From Methylocella silvestris (GTDB taxonomy: Bacteria > Pseudomonadota > Alphaproteobacteria > Rhizobiales > Beijerinckiaceae), in NCBI RefSeq assembly GCF_002891535.1, contig NZ_PDZR01000018.1:24978-88977 (forward strand): DNA of 64,000 nucleotides. The letters run 5' to 3'. The translations under genes and the position numbers were made by a program. Positions 1 through 64,000 of this stretch are shown piece by piece. The notes under the pieces are model-generated. The model saw only the letters and a list, made by a program, of their open reading frames with translations, was not told the origin of the DNA and made no database searches. The number at the start of each line of letters is the position of its first letter. Position 1 is the stretch's first letter.

Positions 1-224
1 GCGGCGCTCTCGCTCGTCGCTGCGCTCACGTTGAACGCCGCATTGACGAGATCCGGGTCGAAGGCAAAAGTGAAACGGCCCGGCACAAAAGCGAAGGCCG
101 CGATGATCTTGAAATGGGCCAGCGGCGGAAGCAGGTCGCAGACGGCCTCAATGGCCACGAGGATCGCCACAAGGGCGAGCACCACCGCCGGCACATTGAA
201 GATCGGTTGTCTTGCGGGGGTCAT
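1..224 (-). CDS. Rhomboid-family-like membrane protein, N-terminal fragment
   Basis: Only the first 74 codons lie in the window; the gene runs off the left edge. The reading starts MTPARQPIFNVPAVV and goes into a hydrophobic stretch (about residues 10-30, VPAVVLALVAILVAIEAVCD) that fits a first membrane helix. It is followed by a FKIIAAFAFVPGRFTF segment. This pattern recalls the N-terminus of alphaproteobacterial rhomboid-like intramembrane serine proteases, but the catalytic Ser/His helices are outside the window. It sits 87 bp downstream of prfB on the same strand. The family call rests on N-terminal resemblance only. Confidence 0.5.
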   Translation of the reverse strand, partial: MTPARQPIFNVPAVVLALVAILVAIEAVCDLLPPLAHFKIIAAFAFVPGRFTFAFDPDLVNAAFNVSAATSESA

Positions 225-311
225 GCGCGCAGCCCTGGATTTGACGGTTGAGGAGTGCGGCGACGCATCGCGCCCTGGCGCCGGGGCCCGACCGCCCTTG
301 ACAGGTTTGCT

Positions 312-1443
312 TTAATCAACGTCCTCCACCGCGAGCGGCGCGCCTCCCGACAGTCTTTGCGCGAGGGCCGCCTCCATGAACGGGTCAAGATCGCCATCGA
401 GCACATCGTCCGGCGTGCCCGAGGTCGAGCCTGTGCGCAGATCCTTCACGAGCTGGTAGGGCTGCAGCACATAGGAGCGAATCTGATGGCCCCAGCCGAT
501 CTCGGTCTTTGACGCCTCCGTGGCGCTGGCTTCAGCCTCACGCCTTTCGATTTCCCGCTCATAGAGCCGCGCCCGCAGCATGTTCCAGGCGGTCGCCCGA
601 TTCTTGTGCTGCGACCGCTCGCCCTGGCACGCGACGACGATGCCAGACGGGATATGCGTGATGCGCACCGCCGAATCGGTCGTATTGATGTGCTGTCCGC
701 CGGCCCCCGACGAGCGATAGGTGTCGATGCGGCAGTCGCTTTCCTTCACGTCGATGTCGATCTTGTCGTCGATCACCGGATAGACCCAGACCGAGGCGAA
801 GCTGGTGTGGCGCCGCGCGTTGGAATCGAATGGCGAGATGCGCACCAGCCGATGCACGCCGGACTCGGTTTTCGCCCAGCCATGCGCATTATGGCCCTTG
901 ACCAGCAGCGTGCCGGATTTGAGGCCGGCCTCGTCGCCGGCCGTCTCCTCGATCACCTCGACCTTGAATTTGTGGCGCTCGGCCCAGCGCGCATACATGC
1001 GAAACAACATGCGCGCCCAGTCGCAGCTCTCGGTGCCGCCGGCGCCGGAATGCACCTCGATATAGGTGTCGTTGCCGTCGACCTCGCCCGACAGCAGCGC
1101 CTCGATCTGTCGCCGTTCAGCTTCGAGCTTCAGGTCCTTCAGCTGCCCGATAGCTTCCTTTTCGGTCGCCGCATCCTCTTCCGCCTCGGCAAGTTCGACA
1201 AGCGTCACGGCGTCGTCGAGCTCGCTGTCGAAACGGGCGAGCGAGCCAAGCCGATCCTCGAGGTCGGTCCGCTCGCGCATGATCTTTTGCGCCGCGTCGG
1301 CGTCGTTCCAGAGGTTTGGATCCTCGACCTTGGCGTTCAGTTCGGCGAGACGGCGTTCCGCGGTCGCGACGTCAAAGATGCCTCCTCAGCAATCCCATGG
1401 ATTGCTTGATGGATTCGACCAAGGCTTCGGCTTCGGCGCGCAT
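312..1443 (-). CDS. prfB: Peptide chain release factor 2, with programmed +1 frameshift
   Basis: RF2 reads UGA and UAA stop codons and triggers peptide release on the ribosome. The start ATG at 1443 opens a 23-codon leader ([14 protein letters not shown]...RRHL) ending CTT TGA C, with an AGG AGG run just upstream. This is the classic RF2 autoregulatory frameshift site. After a +1 slip at CTT (1375-1377, skipping 1374) the frame continues [15 protein letters not shown] to the TAA at 312, giving 376 residues. The stop-codon recognition motif SPF falls at residues 203-205 and the catalytic GGQ at 248-250, within two residues of the E. coli positions. When RF2 is scarce the ribosome pauses at UGA and shifts; when RF2 is abundant it terminates. 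A caller that ignores the shift would wrongly start at 1280. Confidence 0.96.
1371..1386 (-). promoter_or_regulatory. RF2 programmed +1 frameshift signal
   Basis: On the minus strand this reads CTG AGG AGG CAT CTT TGA C with the in-frame UGA at 1372-1374. A Shine-Dalgarno-like AGGAGG three bases before the CUU slippery codon, and C after UGA (a weak termination context), are the hallmarks of the RF2 recoding site. The zero frame ends here and the +1 frame carries the whole RF2 body. Confidence 0.95.
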
Positions 1444-1637
1444 ATGTCTTGGGCTTTCTTCGAGCGTCTGCGGGATTGGCCCGGCGCATGGGCGGGAGCC
1501 GCCGCGAACATAGGGTCGCCGACCGGGGATGTAAATGGCGGCCGAAACGCACGCGCGGTCGCGCCGGCGATCGTTCTTGCCTAAAGATCGAACACAGACA
1601 ATGATCGGACAACGTAAGAAAAGCTTGGGAGGATCAC

Positions 1638-2223
1638 ATGACGCCCGTTGCGATTCTAGGCGCGCTCACCTTCATGACGATAGGCCTGACATGGGCAGGC
1701 GAGGCCCTGGCGCAATTGTCGCAGATCACCGCCTGCGTCGAGGTTCCGCAATCCACCCTTAACCAGAGCCGGATGCGCCGGTCGACCCGCTCGAACTGCG
1801 ATCCCGCCGCGGCGCGGCGGGCGGCGATCTCGCAATCGCATGTCAATGCGCGCGATGCGCTGGCCTCGACATGCCGCCAGGCGATAACGCCGGCCGTCGC
1901 CGCCGCGGTCTGCGCCGGCGCGGGCAAGAGCCGGCCGACGACGCCGACAGTCAGTCTGCAATCACCTCCGATCGCCGCCGGCAATGGCGCCCGCATCAAC
2001 GCACAGCTGCCAATTTCCGGAACGGGCCCGAAGATCTGCGCCGTCCTGCGCGATCTACCTGCCGAAAGCTCGACAACCCGGCAATCCGACGCGCTCTGCG
2101 TCCTCAACAATTTCCGCAAGACCGTCGTGACGTTCCGCTCAAGAGCACGTTGCGGCGTTCAATGCCGGCCTTGAGCCGAACCTGAAGCCGACAAACGCCT
2201 GCTTGGCTGACGCCGCCCTATGA
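1638..2223 (+). pseudogene. Exported Cys-containing protein of unknown function, apparent frameshift near its 3' end
   Basis: A GGAGG sits just upstream of the ATG at 1638. The product starts with a Sec-type signal peptide (MTPVAILGALTFMTIGLTW..., probable cleavage after ALA at about residue 26). The mature part has scattered cysteines (ACVEV, NCDP, STCRQ, AVCAG, KICAV, ALCVL) and no recognised domain. Read straight, the frame stops at 2174 with an atypical Arg/Cys-rich tail. From about 2131 the +1 frame instead reads AQEHVAAFNAGLEPNLKPTN and on to a TGA at 2221-2223, which overlaps the next gene's ATG (ATGA). That overlap and the sensible composition suggest the original gene ended at 2223 and that one base was gained, or an assembly error was made, between 2131 and 2171. 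It is the first of four exported-protein genes in a row. Confidence 0.6.
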
Positions 2224-3383
2224 AAAATCCTTGCAATCAACATTGCTGGGGGACAATTGCCGCAGTGTTCCTGCTGGCGGCGTCCTTGGCGGCGTCAAAC
2301 GAGACTTATGCGCAAACGCCGCTTGGCGGCCAAATCGAGCAAAATGTCCCCGCTCCCGTCCAGGGCGACGAGTTTCACTCGAACAGCGGCGGCCCGACCA
2401 CGACGAACCAACCGGGCGTCGGCAAAAGCCCTTTTTGCCGGCAGCGCGACGCCGAATGCGGCGGGACAGATCGCCGCTGCTATGACGAAGCCTACGATAG
2501 CGCCGGGATCGTCCTGCCGGTCCCGCAAATGCAGGATCTCTACCGCCAGACACAGGGCCGAATCTGGATCAGATGCGGTGTCTGCGGCAATAACGCGATT
2601 TGCTGGCCGCGGCCCGGATATCAGGACCTGATCGCCAGCAATGGCGCGAACAATCCGCCCTCCCCGGCCCAAGGATCCCGCCGCGATGGTCCCCCAACTG
2701 CGCCCGAGCGGCCGGCGAAGCCGCCGTGCCGGGCGCCGTCCGCCGAGCACGCCCGCCTCTATCAGGAGCCATGGCTTGGCAACCCGCAATTGCAGCAGGC
2801 CCTGAAAAAGGCCGGCGCGCGATTCCAATCGAACAAACTGGGCAGCGGGCGCGACATGGCGTTCGACGAATACACCATAACCGTCACGCAAATGCCCGCC
2901 GGGCTGACGCCCGAAAGCCTGCTGCAACAATTGGGCTCGACCACCAACGCGACGGTTGACGGTTACGGGCCGGCAGGAGCGATGTTTGATCGCGTGACGC
3001 GGTTCGTTCGGCGCCAGAAGGGCCCGCTCAAACTGGGCGAACTCATCGATATCGAAATCCCCGGCGATCCGGGCACGGTCCAATTGGTGGAGCTCCAGCC
3101 GGATCATTTCGTGCTGCAGACAGTCACCAGCCCCGAGATGGGGACGCATCCGGTGAGCGGCGCGCGCCAGTTCGGTTTTCGCCGCGTTGGATCGAACGTC
3201 CTGTTCTACACAAAGGGCGCCGAGCGGCCCTACAATGAAAATTTAAGGGGGCCCGGAATGCTGGCGCAAGACAACGCATGGCGCTCGTTCATGTCGGCGA
3301 TCGGCGAGATGATCAACCATTGGCAAGGAGTCGTCGATCTCAACACAATGCGCCGCGACAGGGTCGATATTCCCTGCGACTGA
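2220..3383 (+). CDS. Exported protein of unknown function, 387 aa
   Basis: The product has a signal peptide (GTIAAVFLLAASLAASNETYA, cleavage likely near residue 31), so it should act outside the cytoplasm. Residues 70-140 form a Cys-rich stretch (PFCRQRDAECGG, DRRCYDEAY, IRCGVCGNNAICW) that could carry disulfides. A Pro-rich linker follows, then a globular C-terminal half (from about residue 175, HARLYQEPW) ending in IPCD. No known domain was recognised. The start overlaps the frame-corrected stop of the preceding gene by ATGA, which suggests translational coupling and shared function. It belongs to the island lying between prfB and mrcA. Confidence 0.75.
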   Translation: MKNPCNQHCWGTIAAVFLLAASLAASNETYAQTPLGGQIEQNVPAPVQGDEFHSNSGGPTTTNQPGVGKSPFCRQRDAECGGTDRRCYDEAYDSAGIVLPVPQMQDLYRQTQGRIWIRCGVCGNNAICWPRPGYQDLIASNGANNPPSPAQGSRRDGPPTAPERPAKPPCRAPSAEHARLYQEPWLGNPQLQQALKKAGARFQSNKLGSGRDMAFDEYTITVTQMPAGLTPESLLQQLGSTTNATVDGYGPAGAMFDRVTRFVRRQKGPLKLGELIDIEIPGDPGTVQLVELQPDHFVLQTVTSPEMGTHPVSGARQFGFRRVGSNVLFYTKGAERPYNENLRGPGMLAQDNAWRSFMSAIGEMINHWQGVVDLNTMRRDRVDIPCD

Positions 3384-3485
3384 GTAGCCGGCAAAATCGG
3401 AGCGGCCTGCGAAGAAACAGCGCCCTGTAGAGTAACTGGCCTGAAAAAGGACGCGCCGCCAGTCAACATGCCGAAGGAGGGTTTG

Positions 3486-3719
3486 ATGCGAAGAACGATC
3501 GTTGCAACCACGATCTTACTGTTTGCCCCCGCGTCCCATGCCCAGCCCGTTCAGACGCTGCGAAGCGTGCTGGCGCAGGGATATGAAATCAAGGCGTTCG
3601 ATAGCAGCCGGCGAAAGATCTATCTGCAAAAAGGATCGTCAGCCTATTGCTGCGCGCGCTCAATGGCGGATGACAGCGCCAATGGCGTCGCCAACGCGTC
3701 CTGCGCGCCTTTGGACTAA
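3486..3719 (+). CDS. Small exported protein, 77 aa
   Basis: The ATG at 3486 is chosen over one 18 bases upstream because a strong GAAGGAGG lies at about 3472-3480 and the product then begins directly with a signal peptide, MRRTIVATTILLFAPASHA, cleaved before QPVQTL. The mature domain of about 58 residues contains the segment QTLRSVLAQGYEIKAF and a Cys pair (YCCARS) plus ASCAPLD. Similar small exported proteins with an L-x-Q-G-Y-E-I-K core are common in rhizobia and have no assigned function, as far as I recall. It sits between two other exported proteins in the same direction. Confidence 0.7.
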   Translation: MRRTIVATTILLFAPASHAQPVQTLRSVLAQGYEIKAFDSSRRKIYLQKGSSAYCCARSMADDSANGVANASCAPLD

Positions 3720-3836
3720 GACGACCGTTTGAGATTCCATTCGCCTGCGCCCCGTTTTTGTGTTGGGCGCCGCTTAGCCGAAACAACGATTTTCTCAACG
3801 CTTTAACTGAATCATTTTTAGTCTGGGGAGGAAACA

Positions 3837-4412
3837 ATGATCAAATTTCTTGCTTTATTCACTGCGGCCTTGCCATTGCTGCCGGCGGGCGCGGCGGCGC
3901 GCGAGCTCGACCCTGTCGAGCGAGAAGCGCTCGCCGAGGTCGACGCCCTGCAAAATCGCACATGGGCTCAATGCATCGATGCGCAAGGCGCAAAACATCT
4001 TATGGCTCGGGTCGTCCCAAGGCGCGCGCCGGACAACAACTTCGCGCCGGCTTTGACTCCCTCAGGGGCGCCTGTTGTCGGGTACTATGATTTCCTGCTC
4101 TACAAGAAAGACAACGGCCAATATAACATCGGTCTTGACGAAGGCCCGCAGCAACTCACCGCTGCCGATCAGCAGAACGGCATTGAAGCGCGATACGTCG
4201 TCAAACTGTATGTGCCAGCCTACCGTGTCTACGATCCAAGAACCGGCGGCTGGAGTCCCTGGAACTCGGGAAGTTCATGGGAGAAGGAGAAGATCAACTT
4301 CGCCAACTACACGGTGACGAAACGGGGCGGCGTGTGGACCACCGACGTCAGCTACAACATCATGACGGACGGTCAATTCGAAAGGCCAAAATGTGGCGAG
4401 GCGCCCCAATAA
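3837..4412 (+). CDS. Exported protein of unknown function, 191 aa
   Basis: The ATG follows GGGGAGGAAACA, a strong ribosome binding site. A signal peptide (MIKFLALFTAALPLLPAGAAA, cleavage near residue 22) leads into a helical start (ELDPVEREALAEVDALQNRTWAQC) and a beta-rich body with many Tyr and Trp (YYDFLLYKKDNGQY, YVVKLYVPAYRVYDPRTGGW). Two cysteines are present (WAQCID and PKCGE). I do not recognise a family. It is the last gene of the four-gene island. Its local GC appears lower than that of the housekeeping genes, which fits acquisition. Confidence 0.75.
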   Translation: MIKFLALFTAALPLLPAGAAARELDPVEREALAEVDALQNRTWAQCIDAQGAKHLMARVVPRRAPDNNFAPALTPSGAPVVGYYDFLLYKKDNGQYNIGLDEGPQQLTAADQQNGIEARYVVKLYVPAYRVYDPRTGGWSPWNSGSSWEKEKINFANYTVTKRGGVWTTDVSYNIMTDGQFERPKCGEAPQ

Positions 4413-4508
4413 GGCGCCCTTCGAAGGAAAGGTTCAAGGCGCGATCGTGCGGGCAACCAACCGGAGCCGTGGCGGCGCGCCTGGGGAAACCGTTTCCCGC
4501 CGCGGCTA

Positions 4509-4610
4509 GAGCCTTCTCACAATTCATGGAATCGTGAACAGGCTCTATCTTTCTGTTTCAACGCATTTTCTTATCGCAAAAGTCTGCAACTTTTGCGGAA
4601 AATGCTCTAG
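4509..4610. repeat. Rhizobiales-type intergenic palindromic repeat (two hairpins)
   Basis: Two adjacent inverted-repeat units fill the space between convergent genes. The first runs from GAGCCT to AGGCTC with inner arms CACAATTC and GAATCGTG. The second pairs GCATTTTCTTATCGCAAAAGT with ACTTTTGCGGAAAATGC around a CTGCA loop. The minus-strand AGAGCATTTTCCGCAAAAG core matches, from memory, a family of intergenic palindromes common in rhizobial genomes. The outer edge overlaps the last bases of mrcA, and its TAG stop (4607-4609) lies in the repeat. The hairpins may also end transcription from both sides. Confidence 0.65.
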
Positions 4611-7021
4611 TACAGCCCGCCCGTCCCGGTTCCGACCATGCGGTCGGCGTCGGGATTGACCGCCTGCGCGCGCGGCGAGGATTCGCTTGCGGCATATGAA
4701 TCCGGCGGCGCGGTGCCGGGCTTGAAGGCCTCTAAGATCGAGCCGGAGCCGTTCGAGCGCATGCCCGAGCGGGCGTCGACTGAAATCAGCTTGATGCCCG
4801 GTGGCACGCGGAACGGCACGTCCGGCTTGTCCTTCAGCGCCATGGTCATGAAGTCGCGGAAAATTGGCGCCGTATATTGCGCCGCCTGCGCGGAATCGCC
4901 GAGCGAGCGCGGCTGGTCATAACCCATGAAGACGCCGACCGCCAGATCCGGCGAAAAGCCGACAAACCACAAATCCTTGGCCTCATTGGTGGTGCCGGTC
5001 TTGCCGGCAAGGTGCTTGCCGACGGCCTTGATCGATTGTCCGGTGCCGCGCTGGATCACGCCCTCCATGATGGAGGTGATCTGATAGGCGGTCAGGGGAT
5101 CCAGCACCTGCTCGCGCTTGTCGACCAGTTTCGGCTCCGGCTGATTCTCCCATTTTGGCGCGTCGCAACCCTCGCAGACGCGTTCGTCGTGACGATAGAG
5201 GGTGTGGCCCCAGCGGTCCTGGATACGGTCGATCAGCGTCGGCTTGATCCTCTTGCCGCCATTGGCGAGCATCGAATAGGCCGTGGTCATGCGCAAGAGC
5301 GTCGTCTCGCCAGAGCCAAGCGACATCGAAAGATAGGGCGGCAGATCGTCATAGATGCCAAAACGCTTGGCGTATTCCGCGATCAGCGGCATGCCGACGT
5401 CGCGCGCGAGACGCACCGTCATCTGGTTGATGGAATGTTCGACGCCATAGCGCAGCGTGTGCGGCCCTGACGATTTGCCTTCGAAATTGTCCGGCCGCCA
5501 GACGCCAAGTCCCGGCCCCTGATCGATCTCGATCGGCGCGTCGAGCACGATCGAGGACGGCGTATAGCCGTTGTCGAGCGCCGTCGCATAGACGAAGGGC
5601 TTGAACGACGAGCCCGGCTGGCGCAGCGCCTGTGTTGCGCGGTTGAACTCCGACTGGTCGAAGGAGAAGCCGCCGACCATGGCGAAGACACGGCCCGTAT
5701 ACGGGTCCATGGCGATAATGGCGCCGCTCACTTCGGGCATCTGGCGCAGGCGGAACTGGCCGGCCTTGCCGTCGATCGCCTCGACATAGACGACATCGCC
5801 CGGCGTCAGAGACGAGCGCGAGCCGGCGCCGCGGGTCCATTTCAGTCCGGCGGCGTTGGTCAGCCAGCCGAGTTCGCGCTCGCGCTCGACCTCGCCGCTC
5901 TTTTCGCGCTTCGGCTGCAGGCCAATGCGGGCGCCGCCCTCATTGGCGTCGACGATTACGGCGAGCCGCCAGGCGCCGACATCGCCGAGCGTCGGCACGT
6001 CGGCAAGCGGGACGCCCCAATCCTGGCTGATGTCGATATGGCGCATCGGTCCGCGGAAACCATGCGCCTCGTCGTAGCGCACGAGGCCGTCAACGAGCGC
6101 CCGCCGCGCCATCAGCTGCATCTTGGGATCGAGCGTGGTGCGAACCGAGAGGCCGCCCTCATAAAGCTTCTTCTCGCCGTAGCGGTCGTTGAGCTCGCGG
6201 CGGACTTCCTCGGCGAAGAAGCCGGCGGCGAAGGAGTTTGGCGACAGCACGCGCGGGTTGACGCCGAGCGGCTCGCGCTTGGCCTTCTCGGCGTCGGCGC
6301 GCGAGACATAGCCATTCTCGACCATGCGGTCGATCACCCAGTTGCGCCGCTCCAGCGCCCGCTCGCGCTTCAGGAAGGGATGGTAATTGTTCGGAGCTTT
6401 TGGCAGCGCGGCGAGATAGGCCGCCTGCGCGATCGTCAGCTCATTGACCGATTTGCCGAAATAATTCAGCGCGGCGGCGGCGACGCCATAATTGCCAAGG
6501 CCGAGATAGATCTCGTTCAGATAGAGTTCGAGGATCTTTTCCTTGGAATAGGCGCCCTCGATGCGGAAGGCGAGCAGCGCTTCCTTGATCTTGCGCTCAA
6601 ACGAACGCTCATTGGTCAAAAGAAAATTCTTGGCCACCTGCTGGGTGATGGTCGAGGCGCCCTGAACATGCTTGTCGCCCTGCAGCAGGACAAGCGTCGC
6701 GCGCAGGATGCCCTCAGGGTCGACGCCGGCATGATGGTAGAAATTCTTGTCTTCCGCCGAGATGAAGGCGTCCTTCACCAGGGGCGGAATGGCTGAACTT
6801 GGCAGATAGAGCCGGCGCTCACGCGCATATTCGGCGAGGAGCGATCCGTCGCCGGCATGCACGCGCGTCATCACCTTCGGCTCGTAATTGGTGAGCTGGG
6901 TGTAATCCGGCAGGTCCTTTTCGTAATTCCAGATGACGAGGCCCAATCCGGCGGCTGCCACGACAAATAAAATAGCGGCGGTCGCGAAAATGAAGCCGAG
7001 GAAACGGGCCATAAGCCGCAT
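4607..7021 (-). CDS. mrcA: Penicillin-binding protein 1A (bifunctional glycosyltransferase/transpeptidase)
   Basis: A class A PBP that polymerises lipid II glycan and cross-links peptides in the periplasm. One N-terminal membrane helix (FIFATAAILFVVAAAGLGLVI) precedes the GT51 domain with its motifs EDKNFYHHAGVD, GASTITQQVAKNF and LELYLNEIYLG. After an OB-like insert comes the transpeptidase domain with SSFK (active-site Ser and Lys), SIN and KTGTT. The start at 7021 is preferred because AAAAGG lies 8 bases upstream and it gives the family-typical M-x-x-x-ARF N-terminus. In-frame ATG 7039 and TTG 7042 lack such a site. Length about 804 aa is normal. It lies downstream of amiC, and the pairing with amiC and rne is common in alphaproteobacteria. 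Confidence 0.95.
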   Translation of the reverse strand: MRLMARFLGFIFATAAILFVVAAAGLGLVIWNYEKDLPDYTQLTNYEPKVMTRVHAGDGSLLAEYARERRLYLPSSAIPPLVKDAFISAEDKNFYHHAGVDPEGILRATLVLLQGDKHVQGASTITQQVAKNFLLTNERSFERKIKEALLAFRIEGAYSKEKILELYLNEIYLGLGNYGVAAAALNYFGKSVNELTIAQAAYLAALPKAPNNYHPFLKRERALERRNWVIDRMVENGYVSRADAEKAKREPLGVNPRVLSPNSFAAGFFAEEVRRELNDRYGEKKLYEGGLSVRTTLDPKMQLMARRALVDGLVRYDEAHGFRGPMRHIDISQDWGVPLADVPTLGDVGAWRLAVIVDANEGGARIGLQPKREKSGEVERERELGWLTNAAGLKWTRGAGSRSSLTPGDVVYVEAIDGKAGQFRLRQMPEVSGAIIAMDPYTGRVFAMVGGFSFDQSEFNRATQALRQPGSSFKPFVYATALDNGYTPSSIVLDAPIEIDQGPGLGVWRPDNFEGKSSGPHTLRYGVEHSINQMTVRLARDVGMPLIAEYAKRFGIYDDLPPYLSMSLGSGETTLLRMTTAYSMLANGGKRIKPTLIDRIQDRWGHTLYRHDERVCEGCDAPKWENQPEPKLVDKREQVLDPLTAYQITSIMEGVIQRGTGQSIKAVGKHLAGKTGTTNEAKDLWFVGFSPDLAVGVFMGYDQPRSLGDSAQAAQYTAPIFRDFMTMALKDKPDVPFRVPPGIKLISVDARSGMRSNGSGSILEAFKPGTAPPDSYAASESSPRAQAVNPDADRMVGTGTGGLY

Positions 7022-7307
7022 GCGAAGAGGCCTTTTCATCAATTAAACAAACAAACGGACCTTGCGGCCCGGATATGATTCGATTTCCCTGCGCAGGGCG
7101 CAGGATGCGGCATCGAGCCCGCCGCAGCGCGTTGGTTACCCTTGGCTCATCCCTGCGGCGCTTTTGTGTTAATAGTTTGTCGGGCTTCGGGGCGCCAGAT
7201 CCATTCGGGAGCCCGCGGTTCTGTTCGGCGGCGTCGCCCGCAAGTCACATAACAGGTCGCGAAACACGCGGCGTCTATGAAATAAAGCGTCGCGCCGCGG
7301 CCTGATC

Positions 7308-8795
7308 TTATCTCCGCGCCGCGCCGGGCGCCGGGCCGGTCGCGCTTTCGCCACCGATGGCGGCGGGCGAGGACGGAGGCGCTGCGGCCAGCGAGCCGAC
7401 CGGCGCGGGGTCTTCCGTTGCATTGGCCGGAACGCCGGACGCTTCGCCGCGGTCGGCAAAAAAGGCCGCGATCGCCTCCGACATGCGTCCGACAGCCTTC
7501 TCCCGCCATTGCGGCGAGGACAGCGCCGCGTCATCCTTCGCGCTCGACAGATAGCCGAGCTCCAGCAGCACCGAGGGAACGTCGGGCGCCTTCAGGACGC
7601 GGAAGCCAGCGGCGCGCTGCGGATTCTTGTTTAACCGGCCGGCGAGCTTCCAGTAATTAAGAAGCGTGCGCGCGAAGACATGGCTATAGGCGCGGGTCTC
7701 GCGACGGGTCAGATCGAATAGAATGTCGGAGACGTCAGAGGCGTCTTCCGCGCGCTCGAAGCCGGCCGCCGCGTCAGCCTGGTTTTCCTTTTCGGCGTAG
7801 CGCGCCGCCTCGGAGTCGGAGGCGCGATCCGAGACGGTATAGACCGTCGCGCCCGAGACGTCGGCCGATTCGGCCAGCGTGTCGGCGTGAATCGACACGA
7901 AAAGCGCGACCTTGCGGTCCTGCGCCATCCTGACTCGCTCGCCGAGCGCAATGAAAACGTCGTCGTCGCGCGTCAATACCGGCTGGTAGCGCCCCTCCTC
8001 CTCGAGTTTTGCCGCCAACGCCTTGGCGAAATCGAGCACGAGATCTTTTTCGATCAGCCCGTTGACCGTCGCGCCGCGGTCGATGCCGCCGTGGCCCGGG
8101 TCAATCATGACGACCGGCTTGCCGCCGGCGGCCTCGATCTTGCGCTCGATCCGGCCCTCGGCCGGCCTCGCCAAAGCGAGGCGCGCATTTTGCGCCGCCG
8201 CCACGAAGCGCGCCCTCTCGGTCCGCGCCAGCTCGATGACGAGGCGGGGCTTGCCGTCCTCACCCGTCTCGCAGACGGCCCGGACGATCCGGACCGGCGC
8301 GTTGAGGTCGATGACAATGCGCGAGCGCTGCTTATCCAGGCGGCCGAAGCGGAACGAGCCAATCAGTCCGCCGGGCTTGATGAGCCCCGCCGGGGGCGTC
8401 GATTTCCTGGCATGGCGATGGCGTTGACGCCGGACCGTTTGTGGCGGCTCAGCCGCTGCTGCCCTGCCGATTTCGGGATCGATCATGAAACGCAGCTGCG
8501 GGGCGTCGACGATGACGCGGTCGGGATCGGCGAGGACGAAGGCCGCCATGACAAAGGCCGAAGGATCGACTGCGCCGGTTAACTCCATCGTCAGGCGCGC
8601 GGCGCCGCCTTCATCTTCGAGAGCGGGCTGCGTCGCCTCCGGCTCCACGCTTTGGGTCGTGGCGGGCGGGCCCGCCTCTTCGGCGCGTAAGCCGGGCGCA
8701 AAAACGGGCGCCGCGGCCAACACCAGTAAGAGGAGGGCTGTCCGCAGAAACGCGATCCACGCTACGACTGATCCAGCGGCGAAATCAAAAACCAT
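7308..8795 (-). CDS. amiC: N-acetylmuramoyl-L-alanine amidase (AmiC type)
   Basis: Cleaves the amide bond between MurNAc and the stem peptide and so splits septal peptidoglycan. The ATG at 8795 has AGGA 6 bases upstream and opens a signal peptide (FLRTALLLLVLAAAPVFAPGLRA). Residues about 50-190 form an AMIN-like domain (FRFGRLDKQRSRIVIDLNAP). From about residue 225 the Amidase_3 domain shows its zinc and catalytic residues: DPGHGGIDRGA, the Glu of NGLIEKD, VSIHADT and LLELGYLS. A low-complexity Ala/Pro tail follows. The gene reads toward mrcA, 286 bp away, so remodelling and synthesis genes sit together. Confidence 0.94.
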   Translation of the reverse strand: MVFDFAAGSVVAWIAFLRTALLLLVLAAAPVFAPGLRAEEAGPPATTQSVEPEATQPALEDEGGAARLTMELTGAVDPSAFVMAAFVLADPDRVIVDAPQLRFMIDPEIGRAAAAEPPQTVRRQRHRHARKSTPPAGLIKPGGLIGSFRFGRLDKQRSRIVIDLNAPVRIVRAVCETGEDGKPRLVIELARTERARFVAAAQNARLALARPAEGRIERKIEAAGGKPVVMIDPGHGGIDRGATVNGLIEKDLVLDFAKALAAKLEEEGRYQPVLTRDDDVFIALGERVRMAQDRKVALFVSIHADTLAESADVSGATVYTVSDRASDSEAARYAEKENQADAAAGFERAEDASDVSDILFDLTRRETRAYSHVFARTLLNYWKLAGRLNKNPQRAAGFRVLKAPDVPSVLLELGYLSSAKDDAALSSPQWREKAVGRMSEAIAAFFADRGEASGVPANATEDPAPVGSLAAAPPSSPAAIGGESATGPAPGAARR

Positions 8796-9712
8796 CCGCT
8801 TCCTGACCTTCTCGGGCGTTCATGCCCTCGAACCCTTCAACGCGGTCACGGCGCTTAAGCTCGTGCAGCTTTGGCGCGGTAACGACCGTAGTTTCAGCGT
8901 GGCTGCCCTTCTTCGCGACGTCTGCGAGCCCTGCTAATCCCGGAAGCCTACGCGATAGACGCGCAAGGTTAACGCTCTATGACGCATGATCGACAAAGTG
9001 GCGCGAAGCCAGCCTCTCCGTGCATTCATCGTCATCTTGCGCCCAATCCATGGGCGCCGCCTATCGCAGCGGGGACACAGCTGCCCAAAATACCTTGCCA
9101 AAGGCCAACGGAACCCGATATGAAAGTTCATTCTTTCGTGGTCCTCAAGATTCGCTAGCCTTTGCGGATCTCGCCACGGCGTTCGCATTGCCACGACGTT
9201 TGAAAGCGTCGCAGTCGTGATCGGTTTTCAACCGCGCCATTTTTGGCCGCGCGCGTTCCTGGCGCCTCGGCATCAATAAATGGCTCGACCCGGACGCCAA
9301 CGGACCCGCCAGGAAAGGATCGACGGGCGGCTATTCAAAAGCCGCCTCAATCAGGTTACGAGGCATATGGACTTAGCCGCGACGCGTCATTCAGCGACCG
9401 TCAGTCAGACCACCGGAGACGACGAGGCGCGCAGAAACCCGCTTCGCTTCGGCGCGCGATATCCGGCTCGGGTTCTTATGCTGCGTCGCCCCGGCCGCCT
9501 CGGATCTTCGGATCTTCAATCTTCAGGTTCCTGCCGGTCGAAGCTTTTTAATCCTTCGGCGGCGCAGAGGCCGCTGTGTTCCCTTCCGCACTTTCCCATC
9601 CATCCCCTATCTGAGGCGCCCGCGCGCCGTCCGCACAAATCCCCGGCATCTTCCTTGAAGATTGAGACCGTGGGCCGTGGGCGCGCGCGCGTTGCGCTCA
9701 AACGAGTCCCCC
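8796..9712. other. Long intergenic region upstream of amiC and rne
   Basis: About 0.9 kb between the divergent amiC and rne genes. No convincing protein gene: the short open frames here lack ribosome sites and family resemblance. One clean hairpin is visible, GGCGGCT (9326-9332) with AGCCGCC (9340-9346). A tandem CGGATCTT pair lies near 9507. The rne-proximal part is a candidate for the long 5' leader through which RNase E controls its own mRNA in other bacteria; that is inference. Confidence 0.5.
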
Positions 9713-12700
9713 ATGGCCAACAAAATGCTCATCGACGCCTCCCACCCGGAGGAGACCCGCGTCGTCGTCCTTCGCGGCAACCGCGTCGAGGAATTTGACT
9801 TCGAATCCGCAAGCAAGAAGCAGCTTCGCGGAAATATCTATCTTGCCAAGGTCACGCGGGTCGAGCCCTCGCTGCAGGCCGCCTTCATCGATTACGGCGG
9901 CAACCGGCACGGTTTTCTCGCCTTTTCGGAAATCCATCCGGATTATTATCAGATACCTGTCGTCGACCGGCAGGCGCTGATCGAGGAAGAGGCGCGCGCG
10001 CAGCAGCGCGAGGCCGATGACGAAGAGGCAAGCCCGCGGCGCAGCCGCCGTCATCGCCGCGGCGACCGCAACGGCGGCGACCGTAACGGCGATCGCAATG
10101 GCAAGCGCGCCGAAAAGCGCTCCGGCGACGCCGAGACGCTGTCCGAACCCTATGAGGCGGCGTCCGAGGAGACGCAGCGTTTCGACGCCCCGCAGGATGA
10201 CGCCGGAAGCCTGAACCGGAACGAAGAACACGGCGAGGATCCGGCCAGAGAGCGTTTCGAGATCGAGGCGGACCGCCGCGCCGACGATGCGGCCGGCGAA
10301 GCTTTGGCGCCTTTTGAAGCCGTCTCGGAAAGCGCCGAACGCGATTTCGAAGATGAGCGGCCAGCCGCCGCCTTCGCCGCCGCGCCCGACGCCTATCGGT
10401 CAGGCGAGGAAGCGTTTTCGCCGTCCGGCGAGGATGCGCGACAGGACGCTGATGAATCGGCCGTCTATGAAGAGCAGCCGGCTCTGCTTTTTGAGACCGG
10501 CGCGGCTGCGCCCTATGCAGAAGCCGCCAGCGTGTCTCCTGACGAGGCCGATGAGGCCATGTCCAGCCAGGGCTCTGTCGTCGAGGCGCGCCATTCGCCA
10601 GAGTCCGATGAGGACGCCGAGGATGAGGAAGAGCAAGTCGAGCAGCTCGGCGGCGACGCCATGGAGGAAGTTCCGGTCCGGCCCCAGCGCTATCGCCGGC
10701 AATATAAAATCCAGGAAGTCATCAAGCGCCGCCAGGTGCTTCTGGTGCAGGTCGTCAAGGAAGAGCGCGGCAACAAGGGCGCGGCGCTGACGACCTATCT
10801 TTCGCTCGCCGGCCGCTATTCCGTCCTTATGCCCAATACGGCGCGCGGCGGCGGCATCTCCCGCAAGATCACCGATTCGACCGACCGCCAGCGGCTGAAA
10901 TCCATCGCCCAGGAACTCGAAGTGCCGGAAGGCATGGGGGTGATCCTGCGCACCGCCGGCGCCAGCCGCACCAAGCCCGAAGTCAAGCGCGACTTCGAAT
11001 ATCTCCTGCGCATGTGGGAGACGGTGCGGGAGACGACGCTGAAATCCTCCGCCCCGACCCTCGTCTATGAGGAAGGCTCGCTGATCAAGCGCGCCATTCG
11101 CGATCTCTTCAATAAGGACATCGACGATATCGTCGTCGCCGGCGACAAAGGTTATCGCGAGGCGCGTGATTTCATGCGGCTCCTCATGCCGAGCCATGTG
11201 AATAGCGTTCAGCCTTATCGCGACGCCCAGCCGATCTTCTCGAAATCCGACGTCGAGACGCAGCTCGACGCCATGTTCCTCAATCAGGTCACGCTGAAAT
11301 CGGGCGGCTATATCGTCATCAACCAGACCGAGGCGCTCGTTGCGATCGACGTCAATTCGGGACGTTCGACCCGCGAGCACAATATCGAGGACACCGCCCT
11401 TCGCACCAACCTCGAGGCCGCCGATGAAGTGGCGCGGCAGCTCCGCCTGCGCGATCTCGCCGGGCTGATCGTCGTCGACTTCATCGACATGGAGGAAGGC
11501 CGCAACAATCGCGCCGTCGAGCGCCGGTTGAAGGACGCGCTGAAAAACGATCGCGCGCGCATCCAGGTCGGCCGCATCTCGCATTTCGGCCTTCTTGAAA
11601 TGTCCCGCCAGCGCATCCGCACCGGCGTGCTCGAAGGCTCCACCGAACTCTGCCCGCATTGTTCGGGTTCTGGCATCCTTCGCTCGACCGCCTCGATCGC
11701 GCTGCATGTGCTTCGCGTCGCCGAGGACGCGCTGCTCAAGAGCGCCAGCCACGATCTGATCATCCGCACGCGGTCGGCGGTCGCGTTGTATATTCTCAAC
11801 GAAAAACGCGCGCACCTGCGCGAGCTTGAGCGCCGCTTCGGCGTCGCCGTCAGCATTGATGTGGACGACAGCCTGATCGGCTCGGTCTATCACGCCATGG
11901 AGCGCGGCGAGCCTGCCTCTGGCGGGCATGAGCCGATCGAACCCGCGGCGCGCGAGCCCGCGCTGATCGCGGCGCGCGACTTCCCCGAAGACACGACGTC
12001 CGGCTTTACGCCAGATGATGAGGTTGCCGAAGGCTCTGCCGAGGATGGCGACGAGGATCAGGAGTCGGGCGACGCCAATGTGCGCGCGGACGGCGAGAGT
12101 GAAGGCGACGCCGAGAACAGGCGCAAGCGCCGTCGCCGGCGTCGGCGCGGACGCGGCGATCGTGAAGGTTCCGGCATCGCGGCCAATGCGCCGCAGCCGT
12201 CGGACGACGCGCTTGCCGTCATCGCTCAATATGGCGGTCTGCCGGGCGCCATGCCCAGCGTCGACGTCATGGCCGAGGCTTTTGAAAATGCCGAATATTC
12301 GCCTTCCGAAGTGACCGCGGAGGCGGAGCCAGCGATAGAGGCGGATGAATCAGGCGAGGTCTCACAGACGCCGCCGGAACAGGAAGCGGCTCCCGCCAAG
12401 CCTGCGCGTCGCCCGCGCCGCGCCCGTTCGCGCGAGGCCGCGCCGGAAGAGGCCGAGAACGCGGAGCCCGCGCAGGAACTCGCCTCGGTTGACGCCGCCC
12501 CAGGCGGCGGCGAAAGCGGCGAACACGAAGCAGACGCCGCGCAGCCAGCCCGGCGCTCGCGCAGAACGCCACGCGCCCGCGCGCCGCGTCGCGCGGCATC
12601 CGAATTGCCCGCGCCCGCGAGCGAGGCGGAAGCAGCGACTCTCGACCTGCAGGAAGCCGCCGCAGAACCCTCCGCCCTGTCCGAGCCGACGCTGCCTTTC

Positions 12701-12889
12701 GAGCCGGCTGCCCCGTCAGGCTCGGAGCCGACGGAGACAGCCGCAATGACGCCAGCCGAAGCGGAAGCTGCCGCCTCCCCGGTCAGCTCGGAGCAACAGG
12801 AACCCGCGCCCGCATCCAACCCGCCGGAGTCGGATCGGCCGAAACGATCCGGCTGGTGGCAACGCGCCAAAGCCACGCTCGGCCGATAA
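9713..12889 (+). CDS. rne: Ribonuclease E
   Basis: Essential endonuclease for mRNA decay and rRNA/tRNA maturation, and scaffold of the degradosome. The start is set at MANKMLIDASHPEETRVVVL (9713); the frame extends 17 codons upstream without a ribosome site or conservation. The S1 domain (residues 36-75 and 330-375) is split by a long acidic, low-complexity insert of about 230 residues. The catalytic core carries VAIDVNSG and LIVVDFIDME with the Mg-binding Asp residues, and the Zn-link CPHC at residues 647-650. From about residue 730 the tail is disordered, rich in Glu, Ala, Pro and Arg blocks, typical of a degradosome scaffold. Length 1058 aa is normal for alphaproteobacteria. Confidence 0.96.
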   Translation: MANKMLIDASHPEETRVVVLRGNRVEEFDFESASKKQLRGNIYLAKVTRVEPSLQAAFIDYGGNRHGFLAFSEIHPDYYQIPVVDRQALIEEEARAQQREADDEEASPRRSRRHRRGDRNGGDRNGDRNGKRAEKRSGDAETLSEPYEAASEETQRFDAPQDDAGSLNRNEEHGEDPARERFEIEADRRADDAAGEALAPFEAVSESAERDFEDERPAAAFAAAPDAYRSGEEAFSPSGEDARQDADESAVYEEQPALLFETGAAAPYAEAASVSPDEADEAMSSQGSVVEARHSPESDEDAEDEEEQVEQLGGDAMEEVPVRPQRYRRQYKIQEVIKRRQVLLVQVVKEERGNKGAALTTYLSLAGRYSVLMPNTARGGGISRKITDSTDRQRLKSIAQELEVPEGMGVILRTAGASRTKPEVKRDFEYLLRMWETVRETTLKSSAPTLVYEEGSLIKRAIRDLFNKDIDDIVVAGDKGYREARDFMRLLMPSHVNSVQPYRDAQPIFSKSDVETQLDAMFLNQVTLKSGGYIVINQTEALVAIDVNSGRSTREHNIEDTALRTNLEAADEVARQLRLRDLAGLIVVDFIDMEEGRNNRAVERRLKDALKNDRARIQVGRISHFGLLEMSRQRIRTGVLEGSTELCPHCSGSGILRSTASIALHVLRVAEDALLKSASHDLIIRTRSAVALYILNEKRAHLRELERRFGVAVSIDVDDSLIGSVYHAMERGEPASGGHEPIEPAAREPALIAARDFPEDTTSGFTPDDEVAEGSAEDGDEDQESGDANVRADGESEGDAENRRKRRRRRRRGRGDREGSGIAANAPQPSDDALAVIAQYGGLPGAMPSVDVMAEAFENAEYSPSEVTAEAEPAIEADESGEVSQTPPEQEAAPAKPARRPRRARSREAAPEEAENAEPAQELASVDAAPGGGESGEHEADAAQPARRSRRTPRARAPRRAASELPAPASEAEAATLDLQEAAAEPSALSEPTLPFEPAAPSGSEPTETAAMTPAEAEAAASPVSSEQQEPAPASNPPESDRPKRSGWWQRAKATLGR

Positions 12890-13004
12890 GCGTCATCGGC
12901 CGACGCGCCTGCAAGCGCGTGCGGCATGGCGCGCCTCGGCGAATTCAAGTAGGAGATCGGGAGGCGTCGGACATCCGACTTGAAAGGTCTGACGCCCCGC
13001 CTCC

Positions 13005-13033
13005 GGAGCGGCGCCATCTTTGCGCCGCTCTCC
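13005..13033 (+). terminator. Stem-loop downstream of rne
   Basis: GAGCGGCGC (13006-13014) pairs perfectly with GCGCCGCTC (13022-13030) around CATCTTT, about 115 bp after the rne stop. The following bases are only weakly T-rich (TCCTTCC), so it may be an RNA 3'-end stabiliser rather than a full terminator. Confidence 0.45.
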
Positions 13034-13133
13034 TTCCTGCGACTGGAAACCGCGCGGCGCCCGCCGCAACTTGTCATTGGTCATCACGCGATCTGGTTCG
13101 AGCTAGGGCCGTCGCGCTTCAGGAGCCGCCTGC

Positions 13134-13916
13134 ATGTTTCAGCGAAGCCTCGCGCTTTTCGGCCGCGCCGCGGTCATCGTCACCGCCCTCGCCGCATTTT
13201 CGCGGTCGCCACTGCGCGCGGATGAATTTTCGGCTCCGCAGAAGGCGGAAATCGAATCGATCATAAAATCCTATTTGGTGAGCAATCCGGAGATCCTGCG
13301 CGACGTCGCAGCCGCGCTCGAGGCAAAGGAAAAGCTCGAAGAGAGCAAAATCCGCGAGCAAGTGCTTTCCGACAAGGACAACCCGCTCCACAATGACGCC
13401 AGCCAGGCCGTCATCGGCAATCCGCAAGGCGCCGTCACGCTGGTCGAATTTTTCGATTACAATTGCGGCTATTGCAAACGCGCGCTCGGCGATCTCGCCA
13501 GGCTGATGAAGGACAATCCCGATCTGCGCGTGGTCCTGCGCGACCTGCCGATCCTTCGCCAGGAATCGGTCGACGCCGCCAAGGTTGCGAACGCCGCCTC
13601 GATCCAGCTCAAGGGTCAGAAACTCTGGGAGTTCCACCAAAAGCTGCTGGCGACGCGCGCGACCGTCGGCAAGGGTGAGGCCGTCGGCGCCGCCAAGGAT
13701 GCTGGCGCGGATCTCGACAAACTGGCCAAAGACGCCGCGAGCCCTGAAGTCACCGCGGCGATCGAGCAATCGATGGAGCTTGCAAAGAAACTCAACATCA
13801 CAGGAACGCCAAGTTACGTGATTGGCGATGAGGTCGTCGTTGGCGCGGTCGGCTATCCGGATCTGCAAAGCAAGATCGCCGCCGTCCGCAAATGCGGCAA
13901 GGCGGTCTGCTCTTAA
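13134..13916 (+). CDS. DsbA-family periplasmic thiol oxidoreductase
   Basis: A thioredoxin-fold protein that makes or rearranges disulfides in exported proteins. AGGAG lies 8 bases before the ATG. A signal peptide (AAVIVTALAAFSRSPLRA) precedes an N-terminal helical segment (EFSAPQKAEIESIIKSYLVS), like the dimerisation region of ScsC/BdbD-type proteins. The active-site CGYC is at residues 111-114 and the cis-proline at 226 (TGTPSYV). Length 260 aa fits the DSBA_oxidored group. It follows rne in the same direction after a stem-loop. The many Cys-containing exported proteins in this window would be plausible clients, but this is only inference. Confidence 0.9.
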   Translation: MFQRSLALFGRAAVIVTALAAFSRSPLRADEFSAPQKAEIESIIKSYLVSNPEILRDVAAALEAKEKLEESKIREQVLSDKDNPLHNDASQAVIGNPQGAVTLVEFFDYNCGYCKRALGDLARLMKDNPDLRVVLRDLPILRQESVDAAKVANAASIQLKGQKLWEFHQKLLATRATVGKGEAVGAAKDAGADLDKLAKDAASPEVTAAIEQSMELAKKLNITGTPSYVIGDEVVVGAVGYPDLQSKIAAVRKCGKAVCS

Positions 13917-13929
13917 GCCGAAATGGCGA

Positions 13930-15261
13930 TCAACGTTCGCTGAGGCTCATCATCAGGCCGCCCTTCGGCCGCAGCGTCACCAGCGCCTCGGGTTGGACGT
14001 CGGCCGACAGGGGCTCAAGCCTGAAACGGGCGGCGATCGCCGTCACCGCATTCGCCAGCTCCGCCAGCGCGAAGAGCCCGCCGACGCAAACGCGGGGGCC
14101 GCCGCCAAAGGGCACATAGGCGAAACGAGGCCGCCGCACAGACCGCGCCGGCAGGAAGCGATCCGGGTCGAAACGCTCCGGATCGGTCCAATAATCGCGA
14201 TGGCGATGCAGCGTGTAGGGGCAAACCATGAGGTTTGAATCCTTGCCGACAAAATGATCGCCCAGCATATCGTCGGCTATGGCGTGGCGGCTAAAGCTCC
14301 AGATCGGCGGATAGAGGCGCAGCGCTTCCTGGGCCGCGCGCTTGATAAAATTCTGCTCTGGCAGATTGGCGGCGCGCCCTTGCGCCGCATCGGCTTCCCC
14401 CTCAACACGCGCCCGGCTTTCCGGGTTTTGCGCGAGCAGGAGCCACAGCCATGTCAATGCTGTGGCGGTCGTCTCGTGGCCGGCGAGAAAGAGCGTCATC
14501 ACCTCGTCACGGATCTGCCGCTCGTCGATTCCCTTGCCGGTTGCGGGATCGCGATAATCGAGCATCAGCGATAAGATCGCGCCAGGCACGGACGTTCGCC
14601 GATGCGACTCGATCAGGTCATAGATCAGCCTATCGAGACGTTGCCGCGCGCCCTGATAGGCGAGATTGCCGGAGGTTGGAAGAAGTTCGGCAAGTTTTGC
14701 GGGAACGATGCTCCAGAAGCGGCCGGCGATCTGGTCCTGCAACAGGTTGATGTCGCGCCGGACGTCGAGCGTTGCGCCGGCGGTCGAATCTCCAAACAGC
14801 GCGCCGACGATGACCTCGATCGACAATGCGCTCATTTCCGCCGCCACATCCACCGGCGTCTGAAGCCGAGCGGCTGCCTCCCAGCGCTGGCAGAGCCGGG
14901 CCAGCGCCTTTTCCTCGAAGATCGCGTAAGCGCGAAGCCGGGCGTAGAGAAAAGCCGGCTGGATGATGCTGCGCTGCACGCGCCAAAGCTCGCCCTCGGA
15001 GGTCAGAAGCCCGTGGCCCAGCACAGGCTTCAACATAGCGTGAAAACGCGTTCGTCCGTAATTGGCGCTGTTGGTCTGGAGCACGCGTGCGACGTTATCG
15101 GCGCTGTTCAAGAGGAGCAGCGAAAACAATGGGCTCTTTAGTTCAACGAGGTCCCCATAGGCGCATGCCTCGCGCACGGTTTTCAACACATTGCGCCGCA
15201 AGTCTGGAAGAACGCCGAGCAGCGGCCAGCCGCGCGGACCTCGGCGCGTGTTCGTCTTCAA
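13930..15261 (-). CDS. Cytochrome P450
   Basis: Heme monooxygenase. Hallmarks in order: the I-helix oxygen-binding motif AGHETT, the ExxR motif in EALRLYP, and the heme-binding FGGGPRVCVGG with Cys392 as iron ligand. Length 443 aa fits bacterial soluble P450s, and no membrane anchor is seen. The first codon appears to be TTG at 15261 with no strong ribosome site, so the true start is uncertain by a few codons. There is no ferredoxin or reductase gene beside it, so redox partners must be encoded elsewhere. The substrate cannot be told from sequence; similar P450s in this order act on fatty acids or terpenoids. It is convergent with the dsbA-like gene, 13 bp apart. Confidence 0.93.
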   Translation of the reverse strand: MKTNTRRGPRGWPLLGVLPDLRRNVLKTVREACAYGDLVELKSPLFSLLLLNSADNVARVLQTNSANYGRTRFHAMLKPVLGHGLLTSEGELWRVQRSIIQPAFLYARLRAYAIFEEKALARLCQRWEAAARLQTPVDVAAEMSALSIEVIVGALFGDSTAGATLDVRRDINLLQDQIAGRFWSIVPAKLAELLPTSGNLAYQGARQRLDRLIYDLIESHRRTSVPGAILSLMLDYRDPATGKGIDERQIRDEVMTLFLAGHETTATALTWLWLLLAQNPESRARVEGEADAAQGRAANLPEQNFIKRAAQEALRLYPPIWSFSRHAIADDMLGDHFVGKDSNLMVCPYTLHRHRDYWTDPERFDPDRFLPARSVRRPRFAYVPFGGGPRVCVGGLFALAELANAVTAIAARFRLEPLSADVQPEALVTLRPKGGLMMSLSER

Positions 15262-15623
15262 CGAAGCGGTCTCTGTGTCATGGCCCCTTAGGCGTATTCG
15301 GTAAGGATTCCGCAGGCGCTTCCGTTCGCAACATTCGCGCTTTTTTGCGTCTCTACGATTTGCAATATTATAGTTTACAAGCGACCACCGATAGGTTTTT
15401 CAACCACCAGCGGCTCTTGCAGAAGGGTAAACGCCTTCCTTGCCGCCGCTGAGACCAGCGCGCTCGCAGTTTAAGTTCGATAGTCAAGAGCCTGCGTCGA
15501 GGATTTATCCGTCTCGCCGCCGACGTGCACAGTGCGGACCGCCATGCGGAACCGGCCTGTTGAACGCCCACCACAAAAACCAGCAGCCGAATGTGGAAGT
15601 GGCGGCGAAAGGGCGGATCCCAC
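15262..15623. other. Intergenic region between P450 and tRNA-Trp
   Basis: No supported gene. It contains an AT-rich patch (TTGCAATATTATAGTTTACAA, about 15360-15380) in an otherwise GC-rich segment that may hold the P450 promoter. There is no secE gene here, although in most alphaproteobacteria tRNA-Trp is followed by secE and nusG. Confidence 0.5.
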
Positions 15624-15701
15624 TGGCAGGAGAGGAGGGACTCGAACCCCCAACCCCCGGTTTTGGAGACCGGTGCTCTAACCAAATTGAGCTACACTCC
15701 T
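15624..15701 (-). tRNA. tRNA-Trp (anticodon CCA)
   Basis: The minus strand reads AGGAGTG for the 5' acceptor strand, a GCTC/GAGC D-stem, anticodon stem CCGGT/ACCGG around CTCCAAA (anticodon CCA), a TTCGAGT T-loop and encoded CCA. The 3' acceptor strand is CTCTCCT, so position 6 is a T-T mismatch. Other alphaproteobacterial tRNA-Trp genes, as I recall, have CACTCCT and pair fully. The D-loop has 10 bases. It is not next to secE-nusG. Confidence 0.9.
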
Positions 15702-15713
15702 ACGCAGGCCGCA

Positions 15714-15743
15714 TTCCTAGCTTGAAGCCTCTGTGGAAATCAA
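15714..15743 (-). promoter_or_regulatory. Candidate sigma-70-type promoter of tRNA-Trp
   Basis: On the minus strand TTGATT (15738-15743) and TAGGAA (15714-15719) are 18 bp apart and sit just upstream of the tRNA, with transcription expected to begin about 6 bases before it. Weak consensus match; position is the main support. Confidence 0.4.
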
Positions 15744-15831
15744 GCTTTTGCATCGGTCAAGGCGAAGAACCGGCGTGACCGTGGAGGCCGGCCGGCGCCA
15801 TCGCCCGCTGCATGACCCAAAGGCTGAACGA

Positions 15832-17268
15832 ATGACCGGATTTTCTCCCGATGAACCGGCGCAAGGATCTGCGCTTCTCGATCGATTCGGGACAATGCTA
15901 GGCGCCCGCCACATTCTGGCCAACGCCGATGACATGGCGCCCTATCTCGTCGAACCGCGCGGCCTCTATCATGGCCGCGCGCTATGCGTGCTGCGCCCGG
16001 GTTCGACGGAAGAGGTCGCCGCCGTCCTCACACTTTGCAACGAGACGCGAACGCCTGTCGTGCCGCAGGGGGGCAACACCGGCCTCGTCGGCGGCCAGAC
16101 CCCGGACGCGTCCGGCCGGGCGATCGTGATCTCGCTCGAGCGCATGCGCGCCCTGCGCGGAATCGATCTTGCCTCCAACGCCATGACCGTGGAAGCGGGA
16201 ATGATCCTCGCCGCCGCCCAGGCCGAGGCCGAGCGCGCGGGCCGGCTTTTCCCGCTGTCGCTTGCCTCCGAAGGCTCCTGCACCATCGGCGGCAATCTGG
16301 CCGCCAACGCCGGCGGAACAAGCGTCATCGCCTATGGCAATGCGCGCGACCTGACCCTCGGCGTCGAAGCTGTGCTCGCGGACGGACGCATCTATCGCGG
16401 TCTCTCGAAGCTCAAGAAAGACAACACCGGCTATGATCTGAAAGATCTCTTCATCGGCTCGGAGGGCACGCTCGGAATCATAACCGCGGCGGTCCTGAAG
16501 CTGTTTCCAAGGCCCGCGGCGGTGGCGACCGCGTTCATCGCCCTGCCCTCGCCCGCCGCGGCTTTGGCTCTGCTGGATCTCGCCCGCGAGAAATGCGGCG
16601 GCCAGATCACCGCTTTCGAGCTCACGCCGCGCATCGGCCTTGAATTCGTCCTCGCCCACTGCGCGCGGACGCGCGATCCCCTCCCGCACGCCGCGCCCTG
16701 GTATGCTTTGCTCGAACTCAGCTCGCAAAGTCCTGACGGGCTCGACGAGCGTCTCCTGCAGCTGCTGGAGCACGCGGCCGATCGCGGCCTCATCTGCGAC
16801 GCCGCGGTTGCGGCGTCGCTCGACCAGCGCAAGACGTTCTGGCGCCTGCGTGACGAACTGTCCGACGCGCAGCGCCATGAGGGCGGATCGATCAAACATG
16901 ACGTCAGCGTCCCGGTCGCCGATATCGCGCGGTTTCTCACTGAGGTCGAAGCGGCGCTCGCCGCCGCCGCACCGGGCGCTCGGCTCGTCGCCTTCGGTCA
17001 TCTTGGCGACGGCAACATCCACTGCAATGTCTCTCAGCCGATCGGCGCCGATCGAGCGGCCTTCCTCGATCGCTGGGACGAGATCAACGCCATCGTGCAT
17101 GGAATCGTCGCGCGCTACGGCGGCTCGATCTCCGCCGAGCATGGTATCGGCCAATTGAAACGCGATCTCTTACCCAGCGTAAAAGACCCCGTCGCGCTCG
17201 AGCTGATGCGCGCCTTGAAAGCGACGCTGGACCCGCATGGAATTCTCAATCCGGGCAAAGTGATTTGA
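15832..17268 (+). CDS. FAD-linked D-2-hydroxyacid dehydrogenase (GlcD/DLD type)
   Basis: Oxidises a D-2-hydroxyacid (lactate, glycolate or 2-hydroxyglutarate) with bound FAD. The PCMH FAD-binding domain shows PVVPQGGNTGLVGGQTP and GGNLAANAGGT, then DLFIGSEGTLGIITAA. The C-terminal domain has HLGDGNIHCN and ISAEHGIGQLKRD, with the His and Glu residues that bind metal in D-2-hydroxyglutarate dehydrogenase-like enzymes. The open frame extends to 15733, but the upstream 33 codons look non-coding and run into the tRNA promoter, so MTGFSPDEPAQG at 15832 is the chosen start (479 aa). It appears monocistronic. Exact substrate is not resolvable. Confidence 0.9.
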   Translation: MTGFSPDEPAQGSALLDRFGTMLGARHILANADDMAPYLVEPRGLYHGRALCVLRPGSTEEVAAVLTLCNETRTPVVPQGGNTGLVGGQTPDASGRAIVISLERMRALRGIDLASNAMTVEAGMILAAAQAEAERAGRLFPLSLASEGSCTIGGNLAANAGGTSVIAYGNARDLTLGVEAVLADGRIYRGLSKLKKDNTGYDLKDLFIGSEGTLGIITAAVLKLFPRPAAVATAFIALPSPAAALALLDLAREKCGGQITAFELTPRIGLEFVLAHCARTRDPLPHAAPWYALLELSSQSPDGLDERLLQLLEHAADRGLICDAAVAASLDQRKTFWRLRDELSDAQRHEGGSIKHDVSVPVADIARFLTEVEAALAAAAPGARLVAFGHLGDGNIHCNVSQPIGADRAAFLDRWDEINAIVHGIVARYGGSISAEHGIGQLKRDLLPSVKDPVALELMRALKATLDPHGILNPGKVI

Positions 17269-17494
17269 CCCGCCTGCCCGGTCGCCAGCGCGAACCGGAC
17301 GATCGCGGCGATCCCGCCGCTGTTCGTCAAAGAGGAAAAGGCGAGAGCTTTGGCTTGGTATGAAAGGGCTTCCGTCTCGGGATGATCGCGCCAGGCGGGC
17401 CGCGCAAGCCGGTTTGATCGCCTCTTTCCGGGCTTTCGCGCCGTTCAGCGCTTTCGTCCGGCCGGGCAAAGCAGGCCCTTTAATCAGAAAAGCA

Positions 17495-17522
17495 AAAGGC
17501 CCGGCAGGAGAGCCGGGCCTTT
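17495..17522 (-). terminator. Rho-independent terminator of the porin gene
   Basis: A perfect 11-bp stem, AAAGGCCCGGC (17495-17505) with GCCGGGCCTTT (17512-17522), loop of 6. On the minus strand it is followed by TGCTTTTCT, a broken T-run. It lies 31 bp past the porin stop codon. Confidence 0.75.
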
Positions 17523-17553
17523 CCTTCGATGGGTTTGCGAAATCGCCAGGCGA

Positions 17554-19200
17554 TCAGAAGGCGCGCTGCACGCGCAGGCGGCCTTCATATTCGTTGGTGC
17601 TGCCACGGTACGCCGGGAGCCCCACCGAGGTCAGGACAGCGTCCGGAGCAAGGCCAACCGGGCGCGTCTGCGTCGAGTTGACATACATGAACTCGGCGCC
17701 GATATCGAAGCCCTTCACCGGGGTCCACACGAGGTTGGTGCCGACGCGTGTTCCCTTTAGGTTGGATGCGCCGATCGCGCCGCCGAAACCGGCGAGAGCG
17801 TTGTTGGAATAGTTGATCTGCGTATAGGATCCATAGATGGCGGAGGCAAGAGACGGCAGCCAGTAATGCTTGTACGCGCCGACGATCGACCAGCCGGACT
17901 GCTGCTCGCAGGAGCCGCTCAGGGTGAACACGCAGTCATAAATATTCGAATTCCAGCCCGCGCTCGTGTCGGACGGCGTGAAGCCGGAGCCGTAGAAGCG
18001 ATTGCCGTTGACCGCGCCATAGCTGGAAGCGAGGTTGTTGCCCCAAACATAGCTGACCGCGCCCTTTTCATAGGCGGCCTGCAGCCAGAGCTTGTCGCCC
18101 GGCGACAGATAATCCGCGTTCAGCTGAACGCCGCCCTGAATGGCCCAGCCATAGGTCGTGTCGGTCGCCGCGGGAATGGTGTTGTAGACAGCCCCGCCGC
18201 TGGTGGTCGAAACCGTCCCGGAGTTGTAAAGGCTAGAATTGACCTGATGGCCGGCGACCGAGAGCTGAGCAGCGCCCCAAGGCTGGTCGACGCGGAGATT
18301 GCCGACAAAGTCGGGCAGGCGCATGCCGGCCGGCTGGCCGACATAGGAGCCCGTCCCGGTCAGGCCGTTGACAACGTTGAGTGCGGTGGTCGTCGCGGAG
18401 GTCGGGCTGGAGGAAGAGATCGTGCTGCCGACAGCCGCCTGGCGCGCCGAAACGTCTTCGGCCGACAGAGTGGCCGAGAAGCCGCCGCCGAACGAATAGG
18501 TATAGGCGACGAGCTGGGTCGTCGCGTTCGAGCCGCTGATGTTCTGGTAGTTATAGGCGTTGGCGTAGAAGTCGAACATCGACTGGGCGCGGCCCGCGGT
18601 TAGGCCGGCGAACTGGATGAACGCCTTGTTGACGGTGGTCGTCTCGCGGACGGCGGAGTTCGCGGTGTTGTTATAAGGATTGGTGCCGCTGTTGTAGCTC
18701 GATTGCGACTGCAGGCTGCCGGTATTGCCCTGACCCGTGCCGACAAAGGAATCGACGCGAATGAAGGAGCGCAGCGTGCCCCAGGGCGTTCCGGTGCGCG
18801 CATCGAGTTCGATACGGCCGAGCGTGACCCAGCCGTAGGAGTCGCGCGTGCGGGCGTTTGTATATTGCCCGGAGGTCGGAACATAGCCTTGCGACGAAAC
18901 GCCGCCGGCGGCGCGGTTAACGACGGCCGCCGTCCCAAGGCCCGTGGCCTGGCCGGTCGCGCCGATCGGGCTGACGCTATAGCCCGCGTTATAGGAGCGA
19001 ATTTCGCCCAAAACCAATCCGCCAACCTTGAGGCAGGTGTCGGTTCCGGGAATATAGAAGAAGCCCGATCCATAGGTGTCGCAGATGCGCACATATTCAA
19101 TCGGCGCGGCTTGTCTGGTCGGCAGATCGGCGGCTTTGGCGCCGGCGACGCTCACCAGGGCGGCGGCGGAACCCAGGAGCAGCCCCTTAAACATTTTCAT
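17554..19200 (-). CDS. Outer-membrane porin (Porin_2 family)
   Basis: A general diffusion porin of the outer membrane. The start at 19200 (MKMFKGLLLGSAAALVSVAG) has GGAGG 6 bases upstream; the open frame runs 49 codons further up but that part is non-coding. A signal peptide ends at AKAA-DLPTR. The mature N-terminus VRICDTYGSGFFYIPGTD and CLKVGG is the signature of alphaproteobacterial porins of this family. The protein ends in a phenylalanine (RLRVQRAF), the usual signal for outer-membrane assembly. At 548 aa it is somewhat long, with Ser/Thr/Asn-rich stretches suggesting long loops. Confidence 0.92.
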   Translation of the reverse strand: MKMFKGLLLGSAAALVSVAGAKAADLPTRQAAPIEYVRICDTYGSGFFYIPGTDTCLKVGGLVLGEIRSYNAGYSVSPIGATGQATGLGTAAVVNRAAGGVSSQGYVPTSGQYTNARTRDSYGWVTLGRIELDARTGTPWGTLRSFIRVDSFVGTGQGNTGSLQSQSSYNSGTNPYNNTANSAVRETTTVNKAFIQFAGLTAGRAQSMFDFYANAYNYQNISGSNATTQLVAYTYSFGGGFSATLSAEDVSARQAAVGSTISSSSPTSATTTALNVVNGLTGTGSYVGQPAGMRLPDFVGNLRVDQPWGAAQLSVAGHQVNSSLYNSGTVSTTSGGAVYNTIPAATDTTYGWAIQGGVQLNADYLSPGDKLWLQAAYEKGAVSYVWGNNLASSYGAVNGNRFYGSGFTPSDTSAGWNSNIYDCVFTLSGSCEQQSGWSIVGAYKHYWLPSLASAIYGSYTQINYSNNALAGFGGAIGASNLKGTRVGTNLVWTPVKGFDIGAEFMYVNSTQTRPVGLAPDAVLTSVGLPAYRGSTNEYEGRLRVQRAF

Positions 19201-19600
19201 CTCAAACCTCCGAATAAAGACCCGATCAGGACCGCCCTGGCGCCCGAATGCGGCGACGCCGCTTTCCAGACAAACTGCGCCAAACTTGCGGTATCCTGCT
19301 CTATTTCGGACCGAACTTTTGGAGCGCCTTTCGGCTCTTGCCGCCAATGTTCGACCCGATTCGACGATCGGGTTGGCCCCCCTCTCGCTCGCAGCCAGAC
19401 ATTAGCCGCGACCCGCCCGACGGAAAACATCTTTCGCAGGCGCCGCGGCGTTACCTGAGAGAGTGTTGCTTTGAGGCAACTTTCGGGAGGCTTCGGCGGC
19501 CTCAAAATGTCATTAACGGCGGGCCTTGCCTTCCATCGAAGGGTCGGGCATATGTCCGACCTCGAACGGGCGCACCCCGCAAGGGCGGTCCGCGCGGCGC
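19201..19600. other. Upstream region of the porin and tRNA-Ser
   Basis: About 400 bp between the porin start (minus strand) and tRNA-Ser (plus strand). It must hold promoters for both. The GGAGG of the porin is at about 19207-19211. No gene or clear operator was recognised. Confidence 0.4.
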
Positions 19601-19694
19601 GGAGATGTGGCCGAGAGGCTGAAGGCGGCGGTTTGCTAAACCGTTATAGGGTTGTAAAGCCCTATCGAGGGTTCGAATCCCTCCGTCTCCGCCA
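19601..19694 (+). tRNA. tRNA-Ser (anticodon GCU)
   Basis: GGAGATG acceptor strand, GGTTT-GCT-AAACC anticodon arm, a long class II variable arm (TATAGGGTTGTAAAGCCCTATC) typical of tRNA-Ser, the T-loop GGTTCGAATCC and encoded GCCA. Acceptor strands GGAGATG and CGTCTCC pair fully with one G-T pair. Confidence 0.96.
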
Positions 19695-20073
19695 AATTTC
19701 CTTTGTCCGGCCTCGGAGACGAGCGGCGGAACGCAGCAGACATGAATGACAGCCTCGGGTCAGACGCACGACAGGCGGCGCCCGCGGTCCGGCAAACCGG
19801 CGCGAATTCCGGGCGCCGTTGCTTTACCGGTTAAGCTTCAGCCCCGGTTCGGGTCGCCCGCGCATGGCGACGACGCGATTTCATCATATTTGCTCGGCGC
19901 AACGCGCTTGCCGCACGGGGGAGCCGGCGGTTCGCAGGAAAATATCGCCCTCATACAGAAATTACCGGCGCAGCATTGATCCCCGCCGTAGTCTTCCCGC
20001 ATGATCCATGCGCCCTGACGGCGTCGCCCTGCCGCCCGTCCTGCCGCTTGCCCCCAACACCTGCGACGAAAGC
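19695..20073. other. Intergenic region after tRNA-Ser
   Basis: No supported gene. The open frames here are short and lack ribosome sites. The in-frame ATG at 20008 could extend the next gene by 22 codons, but nothing favours it. Confidence 0.4.
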
Positions 20074-20508
20074 ATGAGCCGGCACCAGCGCACGCGTTTC
20101 TCCGCTGAGATCTCAAGCCCGCGACCGCTGGCGAGGCCGGCGAAGCTGCGCGCCGCCGCAACGCTTCTGATTGCCGCCTCGCTTTTTCACGTCGCGATCA
20201 ATCCGGCCCCCGCACAGGAAGTTGCCCCCAGGATGCGGCCCGGCGCAAGCATTCCGCTCCCGCCGCAACGGCCGGCGGATCTCGGGGGCGCTCCCGCCGC
20301 CGCTCCAGTCCCTTCGCCTCCGCCTGGGCCGCAAGTCGAGTCGCCAGCGGCAAAAAGCGCCGACAGCCCATTCGGATTCAGACCGTTGCCCCCGGCGCCG
20401 CGCGAGCGCATGCACGCCTGCGGATTGGAGTGGCGGAAAATGAAAATGGAAGGAGCGGCGCGCGACAAAATCTGGCGCGATTTCGCTGAAGAATGCTTGC
20501 GGCAATAA
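20074..20508 (+). CDS. Small exported protein with conserved Cys-containing C-terminus
   Basis: About 144 aa. A basic N-terminus leads to a hydrophobic segment (LRAAATLLIAASLFHVAI) with a likely cleavage site at PAPA-QEV. A Pro/Ala-rich linker follows (IPLPPQRPADLGGAPAAAP). The C-terminal 30 residues, HACGLEWRKMKMEGAARDKI then WRDFAEECLRQ, resemble a short motif (Cys, Glu-Trp, Trp-x-x-Phe, Cys) in many small rhizobial exported proteins of unknown function. Two cysteines could form one disulfide. The start at 20074 is a choice; an ATG 22 codons upstream is also in frame. Confidence 0.65.
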   Translation: MSRHQRTRFSAEISSPRPLARPAKLRAAATLLIAASLFHVAINPAPAQEVAPRMRPGASIPLPPQRPADLGGAPAAAPVPSPPPGPQVESPAAKSADSPFGFRPLPPAPRERMHACGLEWRKMKMEGAARDKIWRDFAEECLRQ

Positions 20509-20822
20509 GCGCCAAAAATTTGCGAGTCGTGGAAGGCTCAGCGATCGCGCCGCGGATTTAAATTTTCAGACGAAGCGACGACGTGAGGCCGTCTGAATTT
20601 AGCTGACGCAGGCCATTGATGCGCGCCGGCAATCCTCGACCGCGAGCTTCATCCGTTTGATGCCTTCGACGCTCTCAAACGCCAAAGAATCCTAGACGCC
20701 AGCCGCGCCCTTGATCGGAAACACAGGCGATGGAGACGGCCAGACAACGCAGCCTCACGCAATCATTGCGAGGAAGCCGGCGTCGCGGGCTGTCTCCACT
20801 GGGAACCTGGCGACAGTTGTTG
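20509..20822. other. Intergenic region with a degenerate REP-like sequence
   Basis: No gene seen. Around 20758-20815 the sequence ATCATTGCGAGGAAGCCGGC followed by a GCTGTCTCCACTGG block resembles a decayed copy of the widespread CGTCATTGCGAG-type interspersed repeat. This is pattern recall without alignment. It lies just after the stop of the H1-like gene and might shape its transcript end. Confidence 0.35.
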
Positions 20823-21332
20823 TCAGACCGACTCCGGCGTCGGCGCGGCCGCGCTCGCCTTCGACTTCTTTGCGGCGGCTTTGCGGACAACTTTCTTGGC
20901 GGCGGTCTTTTTGACGGCAGCCTTCTTGACCGCTGGCGTCTTGGCTGGAGCAGACTTCGCCGCAGCAGACTTGGCCGGCGCAGCAGACTTGGCCGGCGCA
21001 GACTTGACTGGCGCAGACTTGGCCGGCGCAGTCTTGGCAGCGGCCTTGCTCGTCGTCTTCACCGCAGCCGTCTTGGCGGTCGTCTTCTTCGCCGTTGTGG
21101 TTTTCGTCGCCGCTTTCTTGGCGGGCGCCGCTTTCACGCTGGCCTTCGTCGCGACAGCTTTCGGCGCAGCGGTTTTCTTCGCCGCGGCCTTTACAGCCAC
21201 AGTTTTTTTAGCGGCCGCTTTCGGCGCGGCGGTTTTCTTCGCTGCGGTTGTTTTTGTCACGGCAGGTTTTGCCGCGGTCTTTTTCGCCGGCGTCTTTTTC
21301 GCTGGCGTCTTCTTTGTCGTTGCCTTCACCAT
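20823..21332 (-). CDS. Histone H1-like lysine/alanine-rich DNA-binding protein
   Basis: 169 aa, almost wholly Lys, Ala, Thr, Pro and Val, built from imperfect KKT(P)AKKT, AAPKA and AKSAPAK repeats, like the C-terminal tail of eukaryotic histone H1 and bacterial H1-like proteins. GGAGGGGA precedes the ATG. It should be a highly basic, disordered nucleoid-associated protein that neutralises DNA. Because of the repeats, the opposite strand is open over the same stretch in more than one frame, which is a shadow. Repeat number in such genes varies between strains. It lies alone between tRNA-Ser and gatB. Confidence 0.82.
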   Translation of the reverse strand: MVKATTKKTPAKKTPAKKTAAKPAVTKTTAAKKTAAPKAAAKKTVAVKAAAKKTAAPKAVATKASVKAAPAKKAATKTTTAKKTTAKTAAVKTTSKAAAKTAPAKSAPVKSAPAKSAAPAKSAAAKSAPAKTPAVKKAAVKKTAAKKVVRKAAAKKSKASAAAPTPESV

Positions 21333-22031
21333 GCTTGAACTCCCCTCCGATAAGTCGTCAGTCGGTTCAGCGCCGACTCGAGGCTTTGACAGGGTAGCGC
21401 TGTTGTTAATGCGCGCAAGAGCCGCAAACTGTTCGCCGTCTCGCGGCGGCGCACGGACATGCCCTCCTTCGACGGTCGAACATCCTTCGCCGCGTCAAAG
21501 ATCGTCCTTCGAAACGATCATCATTCAATCCGCCGGCGCCCTCGCGCAAGCGCGCCGGCGAGCGCCGCAGATCGCGGCGCGATCGAAACAAAAAAGCGCG
21601 ACAAAGGCTTCTCTGGACTTTCCGATTTTCAAAGCCCGTTGTTTTCCCGAGGTCTATTGCCTTCAGCGAGAAGTTTTCAATTTTGGCCGCTCGCGACGAG
21701 CGATCGCATCGGCGTCAGGATCGGGCCGCGAGCGACGGCCTCAACTGAGATTTTCGAAGGTCAAGAAACCACGCGCACGGATGCGCCCAGAGGCAACGCG
21801 AAGCCTCGATCTTGCTCGCGAATTTCGCTCCGTAGCGGCAAAAAAAAATTCGTGCATATAGAAAAAAATTCGCGCCGGCGTCGTGCGCAATGCTTGCGCG
21901 ACGGCGGCGACGCGACGAATCAGCGCCAGCTGATTCGCACGCATGTCGAAGCCTCGCGATTTTTCGCGCAGGCCTTGCGGCAAAATTCGACGCTGCAAAC
22001 GCGCCGGACGACCGCTCTCGCGTTGCGATTT
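21333..22031. other. 700-bp intergenic region with phased A-tracts
   Basis: No convincing gene. At 21841-21872 two direct repeats of AAAAAAATTCG start exactly 20 bp apart (21842 and 21862), separated by TGCATATAG. This is a strikingly AT-rich island in GC-rich DNA. Two turns of phasing would bend the DNA. It could be a binding site for a nucleoid protein or part of the 3' end of the gat operon. Confidence 0.5.
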
Positions 22032-23519
22032 TCAGATGCCGAGCTTCGCTTTCAGCTCATCATTGACGGCTTGCGGATTGGCCTTGCCGCCGGTCTGCTT
22101 CATCACCTGGCCGACGAACCACCCGAGCATCGAGGGCTTGGCCTGCGCCTGCGCAACCTTGTCGGGATTAGCTTTGATGATGGCGTCGACCGCGGCCGCG
22201 ATTGCGCCCGTGTCGGTCACCTGCTGCAACCCACGCGCCGCGACGATGTCTTTTGGATCCGCGTCTTTCTCATCGCCAATGAGGATCGCAAGCACGTCCT
22301 TGGCGATCTTGCCCGATATGGTTGCATCAGCGATGAGATCGACAAGCGAGGCGATCTGGCCCGGCTTGATATGCGTCTGCGCAACCGACAAGCCGACAGA
22401 ATTTGCGTAGGCCGCAACATCGCCGGTCAGCCAGTTGGCGACGAGTTTTGGATCGCGCGTCGCTCCGCCATGGCGAACGGCGGCCTCATAATAATCGGCC
22501 GTCTCCTTGTCGGCGACGAGCACGCCGGCGTCGTAGGCGGGCAGACCATATTCGGTGATGAAACGCTCTTTCTTGGCGTCGGGCAGCTCCGGCAATCCGG
22601 CCTTCAGCGCATCGACATAGGCCTGATCGAATTCGAGCGGCAGCAGATCTGGATCGGGAAAATAGCGATAGTCATGCGCTTCTTCCTTGGAGCGCATCGA
22701 GCGCGTTTCGCCGCGGCCAGGATCGAACAGACGCGTCTCCTGCTGCACCACGCCGCCATCCTCGATGACGCCGATCTGGCGGCGGGCCTCGACCTCGATC
22801 GCCTGGCCGATGAAGCGGATCGAATTGACGTTCTTGATCTCGCAGCGCGTGCCGAGCGGTTCGCCCGGGCGGCGCACGGACACATTGACGTCGGCGCGCA
22901 AGGAGCCCTGCTCCATATTGCCGTCGCAGGAGCCGATATAGCGCAGGATCGTGCGCAGCTTGGTCACATAGGCGCGCGCCTCATCGGAGGAGCGCATGTC
23001 GGGCTTCGACACGATCTCCATCAGCGCGACGCCGGAGCGATTGAGATCGACAAGCGACTCCGTCGCGGACTGATCATGCAGCGATTTGCCGGCGTCCTGT
23101 TCGAGATGCAGGCGCTCGATGCCGACCTTGATCTGTTCGGTCGGCGAGACGTCGACGGCGACGATTCCCTCGCCGACGATCGGGCTCTTGTACTGCGAGA
23201 TCTGATAGCCCTGCGGCAGATCGGGATAGAAGTAATTCTTGCGGTCGAACACCGAGCGCAGATTGATCTGCGCTTCAAGGCCAAGGCCAGTGCGCACCGC
23301 CTGCGCCACGCATTCCTGATTGATGACCGGCAGCATGCCGGGCATGGCGGCGTCGACCAGCGAGACATGGGCGTTGGGCTCGCCGCCGAATTCGGTTGAG
23401 GCGCCGGAGAACAGTTTCGAGCGCGAGGTCACCTGGGCGTGGATCTCCATGCCGATGACGATTTCGAAATCGCCGGTCGCGCCCTTGATGAGTTTGGAAG
23501 GTTTCGCCTGCGTGGTCAT
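22032..23519 (-). CDS. gatB: Aspartyl/glutamyl-tRNA amidotransferase subunit B
   Basis: GatB binds misacylated Glu-tRNA(Gln) or Asp-tRNA(Asn) and activates it for amidation with ammonia channelled from GatA. The N-terminal cradle domain shows [20 protein letters not shown] and [15 protein letters not shown]; the Yqey-like C-terminal domain ends [17 protein letters not shown]. The start at 23519 ([10 protein letters not shown]) is favoured because its ATG overlaps the stop of the upstream DUF559 gene (ATGA). 495 aa is normal. It is separated from gatA by the DUF559 element, where gatA and gatB would normally be adjacent. Confidence 0.96.
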
Positions 23520-23938
23520 GCTGTTGCTTTCTGTCCGTGTTCGGCGTCGCCCCACCCGTCAGCTACGCTGACACCCTCCCAGTACCGGGGAGGGATCACC
23601 CGGCGTTCAATTGCACTCTGATAGATCGTCGCCGCCACCGCATCCAGATCTTCATTCACGTCGCTGTTCCAGAACCGGAGAACGAGAAATCCCACCGCGG
23701 CAAGTTGCGCATCACGCTCGGCGTCGCGTCGCAAATGATCTTGGTCGCCATGCTGCGCGCCATCAATCTCGATAACAAGCTTCGACTTGAGGCATGCGAA
23801 ATCGACGATAAAGCCTTCCCTCGGAACCTGCCTTCGAAAATGCAGGCCGGCTTCTTTCAACGCCCTGAGGCGGACCCAAAGTTTCACCTCCTGCGGCGTC
23901 ATCGTCTTGCGCAGGCGCCACGCAATTTCATTAGCCAC
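23516..23938 (-). CDS. DUF559 (VSR-like/PD-(D/E)XK) putative endonuclease inserted between gatA and gatB
   Basis: 140 aa. The core carries [20 protein letters not shown] then QH, with Asp46, Glu57, Asp59 and His63 as the putative nuclease metal and catalytic residues of the DUF559/VSR-like fold. [14 protein letters not shown] and the LRFWNSDV segment also fit DUF559. The start codon is GTG at 23938, and its ribosome site GGGGAGGG is supplied by the flanking repeat. The second repeat encodes residues 114-130 and gatA-gatB spacer DNA encodes the last ten. The stop overlaps the gatB ATG. Substrate and activity are unknown. It looks like the cargo of a repeat-bounded element rather than part of the amidotransferase. 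Confidence 0.88.
23549..23598. repeat. 50-bp double-hairpin inverted repeat, gatB side
   Basis: Begins GCCCCACCCGTCAGCTACGC. It contains two hairpins: GTCAGC/GCTGAC with loop of 3, and CCCTCCC/GGGAGGG with loop of 7. It is the inverse of the copy at 23939-23988, with 41 of 50 positions equal. It codes for DUF559 residues 114-130. Confidence 0.88.
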
Positions 23939-23988
23939 TTATCCCTCCCCTATCAGGGGAGGGTGTCGGCGAAGCCGACGGGTGGGGC
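23939..23988. repeat. 50-bp double-hairpin inverted repeat, gatA side
   Basis: Ends in GAAGCCGACGGGTGGGGC. It has the same two hairpins as its partner: GTCGGC/GCCGAC, and CCCTCCC/GGGAGGG around a different loop. It encodes the last 11 residues and the stop of GatA, and carries the GGAGG used by the DUF559 gene. Confidence 0.88.
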
Positions 23989-25464
23989 CCACCATTTCGG
24001 CGGCGGCGCGATCTTCGGCGCCGCCTTCTCGATGACGCTCGCGAGCGCGAACAAGGTCTCCTCGTCGAACGGGCGCCCGATCAGCTGCAGGCCCAGCGGC
24101 AGCCCTTCAGAGGACGTTCCAGCAGGCACCGCAAGGCCAGGTAAACCGGCCATGTTCACCGTCACGGTAAACACGTCGTTCAAATACATTTCGACCGGAT
24201 CGCCCGATCCTTTTTCGCCAAAGCCGAAGGCTGCGGACGGCGTCGCCGGCGTCAGGATCGCATCAACGCCATCGGCATAGGCGCGATCGAAATCCTGCTT
24301 GATCAGCGTGCGGATTTTTTGCGCCCGGACATAATAGGCGTCGTAATAGCCGGCCGAGAGCACATAGGCCCCGATCATGATCCGGCGCCGCACCTCTTTG
24401 CCAAAGCCCGCCGCGCGCGTTTCTTCATACATGCCGACGATGTCCTTGCCCGGAACGCGCAGCCCGTAGCGAACGCCGTCGTAGCGCGCGAGATTGGAGG
24501 AGGCTTCGGCCGGCGCGACGATGTAATAGGCGGGCAAGGCGTAGCGCGTATGCGGCAGCGAAATATCGACGATGGTGGCGCCGGCGTCCTTCAGCCATGC
24601 GACGCCCTGTTCCCACAGCGCATCGATTTCGGCCGGAACGCCCTGGATCCGGTATTCTTTCGGAATGCCGATCTTCATGCCTTTGACGCCGCGCGAGAGC
24701 GCCGCCTCATAGTCCGGAACGGGCGCGTCGACCGACGTCGTGTCCTTCGGATCATGCCCGGCCATCGAACGCATCAGGATTGCCGCGTCGCGCACCGTGC
24801 GGGCGATGGGGCCCGCCTGATCGAGCGAAGAAGCAAAGGCGACGATGCCCCAGCGCGAGCAACGCCCGTAGGTCGGTTTGATTCCAACCGTGCCGGTGAA
24901 GGCCGCAGGCTGGCGGATCGAGCCCCCAGTGTCCGTCGCCGTGGCGCCGAAGCAGAGCCGCGCGGCGACCGCGGCGGCCGAACCGCCCGACGAGCCGCCG
25001 GGGACGATCTTCGTATCCGATCCCTGGCGCCGCCAGGGCGAGACAACGGGACCGAAATAGGACGTCTCATTCGAAGAGCCCATCGCGAATTCATCGAGGT
25101 TGAGCTTGCCGAGCATCACCGCGCCGTCGCGCCATAAATTGGCGCTGACGGTCGACTCATAGGCCGGCTTGAACCCTTCGAGAATATGGCTCGCGGCGGT
25201 CGTCGCGACGCCCTCCGTGCAATAGAGATCCTTGACGCCGAGCGGCACGCCCTCAAGCGGACCGGCCTCGCCCCGCGCGATGCGCGCGTCCGACGCTTCG
25301 GCCATCGCCAACGCTTTTGCGGGCGTTTCGGTGATGAAGGCGTTGAGCGCGCGCGCCTGTTCGATTTCGGCGAGCTGCGCCTTGGCCAGCTCGACAGCGG
25401 AAAAATCTTTTCTCAACAGAGCGTCGCGCGCTTCGGCGAGGGTAAGGTCGGTGAGCGTTGTCAA
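23953..25464 (-). CDS. gatA: Aspartyl/glutamyl-tRNA amidotransferase subunit A
   Basis: GatA hydrolyses glutamine to ammonia for tRNA-dependent amidation. It shows the amidase signature [20 protein letters not shown] with the Ser-cisSer-Lys triad; the Lys is in [10 protein letters not shown]. The start appears to be TTG at 25464, giving 503 aa. The protein would naturally end at PKWW (residue 492, as I recall for this family). Here residues 493-503 ([11 protein letters not shown]) and the stop codon come from the flanking repeat, so this copy has an 11-residue foreign tail. It is cotranscribed with gatC upstream (53 bp) and DUF559-gatB downstream. Confidence 0.96.
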
Positions 25465-25516
25465 AGTCGCGTCCGTTCTGACTTGTCAAAATCAAAGATC
25501 GATATGGACCGATCGC

Positions 25517-25804
25517 CTATTCGACGACTTTCGGCACCTTGAAAAAATGGTCCTCGCGCTCCGGCGCATTGGCCAGAATGACGTCGGCGATTTCGCCGTC
25601 GGTGACGATGTCCTGCCGCTTCTTCATCGGCATCGGCATGACGGATGTCATCGCCTCGACTCCCTCGACATCGACGCTCGCCAGTTCCTCGACGAAGCGC
25701 AAAATCGCATTCAGCTCTTCCTGCAGATGCGGCACGTCGTCGTCGCTGACCTTGATCCGCGCAAGATGGGCGATACGTCGCACTGTCGCCTGATCGACGG
25801 ACAT
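25517..25804 (-). CDS. gatC: Aspartyl/glutamyl-tRNA amidotransferase subunit C
   Basis: A 95-aa clamp that holds GatA and GatB together. The N-terminus [20 protein letters not shown] and the [20 protein letters not shown] segment are family-typical. AGGGA precedes the ATG. First gene of the gatCA-(DUF559)-B operon. Confidence 0.95.
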
Positions 25805-25968
25805 GTGATCTTCCCTGACCTGATTTTAAGAAGAGGCAGCCTATAGCACCGCGCGAGCGCTCCGATCAAATAGAGCGGGGTCCCGCCTTTCGAGACAGCG
25901 CGGGCAAGGCTTTTGCACCGTCACAATGAGCGGCTATAATCGGGTCGTCAGAAATCAGGAAACTCCTT

Positions 25969-26760
25969 TTGAAACAAGAGATTTTAAGCAGCCTGCCTGA
26001 TAGCGCCTCCGCACGGCCGCCGATCCTGTTCGTCCACGGAGCCTATTGCGCCGCCGGAATCTGGGCCGAGCATTTCATGGGCTATTTCGCCGCACGCGGC
26101 TATCCAACCTACGCTGTTTCGCTTCGCGGCCACGGCGGCAGCGACGGCGATCTCTCGCGGGCGACCTTCAACGACTACGTCAAAGACGTCTTCACGGCCG
26201 CGGCGGGGATCTCCGGCGAACCCATCCTCATCGGCCATTCGATGGGCGGTCTCGCCGCACAGCATTATGTGGCTCAGGGCGGCAAGGCGAAGGCGCTGGT
26301 GGCGCTGGCTTCGGCGCCGCCGTCGGGCATTCGCTCCTCGGCCCTGCATATGACGATGTTCGCGCCCGACGTCCTGTTCCAGCTCGCCCTGCTGCAGAGT
26401 CTTGGACCCGCCATGGCCTCGCCCGCGGTGATCAGCCGGGCGCTCGTTTCAAAGCAATCCGGCGCCGACGCCAATGCGATCATGAAGCTGCTTCAGCGCG
26501 AGTCGCCGCTCGCCAGCGCGGATCTCTTCGCGCCGCCGGCGATGCCGCGGCCCAATCAGGACTCGCCGCCGATCTATGTCGTTGGCGGCGGCGCCGACGT
26601 GTTTTTGCCGCGCACGGCGTTTCACGAGACCGCCGAGTTCTGGAAGGCCGAGCTGGAGTTGCTCGAAGGCGCGCCGCACGCGCTGATGATCGACACCGTT
26701 TGGCGCGACGTCGCCGCCGAAAAAATTCTGGCCTGGCTGCGCCGGCGCCTGGAGCGATAA
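25969..26760 (+). CDS. Alpha/beta hydrolase
   Basis: 263 aa. It has the oxyanion-hole region LFVHGAYCAAGIW, the nucleophile elbow GHSMGG (Ser91) and the catalytic His in EGAPHALMID, with an Asp in GGGADVFLP likely completing the triad. No signal peptide, so cytoplasmic. The start appears to be TTG (25969) with AGGA upstream; no ATG in frame leaves the fold intact. Substrate unknown; esterase or lysophospholipase-like. It lies between gatC and a UPF0173 hydrolase and reads in its own direction. Confidence 0.85.
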   Translation: MKQEILSSLPDSASARPPILFVHGAYCAAGIWAEHFMGYFAARGYPTYAVSLRGHGGSDGDLSRATFNDYVKDVFTAAAGISGEPILIGHSMGGLAAQHYVAQGGKAKALVALASAPPSGIRSSALHMTMFAPDVLFQLALLQSLGPAMASPAVISRALVSKQSGADANAIMKLLQRESPLASADLFAPPAMPRPNQDSPPIYVVGGGADVFLPRTAFHETAEFWKAELELLEGAPHALMIDTVWRDVAAEKILAWLRRRLER

Positions 26761-26782
26761 AAGGCGGTGTTTTGGCTGCGCC

Positions 26783-27481
26783 TCAATAGATCAAATGGCC
26801 GCCGATCGCAGGCGCATCCACCTTGACGCCAGAGCCGGCAAGCGCCGCGATAAAAGCGTCGGGGCTTTGATCAAGCAAAGCGAAGGTGCCGTAGTGGCAG
26901 GGAACCACGGCGTCGAATTTGAAGTAACGCTTGACCGCAAGCGCCGCCGTCTTCGCGCCCATGGTGAAGCGGTCGCCGATGGGAACGATCCCAATCTGAG
27001 GATTGTAGATTTCCGCAATCAGCGCCATGTCCGAGAATATGTCGGTGTCGCCCATATGATAGAGCGTCGGCCCGTCCTTTGGCGCAATGACGACTCCATT
27101 CGGATTGCCAAGATAGATGGATTGTCCGTTCTCCGTCGTCCCCGAGGAATGAAGCGCTTGCGTCAGGCTGACGACAAAGGCGCCGCAGTCGATCGAGCCG
27201 CCGGTGTTGCCCGGATTGATGTTTTCAGCGCCCTTGCCATTGAGATGCATGCAGACTTCGAAATTGGACACGATCTGCGCGCCAGTCGCCTTAGCTATAG
27301 AAGCTGCGTCGCCGATGTGATCGTCATGGCCGTGGGTCAGGACGATATGGGTTGTCCCGATCGAAGCCTCTTCGACGCTGCCGGTGAATTTCGGATTGCC
27401 GCTGAGAAAGGGGTCGATCAGGATGACAGCGCCGTCGATCTCGACGCGGAACGCCGAATGTCCCAGCCATGCCAGTTTCAT
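26783..27481 (-). CDS. UPF0173 metal-dependent hydrolase (metallo-beta-lactamase fold)
   Basis: 232 aa. Starts MKLAWLGHSAFRVEIDGAVI with GGAGG 6 bases upstream of 27481; the frame further upstream is antisense to ruvX and was discarded. The metal site is LTHGHDDHIGD (HxHxDH), with HMGDTDIFSD and VPCHYGTF giving further ligands. The physiological substrate of UPF0173 proteins is unknown. It is divergent from ruvX, 72 bp apart, so the two share a promoter region. Confidence 0.92.
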   Translation of the reverse strand: MKLAWLGHSAFRVEIDGAVILIDPFLSGNPKFTGSVEEASIGTTHIVLTHGHDDHIGDAASIAKATGAQIVSNFEVCMHLNGKGAENINPGNTGGSIDCGAFVVSLTQALHSSGTTENGQSIYLGNPNGVVIAPKDGPTLYHMGDTDIFSDMALIAEIYNPQIGIVPIGDRFTMGAKTAALAVKRYFKFDAVVPCHYGTFALLDQSPDAFIAALAGSGVKVDAPAIGGHLIY

Positions 27482-27553
27482 GTAAACCTCCATCGTGCTC
27501 GCGCCGGGTTTGTAGCAACGATGAGAGCCTGAAGGAAATGCGGGTCGAGGCCA

Positions 27554-28039
27554 ATGGCTGCGGAAATTCTTGAAGTCGCCGATCTGCGGACGCGCCTCAG
27601 TGTGAAGCAGCGCCTGATCGGGATCGATCTCGGCTCGAAGACGATCGGTCTCGCCCTGTCCGACGTCGAGCGCCGCATCGCGACGCCGCTTGAGACCATC
27701 CAGCGGATCAAATTCAGCAAGGACGCCGCGAGGCTGATTCAACTCGCCGAGAAATTCGACGCCGGCGCGCTGATCATCGGCCTGCCGCTCAACATGGACG
27801 GATCGCAGGGCCCGCGCGTACAGGCGACGCGCGCCTTCGTGCGCAGCCTCAGCGCGCTCGTTTCAAAACCCTTCGTTTATTGGGACGAACGCCTGTCGAC
27901 GGCGGCCGTCACGCGCCAGCTCATCGATCAGGACGTCTCGCGTCTGAAGCGCGCCGAGGTCGTCGACAAGATGGCCGCCGCCTATATTCTGCAGGGCGTG
28001 CTTGACCGCTTGCGCAATATCGAGACCGATCTCGCCTGA
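27554..28039 (+). CDS. ruvX: Holliday junction resolvase / pre-16S rRNA nuclease YqgF
   Basis: 161 aa RNase H-like nuclease involved in 16S rRNA 5'-end processing and possibly recombination. Motifs: LIGIDLGSKTIGLAL (first Asp), LIIGLPLNMDGSQGPR, FVYWDERLST (Glu) and VVDKMAAAYILQG (last Asp). The short N-terminal extension EILEVADLRTRLSVKQ is normal in alphaproteobacteria. It ends 3 bp before the stop of the convergent permease gene. Confidence 0.93.
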   Translation: MAAEILEVADLRTRLSVKQRLIGIDLGSKTIGLALSDVERRIATPLETIQRIKFSKDAARLIQLAEKFDAGALIIGLPLNMDGSQGPRVQATRAFVRSLSALVSKPFVYWDERLSTAAVTRQLIDQDVSRLKRAEVVDKMAAAYILQGVLDRLRNIETDLA

Positions 28040-28042
28040 CAA

Positions 28043-29527
28043 TCAGTCCGAGCTTTGCGCGAGCCGGCTGTGCTTGCGTCCATAGGTGAAATAGAGGACG
28101 AGGCCGAGCGCGAGCCAGATCGCGAAGCGTATCCACGTATCGCGCGGAAGGCCGAGCATCAGAACCACCGCGGAGGCGGCGCCAAGCGGCGCAACGATCG
28201 CGATCAGCGGCGCCCGAAACGGCCGGTGAATCTGCGGATGCGTGTATCGCAGGAAAAGCACGCCGGCGCAGACGATCGCGAAGGCGAACAAAGTGCCGAT
28301 GCTGACAAGCTCGCCGACGAGGCCAATCGGCAGCACGCCGGCCATGACCGCGACGATCAGGCCCGTGCCGATCGTCGTCAGATAGGGCGTGCGAAAACGC
28401 GGATGCACCCTGGCCGCGATCGGCGGCAGCAGCCCGTCGCGCGCGATGGAATAAAGGACGCGCGACTGGCCGAGCAGAAGCACGAGCACGACGGAGCTAA
28501 GGCCAAGGACCGCGCCGAGTTTCACGACGGTCGAAAGCCAGCCAAGCCCAATGACATCGACGCCGAGCGCGATCGGATCGGGAACGCTGAGGCGGTCATA
28601 GGGAACGATGCCGGTAATGACGATGCTGACCAGCACATAGAGCACGGTGCAAATGACGAGCGATCCAAGAATGCCGAGCGGCATGTCGCGTTGCGGATTC
28701 TTGGCTTCCTGCGCCGCTGTCGAGACGGCGTCGAAGCCGATATAGGCGAAGAACACAACAGCGGCGCCGCGCAGGATGCCGCTCCACCCATATTCGCCGG
28801 GACCGGCGTTCGGCGGGATGAAGGCGCCCGCCGGATTGCCGCTCGTCACCCAATTTGCCGTCGAGACCGACGACAGACCGGCAAGGATAAAGATCACAAT
28901 GATCGTCAGCTTGATCGCGACGATGATGTTATTCACCTTCGCCGATTCATTGACGCCGACCACAAGCAGCGCGGTCAGCGCCAGAACGATCGCGACCGCG
29001 GGCGCGTTGACGAAGGCGCCCGTGTGGGTCCAGGCGCCGCTCGCCGGATCGAACGCGAAGGGCGCGCCGGTGAAGCCGGCCGGGATGACGATATGAAGAT
29101 CCCGCAGGAAACTGACGACATAGCCGGACCAGCCGATGGCGACCGTCGTCGCGCCGAAGGCGTATTCGAGCAGAAGGTCCCAGCCGATGATCCAGGCAAT
29201 GAATTCGCCAAGCGTCGCATAGGCGTAAGTGTAGGCGCTGCCGGCGACGGGAACGGTCGAGGCCATTTCCGCGTAGCAAAGGCCGGCGAGCGCGCAAACG
29301 AGGCCCGCGAGGACAAAGGAGAGGCTGATCGCAGGCCCGGCATAAGCAGCGGCCGCGTGGCCCGTCAGGACGAAGATGCCGGCGCCGATGATGCAGCCGA
29401 TGCCGAGCGAGACGAGGCTGGCGAGAGACAGCGTGCGATGCAGATTGGGCGTCTCCGTTCCGAATTCGGCTTCATGGGCCTCGGCCTTCAGGCTCGCGAT
29501 CGATTTCGTGCTCCAGATGCTGGTCAC
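28043..29527 (-). CDS. APC-superfamily amino acid permease
   Basis: Inner-membrane transporter with about 12 to 13 hydrophobic helices. The first carries the substrate-binding [20 protein letters not shown] motif of the APC fold. A GTG at 29527 with GAGGAAA upstream gives a 494-aa product starting [14 protein letters not shown]; the longer frame to 29590 lacks a ribosome site. It resembles cationic amino acid transporter (CAT/YfnA-like) proteins; the substrate is not assigned. Convergent with ruvX. Confidence 0.9.
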
Positions 29528-29655
29528 TTGGTTTCCTCTTTTCGGAAGATCGCGGCAAACGCGGAGGCCGTTTCGCCTTACGGCGCCCATATTTTAGTCC
29601 TCTGCAATATCGCGGCCGTTCTGTGTGAAACGCGTCGCCAGAAAAGGATCCGTCA

Positions 29656-30918
29656 ATGGTTCAAACGCCCGCCGATTTCGACGCCGTGATCATCGGCGCT
29701 GGCGCGGCCGGACTGTCTGCCGGCAAGCGTCTCCAGCGCGACGGCCTGTCCTTTACCATCCTTGAGACGCGCGCACGCATCGGCGGCCGCGCGCACACAC
29801 AAATCGAACAAGGTTTCGCGCTCGATTTTGGCTGCGGCTGGCTGCATTCGGCCGATCGCAATCCCTGGACAAAAATCGCCGCCGGGCTCGGCTTGACGAT
29901 TGACCAAGCCGAACCCGATTGGGGCCGGCAAAGTTTCGACGCCGCTTTTTCCGGCCTCGATCGGGCCGCCGCCGCCACGGCTTCCGAGGCCTTTTTCGCC
30001 CGTCTCGAGACGGCCGACGTCGGCAGCGGCGACTTTGCCGCCGACAGGCTTCTCGAGCCGGACGGCCGCTTCAATCCGATGATCGACGCGATCAGCACCT
30101 ATATCAATGGCGCAGAGCTTGAACGCGTCTCTGTCGCCGACTGGGGCCGCTATGCCGACAGCGGCCACAACTGGCGCATTGTCGAAGGCTATGGCGCCGC
30201 CGTCGCGGCGTTCGGCGCGGAGCTGCCGATCAGGCTCGGCTGCGCCGTCACGCTGATCGATCATGGCGGACCAGACATCATCATCGAGACGACGCAGGGA
30301 CGGCTCACCACAAAGGCCGCGCTTGTGACCCTGCCGGCTTCGCTGATCGCATCGGAGGCCATCGCCTTTCGCCCTGCCCTGCCGGAAAAGACGGATGCCG
30401 CTGCGGGCCTTCCGCTCGGGGTCGCCGACAAGCTTGTCATGACAATCGGCACGGCCGACCTGCCTGCGGGGGGCCATTTTTTTGGCGATCGAACCCGGAC
30501 ACGAACGGGCAATTACGAGCTGCGTCCATTCGGCCGGCCGCTGATCGAGGGCTATTTTGGCGGCGCTCTCGCCCGTGAACTCGAGGCAGGCGGCCGCGGC
30601 GCATTTTTTGAATTCGCCCGCGGCGAGCTGTCGCGCCTGTTTGGCGCCAAAGTCGCGGCCGGGCTCGGCCTCGTCAGCGAAACCGCGTGGGCGAGCGATC
30701 CTTTTTCACGCGGCTCCTATTCCTACGCCTCGCCCGGCCATTCCGATCAGCGGCAAAGGCTCGCCGCCCCCGTCGATGGACGGCTGTTCTTTGCCGGCGA
30801 AGCCTGCTCGAAGCATAGTTTCTCGACCGCGCATGGCGCCTATTTTACCGGGCTTGAGGCGGCTGAAGCGATCATCGAGACCCATCGCGATCGCCTCGCC
30901 AAAGGGCGAGCGCCTTGA
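29656..30918 (+). CDS. FAD-dependent amine oxidase-like protein
   Basis: 420 aa. The N-terminal dinucleotide-binding motif is AVIIGAGAAGLSAGKRLQRD, followed by the flavin-containing amine oxidase segment ETRARIGGRAHT. The C-terminal FAD-contacting GRLFFAGEACSKHSFSTAHG and AYFTGLEAAEAI complete the fold. Cytoplasmic. The substrate could be a polyamine or another amine, but nothing nearby settles it. It ends 72 bp before the FemAB-like gene, in the same direction. Confidence 0.88.
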   Translation: MVQTPADFDAVIIGAGAAGLSAGKRLQRDGLSFTILETRARIGGRAHTQIEQGFALDFGCGWLHSADRNPWTKIAAGLGLTIDQAEPDWGRQSFDAAFSGLDRAAAATASEAFFARLETADVGSGDFAADRLLEPDGRFNPMIDAISTYINGAELERVSVADWGRYADSGHNWRIVEGYGAAVAAFGAELPIRLGCAVTLIDHGGPDIIIETTQGRLTTKAALVTLPASLIASEAIAFRPALPEKTDAAAGLPLGVADKLVMTIGTADLPAGGHFFGDRTRTRTGNYELRPFGRPLIEGYFGGALARELEAGGRGAFFEFARGELSRLFGAKVAAGLGLVSETAWASDPFSRGSYSYASPGHSDQRQRLAAPVDGRLFFAGEACSKHSFSTAHGAYFTGLEAAEAIIETHRDRLAKGRAP

Positions 30919-30990
30919 CCTTGCCGACAGCCGCGGTGTCTCCTCTGTGGCGATGCAGCGTAGTCCGAGCCGGAGGAAGACCGCCCGCCG

Positions 30991-32232
30991 ATGCCAGAGC
31001 CTTATAAAATTGAGATCGCCACCTCCATGGCGACGATCGACGCGGCGGAATGGGACGCTTGCGCCAATCCGCAGCAGGGCGGCGCTGCGGCGACCGACCT
31101 CGACCTCGAACATGTCGCGGCCGTGGACGCCGGCCGAACGCGCGAACGATTCAGTCCCTTCCTGACGCATGCGTTTCTGCAAGCGCTGGAAGCCTCCAGA
31201 TCGGTTTGCCCGGCCGCAGGATGGGGCAGCTCCCATGTGCTCGTGAAAGACAAGAACGGGCGGCTCGCCGCAGCGGCGCCGACCTACATAAAGACCCATT
31301 CGATGGGCGAATATGTGTTCGATTTCGGCTGGGCGGACGCCTACCGCCGCGCTGGCCTTGACTATTATCCGAAGGTCCAGGTCGCCGTGCCCTTTACCCC
31401 GGCCACGGGCTCGCGGCTCTTGACGGCGCCCGGCCACGGCGCCGCCGCGCGTCAGATTTTGATCGCGGGACTGCGCGCCTGGCGCGCCAAGGCGAACGCC
31501 TCGTCCATTCACGTCACCTTTCCGACCAAGGACGAATGGACAGAGCTCGGCGCGTCGGGATTTCTCCTGCGCACGGGACAGCAGTTTCATTTCATCAACA
31601 AGGGCTATGCGGATTTTGCCGGTTTTCTCGACGACCTCGCCTCGCGCAAACGCAAGATGATCCGTCGCGAGCGGCGCGACGCTCTCATCGGCGGCGTCGA
31701 AATCGAGCGCCTGACCGGCTCCGCGATTTCAGAGGCGCATTGGGACGCCTTCTTCGAATTCTATACCGACACCGGCGCGCGCAAATGGGGGGCGCCCTAT
31801 CTGACGCGCTCCTTCTTCTCCATGGTCGGCGCGACGATGGCCGACCGCATCCTCCTCGTGATGGCGAAGCGGGCCGGACGCTATATCGCCGGCGCGATCA
31901 ATTTCATCGGCGATGACGCGCTCTACGGCCGCAACTGGGGGGCGATCGAGGAGCGGCCGTTTCTCCATTTCGAGGTCTGCTATTATCAGGCGATCGAATT
32001 TGCAATCGAACGCGGCCTCGCCCGCGTTGAGGCCGGCGCGCAGGGAGAGCACAAGCTCGCGCGCGGCTACGGCCCGGTTCCGACCTATTCCGCCCATGAA
32101 ATCGCCGATCCCCGTTTCGCGCAGGCGATCGGCGAATATCTGCGCCGCGAGCGGATTCATTCCGATCTGGCGCTCGAGGAATATTCCGGTTTGACGCCGT
32201 TCAAGCGAACCGATGAGGCTGAGAGTTTTTGA
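30991..32232 (+). CDS. FemAB/GNAT-like protein (COG3146 type)
   Basis: 413 aa. It contains AEWDACANP, PFLTHAFLQALEASRSVC, SHVLVKDKNGRLAAAAPTYI and, near the C-terminus, ALYGRNWGAIEERPFLHFEV then CYYQAIEFAIERGL and GEHKLARGY. These match the family annotated as peptidoglycan biosynthesis/GNAT N-acetyltransferase (DUF482), whose true reaction is not known. It overlaps no other gene; the HIT gene follows 100 bp later. Confidence 0.85.
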   Translation: MPEPYKIEIATSMATIDAAEWDACANPQQGGAAATDLDLEHVAAVDAGRTRERFSPFLTHAFLQALEASRSVCPAAGWGSSHVLVKDKNGRLAAAAPTYIKTHSMGEYVFDFGWADAYRRAGLDYYPKVQVAVPFTPATGSRLLTAPGHGAAARQILIAGLRAWRAKANASSIHVTFPTKDEWTELGASGFLLRTGQQFHFINKGYADFAGFLDDLASRKRKMIRRERRDALIGGVEIERLTGSAISEAHWDAFFEFYTDTGARKWGAPYLTRSFFSMVGATMADRILLVMAKRAGRYIAGAINFIGDDALYGRNWGAIEERPFLHFEVCYYQAIEFAIERGLARVEAGAQGEHKLARGYGPVPTYSAHEIADPRFAQAIGEYLRRERIHSDLALEEYSGLTPFKRTDEAESF

Positions 32233-32332
32233 CCCGCCGGGATCCGAGCTGGCGAAAGGCTTGACGGCGCGGGCAGGCGCTCTATCGCTCTTTCCGGAAA
32301 CCTGCATCAAAACACGAAACGGAGCTCAGCCA

Positions 32333-32785
32333 ATGGCGTCGCCGCCCTATGACGACAGCAATATTTTCGCGAAAATCCTGCGCGGCGAGATCCCTTGCCT
32401 GAAGGTTTTTGAGGACGCTCATGTTCTCGCCTTCATGGATGTCATGCCCCAGGCGGACGGGCATGTGCTGGTCGTGCCCAAGAGCCCCTCGCGCAACTTG
32501 CTCGACGCCGATCCTGCGGCGCTCTCAGCTCTTGCGCTGCGGGTGCAAAAAATCGCCCGCGCGGTGAAGGCGGCTCTTGGCGCCGAGGGCCTGACGATCC
32601 TGCAATATAATGAACCGGCCGGCGGCCAGACCGTGTTCCATCTCCATGTTCATATCGTGCCGCGCTGGAGCCACGTGGAATTACGCAAGCACAGCGGCGA
32701 AATGGTCAAGCCGGAGACGCTCATTCCGATCCGCGACAAGATCGTCGCGGCGCTCGCTGCTGGCGCAGGCGAGATAGAGCCCTAG
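32333..32785 (+). CDS. HIT family nucleotide-binding hydrolase
   Basis: 150 aa. Starts MASPPYDDSNIFAKILRGEI with GGAG upstream; the open frame extends 40 codons before without support. The histidine triad is HLHVHIVPRW (H-x-H-x-H-x-x). Likely hydrolyses AMP-linked substrates such as adenosine phosphoramidates (Hint-like). It is the last gene before a strong terminator. Confidence 0.93.
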   Translation: MASPPYDDSNIFAKILRGEIPCLKVFEDAHVLAFMDVMPQADGHVLVVPKSPSRNLLDADPAALSALALRVQKIARAVKAALGAEGLTILQYNEPAGGQTVFHLHVHIVPRWSHVELRKHSGEMVKPETLIPIRDKIVAALAAGAGEIEP

Positions 32786-32820
32786 CCCGTTCTGGCGCCC
32801 AACGCTGCGATGGTTCAAAT

Positions 32821-32849
32821 AAAAAGCCGCGACGATGTCGCGGCTTTTT
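32821..32849. terminator. Bidirectional rho-independent terminator
   Basis: AAAAAGCCGCGAC (32821-32833), loop GAT, GTCGCGGCTTTTT (32837-32849), followed by more T. The perfect stem is flanked by A and T tracts on either side, so it works for the HIT gene (+) and as a backup for clpA (-). Confidence 0.9.
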
Positions 32850-32870
32850 TTCGGGAAGAATTCGGCAGGC

Positions 32871-32895
32871 GAAAAGCGATTCAATCTTGAATCGC
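32871..32895 (-). terminator. Terminator of the clpS-clpA transcript
   Basis: GCGATTCA (32876-32883), loop of 4, TGAATCGC (32888-32895). On the minus strand it is followed by TTTTC. It lies 48 bp after the clpA stop. Confidence 0.7.
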
Positions 32896-32942
32896 CTTCC
32901 TCTTTTTCAGATCGGCACAGGCGGCGGCTTGCGAAATCCGCC

Positions 32943-35420
32943 TCAGTGCTTCGTTTCGGACTCATCGGCGAAGGGCTCGGCCTCGTCGTCGCCGACGTCC
33001 TCGTCTTCTTCCTCTTCGCCGCCCTTCATCTTGCGGGATTTGGCGCGGCGCACCTCAGGCTCGGACCTGACGCGTTTCTTGCCAGCCTCGACGATGTCGC
33101 GCTCGGGGCGCGGCAGCACCGGACCTTCGGGGAACACGAAGCCGAGTTTCTTCTCGCCATCTTCCTCGGTGATCACGACCCGCACCGTGCCGCCGTTCTT
33201 GAGGCGTCCGAACAGCACCTCATCGGCCAGCGGCGTCTTGATCGTCTGCTGGATGACCCGCGCCATCGGCCTTGCGCCCATCCGATCGTCATAACCATGC
33301 TCGACCAGCCACGCGCGCGCCTCGTCGGCGAGTTCGATCGTCACGTTGCGGTCGGCGAGCTGCGCCTCGAGCTGCATGATGAACTTGTCGACGACCTTGA
33401 CGATGACTTCATGCGGCAGATGGCCGAAGGTGACCACCGCGTCGAGACGGTTGCGGAACTCCGGCGCAAACATCCGGTTGATCGCCTCGACATCCTCGCC
33501 TTTGCGCTTGCCCGCGGTAAAGCCGAAGGATTCCCGCTGCATGTCGGACGCGCCCGCATTGGTCGTCATGATCAAGATGACGTTGCGGAAATCGACCTGC
33601 TTGCCGCTGTGGTCCGTCAGCTTGCCGTGATCCATGACCTGCAACAGGATATTGTAGAGGTCCGGATGCGCCTTTTCGATTTCATCGAGCAGCAGCACGC
33701 AATGCGGATGCTGGTCGATCGAATCGGTTAGCAACCCGCCCTGGTCGAAGCCGACATAGCCGGGAGGCGCGCCGATCAGCCGCGATACGGTGTGGCGCTC
33801 CATATATTCCGACATGTCGAAGCGGACCAGTTCGACGCCGAGGGCAACGGCGAGTTGGCGCGCGACTTCGGTCTTGCCGACGCCGGTCGGTCCCGAGAAC
33901 AGATAGCTGCCGATCGGCTTCTCGCCGTCGCGCAGCCCGGCGCGGGCCAGCTTGATGGCGGAGGTCAAGGCGCCGATCGCGGAGTTCTGGCCATAGACCA
34001 CCCGCTCGAGCGTCGTCGTCAGATGTTCGAGAACCTCGGCGTCGTCCTTCGACACGGTTTTAGGCGGTATCCGCGCCATCGTCGCGATGGTCGCCTCGAC
34101 CTCCTTGATGCCGATCGTCTTCTTGCGCTTGTTCTCCGGCAACAGCATCTGGCTGGCGCCCGTCTCGTCGATCACGTCGATCGCCTTGTCTGGCAATTTG
34201 CGATCATGGATGTAGCGCGCCGAAAGCTCGACCGCGGCCCTGATCGCCTCATTGGTGTAGCGGACCTTGTGGAATTCCTCGAAATAGGGCTTGAGGCCCT
34301 TCATGATCTCGATTGCGTCGGGAACAGTCGGCTCGTTGACGTCGATCTTCTGGAACCGCCGCACCAGCGCGCGGTCCTTCTCGAAGTACTGGCGATATTC
34401 CTTGTACGTGGTCGAGCCGATGCAACGGAGCGTGCCCTGGGCCAGCGCCGGCTTTAGGAGATTCGAGGCGTCCATGGCTCCGCCGGACGTCGCCCCGGCG
34501 CCGATCACCGTATGGATTTCGTCGATGAACAGAATCGCGTTCTTGTGGTTCTCGATTTCCTTCATCACCTGCTTAAGGCGCTCCTCGAAATCGCCTCTGT
34601 AGCGGGTGCCGGCCAGCAGCGTTCCCATGTCGAGGGCGAACACGGTCGCCTCGGCCAGAACCTCCGGAACCTCGCTCTTGACGATTTTACGCGCGAGACC
34701 CTCGGCGATCGCCGTCTTGCCAACGCCGGGATCGCCGACGAGCAAGGGATTGTTCTTGTGGCGACGGCAAAGGACCTGGATCGTACGCTGCACCTCAGCC
34801 TCGCGGCCGATCAGCGGATCGATGCGTCCGTCGCGCGCTTTCTTGTTGAGGTTGACGCAATAAGCGTCGAGCGCGCCTTCCTTCTTCTTTGACTCGCCCG
34901 TGTCCTTGCCCTCCTTGGCCTCGCGCGACTCGGGATCGTCCTCCGCGCCGCGCGGCGTCTTGGAGGGATCGGACAGACCGGGACGCTTGGCGATGCCATG
35001 GCTGATGTAGTTCACAGCATCATAGCGGGTCATGTCCTGCTCTTGCAGGAAATAGGCCGCATGGCTCTCCCGCTCGGCGAAAATGGCGACGAGGACATTG
35101 GCGCCGGTGACTTCCTCGCGCCCGGACGATTGCACGTGAATCACGGCGCGCTGGATAACGCGCTGAAATCCGGCGGTCGGCTTGGCGTCCTCGCGGCCGT
35201 CGCCGACAAGATTATCAAGCTCCTGCTCGATATAGTCGCGCAGGTTCTTTTTCAGCTGATCGAGATCAACCGAACAGGCCCGAAGCACCGACGACGCATC
35301 GGTGTCGTCGGTGAGGCTGAGCAGCAGATGCTCGAGCGTCGCATATTCATGGTGGCGCTCGTTGGCTACTGCGAGCGCGCGGTGGAGCGACTGTTCGAGA
35401 TTGCGGGAGAAGGACGGCAT
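32943..35420 (-). CDS. clpA: ATP-dependent Clp protease ATP-binding subunit ClpA
   Basis: AAA+ unfoldase that feeds ClpP. Begins [20 protein letters not shown] (ATG 35420, preceded by GGAG; a TTG three codons upstream is also possible). A double Clp_N domain is followed by AAA-1 ([27 protein letters not shown]) and AAA-2 ([27 protein letters not shown]). The C-terminus carries a charged tail of about 50 residues ([20 protein letters not shown]) after the D2 small domain. About 825 aa. It lies 13 bp downstream of clpS, its adaptor. Confidence 0.96.
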
Positions 35421-35433
35421 TGGCTCCAACCTC

Positions 35434-35943
35434 TCATTTCTTTTCCATGATGCACTGCAGGGGGTGCTGGTGCTTGCGCGCGTAATCCATGACCTGCGTC
35501 ACTTTGGTCTCGGCGACTTCATAGGTGAAGACGCCGCATTCTCCGACCCCATGCTGGTGGACATGAAGCATGATGCGGGTGGCTTCTTCCGGCCCCTTGT
35601 TGAAATATTTCTTCAATACGGCGACGACGAACTCCATGGGCGTATAGTCGTCATTCAAAAGCAGGACACGGTACATGCTCGGCCGGCGGGTCTGCGTCTT
35701 GGTGCGTGTAATAACGGCGGTTCCCTGACCGGCGCCGCCGTCTCCCCCCTTTTTTTCCTTGTCGTCCTTGCCTGCGCCCAAAGGCGCAAAGCGCGCGCGG
35801 ATTTCGTCCGACCGATTACGGTTCTCGACTTGGCGCTGCAGCCGGCCGGGATGCGGCCGAGCATAGCCATAGCCCGCGACGCGCTCGAGCGTCCGGGCTT
35901 GCGTCCCGACAAGAACCGACCGTTGACCAGTTGCGCGCGCCAC
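35434..35943 (-). CDS. clpS: ATP-dependent Clp protease adapter ClpS
   Basis: Delivers N-degron substrates to ClpAP. The core [40 protein letters not shown] and [20 protein letters not shown] is canonical. A GTG at 35943 with GGGAGAG upstream gives 169 aa, about 50 residues longer than usual, with a basic extension ([20 protein letters not shown]). A shorter start cannot be excluded, for example a TTG near [12 protein letters not shown], but it has no good ribosome site. Operon with clpA. Confidence 0.94.
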
Positions 35944-36515
35944 TAACTCTCCCCATCCCTCATTGCATATATGTCATTTAGGTACGCCGACCACGAAGCT
36001 CCAGTGAACAACGCGCAGTCAGTTCCGGCAAGAGCGAATTGGTCGCGGCGTTTTCACCGATGGTGCGAACACACAGACGAAATTTAAGTTCACTTCGGTC
36101 CATGAAGGACCGATTTAGCAAAAATTGCGCCGCAGTGCGACGGCGACGACCGGCGACGCGGCGCCCGAAAAGCAGACGCCTCAGCCCGAAGCCAGACAAT
36201 AAAAAAGCCCGGCGTAAAGCCGGGCTCATAAGGAAAGCGAGTTCTGCGCGAAACGCACGCAAGGCATGCATGTCAATCCATCCTGGATCCGCAGCCAATC
36301 GATCGGCTAAAATTCAATCTGATGGATAAAGACAGGGACAAGCGCCTTGATACTAAACCGATTTTCGATCGGCAGAGAGCATTCAACCGGTCGGAAGCGC
36401 TGGAGCCACCCCGATGTCCTGAGCTAACATCCGAGACTTGCGCGAAACGTTGTCAGCGCGCCGGTCGAGCCGGACCCGAAAGTCCGGCCAACCAGAAACC
36501 ATCTGCCTCAGGAAG
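35944..36515. other. Intergenic region between phasin and clpS
   Basis: No convincing gene. It includes a hairpin TCGGTCC/GGACCGA around 36097-36115, the phasin terminator, and about 290 bp of phasin 3' sequence in which no open frame with a ribosome site was found. A structured 3' UTR or small RNA is possible here. Confidence 0.4.
36201..36226 (-). terminator. Rho-independent terminator downstream of the phasin gene
   Basis: AGCCCGGC (36206-36213), loop GTAAA, GCCGGGCT (36219-36226). On the minus strand it is followed by TTTTTATTG. It sits about 290 bp past the phasin stop codon. Confidence 0.8.
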
Positions 36516-36857
36516 TCAGTCCTTGGCGGCCTGAACCTTGGCGACTGCGAGTTCGACCGGCTTGAAGGCTTCCTTGGCCAGGGCGGAATAAAGCTCGCCG
36601 AGCTTGGTCGATTCCGCGACAAAATCGGCATAGGCGCTCTTGGCGAATTCCGACTGCAGCTGGATCGCGGACTCGAAAGACTTCACGCCGAGCAGCTTTT
36701 CAAGGAAAGCCGAACCATTTTCGAGCGACTTCTTGGAAAAATCCGAAGTTTCCTGGGCGATCGCCTGAAGCGCCTTTACAACGCCCTGCGAGGAAGCCGT
36801 CGCCGTCTCGAACTGGGCTTTGCCAAACTTCTGGAAATCTTCGATCGTATTCGCCAT
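36516..36857 (-). CDS. Phasin family protein
   Basis: 113 aa, amphipathic helices throughout: MANTIEDFQKFGKAQFETAT, ASSQGVVKALQAIAQETSDF and FLEKLLGVKSFESAIQLQSE. This fits Phasin_2-type proteins that coat polyhydroxyalkanoate granules and control their size. Starts ATG with AAGGGGAAGAC upstream. It implies the organism stores PHB/PHA. No other PHA gene is in the window. The AT-rich stretch upstream (about 36930-37010) likely holds its promoter. Confidence 0.9.
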   Translation of the reverse strand: MANTIEDFQKFGKAQFETATASSQGVVKALQAIAQETSDFSKKSLENGSAFLEKLLGVKSFESAIQLQSEFAKSAYADFVAESTKLGELYSALAKEAFKPVELAVAKVQAAKD

Positions 36858-37090
36858 TGTCTTCCCCTTAGAGCGTTGCCGACTCGCTCAATCGAGGCGG
36901 CGGTGACATGAGCTTTCGCGCTCACAATTAGTTCATACCGCACCGCACAATAAGCGTCAAGTGCGCTGCACTGTATTATTGTGCAGTGCAACAAAATGAA
37001 TTTCGGAAAATGTCCCTTAACCCGGCGGTAACCGAGGGAGATTTAGCGTCGCGCGGCGTATGGATCGTTTGTTAACAAGGACGCCGCTCA

Positions 37091-38932
37091 ATGCTCGACA
37101 TAGGTGCGACCGTTCGCCGCAGCAAAGCCGAAGCGTTTTCAGGCCTGGCGCTGGTCGTGGCCATCGGCGTCGCTGCGGTCAGCTTCTTCGCCGGACCGGC
37201 AGAGGCGCGGCAAAGGTCGCATGGCCATCACGCGGGAAAACATTTCCCCGGCCATTACGCGAGAGCGCACCACGCCCATTCGGTCCGCTACATGCGGGCG
37301 CGCCCCTTCGCGCCGAGCCGTAACTTTGCGGCCATCGTCGTCGACGGCAACAGCGGCGAGTCGCTTTACGGCCGCAATGAGGACGAGCCGCGCCATCCGG
37401 CTTCGATCACCAAGGTCATGACGCTTTACCTTCTGTTTGAGCAACTCGAACAGGGGCGGCTTCGCCTCGACAGCGAGATCCCGATCTCTGTCCGCGCCGC
37501 TGCGCAGAAGCCGACCAAGCTCGGGCTTCGGCCCGGCCGGACGATCTCGGTCGATGACGCCATCAAGGCCATCGTCACGCGTTCGGCCAACGACATTGCG
37601 GTCGCCGTCGCCGAGGCGGTCGGCGGCGATGAAGATCGTTTCGCCGAGCTCATGACCCGCAAGGCGCGCGAACTTGGCATGCGCAATACGAGATACGTCA
37701 ACGCCTCGGGCCTTCCCGCCGACGCCCAGATCACGACGGCGCGGGATCTCTCCATCCTTGGCCGCGCAGTGCAGGAGCGCTTCCCGCGCTATTATCGCTA
37801 TTTCTCGACCCGGGCGTTCTATTTCGCCGGCGCGACGATCCGCAACCACAATCGGCTGATGGACCGCGTCGAAGGAATGGATGGGATCAAGACCGGCTAC
37901 ACCAACGCTTCGGGCTTCAATCTCCTGACCTCCGTCAAGCGCGAGGGCCATTATATTGTCGCGGTGGTGATGGGCGGCGTCAGCGCGCCCTCCCGCGACC
38001 GGATCATGGCTGATCTGATTGAGGACCAGATTGGCAATGGCGCGACCGTCCGCACCGCCTCCGTGCTGCGCGATCTGCCGCAACGGCCGATCGAGCGCGC
38101 GCCCCCGGCGGATTTGCCCTCGCGCGTTATGGCGCAGCAGCAGGCCGCCCCGGAAGCAGCCGCCCCGATCGTGACGCCCGCCCCCCAGCGCGAGATCGCG
38201 CCGCCGCCGAAAGCGGCCCTCGCCTATGTCGCGACGCAGCCCGCCGTTCAAGCTCCGGCCCAGAAGATCACGCTGCGGGCTATCGCGCCGCAGGCGCCGC
38301 AAGCGATCGACCCGATCCGCGTCGCCTCCATTTCCGCCGACGTTCCGCTCGACAGGCCAAGGCCGGCTTTCGTCTCCGGCGCCGCGAGGACGCCGGCCGC
38401 GGCCGCCGCCGCAGGTTCCGCCGAATCCGGCGCGGCGCGGCCCGCCGCCGTCAAGACCGCCTCTCTCGACGGCTCGACCGTCAACGCGGCTTTTTTTGCG
38501 CCCCCAACCGCGACGCCCTCGACGATGCGCTGGATCGCCGGGCCTGCGCCGGCAAAGCTCCGCAAGACCGAAAGGACGGCGGACCGGCAGGAGGCCACGA
38601 GCATCGAGGCTCTCCGTGTGGCGGCGCCAGCTGAAAAGATAAAGGAGGCCGAGGGCAAAAGCGCCGAACGACGCCCCCCGGCGGCGGCGCGTGGCTGGAT
38701 GATCCAGATCGGCGCAACGGATGACGTCGCCAAGGCGAATGCGCTTCTCGCCAAGGCCCGGATCAGCTGCGGCAGGACGCTTGGCTCGGCGCAGCCCTTC
38801 ACCGAGAAGGTGCAGAAGGGGTCGGAAACCCTCTACCGGGCGCGTTTTGCAGGCCTTGAAGAAAAAAGCGCCGAAAACGCCTGCAGGACGCTGAAGCAGA
38901 GCGGGTTGTCCTGCTTCGCAACGAAAAACTAA
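37091..38932 (+). CDS. D-alanyl-D-alanine carboxypeptidase with C-terminal SPOR domain
   Basis: Peptidase S11 (PBP5/6-like) that trims pentapeptides in the periplasm. AAGGA precedes the ATG. A hydrophobic signal segment (LALVVAIGVAAVSFFAGPAEA) is followed by a His-rich stretch (eight His in residues 44-63). Active-site motifs are SITK (105-108), SAN (165-167) and KTG (267-269). Residues about 330-520 are a Pro/Ala-rich disordered linker. The C-terminal 80 residues (GWMIQIGATDDVAKANALLA, RARFAGLEEKSAENACRTLK) form a SPOR domain that binds denuded glycan at the division site. 613 aa, a common architecture in alphaproteobacteria. Confidence 0.93.
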   Translation: MLDIGATVRRSKAEAFSGLALVVAIGVAAVSFFAGPAEARQRSHGHHAGKHFPGHYARAHHAHSVRYMRARPFAPSRNFAAIVVDGNSGESLYGRNEDEPRHPASITKVMTLYLLFEQLEQGRLRLDSEIPISVRAAAQKPTKLGLRPGRTISVDDAIKAIVTRSANDIAVAVAEAVGGDEDRFAELMTRKARELGMRNTRYVNASGLPADAQITTARDLSILGRAVQERFPRYYRYFSTRAFYFAGATIRNHNRLMDRVEGMDGIKTGYTNASGFNLLTSVKREGHYIVAVVMGGVSAPSRDRIMADLIEDQIGNGATVRTASVLRDLPQRPIERAPPADLPSRVMAQQQAAPEAAAPIVTPAPQREIAPPPKAALAYVATQPAVQAPAQKITLRAIAPQAPQAIDPIRVASISADVPLDRPRPAFVSGAARTPAAAAAAGSAESGAARPAAVKTASLDGSTVNAAFFAPPTATPSTMRWIAGPAPAKLRKTERTADRQEATSIEALRVAAPAEKIKEAEGKSAERRPPAAARGWMIQIGATDDVAKANALLAKARISCGRTLGSAQPFTEKVQKGSETLYRARFAGLEEKSAENACRTLKQSGLSCFATKN

Positions 38933-39001
38933 CCGTTTTCCGGCAATCTTTGCGCGTGATTGCAACGCGCTTTTGCGAAGGCTGGCGCAAACCTCTGGAT
39001 G

Positions 39002-39733
39002 CTACGGATGACGCCGCATCAGGACTTCTTTAGCTTCATTAACCCGCGCCGCCAGATCCGTCGTCCCGCCATGATCTGGATGAAGCTTTTTCATGAGCGA
39101 GCGGTGCGACCGAACAACTTCCTCACGCGACGCGCCTTTGGCAAGTCCCAGGACTTCATACGCTTCATCCTGGGTCATGGCCCCGGCGCGACGTCCCGAC
39201 TCGCCGCTCCGCGAGTCGCCTTGAGCCTGTCCTGCGTGACTCCAGCCGGCAAACCGGCGATCGAGATATGCTTCCAGAAGGCGGGCGCCCTCCGGATCGT
39301 CTCGACGGCAAAGCTCGTAGAGGACTTCACACTGCGGACGCGTCAGCGAGTCTAGCTGGCGTCCCTCATCCGCTCCCGCCAGGATCACGCCGCGCATTTT
39401 TCCCGTCGCGTGGTCGAGCTGCATCTCGATCATCGCCGATCTGACGCAGGAGACGCGCGCGGATGCGCCGCTCTGCCGCGCCGCCGACGGCCAGCCAAAC
39501 AGCGAAAGCAGCGAGCCCCGCCCGCCTTTCAAGAGCCAAAGGCCGAGACCGCCGAAGCCGAGGGCAATGGAGACGGCGCCGCGCGCCATGAGAAAGGCGG
39601 CGAAGACAAGAAGCGCTATTCCGCCGCCGCGGCTGATCACGCGGGCGAGCGTCGCCGGATTGGCATTGGCGAATGCGCGAAGCCCGGCCAGCGAAAGCCA
39701 AAGCATCAGAAAGGCAAAGATAAGATAGATCAT
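39002..39733 (-). CDS. Membrane-anchored DnaJ-domain protein
   Basis: 243 aa. The N-terminus holds two or three hydrophobic helices (MIYLIFAFLMLWLSLAGLRA, GGGIALLVFAAFLMARGAVS). A cytosolic middle section follows, then a C-terminal J-domain (DEAYEVLGLAKGASREEVV, LMKKLHPDHGG with the HPD motif). It should recruit DnaK to a membrane site. Similar proteins are conserved in rhizobia. The gene is convergent with the carboxypeptidase gene. Confidence 0.88.
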   Translation of the reverse strand: MIYLIFAFLMLWLSLAGLRAFANANPATLARVISRGGGIALLVFAAFLMARGAVSIALGFGGLGLWLLKGGRGSLLSLFGWPSAARQSGASARVSCVRSAMIEMQLDHATGKMRGVILAGADEGRQLDSLTRPQCEVLYELCRRDDPEGARLLEAYLDRRFAGWSHAGQAQGDSRSGESGRRAGAMTQDEAYEVLGLAKGASREEVVRSHRSLMKKLHPDHGGTTDLAARVNEAKEVLMRRHP

Positions 39734-39858
39734 CGCGCCCTTGAATTCCCGAATGGCCGCCGTGGCGTGGGGCCAGCCAGGCCGGTAAATTCTCGTCGAT
39801 GGGGCATGATCTCAACCTTGGGGCGCGACATCTGGCGCCCAGACCGATCGTTTCGAGG

Positions 39859-40572
39859 CTAGCTCATCTGACTGAGGAGCAGCATCGCCGCAGCGCCCTT
39901 GTCCGCAGCCTCGAGCTCCAGCGCTTGCCGGCCGCCCGCGGCATAGGCCGCGGCTGCCGAGAGGAGCGCCGCCAGACGCTGCGCCGCGCCTGCGTCAAAT
40001 GTCGCATAGGCGCCGCCCGTCAGCAAGGCGATCTGCCGGAACGTCCGCTCGGCGACGCGATCGGCGCCCTCCTGAAAGACAAAGGCCTTGACGCCCATGA
40101 GCCCGAGCCGCCCCGCAAGGTCGGCGAGATCATCCGCCCGCTCCTCCATCGCATCGCCGATGAACACCAGCGCGCGGACCGGCGCATTGCCCGCTTCTTC
40201 GAGGACATGCCGCAGCACCTTGCCGATCTGCGTATGGCCGGCGGCGACGGAAATGCGGGTCATGGCTGCGGCGAGCGCCTTGCCCCCGCTCAAGAAGCGC
40301 GAGGCCTTGCATTCATCAAAGCCGCGATAAAAGACGAGCTGGACTTCAAGCCCGCCATGGGCGGCGGCCGTCTCGAACAAATGCGCTTGCAGATGCTGCG
40401 CCAGATCCCAGGTCGGCTGCCGGCTCATCGTCGCGTCGAGCGCAAAGATCAGTCTGCCGCGTCCCGTCGCGACGACCGGGCGCTTTTCCGCCGCCGAGAG
40501 GAACGCGTCGATCTCGGTTTTCGAATTCCGGTCGGATCCGACGAGATCTCGTCCATCCTTTGGCCCTTGCAC
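39859..40572 (-). CDS. VWA-domain protein of unknown role
   Basis: 237 aa. The true start is the GTG at 40572 (GAGGA 5 bases upstream), giving VQGPKDGRDLVGSDRNSKTE; the longer frame overlaps the GST gene. The VWA-like core has GRGRLIFALDATMSRQPTWD, a partial MIDAS with D-x-T-x-S, and RALVFIGDAMEERADDLADL. Close relatives are conserved hypothetical VWA proteins of rhizobia. It reads in the same direction as the GST gene, 47 bp downstream of it. Confidence 0.82.
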   Translation of the reverse strand: MQGPKDGRDLVGSDRNSKTEIDAFLSAAEKRPVVATGRGRLIFALDATMSRQPTWDLAQHLQAHLFETAAAHGGLEVQLVFYRGFDECKASRFLSGGKALAAAMTRISVAAGHTQIGKVLRHVLEEAGNAPVRALVFIGDAMEERADDLADLAGRLGLMGVKAFVFQEGADRVAERTFRQIALLTGGAYATFDAGAAQRLAALLSAAAAYAAGGRQALELEAADKGAAAMLLLSQMS

Positions 40573-40619
40573 AGCGTCCTCGCATTTCCAGCCCGGCGTT
40601 TGATCTTGCCGCCGCTCGA

Positions 40620-41273
40620 TCAAAGCCGGTCGTATTTCTCGATGGGCCAGGGCTCCGCCAACGCGCCCTCGCTCCAGTCGCGCCACGCCGGCAGCGCCAT
40701 CACCGCATCCATATAGGCGCGGGTCTGCGGCGTTACAGGGACCGCGTAGCTGTGCAGCCGGCTGACGACCGGCGCGAACATCGCGTCAGCGGCGGAAAAG
40801 GCGCCGAACAGAAACGGGCCGCCCGCGCCAAATTTCTCGCGCGCCGCAGCGAAGGCTGCTTCGATGCGCGCGACGTCCCCCCTCGCCTCCTCCGTCAGCC
40901 CCCGCTCGCCGACCTTGCGGCGAAAATTCATCGGCAGATGCGACCTGACGCCCATGAAGCCCGAGTGCATCTCGGCCGAAAGCGAGCGCGCCTGCGCCCG
41001 CGCCTCCCTTCCGCGCGGCCAGATCGGCAGATCGGGATGGCCTTCGGCGACATATTCAATGATCGCCAGCGAATCCCAGATCAGGAGGTCGCCATCGCGC
41101 AGCGCGGGGCATTTCCCCGCCGGCGAGAAGCGCAGAATCTGCTCCTTCGTGTCGGGCCGGCTGAGCGGAACGATGATCTCATCGAAGGCCACGCCAAAAT
41201 GGCGCAGCAAAATCCATGGCCGGAACGACCAGGACGAGTAGCTCTTGTTGGCGATGAGCAGCGTGTAGGTCAC
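40620..41273 (-). CDS. Glutathione S-transferase
   Basis: 217 aa. The N-terminal thioredoxin-like domain has LLIANKSYSSWSFRPWILLR with the catalytic Ser region, CPALRDGDLLIWDSLAIIEY (Glu/Ser GSH-binding motif with the cis-Pro), and an all-helical C-domain (FGAFSAADAMFAPVVSRLHS). The SYSSWS pattern is typical of a bacterial GST group of unknown substrate. Possibly cotranscribed with the VWA gene. Confidence 0.92.
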   Translation of the reverse strand: MTYTLLIANKSYSSWSFRPWILLRHFGVAFDEIIVPLSRPDTKEQILRFSPAGKCPALRDGDLLIWDSLAIIEYVAEGHPDLPIWPRGREARAQARSLSAEMHSGFMGVRSHLPMNFRRKVGERGLTEEARGDVARIEAAFAAAREKFGAGGPFLFGAFSAADAMFAPVVSRLHSYAVPVTPQTRAYMDAVMALPAWRDWSEGALAEPWPIEKYDRL

Positions 41274-41400
41274 TTGGGCGGGATCTTTCCAAAAGGCGGC
41301 GTCTATTCAACATCCGATCATGAAACAGCGCTAGACTGTTTCGCCTGCAACAGGCGCAGGCAACAAGGCGCTCGACCGGCCCAACTTCCTCGGGGGATCA

Positions 41401-42090
41401 ATGCCCGGCCTTTCCGCCGCAGACATCGCCGGCGTCGTCTTCTTTATCGGCGTCTGGATTCTCTACCGTTTCGTCAATGAACGCGGCTTTGGCGATCAGA
41501 CCAGCCTGTCCGTGCTGATGAACCAGCATCGCATGGCGTGGATGCGGGCGATGGCCTCCCGCGATACGCGCATCGCCGACGCCAGCATCATGTCGAGCCT
41601 GCAGAATGGCGCCGCTTTCTTCGCCTCCACCTCACTCCTGCTGCTCGGCGGCGCGGCGGCCTCGATGCGCGCTGCTGACGATGTTCTGAAAGTGGTTGGC
41701 GATCTCCCGCTCGGGCTTGTCGTCACCAGGGCGACCTGGGAGTTGAAAGTCTTGGGGCTCGCCCTGATTTTCGGCTATTCCTTCTTCAAATTCGCCTGGG
41801 CCTACCGCCTGTTCATCTATGCGGCGATTCTGCTTGGCGCAACGCCGGGCCCCGAAGAACCCGACGCCCGCGCCAGAGAAGTCGCGCAGAAGCGGGCGGG
41901 ATTCATGACCATCGACGCAGGGCTGCATTTCGCCAAGGGCCTGCGCAGCTTCTATTTCGCCTTCGCCTATATCGGCTGGTTCGTCAGCCCCTATGTGCTG
42001 ATGGCGACAACGACAGGGATTTTCATCATCGTCATGCGCCGGCAGTTTTTCTCCGCCGCGCGGCGCTCGCTGACGCGGGAGGACGTCTAG
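41401..42090 (+). CDS. DUF599 family membrane protein
   Basis: 229 aa. GGGGGATCA precedes the ATG. About four hydrophobic segments: residues 8-25, 71-90, 110-140 and 190-215. The conserved DUF599 core MNQHRMAWMRAMASRDTRIA is present (H, R and D residues), followed by DASIMSSLQNGAAFFASTSL. Function unknown; inner membrane. The gene is divergent from the GST gene and convergent with the ydcF-like gene (14 bp). Confidence 0.9.
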   Translation: MPGLSAADIAGVVFFIGVWILYRFVNERGFGDQTSLSVLMNQHRMAWMRAMASRDTRIADASIMSSLQNGAAFFASTSLLLLGGAAASMRAADDVLKVVGDLPLGLVVTRATWELKVLGLALIFGYSFFKFAWAYRLFIYAAILLGATPGPEEPDARAREVAQKRAGFMTIDAGLHFAKGLRSFYFAFAYIGWFVSPYVLMATTTGIFIIVMRRQFFSAARRSLTREDV

Positions 42091-42104
42091 CGTCCGACCC
42101 GGTT

Positions 42105-42899
42105 TCAGGGCGCCGGAAAGAGCTGGTCAGTCCTGCCGGTCAGGCGATAGGCGAGGAGCCCGATCCATTCGCGAAAAGCGAGAACGACCAGCGGGACGCG
42201 CTCGAACGCCGGACGCAAAAAACTCCAGTCGGAGGAATCGCCGGAGGTGCGATAGGCGACGGGATAGGCGATCACATCGAAGCCAAGCCGCCGGAAAATC
42301 CCCATCGAGCGCGGCATATGCCACGCCGAGGTGACGAGCAGCCATGTTTCGCCGGGCTTCGGCCGCAGCAGGTCGCGCGTGAAAAGCGCATTCTCCCAAG
42401 TATTGCGCGAGTGCGATTCAAATTCCATGCGGTCGGGAGGAACTCCCATATCGACCCAGAATTTTTTGACCCCGGTCGACTCGACGATGGTCTGTTCGAC
42501 GAGATTGCCGGAGCCCCCGGTAAAGACAAGGCGCGCGGAGGGGTAGCGTTTGGCGAGGTCGATCCCGGCGATCAGCCGTTCGCCGTCCCCGCCGAAAATC
42601 GCCTGCCCCCTCGCGACGCTGCGGCTCTGGTTCAGCGCGCCGCCAAGCACGATAATTCCAGTCGGAGCCGGCAAATCGGCTGGGGGCGGCGGGAAGCGGT
42701 CCTCTATCGGCAGCAGCAAGGCGACGCCAACCGGCGTCAGGAACAGGAGCGCCATCGCGAAGGCGCCCATCGCCGCCAGCGCCCGTCCCGCGCGCCCGAA
42801 ACGTGTGAACATCAGGACGACGCCGACCACGGTCAGCAGGATCAAAAAGGTCAAAGGCTCGGCGACAAGCCAGAAAATCTTGGAGACTGGAAAGAACAT
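42105..42899 (-). CDS. YdcF/ElyC-like DUF218 protein
   Basis: 264 aa. Two N-terminal membrane helices (LVAEPLTFLILLTVVGVVLMF, ALAAMGAFAMALLFLTPVGV) and a periplasmic DUF218 domain with TGIIVLGGALNQ, LVFTGGSGNL, ESHSRNTWENA and WLLVTSAWHMPRSMGIFRRL. ElyC of E. coli affects envelope polysaccharide and peptidoglycan synthesis. It lies downstream of yacG with a 58-bp gap, same strand. Confidence 0.9.
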   Translation of the reverse strand: MFFPVSKIFWLVAEPLTFLILLTVVGVVLMFTRFGRAGRALAAMGAFAMALLFLTPVGVALLLPIEDRFPPPPADLPAPTGIIVLGGALNQSRSVARGQAIFGGDGERLIAGIDLAKRYPSARLVFTGGSGNLVEQTIVESTGVKKFWVDMGVPPDRMEFESHSRNTWENALFTRDLLRPKPGETWLLVTSAWHMPRSMGIFRRLGFDVIAYPVAYRTSGDSSDWSFLRPAFERVPLVVLAFREWIGLLAYRLTGRTDQLFPAP

Positions 42900-42957
42900 G
42901 GAGCCCGGCTTTATCGCGCCGCGTCAGGCCGCGGCGGCGGCCGAACGCGTGCAAGTT

Positions 42958-43179
42958 TCATTCGTCCTCGGCGGCCGCGCCTTTTGCGGACTCCTCGGTC
43001 TCGCTCGCCGGGATGGCGTAGACGCCGCCGAGCCAACGATGCAGATCGACGTCGGCGCAGCGCTTCGAGCAGAAGGGACGCATCGCCGCGACCGCGGGCT
43101 TGCCGCAGATCGGGCACGCCCGCTTGGGCAGGACGGCGGCGTCCGCTGCGGCTTCGGGATTTGCTTCCGGCTCCGCCAT
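42958..43179 (-). CDS. yacG: DNA gyrase inhibitor YacG
   Basis: 73 aa zinc protein. Four ligands in CPICGKPA and FCSKRCADVDL (CxxC and CxxxC), then HRWLGGVYAIPASE. GAGGA precedes the ATG. It binds GyrB and restrains supercoiling in E. coli. Third gene of the infA-maf-yacG operon. Confidence 0.93.
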   Translation of the reverse strand: MAEPEANPEAAADAAVLPKRACPICGKPAVAAMRPFCSKRCADVDLHRWLGGVYAIPASETEESAKGAAAEDE

Positions 43180-43189
43180 ACGCAGTCCT

Positions 43190-43837
43190 CTAAACCCGAT
43201 TCAGCCACGAGGTCATGGCCGGAAAACCCTCACCGACGAGCAGCGACATGGTCTCGTAAAGCGGCAGGCCGACCACGGAAGAATAGGAGCCGATGAGCTT
43301 GATGACAAACGCCCCGGCCAAACCCTGGATGGCGTAGCCGCCCGCCTTGCCGCGCCATTCGCCGCTCTCGAGATAGGTTTCGATCTCGCTCGACGACAGC
43401 CGCTTGAAGCGGACCCTCGTCTCGATCAGCTTGTGACGCTCGCGCCCGCCGGGGACGATCAGACAGACGCCGGTATGAACCCGATGCGCGCGGCCGGAGA
43501 GAAGCTGCAAGCATTGCTCGGCTTCGCTTGATAATTCGCATTTGGGCAGAATGCGGCGCCCGACGCTGACCACCGTGTCGGCGCCGATTACATAGGCATC
43601 GGCGAGTTCCGGGCGGCTCAACGCGATGCGGGCGGCGGCGCGCGCTTTTTCGCGGCCGAGGCGCGAGGCGAGCGTGCGTGGAAGTTCGGTCTTGCCGGGG
43701 GTTTCGTCGAGATCGCAAGGCAGCAGCGCATCGGGTTCGAGGCCGATCTGCTGCAACAATTCAAGCCGGCGCGGCGAAGCTGAAGCCAGAACGAGCTTTG
43801 GCCGCGTAAACTCCTCCGGGATCTCCGGCTTCGTCAT
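43190..43837 (-). CDS. maf: Maf-type nucleoside triphosphate pyrophosphatase
   Basis: 215 aa. The N-terminal signature [19 protein letters not shown] is followed by [19 protein letters not shown] and [20 protein letters not shown]. Maf proteins hydrolyse dTTP, UTP or modified nucleotides to prevent misincorporation. AAGGA lies 8 bases upstream of the ATG. Ten bp from yacG and 53 bp from infA, so one transcript is likely. Confidence 0.94.
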
Positions 43838-43890
43838 TGCGGCGATCCTTAAACAGTCTTTCCGTCAAAAATGACAATCACTTCCGCGCC

Positions 43891-44109
43891 TCACTTGAAG
43901 CGGTATGTGATGCGGCCTTTGCTGAGATCATAGGGCGTCATTTCGACGAGAACCTTATCCCCGGTCAAAACGCGGATGCGGTTCTTGCGCATCTTGCCGG
44001 CCGTATGCGCAATGATCTCATGCTCGTTTTCGAGTTGCACACGAAACGTCGCATTGGGTAGCAGTTCGACCACAACTCCCGGAAATTCAAGCAATTCTTC
44101 CTTCGACAT
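43891..44109 (-). CDS. infA: Translation initiation factor IF-1
   Basis: 72 aa OB-fold (S1) protein. [39 protein letters not shown] and GRITYRFK are essentially canonical. AAGGAAAC precedes the ATG at 44109; the 29 extra codons to 44196 are non-coding. First gene of infA-maf-yacG; the promoter should lie in the 209 bp between pssA and infA. Confidence 0.97.
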
Positions 44110-44318
44110 TTGTTTCCTTATATTTGCAGCGTCCGACACCGTTTCGCCGGCCGCAGGAGGCGGCGACCCCAACGGGTGCGCGGCCGCGCAGAGCATCCGC
44201 GCGACCGAGATCAGACCAAGCTCAAGAAAGACGGATCAATCCGGCTGACAATTGGCGCGGACCCTAATCGAGAACCGCGCATTTGTGAACTGCCGCCTTC
44301 GCCTTCGCTGTGCGGGCG

Positions 44319-45221
44319 TCACTTGTCTGGCGCCGCGCCGAGAGCCTTCAATTTTGCCGCGTCGTCGACTTCATGCGCCTTGAACTTGCGAATCGCAAAA
44401 GGAATCGAGGCAAGATAGGCGATTGACAGGAAAATCAGCATCTCCATCGGGAAGGTCGCCAGAAGAAGCAGGCAAGCGACCGCGCCGAACATAACGACGA
44501 TGACATATTCGCGCGGAATGCGGCCGATCTTCTTGCCGGAGAAATGGGGAATCCGGCTTGCCATCAACAGAGCGACAGCGATCACATAAACAATATAGAT
44601 CAGAACCATCAGCCGCCCATGAGGGGCGTCGAGGATCGACAGGCTGAGGTAGATCGGCAAAAGGCCGACGATCGCTCCCGCCGGCGCCGGCATGCCCGTG
44701 AAAAAATGCGCGTGCCAGGCCGGCCTGTCCGGCTCGTCGGCCATGACGTTGAAGCGGGCGAGGCGCAACGCTGCGGCGATCGCGAAGACCAGCGCCGCGA
44801 ACCAGCCAAGGCTCTTGAATTCGTTCAGACCCCAGAAATAGAGAATCAGCGCCGGGGCGACGCCGAAATCGACGAAATCGGCGAGCGAGTCGAGCTCCGC
44901 GCCGAATCTTGTCGCGCCACGCAGCGCGCGGGCGATCCGCCCGTCAAGGCCGTCGAGCACGGCGGCGATAATGACGAAGACCACCGCCACCTCGAACTGC
45001 GCCTCGATTGCAAAGCGAATCGCCGTCAGACCCATGCACAAGGCAAGCAGCGTCACGAGATTGGGCAGGATGATCCGCATCGGCACGGCGCGAAAGCGCC
45101 GCTTTGGCGGCCGCGCCGGAGCAAAGGGGTCGAAAGCGGCCTCGTCGCCGCCCTCGAACGGAGGCGTGTCGCCTCGCCCGCGGCGGGAGGCGAAATCATT
45201 GTTTGCGGAGCGGCGATCCAT
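44319..45221 (-). CDS. pssA: CDP-diacylglycerol-serine O-phosphatidyltransferase
   Basis: Makes phosphatidylserine, the precursor of phosphatidylethanolamine. The CDP-alcohol phosphotransferase motif is seen in DGLDGRIARALRGATRFGAE followed by LDSLADFVDFG. Seven or eight hydrophobic segments place it in the inner membrane. The start MDRRSANNDFASRRGRGDTP is chosen; a frame 12 codons longer has no support. No psd gene (decarboxylase) is adjacent, although psd-pssA is the usual pair in this order. Confidence 0.94.
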   Translation of the reverse strand: MDRRSANNDFASRRGRGDTPPFEGGDEAAFDPFAPARPPKRRFRAVPMRIILPNLVTLLALCMGLTAIRFAIEAQFEVAVVFVIIAAVLDGLDGRIARALRGATRFGAELDSLADFVDFGVAPALILYFWGLNEFKSLGWFAALVFAIAAALRLARFNVMADEPDRPAWHAHFFTGMPAPAGAIVGLLPIYLSLSILDAPHGRLMVLIYIVYVIAVALLMASRIPHFSGKKIGRIPREYVIVVMFGAVACLLLLATFPMEMLIFLSIAYLASIPFAIRKFKAHEVDDAAKLKALGAAPDK

Positions 45222-45290
45222 TGGCGGCAAGATAGGGTGAGCCTGCAAGCGCCGCAAGCGCGGCGCAGAAAACGAGCGGCGACCCGGCAG

Positions 45291-45812
45291 CTAGCGCAAC
45301 CTGAACTGCGCGCGCAGGCGTCCAAACATCGCCACGCCGCGCCGGCGCATTTGCACGGCGAGAGCATAGGCTTTGGTGGCGCGGGCCCAGGCGAGCAGCG
45401 AATCGCGGAGCCCGACCAACCAATCCATCAGCTGGGCGAACCAGCCGATCGTGCGCAGCTTGTCCCGGCCGGCGTCATAAATGCGCTCGACGAGGACGAG
45501 GCTGACAAGATAGGCGAGCGCCATCACGATGACGCCAGTCAGCCAACGGCCGCCCGCGAAAAGCACCAGCGCATAAATTTTTGCCGGCTCGGCGAGGCCG
45601 AAGGGAATAGCGAGCGCCGCCAAAATCGCATAGGGCGGCAGCTCGACGACAAGATCCTGCAGCTGCCGCAGGAGGCGTAGCCCAGCCGCCCAGCGCAGCA
45701 GCGGGCGGAAAAGCGGCGTAAAAATCGAATCGAGCACGACGTAAAAAATGACGAGCGCCTCGGCAAGGCGCAGCAGGACGAGACGAATGATCCGCGAGAA
45801 GGTCGTCAGCAT
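45291..45812 (-). CDS. Conserved membrane protein of unknown function
   Basis: 173 aa. Hydrophobic segments at about 15-35 (LRLAEALVIFYVVLDSIFTP), 58-75 and 85-108 (WLTGVIVMALAYLVSLVLVE), then an amphipathic basic C-terminus (MRRRGVAMFGRLRAQFRLR). No known domain recognised. It lies 69 bp upstream of pssA in the same direction, so a role in the envelope is a guess from context. Confidence 0.8.
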   Translation of the reverse strand: MLTTFSRIIRLVLLRLAEALVIFYVVLDSIFTPLFRPLLRWAAGLRLLRQLQDLVVELPPYAILAALAIPFGLAEPAKIYALVLFAGGRWLTGVIVMALAYLVSLVLVERIYDAGRDKLRTIGWFAQLMDWLVGLRDSLLAWARATKAYALAVQMRRRGVAMFGRLRAQFRLR

Positions 45813-45896
45813 CTTGCCAGATCCATTTTACGGCGCAGTCGCCGGGGGAAGAGCCACGATAGGGCAGATATGTTGATGCGCGCAGCTTGGCAAATA

Positions 45897-46880
45897 TTAT
45901 GGCGCCATCAGCCGCGCCATCATCTGCCGGGCCGAGACGGCGGCTTTCTCTCCGCAAAAGGGCTGCGAGATAAAATCGACCCAGGACAAAAGATCCGCGA
46001 GGCGCGCCGCCTCGCGCCAATCTTCGGGCAGACCGCCTCCCGCCGCACGATAGCCGGCGCAGAGACCGCCAATGAACGCCGCCTGATCGCCCAGCGGCGG
46101 GCGCAGCATATGGCCGAAATCATAGGCAGGCCCGCCGGCGAAGGCGAACTCCCAGTCGAGTACGGCAGCGACTGCAAACCCGCCTGCCATCGGCCTGACC
46201 ATGATATTTGTCGGATCGAAATCGCCATGGCTGAGTGTCGGCCGACGCGCCCATTCCTGCGACAGCGCCTCCCCATTGCGCCGGACGAATGCGCTGAGGG
46301 CGCCCGCCAGCGCGCCGCCGACCCGCTCGCGCGCCTGATCGCGGCCGAGCGTCGCATTCAGCCAAGCGAGCTGTCCGTCGACGCTCGCCTCATATCCGTC
46401 TTCCGGAGCGAGATCGGCGCCGAAGAAACCCTGCTGCGGAAACCGCACGCCATGAATGGCGGCAAGCGTCCCGCCGGCGGCGAGGCCAAGTTCGTGCAGA
46501 CCCGCCGCAGCCAACCCGGCTGAGGCGCTGTGCAGACTCTCCGCGTCGATCCACTCCAAGAGCGCGTAAGGCAGTCCGAATTCAGAATCCGCCGCGCCCG
46601 TCGCAAGAACGGCGGGAACAGGAACCCGCCCTTTGAGGAAACGCAGCAGCGCGATTTCCTTGTCGGCGTCCGCGCGCCCGCGCCGCCAGTAGCGCAACAG
46701 CAGTCGATCCCGATTGGGATCGCCGGCAAGGTCGAGCCTGAAATTGGCGTTGATCAGACCGCCGGGAATTTCCTGCGCCCGGCAGACAGCGGCGCCGGGG
46801 CAGAGCCGCCGCGCCATCGCTTCGATCGCCGGCAAGCTTGGCTCAAGGGGCGGATCGGTTCTGACCCATGTCTCGCGCAA
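45897..46880 (-). CDS. APH/choline kinase-like phosphotransferase
   Basis: 327 aa protein kinase-like fold. Catalytic loop SHGDFDPTNIMV (H-G-D-x-x-x-x-N) and metal-binding VLDWEFAFAGGPAYDFGHML are clear. N-terminal part: GLINANFRLDLAGDPNRDRL and LLRYWRR. The substrate could be a sugar, homoserine or an aminoglycoside; a resistance role is not implied. The start appears to be TTG at 46880, 11 bp after the der stop, so it is probably translated from the same transcript as der. Confidence 0.85.
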   Translation of the reverse strand: MRETWVRTDPPLEPSLPAIEAMARRLCPGAAVCRAQEIPGGLINANFRLDLAGDPNRDRLLLRYWRRGRADADKEIALLRFLKGRVPVPAVLATGAADSEFGLPYALLEWIDAESLHSASAGLAAAGLHELGLAAGGTLAAIHGVRFPQQGFFGADLAPEDGYEASVDGQLAWLNATLGRDQARERVGGALAGALSAFVRRNGEALSQEWARRPTLSHGDFDPTNIMVRPMAGGFAVAAVLDWEFAFAGGPAYDFGHMLRPPLGDQAAFIGGLCAGYRAAGGGLPEDWREAARLADLLSWVDFISQPFCGEKAAVSARQMMARLMAP

Positions 46881-46891
46881 CCGGCAGCCGC

Positions 46892-48295
46892 CTATCTCTG
46901 GCGCGCTTTGCGGTCGGCATACGGATTATCGCTCGTTTTCTTCGAGATGCGGATCGGCACGCCGGGCAGATCGAAGGCCTGCCGCAGGCCGTTGACGAGA
47001 TAGCGCTCATAGCTCGCCGGCAAAGCGTCGAGCTGATTGCCGAACAGGAGAAAATAGGGCGGCCTTGCGCGCAGCTGCGTCATGTAGCGGATTTTGATAC
47101 GCCGGCCCGAGACGGCGGGCGGCGGGCTCTGCTCCAGCGCGCCAGCGAGCCAACGGTTCAGCCGCGCCGTCGAGATGCGCTTGTTCCAGACCTCATGAAC
47201 GCGGAAGATCGCCTCCATCAGCTTGCCGACGCCGTCGCCGGTGGCGCCTGACAGCGGCACGACAGGGGCGCCCTTTACCTGCGGCAGAAGGCGGATCGCC
47301 TCTTCGCGCAGCTCAGAGAGCTTTGCGCCACGATGTTCGATCAGATCCCATTTGTTGACGCCGATCACCAGCGCCCTGCCCTCGCGCTCGACGAGATCGG
47401 CCAGCGTCAGGTCCTGCTTCTCAAAGGGTATCGTGGCGTCGAGCAGCAGAACCGCGACTTCGGCGAATTTCGCCGCGCGGACCGCGTCATGGCCGGCGAG
47501 CTTTTCGAGCTTATCTTCCACCTTAGCGCGGCGGCGCAGGCCCGCGGTGTCGAACATTTTGATCTTGCGGCCGCCCCATTCGAAGTCGATCCCGATGGTG
47601 TCGCGCGTCAGCCCCGGCTCGGGTCCGGTCAAAAGCCTGTCCTGGCCGATGATGGTGTTGAGCAGCGTCGATTTGCCGGCGTTCGGGCGCCCGATGATAG
47701 CGATGCGCAGCGGCTTGGTCGGATCGAGCTCGGAGCCGTCTTCATCGTCGCCGAGAATGAGCCGCGTTTCGCCTTCCTCCTCCTCGGCCGGCAGTTCGGT
47801 CTGCTCCGGCAGCGCCTCGCGGATGGCGCTGTAAAGATCCGACATTCCGTCGCCATGCTCGGCTGACAGGGGCACCGGATCGCCAAGGCCGAGGTCATAA
47901 CCTTCCCGCGCGCCGGCTTCGCCAACTCGCCCTTCCGCCTTGTTGGCGATGAGGATCAGCGGCTTGTCCGCGCGCCGCACCAGATTTGCAAAAAAGCGGT
48001 CGTCGGGGGTGAGACCCAGACGCGCGTCGAACAGGAAAAAGACAGCGTCGGCAGATTCGATCGCCCGTTCCGTCTGCGCGCGCATGCGTCCGGAGAGCGA
48101 AGCCGCCGCTCCCTCCTCGAGCCCGGCCGTGTCGATAATCTTGAACACGAGATCGCCAAGCCGGGCCTCCCCCTCGCGCCGGTCGCGGGTGACGCCCGGA
48201 CGATCGTCAACGAGCGCCAAGCGCTTGCCGACGAGACGGTTGAACAAAGTCGATTTGCCGACGTTGGGGCGCCCGATTATGGCGATCGTGAACAT
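46892..48295 (-). CDS. der: Ribosome biogenesis GTPase Der (EngA)
   Basis: 467 aa. Two tandem GTPase domains: first [13 protein letters not shown] with DTAGLE and NKAEG; second [13 protein letters not shown] with DTAGLRRR and NKWD. A C-terminal KH-like domain follows ([20 protein letters not shown]). Needed for 50S assembly. Its start ATG shares one base with the stop of the YfgM-like gene (TGATG), which indicates coupling. Confidence 0.96.
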
Positions 48296-49224
48296 CAGTT
48301 CGGTTGCGTCGGCGCGCCCGGCGCGGCGGCGGGCGACGCGGCGTCAGGCTCTACGCCGCTCTTCTCCGGCTCCGGCGGCGGCGCGGCGCTTTTGCTGGCG
48401 GAATTTTCGTCGGACCCTGCTGCGGCGGCCGGCGGCGCTTCAGCGACGGGATTTTGCGCCGCGGGCGCGGCAGGTTCGTCCGGCGCGGCAGAGGCCGCCG
48501 CTGGAGCTTCGGGCGAAACCGGCGCTTCGAGCGCCGGCGCAGCAGCAGGCAGAGACTCAGCGGCGGGCGCCGGCGCAAGCTTGCCGGCCTGAACGAGGCC
48601 AAGGAAGGCCTCGGCGCGCTGGCGCAGCGGCCCCGGCGCGCGCGGATCGCCGACGATCATATCGAGCCAGCGCCCGGCCGCCTCGAAATCATCGCGCTTG
48701 AACGCGGCCATGGCGAGCAATTCGCGCATGGTGTCGTGATAGGTAAAGGAGGGTTGCGCCAGCGCGCCATATTTTTCCTCGAACGCCTTCGGATCGTCGC
48801 GATCGACGCGCAGCATCGCCGCGCGGGTCTGCGCCGCCTCCCTGAAGGATTGATCGAAGGACGGATCGGCCCCGAGCGCGTCATAGGCCGCGATCGCCGC
48901 CGCAGGATCGCGGCCAGCGATCTCATCGACGCCGCGAAGACGGGCCAGCGTCGCATAGCCCTTCGGCCCCGAGGCGGCGATCTCCTTGAATCCAGCTTCG
49001 GCTTCAGCGGATTTCCCGTCCTGCGACAGCCGCAGCGCCGCCTCATAGCGCGCGCCGGCCGCCTCGGCCGCCTGCAGATGAAAATGCTGATAGATGCGCC
49101 AGCCGGCCGTCGCGGCGACAAGCAAAACCGCGGCGCCGATGAACCACACCTGATATTTCGTCCAGATATTGGCGAGGCGCTCGCGGCGGTAGTCCTCGTC
49201 GACTTCGCGGAAAAATTCACTCAT
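48295..49224 (-). CDS. YfgM-like tetratricopeptide membrane protein
   Basis: 309 aa. [20 protein letters not shown] leads to one membrane helix ([20 protein letters not shown]) and a periplasmic TPR-like helical region to about residue 225. This fits YfgM (TPR_21), a protein near the Sec translocon. The last 85 residues are an Ala/Pro/Glu-rich disordered tail. The usual bamB gene between yfgM and der is absent. It is coupled to der. Confidence 0.86.
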
Positions 49225-49392
49225 GGACGTTTTCTTTTTGGCTTTGGCGGGTTGGCGGCGACATGCGCTTCAGAGCATTTCGGGCAGGCGGCATGAAAAG
49301 GGCGAACCCGTCAGCTAGCACGCCCGCATGGGAAAGGCGACCCACCCCCGGTCAGGGGCGGGGCACGCTGTGAAGTATTAGAGGCAGGCGCG

Positions 49393-50259
49393 CTAGGCCG
49401 CGTCGCGGCCCGCCTTGTCGAGACCGGCAAACTCCTCGTCGCTTAACTCGATCGCCGCGGCGGCGACGTTTTCCTCGAGGTGGCCCACGCTTCCTGTGCC
49501 GGGGATCGGCAGCATTACCGGGCTGCGCCGCAACGTCCAAGCCAGGGCGACCTGACTTGTCGTCGCGCCTTTCTTCCTGGCGATGGCGTCGAGCAAAGTT
49601 CCCGGCCGCGCCAGTCTTCCAGCCGCGAGCGGAAACCAGGGGATGAAGCCGACGCCTGCTGTCGCACAATAATCGAGCACGTCCTCGCTCGTGCGGTCGA
49701 CGAGATTGTAAAGATTCTGCACCGAGACGACGTTGAAGAACTTGCCGGCGGCCTTGACGTCGTCGATTGAAACCTGGCTGAGGCCCGCGTGTCGGATCAG
49801 CCCCTCTTTCTGCATGTCGGCGATGACGCCGAATTGCTCCTCGCGCGGCACCTTCGGATCGACGCGGTGCAGCTGCCAGAGATCGATGCGATCGATTTTC
49901 AGGCGGCGCAAGCTCATCAACACGCATTGGCGCAGATATTCGGGGCGCCCCAGCGGCGCCCATATGTCAGGGCCGTGCCGCGTCAGACCGCCCTTGGTTG
50001 CGATCAACAATCCGTCATAAGGATAGAGCGCCTCGGCGATCAACTCCTCGCTGATGAAGGGCCCGTAGCTATCGGCCGTGTCGATGAAATTGACGCCGAG
50101 CTCGGGAAGCTTGCGCAGAACGGCAAGGCTTTCGCCGCGGTCGGCCGGTCCGCCCCACACCCCCTTGCCGACGATGCGCATCGCGCCAAAGCCCAAGCGA
50201 TGGATCTTGATGTCGCCAATGGTGAAGTCGCCAGAAGCGGCGGCGGTGATTACGCTCAT
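49393..50259 (-). CDS. Aldo/keto reductase
   Basis: 288 aa. NADPH-dependent reductase of the AKR fold: [35 protein letters not shown] (Asp/Tyr of the catalytic tetrad), LIATKGGL (Lys) and DLWQLHRVD (His). AAGGAGAA precedes the ATG at 50259; the longer frame is non-coding. Substrate not assigned. Apparently monocistronic. Confidence 0.92.
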
Positions 50260-50476
50260 GCTTGTTCTCCTTAAAGCGGACAGGCGCAGCGATCTTCTAC
50301 CCCCTCGACCGAGGGCTGCAAAAGCCTGCCCCCTGCCGCCGATGCGGATCAAATATGGCGGTCCACCAATGCGAGGCAAGCCAGGAAGGCCATACGGGGC
50401 CTTCGCCTCCCGCATATCCGGATCGCTTTTTTTGCCGGATCAACGTCATATAAACCAGATCTGCTGCTGGCGATTT

Positions 50477-51073
50477 TCAGGCTTCCGCTCTGGCGAGGCG
50501 ATGTTCGCTGCGCGCGGCGGTCCAGACCGAGCGCGCGGCGTCGAGATTCATCAAGGCGACGCCAAGCCCGACGAGGATGTCCGGCCAGACCGAAGGCGCG
50601 TAGAGGGTCGCAAAACCGGCGGCGATGATCGCGACATTGGCGAGCACGTCATTGCGCGCCGACAGAAACGCGGCCTTGGTCAGGCTGCCGCTGTGATGAC
50701 GGAACCGCGCCAGGATGAAAGCGCAGAGCAGATTGACGGCGAAAGCGCCCATGCCGGTCAGCGTCAGCGCCCCGGCGTTCGGCGGAACAGGCGCGCCGAA
50801 TTTTTGCCAAAGCATCCACAGAAAGGCGAGCGCCGGCGCGAGCAGGATCGCGGCGAGCGCCATGCCGACGCGGGCGCGCTGCGCCGCGCTCCAGCCGAGC
50901 GCCGCAAAGATCAGAAAATTGATTGCGGCGTCCTCGAGAAAATCAGCGCTGTCGGCAATCAGGGACACCGAGCCGATGGCCAGCGCCACGGCGAACTCGA
51001 CGCCGAAGAAGCTGAGATTGAGCAGCGCGACAAGCCGCACCGCGCGCCGTAGCCGATTGTCTTCGTCGGTCAT
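50477..51073 (-). CDS. CDF-like cation transporter (membrane domain only)
   Basis: 198 aa. About six hydrophobic helices. The helix-2 motif SVSLIADSADFLEDAAINF and helix-5 ARNDVLANVAIIAAGF match the CDF cation efflux transmembrane domain with its Asp metal ligands. The C-terminal cytosolic domain usual in ZitB-like members is missing. Metal specificity is unknown. Confidence 0.83.
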   Translation of the reverse strand: MTDEDNRLRRAVRLVALLNLSFFGVEFAVALAIGSVSLIADSADFLEDAAINFLIFAALGWSAAQRARVGMALAAILLAPALAFLWMLWQKFGAPVPPNAGALTLTGMGAFAVNLLCAFILARFRHHSGSLTKAAFLSARNDVLANVAIIAAGFATLYAPSVWPDILVGLGVALMNLDAARSVWTAARSEHRLARAEA

Positions 51074-51177
51074 CTTCTATCCTCGATCGCGCCGCGCAAA
51101 GCCGGCGAAAGTTTTCGTTTGCGGCGGTCAATTGTTCGGATGCACACTCAATCGAAATCAAAGAGCGGGCGGAGACA

Positions 51178-51489
51178 ATGGGCGGCATGAGCAAAAAACC
51201 GGCGGCAGGCGGCGCCAGCGAACTCGAAGGCGTCTGGAAGGTCAAGGACAGCGTCGGCGAGGAATTCGAGATCACGCTCGGCGCGGATGGAACGGCCCGG
51301 GCGACGCTCGACGAGGACATGAGCGGTCCCTGGACGCGCGAGGGCGACGCCGCGGTGATCGTCTGGAAATCCGGATGGACGACCAGGATCTTTAAAGAAG
51401 GCGATGTCTACAGGAAAACCGCCTATCGAAAAGGCCAGGCCCTCGACACCGCTCCTGTCAACAGCTCCGAGGCCGAAAAAATAGGTTGA
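51178..51489 (+). CDS. Hypothetical protein, 103 aa, lipocalin-like repeat pattern
   Basis: GGCGGAGACA precedes the ATG. No signal peptide. The sequence ELEGVWKVKDSVGEEFEITL, GADGTARATLDEDMSGPW and DAAVIVWKSGWTTRIFKE alternates in short beta strands, resembling the small beta-barrel proteins annotated as hypothetical in many Alphaproteobacteria. Function unknown. Divergent from the CDF-like gene, 104 bp apart. Confidence 0.7.
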   Translation: MGGMSKKPAAGGASELEGVWKVKDSVGEEFEITLGADGTARATLDEDMSGPWTREGDAAVIVWKSGWTTRIFKEGDVYRKTAYRKGQALDTAPVNSSEAEKIG

Positions 51490-51521
51490 ATTTTTTGCGG
51501 CCTACCGCAGCTGTCGCCCGA

Positions 51522-52817
51522 TCAGGGAAAGTCGAGGACAATAGCCTCGTCGATGATTTCATCGGCGATCGACGCCTCGCCTGAAAACGCCCCTTTGAGC
51601 GTGGTGAACGCGTCGGGCCGTCCAGAAAAAGTCAGGCGGCAGGGCGAGGCCTTGATGCGTTTGATGACCGCTAAAATCTCATCGGTGACTGGCGTGTTGC
51701 GGATGCAGATGTCGCTTGCCTCGCCATCGGACACAAACACCGACGGATCACGATCCTCGGTCCAGGGCCTGAACGCCCGGTGGTTGCGGTCCGGAAAATC
51801 GGGACAGGCCGAAAAGCCAAGCGAGGCCGTGTAGTCTTCAAATCCCGGCGTCTCATGTTCGCCGCCAAGATTGATCTTGCGCCGGCTGCCGACGATTTTC
51901 ATCGGCCTGCCGCCGCTGACCCCGCCCGGCACGCCGGGATCGCCATTGCCGGAAATCAGCCCATTCTTCCCGCGCGGGTTGACTGTGATCGGCGCGGGCC
52001 CGGAAGGGCCAGTCATCTTCGGCGCGCGCACTTCGACATGCAGATTGGACAGTCCGTTTTCAGCGGAGAAGTCGAACAGGCCGTCGCCGGGCTTGTAGGA
52101 ATCGATTTTCAGCTGAAACGGGCTTTTCGTAATCCGGACGAAACCGGCGTCGGTCATCGCTGTCGCCGGCCCGATCGGCTCCGGATTCAGCCGGATCACC
52201 GGAAGCAATTTGTCATCGGGATCGAAGGCCCAGCTGATTTTTGCATTGGTGTCGCTCGGCGGGATCGAATTGCGCCCGACAACGCGCCCGCCGGCGCCGT
52301 TCAGGATTTCGACCGTCGCGGTGAAGCGCGGCGGCACCCGGATTTTCTGAAATCCCGTGAGATTGAGATCGAGACTGGCGGTGGCGCCAACGGTCGGCCC
52401 TCCCACCGCCAGCCGATTGCCGGCGGGCGCGCGAAACAAGGCGCTGTCGGCGACGTTCGGCGGACGCGCGCCCGGATGAACAGGACGAACGATAAGCGGC
52501 CCGGTCGGGATGCGCTCGCGCTCCAACAGTTCGGCGTCGAGCGAGGCGATGGTCATTTTGCCGACGATGTCGTCCGGCTGGGTCTGGTAGCTGAAATTGA
52601 TGATGCCGCGCTTCTTCTTATAGGCGAGGACTGCCGACGCTGTCGCTGGGCCATATGACTGGTCCTGGTCGATCGCCGCGCCGTCGACCAGCGCCAGCGC
52701 CTGCTGAATCTTGCCGATATGAGGTCCGCGCGCGCCCGGCGTGATATGCGCCTGATCGCGCATCGCGGCCGATTCAAGCAGGGGATCGCCGCTGAAAAGC
52801 TTCGATTGCAGCGCCAT
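51522..52817 (-). CDS. Peptidoglycan-binding-domain protein of unknown function
   Basis: 431 aa. GGGGA precedes the ATG at 52817. The N-terminal region (about 30-105: GARGPHIGKIQQALALVDG, DQSYGPATASAVLAYKKKRG) is a PG_binding_1 domain. A middle part of beta-rich repeats follows (LDLNLTGFQKIRVPPRFTAT, KISWAFDPDDKLLPVIRLNP), then a His/Glu segment (LGGEHETPGFEDYTASLGF) and a C-terminal domain ending in TLKGAFSGEASIADEIIDEA. No signal peptide was seen, so how it would reach peptidoglycan is unclear. Not a recognised enzyme. It is divergent from the ssu operon. Confidence 0.72.
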   Translation of the reverse strand: MALQSKLFSGDPLLESAAMRDQAHITPGARGPHIGKIQQALALVDGAAIDQDQSYGPATASAVLAYKKKRGIINFSYQTQPDDIVGKMTIASLDAELLERERIPTGPLIVRPVHPGARPPNVADSALFRAPAGNRLAVGGPTVGATASLDLNLTGFQKIRVPPRFTATVEILNGAGGRVVGRNSIPPSDTNAKISWAFDPDDKLLPVIRLNPEPIGPATAMTDAGFVRITKSPFQLKIDSYKPGDGLFDFSAENGLSNLHVEVRAPKMTGPSGPAPITVNPRGKNGLISGNGDPGVPGGVSGGRPMKIVGSRRKINLGGEHETPGFEDYTASLGFSACPDFPDRNHRAFRPWTEDRDPSVFVSDGEASDICIRNTPVTDEILAVIKRIKASPCRLTFSGRPDAFTTLKGAFSGEASIADEIIDEAIVLDFP

Positions 52818-52894
52818 GCGGCAGTCCCCAGCCAGAAAAAGCAATTGTATCCTACGCCTTGGGGCGGCGGCTGTCATTTTCCCTCTGGAGCATA

Positions 52895-52922
52895 TTGACA
52901 TTAACTCTATCGGCTTTATGAA
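52895..52922 (+). promoter_or_regulatory. Predicted promoter of the first ssu operon
   Basis: Consensus -35 TTGACA (52895-52900) and TATGAA as -10 (52917-52922), spacer 16 bp. It lies 30 bp before the ssuA start in an AT-rich patch. Confidence 0.6.
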
Positions 52923-52952
52923 CTATAAACTCCCGATCCAGACGAGGCCGCA

Positions 52953-53921
52953 ATGTCCCTCCGCTTCCGGCATATTCTAGCCTCCCTCGCCTTCGCCCTG
53001 ACGACGGCGGCCGCGCTCGGCGCAAAAGCCGCCCCAAGCGAAATCCGCATCGACTGGGCGACCTATAATCCCGTATCGATCATTCTGAAGGATAAGAAAA
53101 TCCTCGAGGATGAATTCGCCAAGGATGGCGTCGCCATCCGCTGGGTCCAGTCCGCCGGCTCCAACAAGGCGCTCGAATTTCTGAACGCCGGATCGCTCGA
53201 CTTCGGCTCGACGGCCGGCGCCGCCGCGCTGATCGCGCGCATCAACGGCAATCCGATCAAAGCCGTTTATGTCTATTCCCGGCCCGAATGGACCGCCCTC
53301 GTCACCCGCAAGGAAACTGGGATCGCCTCGGTCGCCGATCTCAAGGGCAAGTCCGTCGCCGTCACCCGCGGCACCGACCCGCATATTTTCCTCATCCGCG
53401 CCCTCGCCGCCAACGGACTGACCGAGAAGGATCTGCGTCTCGTCCTGCTGCAGCATGCCGACGGCCGTCTCGCGCTGACCCGCGGCGACGTCGACGCCTG
53501 GGCCGGCCTCGACCCGATCATGGCCTCCGCCGAGATCGACGACGGCGCTGTGCTGTTCTATCGCAATCCCGCCGCCAACAGCTGGGGCGTCCTCAACACG
53601 CGCGAGGGTTTCGCGGCGGAAAATCCCGACATCGTCCGGCGCGTGCTCGCCGCCTATGAGACGGCGCGCAAATGGTCGCTGGCCCACCCGAAGGAGCTCG
53701 CCGTCTTGCTGGAGGGCGCGACCAAGTTGCCGCCGGCGGTGATCGAACGTCAGCTGAGCCGCACCGAGCTGACCTTCGGCCCGATCGGCGCGGCGCAGAA
53801 GGAGACCCTTGTCGCGGCGGGCGACGCCTTGCAGCAGGCCGGCGTCATCGCCAAAGACGCCAACGTCAAACAAAGCGTCGACGCCTTGATCGATCCCGCG
53901 TTTCTGACCGTCAGCAATTGA
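52953..53921 (+). CDS. ssuA: Sulfonate ABC transporter substrate-binding protein (first copy)
   Basis: 322 aa periplasmic binding protein. A Sec signal peptide (ILASLAFALTTAAALGAKAA) precedes the SsuA/NMT1-like domain: RIDWATYNPVSIILKDKKIL, AGSNKALEFLNAGSLDFGS, LKGKSVAVTRGTDPHIFLIR and RGDVDAWAGLDPIMA. First gene of the operon ssuA-C-B-D-FAD protein. It should bind alkanesulfonates taken up as a sulfur source when sulfate is scarce. Confidence 0.92.
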   Translation: MSLRFRHILASLAFALTTAAALGAKAAPSEIRIDWATYNPVSIILKDKKILEDEFAKDGVAIRWVQSAGSNKALEFLNAGSLDFGSTAGAAALIARINGNPIKAVYVYSRPEWTALVTRKETGIASVADLKGKSVAVTRGTDPHIFLIRALAANGLTEKDLRLVLLQHADGRLALTRGDVDAWAGLDPIMASAEIDDGAVLFYRNPAANSWGVLNTREGFAAENPDIVRRVLAAYETARKWSLAHPKELAVLLEGATKLPPAVIERQLSRTELTFGPIGAAQKETLVAAGDALQQAGVIAKDANVKQSVDALIDPAFLTVSN

Positions 53922-53935
53922 TCCGGGCGGACGCG

Positions 53936-54778
53936 GTGAGCGCGATCGATAGCCTCGCCTCAGTCGAGCCCGCGGCGCGGCCTCGGCGACGGGGCGGGGC
54001 GTCGCTGCGGCTCGCCCTGCTCGGCCTCGCCCTTCCGCTCGGCGCGCTGCTCGTCTGGGAGATCGCCGTGCGGCTCGGCTGGGCGCAGGGCCGCCTGATG
54101 CCGACGCCAAGCGTCGTCGCCGCCAACCTCGCGCAACTCGCAGTGAGCGGCGATCTCTGGCTGCATATCCGTACGACGCTGCTGCGCGTCGGCGCCGGTT
54201 TCGCGCTCGGCGTTGTCGCTGGCACCGCGCTCGGCGTTCTTGCCGGCGCCTCCGCGCTGGGGCGCGCTCTGATCGACCCCACGTTGCAGGGTCTGCGCGC
54301 CATTCCCTCGATTGCCTGGGTTCCTCTGTTCATTTTGTGGTTCGGCATTTTGGAGGCCTCCAAAATCGCGCTGATCGCGGTCGGGGTCGCCTTTCCGGTC
54401 TATCTTGGAATTTTCGGCGCGATCCTCGCCGTCGATCGCAAGATCATCGAAGCCGGTCGCAGCTTTCGCCTCGAAGGCGTCGCTCTCGCTCGCCGCATCC
54501 TGTTTCCTGCGGTGCTGCCGCATTATGTCGTCGCGCTGCGTTCCGGTCTCGGGCTCGGCTGGATGTTCGTCGTCGCCGCCGAATTCATGGGCGCCTCCGA
54601 AGGACTCGGCTATCTCCTCGTTGACGGCCAACAGCTCGGCAAGCCGGCGCAGATCATCGGCGCCATTTTCACCTTCGCCGTACTCGGCAAAGCGACCGAC
54701 GCGCTGCTGGTCGCAGCGTCTGCCCCCTTCCTGCGCTGGCAGGACACGCTCGGACAAACGTCCGGCGAGGGAGGCTAG
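53936..54778 (+). CDS. ssuC: Sulfonate ABC transporter permease (first copy)
   Basis: About 280 aa, six hydrophobic helices, with the ABC permease EAA loop (FRLEGVALARRILFPAVLP). The frame is open far upstream; the likely start is GTG 53936 or TTG 53918, which overlaps the ssuA stop. Segments ALPLGALLVWEIAVRLGW, RAIPSIAWVPLFILWFGI and FVVAAEFMGASEGLGYLLVD match SsuC/TauC. Confidence 0.92.
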   Translation: MSAIDSLASVEPAARPRRRGGASLRLALLGLALPLGALLVWEIAVRLGWAQGRLMPTPSVVAANLAQLAVSGDLWLHIRTTLLRVGAGFALGVVAGTALGVLAGASALGRALIDPTLQGLRAIPSIAWVPLFILWFGILEASKIALIAVGVAFPVYLGIFGAILAVDRKIIEAGRSFRLEGVALARRILFPAVLPHYVVALRSGLGLGWMFVVAAEFMGASEGLGYLLVDGQQLGKPAQIIGAIFTFAVLGKATDALLVAASAPFLRWQDTLGQTSGEGG

Positions 54779-54784
54779 CGGGCC

Positions 54785-55543
54785 ATGCTGACCATCCAGT
54801 CGGTCTCAAAAATCTATCCCGGCGGGGCGCACGCCCTCTCCAATGTCAGCCTCGACATCGATGCCGCTGAGATCGTCGCCGTCATCGGCGGCTCCGGCTG
54901 CGGCAAGAGCACGCTGCTCCGCCTCGTCGCCGGGCTCGACCGGCCGAGCTCCGGCCGCGTGCTGATCGATCATGAGCCCATCAGCGCGCCGCATCCCGCC
55001 GTCGGCGTGGTGTTTCAGGAGCCGCGGCTGTTTCCCTGGCTGACCGTCGCGCAAAACGTCGGCTTCGGCCTCTCCGGCGCCTCGAAGCCGCAGCAGGGCG
55101 CGCGCGTGGCGGCGGCGCTCCAGCGCGTCGGCCTTGCCGATCACGCCCGGCGCTGGCCGCGCCAGCTCTCCGGCGGACAGGCCCAACGTGTCGCCCTGGC
55201 CCGCGCGCTGGCGCCGCAGCCGCGCGCGCTTCTGCTGGACGAGCCTTTTTCCGCGCTCGACGCCTTCACCCGCGCCGATCTGCAAGATCATCTCCTCAGC
55301 CTATGGGACGAGTTGCGGCCGACGCTGCTGCTCGTCACCCATGACATCGAGGAAGCCCTCGTCCTCGCGGACCGCGTCGTCGTCATGCAGTCGCGTCCGG
55401 GACGAATTGCAGCCGTGCTGCCGATCGCGCTGCCGCGTCCGCGCGACCGCATTTCGCCCGAATTCGACGAATTGAAGCGCGAGGCGCTCCGTATCCTTGG
55501 CCATTCGTGGCGCGCCCCGCCGCATGCCATCGCGGCCGAATGA
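54785..55543 (+). CDS. ssuB: Sulfonate ABC transporter ATP-binding protein (first copy)
   Basis: 252 aa. Walker [13 protein letters not shown]-loop FQEPRLFPW, signature [15 protein letters not shown] and Walker B LLLDEPFSALD, then the switch His in LVTHDIEEAL. It powers uptake by the adjacent SsuC. It starts 7 bp after the permease stop. Confidence 0.94.
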   Translation: MLTIQSVSKIYPGGAHALSNVSLDIDAAEIVAVIGGSGCGKSTLLRLVAGLDRPSSGRVLIDHEPISAPHPAVGVVFQEPRLFPWLTVAQNVGFGLSGASKPQQGARVAAALQRVGLADHARRWPRQLSGGQAQRVALARALAPQPRALLLDEPFSALDAFTRADLQDHLLSLWDELRPTLLLVTHDIEEALVLADRVVVMQSRPGRIAAVLPIALPRPRDRISPEFDELKREALRILGHSWRAPPHAIAAE

Positions 55544-55572
55544 ATTTCTCTTCTTGAAACAAGGACCATCCC

Positions 55573-56760
55573 ATGACCAACGCCACGCCTTCGGGCGACG
55601 CCCAAAACGGCCTTAACGTTCTCTGGTTCATACCGACCCATGGCGACGGCCGCTATCTCGGCACGACGCAAGGCGGACGCGACACCAATTTCGCCTATCT
55701 GAGTCAGGTCGCGCAGGCGGCTGACAGCCTCGGCTATTTTGGAGTGCTGCTGCCGACCGGCCGAAGCTGCGAGGATTCCTGGGTCGTCGCCTCGGCGCTC
55801 GCGCCGCTGACGAAGCAACTTCGTTTCCTCGTCGCGGTGCGGCCGGGCCTTTCCTCCCCCACGCTCGCGGCGCGCATGACCGCGACGCTCGACCGGATTT
55901 CCGAAGGGCGCCTGCTCATCAATGTCGTCACCGGCGGCGATCCGGCCGAGAACGCCGGCGACGGAATCTTTCTGAACCATGACGAGCGCTATGAGGTGAC
56001 GCGCGAGTTCCTCACCGTCTACCGCGCGCTGCTCGCGGGCGAACGCGTCAATTTTTCCGGCAAACACATCAAGCTGGAGGACGGACATCTTCTGTTCACG
56101 CCCCGGCAGGCGCCGCCGCCGTTCTTTTTCGGCGGCTCTTCGGCCGCCGCCAATGATGTCGCCGCCGAGCATGTCGACAAATATCTGACCTGGGGCGAGC
56201 CTCCGGAAGCCGTCGCCGCGAAGCTTAAAGTGGTTCGCGCCGCTGCAGCCGCCCGCGGACGCAACATCAGCTTCGGTATCCGCCTGCATGTCATCGCGCG
56301 CGAGACGACCGAGGCCGCATGGGCCGCCGCCGACAAACTCATCAGCCATCTCAGCGACGACACCATCGCCGCGGCGCAGAAAGTATTTTCGCGCCTCGAC
56401 TCGGTCGGTCAGGCGCGCATGGCGGCGCTCCATGGCGGGCGGCGCGACAGGCTCGAAGTCAGCCCAAATCTTTGGGCGGGCGTCGGCCTCGTACGCGGCG
56501 GCGCCGGAACCGCTCTCGTCGGCGACGGCGCGACGGTCGCCGCACGCATCCAGGAATATGCCGATCTCGGAATCGACACCTTTATCCTTTCGGGTTATCC
56601 GCATCTTGAGGAAGCCTATCGCGTCGCCGAGCTTGTGCTGCCCCGGCTGCGGCTCAACCATGGCGTCCGGAAAGCGGAGCTCTCGGTGAACACGGGTCCT
56701 TTCGGCGAAACCATCGCAAACGACTATCGGCCGGCCGCACGGGCCGTCTCGCAATCTTGA
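55573..56760 (+). CDS. ssuD: FMNH2-dependent alkanesulfonate monooxygenase
   Basis: 395 aa TIM-barrel flavin monooxygenase that releases sulfite and aldehyde from C2 and longer alkanesulfonates. AAGGA lies 8 bases before the ATG. Typical segments: [60 protein letters not shown] and [20 protein letters not shown]. It needs reduced FMN from a reductase (SsuE); none is seen here. Its stop overlaps the next start (TTGA). Confidence 0.95.
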
Positions 56761-58214
56761 GCGCTCAATCCGCACCCACGCCCGTTGCGATCATAGGCGG
56801 CGGGTTTTCCGGCGCGACGGTCGCCTTTCATTTGCTTCGGCTGCGCCCGGATCTCGAGCGCGTCGTCATCATCGAGCCGCGCGCCAATCTCGGCCGCGGC
56901 CTTGCCTATGGCGCGGAAGATCCGAGCTGGCGCATCAATGTGCCGGCCGCGCGCATGTCGATCAGTCCCGAAGAGCCAAATGATTTCAATGACTGGCTCA
57001 CGGCCTCCGGCCGGCTTGACGAAGATCCCACGGCGCGGCTGCCGGACGGACGCAATTTTCCTGCCCGCGCCGTCTTCGGCCAATATATGGGCGAACAGCT
57101 TCGCGCCTTTGGCGACAAGATCGCTCATGTCGTCGCGACCGCGGAGCAGGTCGAGGAGACGCCGCAAGGCTACGCCATCGCCTGTTCGGACGGCCGGACC
57201 ATTTTTGCGAAGATCGTCGTTCTCGCCGTCTGCCATCCCCCGCCGAGCCCGCCCGCAATGCTGGCCGACGCCTTCGCCGGCCATTCGCACTTCATCGAAA
57301 ATCCCTGGGCGCCCGGCGCTCTTGAGGGAATCGGCGCCGAGGCCCGCGTGCTGATCGTCGGCAGCGGGCTGACTATGGCCGATATCGTCGCCTCGCTCGA
57401 TCGATTTGGCCATCGCGGCCCCATTACCGCGGTGTCGCGGCGCGGCCTCAGATCGCGCGGCCATCCCCCCGCCGCCGTCGAGCCCTATGGCGATTTTGCC
57501 GCCCGTCCCGCGCGCACCGTGCGCGAGCTGGTGCGCCGCGTGCGTAAGGCCGTGGCCGAGGGCGCGGCCCAGGGCAAAAGCTGGCATGGCGCGCTCGATC
57601 AGGTCCGCCTTCAGGGCACTGCGATCTGGCGCGCCTTGCCCCTGCCCGAGCGGGCGCGGCTCTTGCGGCTGATCCGGCCGTTCTGGGACGTGCATCGATT
57701 CCGCATCGCGCCGCAGATCGAGGCGACGCTCGACCGGAAGATTGCTGACGGAAGCCTGACGCTCAAGACCGCATCCCTGCGCCGCGCCGAACGCAGAGGC
57801 GAAACCATGCAGGTCATGCTGCGAAGCCGTGGCGGCAAAAGCAAAGGCGAAACGGAAACGCTCGCCTTCGACGCCGTCATTCTCGCCACCGGTCCGGCGC
57901 ATGGCGGCGTCTTTACCGACAACCTCCTGCTTCAGGCGATGCAGGCGGCGGGGCTGGCGCGGCCGGATCCGCTCCGGCTCGGGATCGATGTCGATCTGAA
58001 CGGTCGCGTGATCGGCGCGGGCGATCAGCCGGCGAGCGATCTCTTCGTCGCAGGTCCGCTTGCCCGCGGCACGTTCGGCGAGCTGATGGGATTGCCCGAC
58101 GTCACCAATTACGCTGTCCGCATCGCGACACATGTGGCCGAACGATTGGCCGAGCAGCAGGCGTGTCAGCCAGATCGGCGCAAGACGCCCGCGGCGATCC
58201 CGGCGTCCCCCTGA
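56757..58214 (+). CDS. FAD/NAD(P)-binding protein coupled to ssuD
   Basis: 485 aa. Begins with TTG overlapping the ssuD stop. The N-terminal [20 protein letters not shown] is a GxGxxG FAD site, followed by [20 protein letters not shown], a second nucleotide site [20 protein letters not shown] and a C-terminal [14 protein letters not shown]. This matches the COG4529 FAD-NAD(P)-binding group. The tight coupling suggests a role with SsuD, perhaps as a flavin or redox partner, but no activity is proven for the family. It is not an SsuE homologue, because the fold is different. Confidence 0.86.
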
Positions 58215-58261
58215 AACATGGGCCAACGTCGTGGCCTATTGCGAGGACGGACATTTTCACA

Positions 58262-58295
58262 GGCATAGGATAATACTCTATAGAATAACTAGACA
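58262..58295 (+). promoter_or_regulatory. AT-rich candidate control region of the second ssu operon
   Basis: An AT-rich island (GGATAATACTCTATAGAATA...) in the 159-bp gap between the FAD gene and the second permease. The motif ACTCTAT (58275-58281) also occurs in the promoter of the first ssu operon (52904-52910). No confident -35/-10 pair. Confidence 0.35.
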
Positions 58296-58373
58296 TACCG
58301 TTTCCGCTGTGGCATCCCTGAGCGCCATCGCAATTCGCGCAGGGCCAATCGCGCGAGGGGCTCCCGAGGGTTC

Positions 58374-59282
58374 ATGCAGCAGCAAACATTAGACGCCGCG
58401 CAAGCGGCGGCGTTCGCCACGGACGCGGCGCGTCGACCTGGCGCCAGCGCCACGCCTGATGCGCCGGTCGCAGCGAGGCCCCCGCAAACACAGAGCGCAC
58501 CTCGGCGCATGGCCGGCATCGAGCGGCGCCTCGCTGGCTGGATTCTTCCTCTCCTTCTCATCCTGGCATGGGAAGCCTTGTCCCGGGCCGGCGTCATCCA
58601 CGGCAATGTGCTTCCCGCCCCTTCGGCCATCGCGCTCGCGGGCTGGCAGGCGGCGCGCTCTGGCGACCTCTTCCAGAATATGGCGGTCAGCGCGGCGCGG
58701 GCGCTTGCCGGCCTGATCGTCGGGGGGGCGATCGGCTTCGTCTTCGGCATCGCCAACGGCGTATCCGAACTCAGCCATCGCTACACCGACACAACACTGC
58801 AGATGATCCGCAACGTGCCACATCTGGCGTTGATCCCGCTTGTCATCCTGTGGTTCGGCATCGATGAGGAAGCCAAACTCTTTCTCGTCGCGCTTGGCGT
58901 CTTCTTCCCGATCTACATCAACACGCTGCATGGCGTCCGGACCGTCGATCCCCACCTGATCGAAATGGGCCGCGCCTATGGCATGACGCCCGTCACATTG
59001 TTTGTGCGCGTTATCCTTCCCGGCGCCTTGCCGTCGATCTTCGTTGGCCTGCGCTTTGCGCTTGGCGTCATGTGGCTGACGCTGATCGTCGCCGAAACCA
59101 TCGCGGCGCAATCAGGGCTCGGCCATATGGCGATGCAGGGGCGCGAGTTTTTGCAGGTCGACGTCGTCATGCTGGCGATCCTCATCTATGCCCTGCTCGG
59201 CAAATTGGCCGATGTTCTGACGCGGCTGCTTGAGGGCGTCTGCCTCAGCTGGCATCCCAATTTTCAACCGGCGCGGAGCTAG
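58374..59282 (+). CDS. Sulfonate/taurine-type ABC transporter permease (second copy)
   Basis: 302 aa. A longer, Ala/Pro-rich N-terminus (about 45 residues) precedes six helices: [40 protein letters not shown] and the EAA loop [20 protein letters not shown]. Distinct from the first SsuC. First gene of the second importer set; order here is permease, ATPase, binding protein. Confidence 0.92.
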
Positions 59283-59286
59283 ACGC

Positions 59287-60066
59287 ATGAGCCTTGCCAT
59301 CGCACCTCAAAGGCGAGCCTTCGACTCGGCGCCGACGCCCCTCGCGGAGGCAAGAGGCGTCCCCGCCCGCTTTATCGGCGTCACGCGGCGCTTCGGACAG
59401 ACGCCTGTCCTCGACGGTCTCGACCTTGACATTCCGGCGGGCCAATTTCTTGCCGTCGTTGGCGAGAGCGGCTGCGGCAAGAGCACGCTGCTGCGTCAGC
59501 TCGCCGGTCTCGACGCGCCGTCGGAAGGCGCCGTCGCCATTGGCGGCGCGGAGCCGGTGACGCGCATGATGTTCCAGGAGCCGCGGCTGCTGCCATGGCG
59601 GCGGGTCCTTGCCAATGTCGAGGTTGGGCTGCCCGCGAGGGTGAACAAGGCCGAGGGGCGCGAGCGGGCTTTGAGCGCGCTCAAAGCGGTCGGACTCGCG
59701 GACCGCGCCGGCGAATGGCCCTCCGTTCTGTCGGGCGGACAGAAGCAGCGCGTTGCGCTCGCAAGAGCGCTCGTCAGCCGGCCGCAGCTGCTGTTGCTCG
59801 ACGAGCCGCTTGGCGCGCTCGATGCGCTGACCCGCATCGACATGCAAAGGCTCATCGAGCGCATCTGGCTCGAACAGGGATTTACCGCCGTGCTCGTCAC
59901 GCATGACGTCGCCGAAGCATCCGCGCTCGCCGACCGCATCGTTCTTGTCGACTCCGGCAAGGTCGCGCTCGATCTTCCGGCCCCGCTGCCCCGGCCGCGG
60001 CGCCGCGGCTCGCCCGAAAGCGCGGCCATCGAGGCGCGCATTCTCGATCAGCTGTTTGGCGCCTAA
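59287..60066 (+). CDS. Sulfonate-type ABC transporter ATP-binding protein (second copy)
   Basis: 259 aa. The start ATG at 59287 lies 4 bp after the permease stop; the open frame reaches 59230 but overlaps the permease. Walker [13 protein letters not shown]-loop FQEPRLLPW, signature [15 protein letters not shown], Walker [12 protein letters not shown] and His in LVTHDVAEA. Typical SsuB/TauB. Coupled to its permease. Confidence 0.93.
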
Positions 60067-60120
60067 GCCAACTTTAGCTTGCGGCGTCGCCAATTCCACA
60101 AACAACATCACAGGTGTTAT

Positions 60121-61071
60121 ATGACGCATATCAGCCGACGTGCGGCCCTTGCTGGAGCCGCTGGCCTTGCTCTATCCATGAATGCCCGCGCCAGTCTCGC
60201 CGCCAACTCTGTTGTGCGGGTCGGCTACCAGAAATATGGAACGCTGGTGCTGTTGAAGGGAAAGGGCATTCTCGAAAAGAAGCTGGAGCCTCTCGGCGTT
60301 GCCGTGAAATGGTCCGAATTCGCCGCCGGTCCGCAGATGCTTGAGGCGCTCAACGCGGGGGCGATCGACATTGGCCAGACCGGCGAGGCGCCGCCGATCT
60401 TCGCTCAGGCCGCGAGCGACAATCTGCTCTATCTCGCCAACGAGCCAGCCTCGCCGGGCGGCGAGGCAATCATCATTCCAAACAACAGCGCGCTCAAATC
60501 AGTGGAAGAGCTGCGGGGCAAGACAGTCGGCCTCAACAAGGGGTCGAATGTGCATTTCCTGCTGGTCAAGGCTCTCGAGAAACACGGGATCGCCTACTCC
60601 GAGATCAAAACCGCCTTCCTGCCGCCGGCGGACGCAAGAGCCGCCTTTGAGCGAGGCGCGATCGACGCTTGGGCGATCTGGGATCCCTTCTTCGCCGCCG
60701 CCGAAGTTTCCATCGGCGCCCGGCCGCTGACAACCGCGGAAGGGATCGTGCCGAATTATCAATTTTATCTCGGCTCGCGGAAATTCGCCGACGCGAATCC
60801 GGCGATCATCGAGGCGCTGATCGGCGCGATCGACGAGACCAACCGCTGGGTGGAAAAGGACACGACAGCGGCGGCCGAAACGCTTGCCCCTCTCACCGGC
60901 ATTCCGGCCCCGGCCCTGACCGTCGCGCTGAAGCGGCAGAATTTCGGCGTCGCCCCCCTGACCGAAAAAGTCGTCGCTGACCAGCAGTTGATCGCCGACA
61001 CATTCCTCAAGCTCGGCCTGCTGCCAAAGCCCGTCAATGTCGCCGAAGCTGTGAGAAAGCCCCGCGCCTGA
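60121..61071 (+). CDS. Sulfonate-type ABC transporter substrate-binding protein (second copy)
   Basis: 316 aa. Starts with MTHISRRAALAGAAGLALSM, a twin-arginine-like signal, unlike the Sec signal of the first copy. The domain is SsuA-like: VRVGYQKYGTLVLLKGKGIL, LEALNAGAIDIGQTGEAPPI, LRGKTVGLNKGSNVHFLLVK and FERGAIDAWAIWDPFFAAAE. It closes the second transporter set. Confidence 0.92.
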   Translation: MTHISRRAALAGAAGLALSMNARASLAANSVVRVGYQKYGTLVLLKGKGILEKKLEPLGVAVKWSEFAAGPQMLEALNAGAIDIGQTGEAPPIFAQAASDNLLYLANEPASPGGEAIIIPNNSALKSVEELRGKTVGLNKGSNVHFLLVKALEKHGIAYSEIKTAFLPPADARAAFERGAIDAWAIWDPFFAAAEVSIGARPLTTAEGIVPNYQFYLGSRKFADANPAIIEALIGAIDETNRWVEKDTTAAAETLAPLTGIPAPALTVALKRQNFGVAPLTEKVVADQQLIADTFLKLGLLPKPVNVAEAVRKPRA

Positions 61072-61225
61072 TCCCGCGCAGTCGCCGGAATTTCGTCCCG
61101 CCGCCGTTTTGTGCATCATCGAAGGCGTGGCTATTGCGGTCGCTCCTGCAATCGATTATCGACGCGAACGGGAGAGGCCCGAAACGGGCCCGAGGGGGCC
61201 CGAAGGTCGGAGGGGGGACGAGAGA

Positions 61226-61474
61226 ATGCGCAAGACCGTAAGATGGACGCTTGCCGCCGCGACCGCATTTTGCGCGGCGATGTCGGCGACGACGCCCGGC
61301 CAGGCCCTGAGCCAGGCGCAGGAAGCCGCTGACTGTCAGGGCGACGCGCTCCGCCTCTGCGCGCCCTATATTCCCGACCACGCGAAGATTCATACCTGCC
61401 TCGTGACCTACAAGGCCTATCTCAGTCCGGCTTGCCGCTCGATCATCGCTCCCGCGAAGAAGAAGCGCAGATAA
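61226..61474 (+). CDS. Small exported Cys-rich protein, 82 aa (GLG1-like repeat)
   Basis: GGAGGGGGGACGAGAGA precedes the ATG at 61226. The signal peptide is MRKTVRWTLAAATAFCAAMS, ending near ATTPGQA. The mature part has DCQGDALRLCAPYIPDHAKI then HTCLVTYKAYLSPACRSI. The four-Cys pattern (Cys, Cys, Cys, Cys with PDH in the second gap) resembles one Cys_rich_FGFR (GLG1) repeat, common in small rhizobial exported proteins of unknown function. A paralogue follows. Confidence 0.8.
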   Translation: MRKTVRWTLAAATAFCAAMSATTPGQALSQAQEAADCQGDALRLCAPYIPDHAKIHTCLVTYKAYLSPACRSIIAPAKKKRR

Positions 61475-61517
61475 AAGCCCTCAGGCGACGAAGAAAATTG
61501 AGGATTGGAGAAACGCC

Positions 61518-61721
61518 ATGAATTTGAAACTTAGCCTTGCCGCCGCCGCGCTTGCGCTTGTGACCCTTGCAGCCGCGCCGGCTTCAGCGCGCAATCCCTG
61601 CCACGACGATGCGTTCAAGTTTTGCCGCGCCGTTATCCCGGACCATCTGCGGATCCAGCATTGTCTGGAGCGCAATATGTTTCATCTTACCCGCGCCTGT
61701 CAGGCTGAGTTCAAGCGCTGA
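61518..61721 (+). CDS. Small exported Cys-rich protein, 67 aa, paralogue of the preceding gene
   Basis: Starts MNLKLSLAAAALALVTLAAA with signal cleavage at ASA-RNPC. Mature part: PCHDDAFKFCRAVIPDHLRI then QHCLERNMFHLTRACQAEF, aligning residue by residue with the upstream protein (Cys, FC or LC, IPDH, CL, AC). The pair is a tandem duplication or a paired module. GGAG lies upstream of the ATG. Confidence 0.8.
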   Translation: MNLKLSLAAAALALVTLAAAPASARNPCHDDAFKFCRAVIPDHLRIQHCLERNMFHLTRACQAEFKR

Positions 61722-61776
61722 CCGGATTGCTTCCTCTGGGCTTCAGAGGCCGCCTCGAATAATCGGCGCCGGCGGC

Positions 61777-63126
61777 TCAAGCCGCCCGCGCCGAACGCGC
61801 GACGATGTCGCATAATTCATTGACGACGGCCTCGACGAGGTCGAGGTCGTCGCCCTCCCCCATCACCCGGATCACCGGCTCGGTGCCGGACGCGCGAATG
61901 ACGAGACGCCCCGACGCCGCAAGCTTCTTGCGCGCAAGGTCGATCGCGCGGGCGACGCTCGCATCCTCGAGGGGCTTGCCCGCCGCGACGCGAACGCTTT
62001 TCAAGACCTGAGGCGAGGGCTCGAAACGGCGGCAGACCTGACTGACCGGCTTTTCGAGCCGCTTGACGACGGCGAGAAGCTGCAGCGCGGCGACAAGGCC
62101 GTCGCCGGTCGTGCAGAAATCCGAAAGAATGATATGGCCAGATTGCTCGCCGCCGAGATTGTAGCCCTCGCTGCGCATATGTTCGAGCACGTAGCGGTCG
62201 CCGACCGCGGTCCGCGCCAGCGTCAGACCAATGCTTTCGAGATAGCGCTCTAAGCCGAGGTTCGACATCACGGTCGCGACGACGCCCGGCCGGGAGAGCC
62301 GTCCGTCCTCCTTCCAGCTCGCGGCGATAACCGCCATGAGCTGGTCGCCGTCGACGATCTTGCCGGTTTCGTCGACGATCAGCACGCGGTCGGCGTCGCC
62401 ATCGAGCGCGATGCCAATATCGGCGCGCATTTCGCGCACTTTCTTCACGAGGGCCTGCGGCGAGGTCGAGCCGACGCCGCGATTGATGTTGAAGCCGTCT
62501 GGCTCGACGCCGATCGAGAACACTTCGGCGCCAAGCTCCCAGAGCGCCTCGGGGGCGACCTTATAGGCCGCGCCATTGGCGCAATCGACGACGATGCGAA
62601 GGCCCTCGAGCGACAGGCTGCGCGTCAGCGTGCGCTTGGCGAATTCGATATAGCGGGCGCGGTCGCCCTCGACGCGCATGGCGCGGCCGAGGTCGGCCGG
62701 CTTCGACAGCTTTAGCGCGAAACCGGCCTCGAGCATCGTCTCGATCTTCGTCTCGACCTCATCCGAAAGCTTGAAGCCGTCGGGCCCAAACAGCTTTATG
62801 CCATTGTCTTCAAAAGAATTATGCGATGCCGAAATCATCACGCCGACATCGGCGCGCATCGAATGGGTCAGCATGGCGACCGCCGGGGTCGGCATCGGCC
62901 CGAGCAGCAGCGCATCGACGCCGACCGAGGCAAAGCCCGCGACCATTGCATATTCGATCATGTAGCTCGACAGCCGCGTGTCCTTGCCGATGACCGCGCG
63001 ATGGCGATGTTCGCCGCGTTGAAACAGCACCCCTGTCGCCTGCGCGACCTTCATCGCGAGTTCGGGCGTGATGACGGAATTGGCCTGGCCGCGGATTCCG
63101 TCGGTTCCAAAATGTTTACGAGACAT
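61777..63126 (-). CDS. glmM: Phosphoglucosamine mutase
   Basis: Interconverts glucosamine-6-P and glucosamine-1-P, feeding UDP-GlcNAc for peptidoglycan and lipid A. It starts [20 protein letters not shown] at 63126; the longer frame lacks support. Active-site loop [12 protein letters not shown] (phosphoserine), metal site [11 protein letters not shown], sugar loop GEQSGHIIL, phosphate loop [13 protein letters not shown]. 449 aa is normal. Confidence 0.96.
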
Positions 63127-63475
63127 TAATGAGCAATCCCTGAAGCTTTCGCCCGTCTGCGACTTTCCGGCATCATGCCGTCGCCCCGGCCCCGTTGCGC
63201 GAACATGGCGCAAAACTGTCGCCATTTCGCCCGGCGGGCAGCGTATTTCCCGGATATGACACGCAGCCGTGATCGTTTAAATCAGCCAAAACCCGGCGAC
63301 GCCTTGCATTCATCATCTTGTCCGCATTTACACGGATTCGGTTTGATCGCAGTGATCGTCGGGCCTCTGCGGCCGCGGCCTTGGGGTCTCGCGGTCCAAT
63401 TCTCGATAAACCACCGGTCTACAGCAGAAGCGTTATTTTAGAATAAATCACGCCATTTTTGTGGGAACTCGCATC
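63127..63475. other. Divergent promoter region of glmM and ybgF
   Basis: About 350 bp between divergent genes. No gene found. A short palindrome GATC-GCAGT-GATC occurs near 63355, and an AT-rich patch (GTTATTTTAGAATAAATC) precedes ybgF. No confident operator. Confidence 0.4.
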
Positions 63476-64000
63476 ATGAGGCTTTCAAGGCCTTTCGCAA
63501 GCGCCGGCGCCGCGGCGCTTATCTGTCTTGCCTCTCTCATCTGCGCGGGGGAGGCGCCCGCCGGCGAGTTGCTCGCGCAAAACTATCGTGCGCCGCCGTC
63601 CGACGTCGGCGGCGATCCCTACGGCCAGCAGGACGCCGACCCCTCCTCGCTGCTCGTCCGGGTCGACCGGTTGGAGGCGCAGCTGCGCCAACTCAATGGC
63701 CAAATCGAGCAATTGCAGTTCCAGAACCGCAAGCTTGAGGATCAGCTGCGAAAATTTCAGGAAGACGTCGATTTCCGCTTTCAGGATAGCGGGCGCGGCG
63801 CTCCGGCGGCCGCCGTCAAGCCGCAAAAGCGCACGGACGCCATCGACGATTACCTCAGCGGCGACAATCGCTCGGCGGCGGCGGGGTCCCCGGCGACCCC
63901 ATCGGGGGGGCCAGCGGCCGGATCTCCGCCGTCGCGCACGGCGCGGCGCGGCGACGCCTTCGACCCGTCAGCTGATCCGGCGGCGCCCGGAGCGCCGCGC
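63476..64000 (+). CDS. cpoB: Tol-Pal system protein YbgF/CpoB, N-terminal part
   Basis: Starts MRLSRPFASAGAAALICLAS (signal peptide, cleavage near AGEAPAGE). Residues about 58-100 form the trimerising coiled coil (LLVRVDRLEAQLRQLNGQIE, LQFQNRKLEDQLRKFQEDVD), followed by FRFQDSGRG and a Pro/Ala/Gly linker. The TPR domain lies beyond the window edge. It links outer-membrane constriction to peptidoglycan synthesis in E. coli. In this order ybgF usually precedes tilS, ftsH and glmM; here glmM is divergent. Confidence 0.88.
   Translation, partial: MRLSRPFASAGAAALICLASLICAGEAPAGELLAQNYRAPPSDVGGDPYGQQDADPSSLLVRVDRLEAQLRQLNGQIEQLQFQNRKLEDQLRKFQEDVDFRFQDSGRGAPAAAVKPQKRTDAIDDYLSGDNRSAAAGSPATPSGGPAAGSPPSRTARRGDAFDPSADPAAPGAPR

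Follow-up and report, generated by a model that had tools for sequence, protein, structure and literature searches.

The window, a stretch of 64,000 nucleotides from a contig of Methylocella silvestris, carries on its minus strand the genes gatC, gatA, DUF559 and gatB in this order, as assigned from open reading frames and Pfam matches (Table 1). The claim of the original prediction that a 140-aa DUF559 gene separates gatA from gatB was borne out by its reading frame, by a PF04480 match well above the curated cut-off of Pfam (E 1e-33; 115.9 vs 20.6 bits), and by the Pfam assignments of gatA, gatB and gatC. The TGA stop codon of this gene (23516-23518) overlaps the ATG of gatB (23517-23519), and the best protein match after its own product comes from Methylocapsa palsarum. 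Comparison with the same-genus genome G331 delimits an insert of 447 bp, consisting of the DUF559 gene between two inverted repeats, both of which reach into coding frames. The gatB-side (left) repeat lies within the 3′ end of the DUF559 frame, while the gatA-side (right) repeat lies partly within gatA, whose 3′ end runs into it, so that 14 protein letters replace the terminal KWWA and stop of G331 and GatA acquires a new C-terminus. The insert has a GC content of 59.5%, compared with 62-65% in gatB and gatA and 63.7% in the window. DUF559 is its only gene, and neither open reading frames nor Pfam revealed a known transposase or recombinase gene inside it.

Table 1. Positions of the genes, repeats and insert at the gatA-gatB junction of the window
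Feature	Position	Strand	Basis
gatB, neighbour downstream of the insert	22032..23519	-	ORF and Pfam
DUF559 (EDxHD/Vsr-like nuclease) gene, 140 aa	23516..23938	-	ORF, GTG start, PF04480
Insert (absent from same-genus G331, which has 34 bp instead)	23540..23986	-	Flank alignments and junction read
Downstream (gatB-side) repeat, inverted copy	23549..23596	+	Inverted-arm alignment, folding, third-strand scan
Upstream (gatA-side) repeat	23941..23988	-	Inverted-arm alignment, folding, third-strand scan
gatA	23953..25464	-	ORF, Pfam and comparison with G331
gatC	25517..25804	-	ORF and Pfam

The two arms are 48 nt long, 83% complementary and 344 nt apart, and each folds as single-stranded DNA into two hairpins (z -3.0 and -5.4). 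Structured inverted repeats had been predicted around the gene, and this part of the description stands; what it had missed is that they have the form of a known motif. Both arms contain a pyrimidine-purine hairpin with a mirror third strand, laid out as a CCCTCCC...GGGAGGG hairpin, a 16-nt loop with a hairpin of its own, and GGGTGGG(G) mirroring the 3′ stem. In the upstream repeat, the hairpin (23943-23963) is followed by the loop with its small hairpin (23964-23979) and by the third strand GGGTGGGG from 23980; in the downstream repeat, the hairpin occupies 23574-23594 and the third strand, GGGTGGG when read on the minus strand, 23557-23551. The pattern was found twice in the window against 0.03 occurrences expected from shuffles. 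By sequence, the window repeats thus have the form of the intrastrand-triplex repeats termed BoxC, PIT or TM, the triplex itself being predicted. Such repeats have been known since the 1990s. The E. coli BoxC pattern, with 9-nt stems and a 3-nt second loop, does not describe the window repeats, whose second loop has 16 nt and its own hairpin. The tag expected of REP sequences is GTAG or CGTC at the foot of the palindrome, and in the window repeat CGTC stands at the small hairpin; REPs of the CGTC kind without a known transposase have been described (Di Nocera et al. 2013; PMC3733652). The third strands of the window repeats face outward; among DUF559 loci both orientations occur, third strands facing the gene being the commoner.

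The DUF559 domain occupies residues 4-107 of the 140-aa protein, the rest being a disordered tail of low confidence in a structural model with a mean pLDDT of 82.6. Positions invariant among 38 homologs include T14, E17, D46, E57, D59, H63 and D72, of which E17, D46, H63 and D72 correspond, by eye, to the EDxHD residues. Among solved structures, the closest are 3hrl, from an endonuclease-like protein of Neisseria (40% identity), and 3r3p, which represents the catalytic domain of I-Bth0305I; these two alone fell below E 0.001 in a profile search of PDB sequences. In the structural ranking, 3r3p took places 2 and 3 and E. coli Vsr place 9. The invariant residues and the predicted fold therefore resemble those of the EDxHD homing endonuclease I-Bth0305I, and enzymes with this signature have been described as cutting DNA with a metal-bound water (PMC3943268). 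Likeness to I-Bth0305I extends to the fold of the catalytic domain, the sequence match and the E/D/H/D correspondence (by eye); however, the homing enzyme has a DNA-binding region beyond its catalytic domain, in place of which the window protein has its disordered tail, and the window gene lies not in an intron but between inverted repeats. A role as a defence nuclease was considered and rejected, as the window protein gave only partial PADLOC matches, the best being DpdF (1.2e-5, over residues 45-95), followed by PDC-S37, Hhe and a "homing endonuclease" model (1.5e-4 to 9e-4). YcjD, the E. coli DUF559 protein, had no PADLOC match at E <= 0.01.

A profile search of the whole genome that holds the window (4.28 Mb in 79 contigs) found a single DUF559 gene. 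With up to 3 mismatches allowed, the repeat pattern occurs twice genome-wide, as does the CCCTCCC/GGGAGGG hairpin, always at the gatA-gatB insert; one hairpin of the related TCTCCC class was also counted, its place not being listed. Neither spread of the repeats after arrival nor gene-less left-plus-right copies were seen in these pattern and hairpin scans of the genome. Unoccupied gatA-gatB junctions, which the original prediction had called for in relatives, were found in the same-genus genomes G331 and G364, both of which lack DUF559 as well as any CCCTCCC/GGGAGGG hairpin. In alignments with G331, the two flanks of the insert have 556 of 611 and 671 of 700 identical bases, and between them stand 34 bp in G331 vs 447 bp in the window. 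This is an insertion with local replacement, and the empty site does not match to the base. Comparison with the G331 junction, which differs by these 34 bp, shows no target duplication. The assumption that gatA and gatB are normally adjacent proved right in part: in relatives the gap between them is variable and often filled with other sequence. At loci L085, L088, L089, L090, L094, L097, L099, L107 and L108, it ranges from less than 100 bp to several hundred and differs in sequence by genus. The gap looks like a permissive site.

Repeats of this class accompany DUF559 genes far beyond the window. A total of 101 loci were assembled (19 from named genomes, 81 via genome profile searches, and the window), 11 of which lay at contig ends and were dropped. 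In the remaining 90, a hairpin with a pyrimidine 5′ arm was located within 200 bp of the gene on at least one side in 83 cases (69 with an upstream hairpin, 66 with a downstream one and 52 with both), compared with 1.9% upstream, 2.3% downstream and 0.38% on both sides for 4678 control placements in the same loci; control hairpins with a purine 5′ arm were found within 200 bp in none of the 90 loci. By locus set, the count of loci with a hairpin on one side or both was 18/19, 26/27, 16/21 and 22/22, plus the window. The expectation that the repeat would recur around other DUF559 genes is thereby upheld for repeats of the same class, which are also dispersed without the gene in many genomes. 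Of the seven loci without a hairpin by this rule, three match DUF559 weakly or in part, and two show strong inverted arms under an earlier inverted-arm score, which 31 of 47 loci passed. The hairpin test was adopted after that score because alignment scoring is ill suited to arms composed of repeat pairs and to short hairpins. A mirror third strand (no more than 40 nt away and with no more than one mismatch) accompanies 166 of the 181 hairpins, vs 17.5% of 3620 shuffled-flank controls, and at least one such hairpin is present in 79 of the 90 loci. The C-terminal tails of several DUF559 homologs look, by eye, like read-through into the repeat.

The specificity of these ends was assessed in genomes with several DUF559 genes, using 56 loci, of which 40 came from eight genomes (8/10, 7/7, 5/5, 5/5, 5/8, 3/8, 4/4 and 3/7 of the matches there) and 16 from five genomes. 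Repeats are present at 47 of them, on both sides at 37, and absent from nine; 36 loci in 11 genomes were testable. The two ends of one gene are more alike (0.87) than ends taken from different genes of a genome (0.63), a difference reached by none of 20,000 permutations. Each DUF559 gene thus has its own matched pair of repeats within a genome, which argues against chance capture of the gene between random repeat copies.

Repeat numbers follow the presence of DUF559 across genomes. In 297 genomes of the same order, hairpins of the form TCTCCCN{2,9}GGGAGA were counted and DUF559 matches at E <= 1e-20 (our own cut) were taken as strong; 23 genomes whose matches were weak (median 3 hairpins) were excluded from the tests. 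The 129 genomes with strong DUF559 have a median of 37 hairpins (105 with at least 10), compared with a median of 1 in the 145 genomes without DUF559 (12 with at least 10; Mann-Whitney p 2.5e-34; backward-read control p 0.52). Hairpins are more numerous with DUF559 in 19 of the 20 families having both kinds of genome, and none of 5000 within-family permutations reached the observed difference. The same relation was obtained in a phylum-wide set of 249 genomes, from which 30 of the same order were dropped and 24 with weak matches left out: the median is 26 in 39 genomes with strong DUF559 vs 1 in 156 genomes with none (15 with at least 10; p 3e-13; control p 0.36), with higher counts in 8 of 10 families. 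Exceptions with strong DUF559 and at most three hairpins amount to 12 of 129 genomes in the order and 8 of 39 in the phylum set. Co-occurrence of this kind gives by itself no direction of cause. Six repeat-rich genomes (35 to 120 hairpins) have no DUF559 match (G252, G005, G041, G490, G540 and G414), for which recent loss, assembly gaps or another mover are possible explanations. The highest count of the order set, 437 hairpins, belongs to G212, whose backward-read control is also unusually high (25).

Gene-less copies with both ends were encountered when the arms of the DUF559 locus of genome G235 were searched in nine congeners and two other genomes, originally for an empty site. At least 126 arm matches are listed (59 left, 67 right), and among them at least 41 pairs within 200 bp combine a left and a right arm on the same strand and in gene order, with a span of 108-177 bp; a further five pairs have the reverse order and five are of another kind, with 33 matches left unpaired. 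Among the matches listed, the gene-order pairs are distributed over five genomes of the G235 genus (G252, 15; G142, 13; G215, 11; G269, 1; G170, 1). In sequence, such pairs look like the expected product of an internal deletion that removes the gene. The genome profile search found no DUF559 match in G252 or G170, indicating that copies are maintained, or move, in genomes lacking the gene. Close pairs of hairpins are also present in G235 itself. At its locus, the second loop is long in the left arm and short in the right arm, recalling the type A and type B pairs of E. coli BoxC.

The E. coli gene ycjD, located in K-12 between sapF and fabI, is a DUF559 gene (E 1.4e-49), and BoxC-like repeats were found downstream of it in the two E. 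coli strains read. In 3363 of 5426 E. coli genomes, a single place covers 80% or more of a sapF-ycjD-fabI query. In a crude count among the matches listed, the number of repeat places changed little with ycjD, averaging 4.2 in 31 rows with the gene and 3.7 in 18 without. E. coli BCE-1, which has no ycjD by fabI, was rejected as a clean empty site, since the neighbours of fabI differ and the locus is rearranged rather than empty. The E. coli genome that served as a control in the profile searches gave no PF04480 match and may be a strain without ycjD.

Gene and repeats are associated, occur or are missing together, have ends that belong to the individual gene, and coexist with gene-less copies. 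The insert is best described as a DUF559 gene between inverted BoxC-type repeats, and the predicted nuclease probably moves the unit as well as the gene-less repeat copies. The proposal that nuclease and hairpins form one element is strengthened by the empty sites in two same-genus genomes and by the 83 of 90 DUF559 loci with the repeat. Recognition, cutting and copying by the DUF559 nuclease are what we infer: the EDxHD enzyme would recognise the folded repeat, as a hairpin or triplex, and would nick or cut DNA at the repeat or at a target, and host repair or replication would then fill the break with a copy of the unit, much as with a homing endonuclease or with RAYTs acting on REPs. Copies that lost the gene and kept both ends might be spread in trans, giving rise to BoxC pairs. 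No lone nuclease of the EDxHD fold is known to join DNA ends, so that host repair must be assumed. The further reading that this is a new class of transposable element, with a bare EDxHD/DUF559 nuclease acting on triplex-forming ends and no DDE, HUH, serine or tyrosine recombinase, with BoxC/PIT/TM repeats as its deletion copies and with an activity that destabilises those loci, is held with less assurance, the balance tilting slightly in its favour.

The most serious competitor holds that the repeats are mobile or recombinogenic by themselves, through triplex-induced breaks and homologous recombination, with DUF559 as a passenger between copies. Triplex repeats of E. coli have been linked to rearrangement without any gene being involved (PMC4666352), and repeat-rich genomes without DUF559, such as G252, do exist. 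However, repeat counts follow DUF559 within families, the ends are gene-specific within a genome and not random copies, and G331 and G364 offer no hairpin of this class for recombination. A passenger in 83 of 90 cases would be left unexplained, and self-mobile repeats are considered unlikely. Less probable still is a role of DUF559 in host repair, as a Vsr-like enzyme for mismatches or DNA structures that is kept near the repeats or acts at them for containment, and not as their mover. Vsr is indeed among the fold matches, E. coli Vsr sharing the fold of the window protein, and the DUF559 protein VsrA of Caulobacter has been proposed as a mismatch-repair nuclease, which drives a DNA damage response when cytosine methyltransferase is lacking (PMC12907096). 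By analogy, this damage response suggests that DUF559 proteins are active in vivo. The available text of that report discusses the mismatch-repair role and describes no repeats around the gene. Against a repair function, I-Bth0305I is a closer fold match than Vsr; the gene is patchily distributed (152 of the 297 genomes of the order with any match), reaches 10 copies per genome and is inserted inside operons; and gene-less left-plus-right copies are not predicted by such a role.

Movement of the unit by an unrelated transposase, for instance of the Y1/RAYT kind, with DUF559 as cargo, would fit a layout like that of REP-RAYT, but is very improbable: the numbers of hairpins are unrelated to the presence of Y1_Tnp, the transposase family covered (46 genomes with vs 251 without, among 297; p 0.15), also within DUF559 strata, and the genome that holds the window has no match to this family (PF01797). 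The resemblance to REP-RAYT with a different nuclease family, as originally suggested, holds for the layout. Both REP/REPIN-RAYT systems and the element described here comprise dispersed intergenic palindromes, often in inverted pairs, which flank a single-gene nuclease, and in both the gene-less pairs outnumber the gene-bearing copies. In contrast, the REP-RAYT enzyme is a Y1 HUH transposase, and that of the element is DUF559, of the EDxHD fold. By its enzyme the element would be a new class, with an architecture that parallels REP-RAYT; by analogy it may work like REP-RAYT or a homing gene, while being neither REP-RAYT by enzyme nor of the homing type by domain plan.

Long-standing membership of DUF559 in the gat operon, followed by loss in most relatives, with the repeats as incidental terminators or mRNA stabilisers, is hardly credible, even though G339, of another genus, also has DUF559 between gatA and gatB: only these two of 30 gat loci read carry the gene, the G339 insert has another boundary and an extra repeat pair, many homologs are closer to the window copy than that of G339 is in a weakly supported tree, and a pattern scan of the junction, which covered terminator and promoter roles, found no such site. 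Conserved gat membership and confinement of the repeat to this locus, either of which would have spoken against a mobile unit, are thus not what was found, as the repeat class also occurs elsewhere. The G339 protein is 77% identical to that of the window over 109 aa, and its insert starts approximately 20 bp past the gatA stop. The window and G339 copies are read, short of proof, as separate insertions. The same-genus genome G303 was rejected as an empty site for the G339 copy, other sequence being present there. Between the window and G339 genes, dN is 0.17 and dS 1.5 over about 111 codons, indicating that the DUF559 protein is under selection.

With the BoxC/PIT/TM repeats, the element has in common the hairpin with a mirror third strand, the inverted pairs, the intergenic location and the link to instability (PMC4666352). 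Holder et al. (2015) counted 3610 E. coli-type copies in 262 proteobacterial genomes and described inverted pairs of a type A and a type B copy with strong variability around them; they reported no mobility activity near BoxC repeats and called the mechanism of instability unclear, and the main text of their paper mentions neither DUF559 nor ycjD (PMC4666352). Loops of 1-6 nt were allowed in that survey, and the window form, with its structured second loop of 16 nt, would not have been counted (PMC4666352). A literature search, with subscription papers outside its reach, found no paper linking DUF559 or ycjD to BoxC. As in MITEs, gene-less left-plus-right copies resemble internal deletions of a gene-bearing unit, and terminal inverted repeats, a criterion for insertion sequences and MITEs, are present around the window gene and other DUF559 loci; unlike MITEs, the parent encodes none of the known transposase classes, and the junction comparison showed no target duplication. 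A similar look, with paired intergenic palindromes, characterises the Rhizobium intergenic mosaic elements (RIME).

The proposed role of DUF559 would provide one testable gene, ycjD in E. coli K-12, for the spread of BoxC repeats and for rearrangement at BoxC sites. A family of unknown function would gain a likely role, and a nuclease-only route of mobility would stand beside REP-RAYT. In addition, a DUF559 gene located within an operon may have been inserted there and need not be one of its members.

DUF559 matches were also found in 42 plasmid records, and the flanks were read in 13, two of which are E. coli chromosomes deposited as plasmids. With the arm rule slightly relaxed for seven of these loci, the motif is present on both sides of the gene in four (Pseudanabaena, two Deinococcus and Sphingomonas); the Azospirillum lipoferum locus has motifs upstream and a hairpin downstream, that of Synechocystis has one hairpin and no third strand, and that of Picosynechococcus has no motif by the automatic rule. 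At all four of the other non-E. coli loci, one or more hairpins lie close to the gene, in three cases on one side. On the cyanobacterial plasmids L236 and L238, the DUF559 genes have G/C-rich GGGGGCTAGGGGGC-type repeats next to them (by eye for L238). On a Sphingomonas plasmid (L241), DUF559 lies between genes for pntA-type transhydrogenase subunits, and on a Deinococcus plasmid (L239) between paaD and paaZ, in both cases with repeats on both sides.
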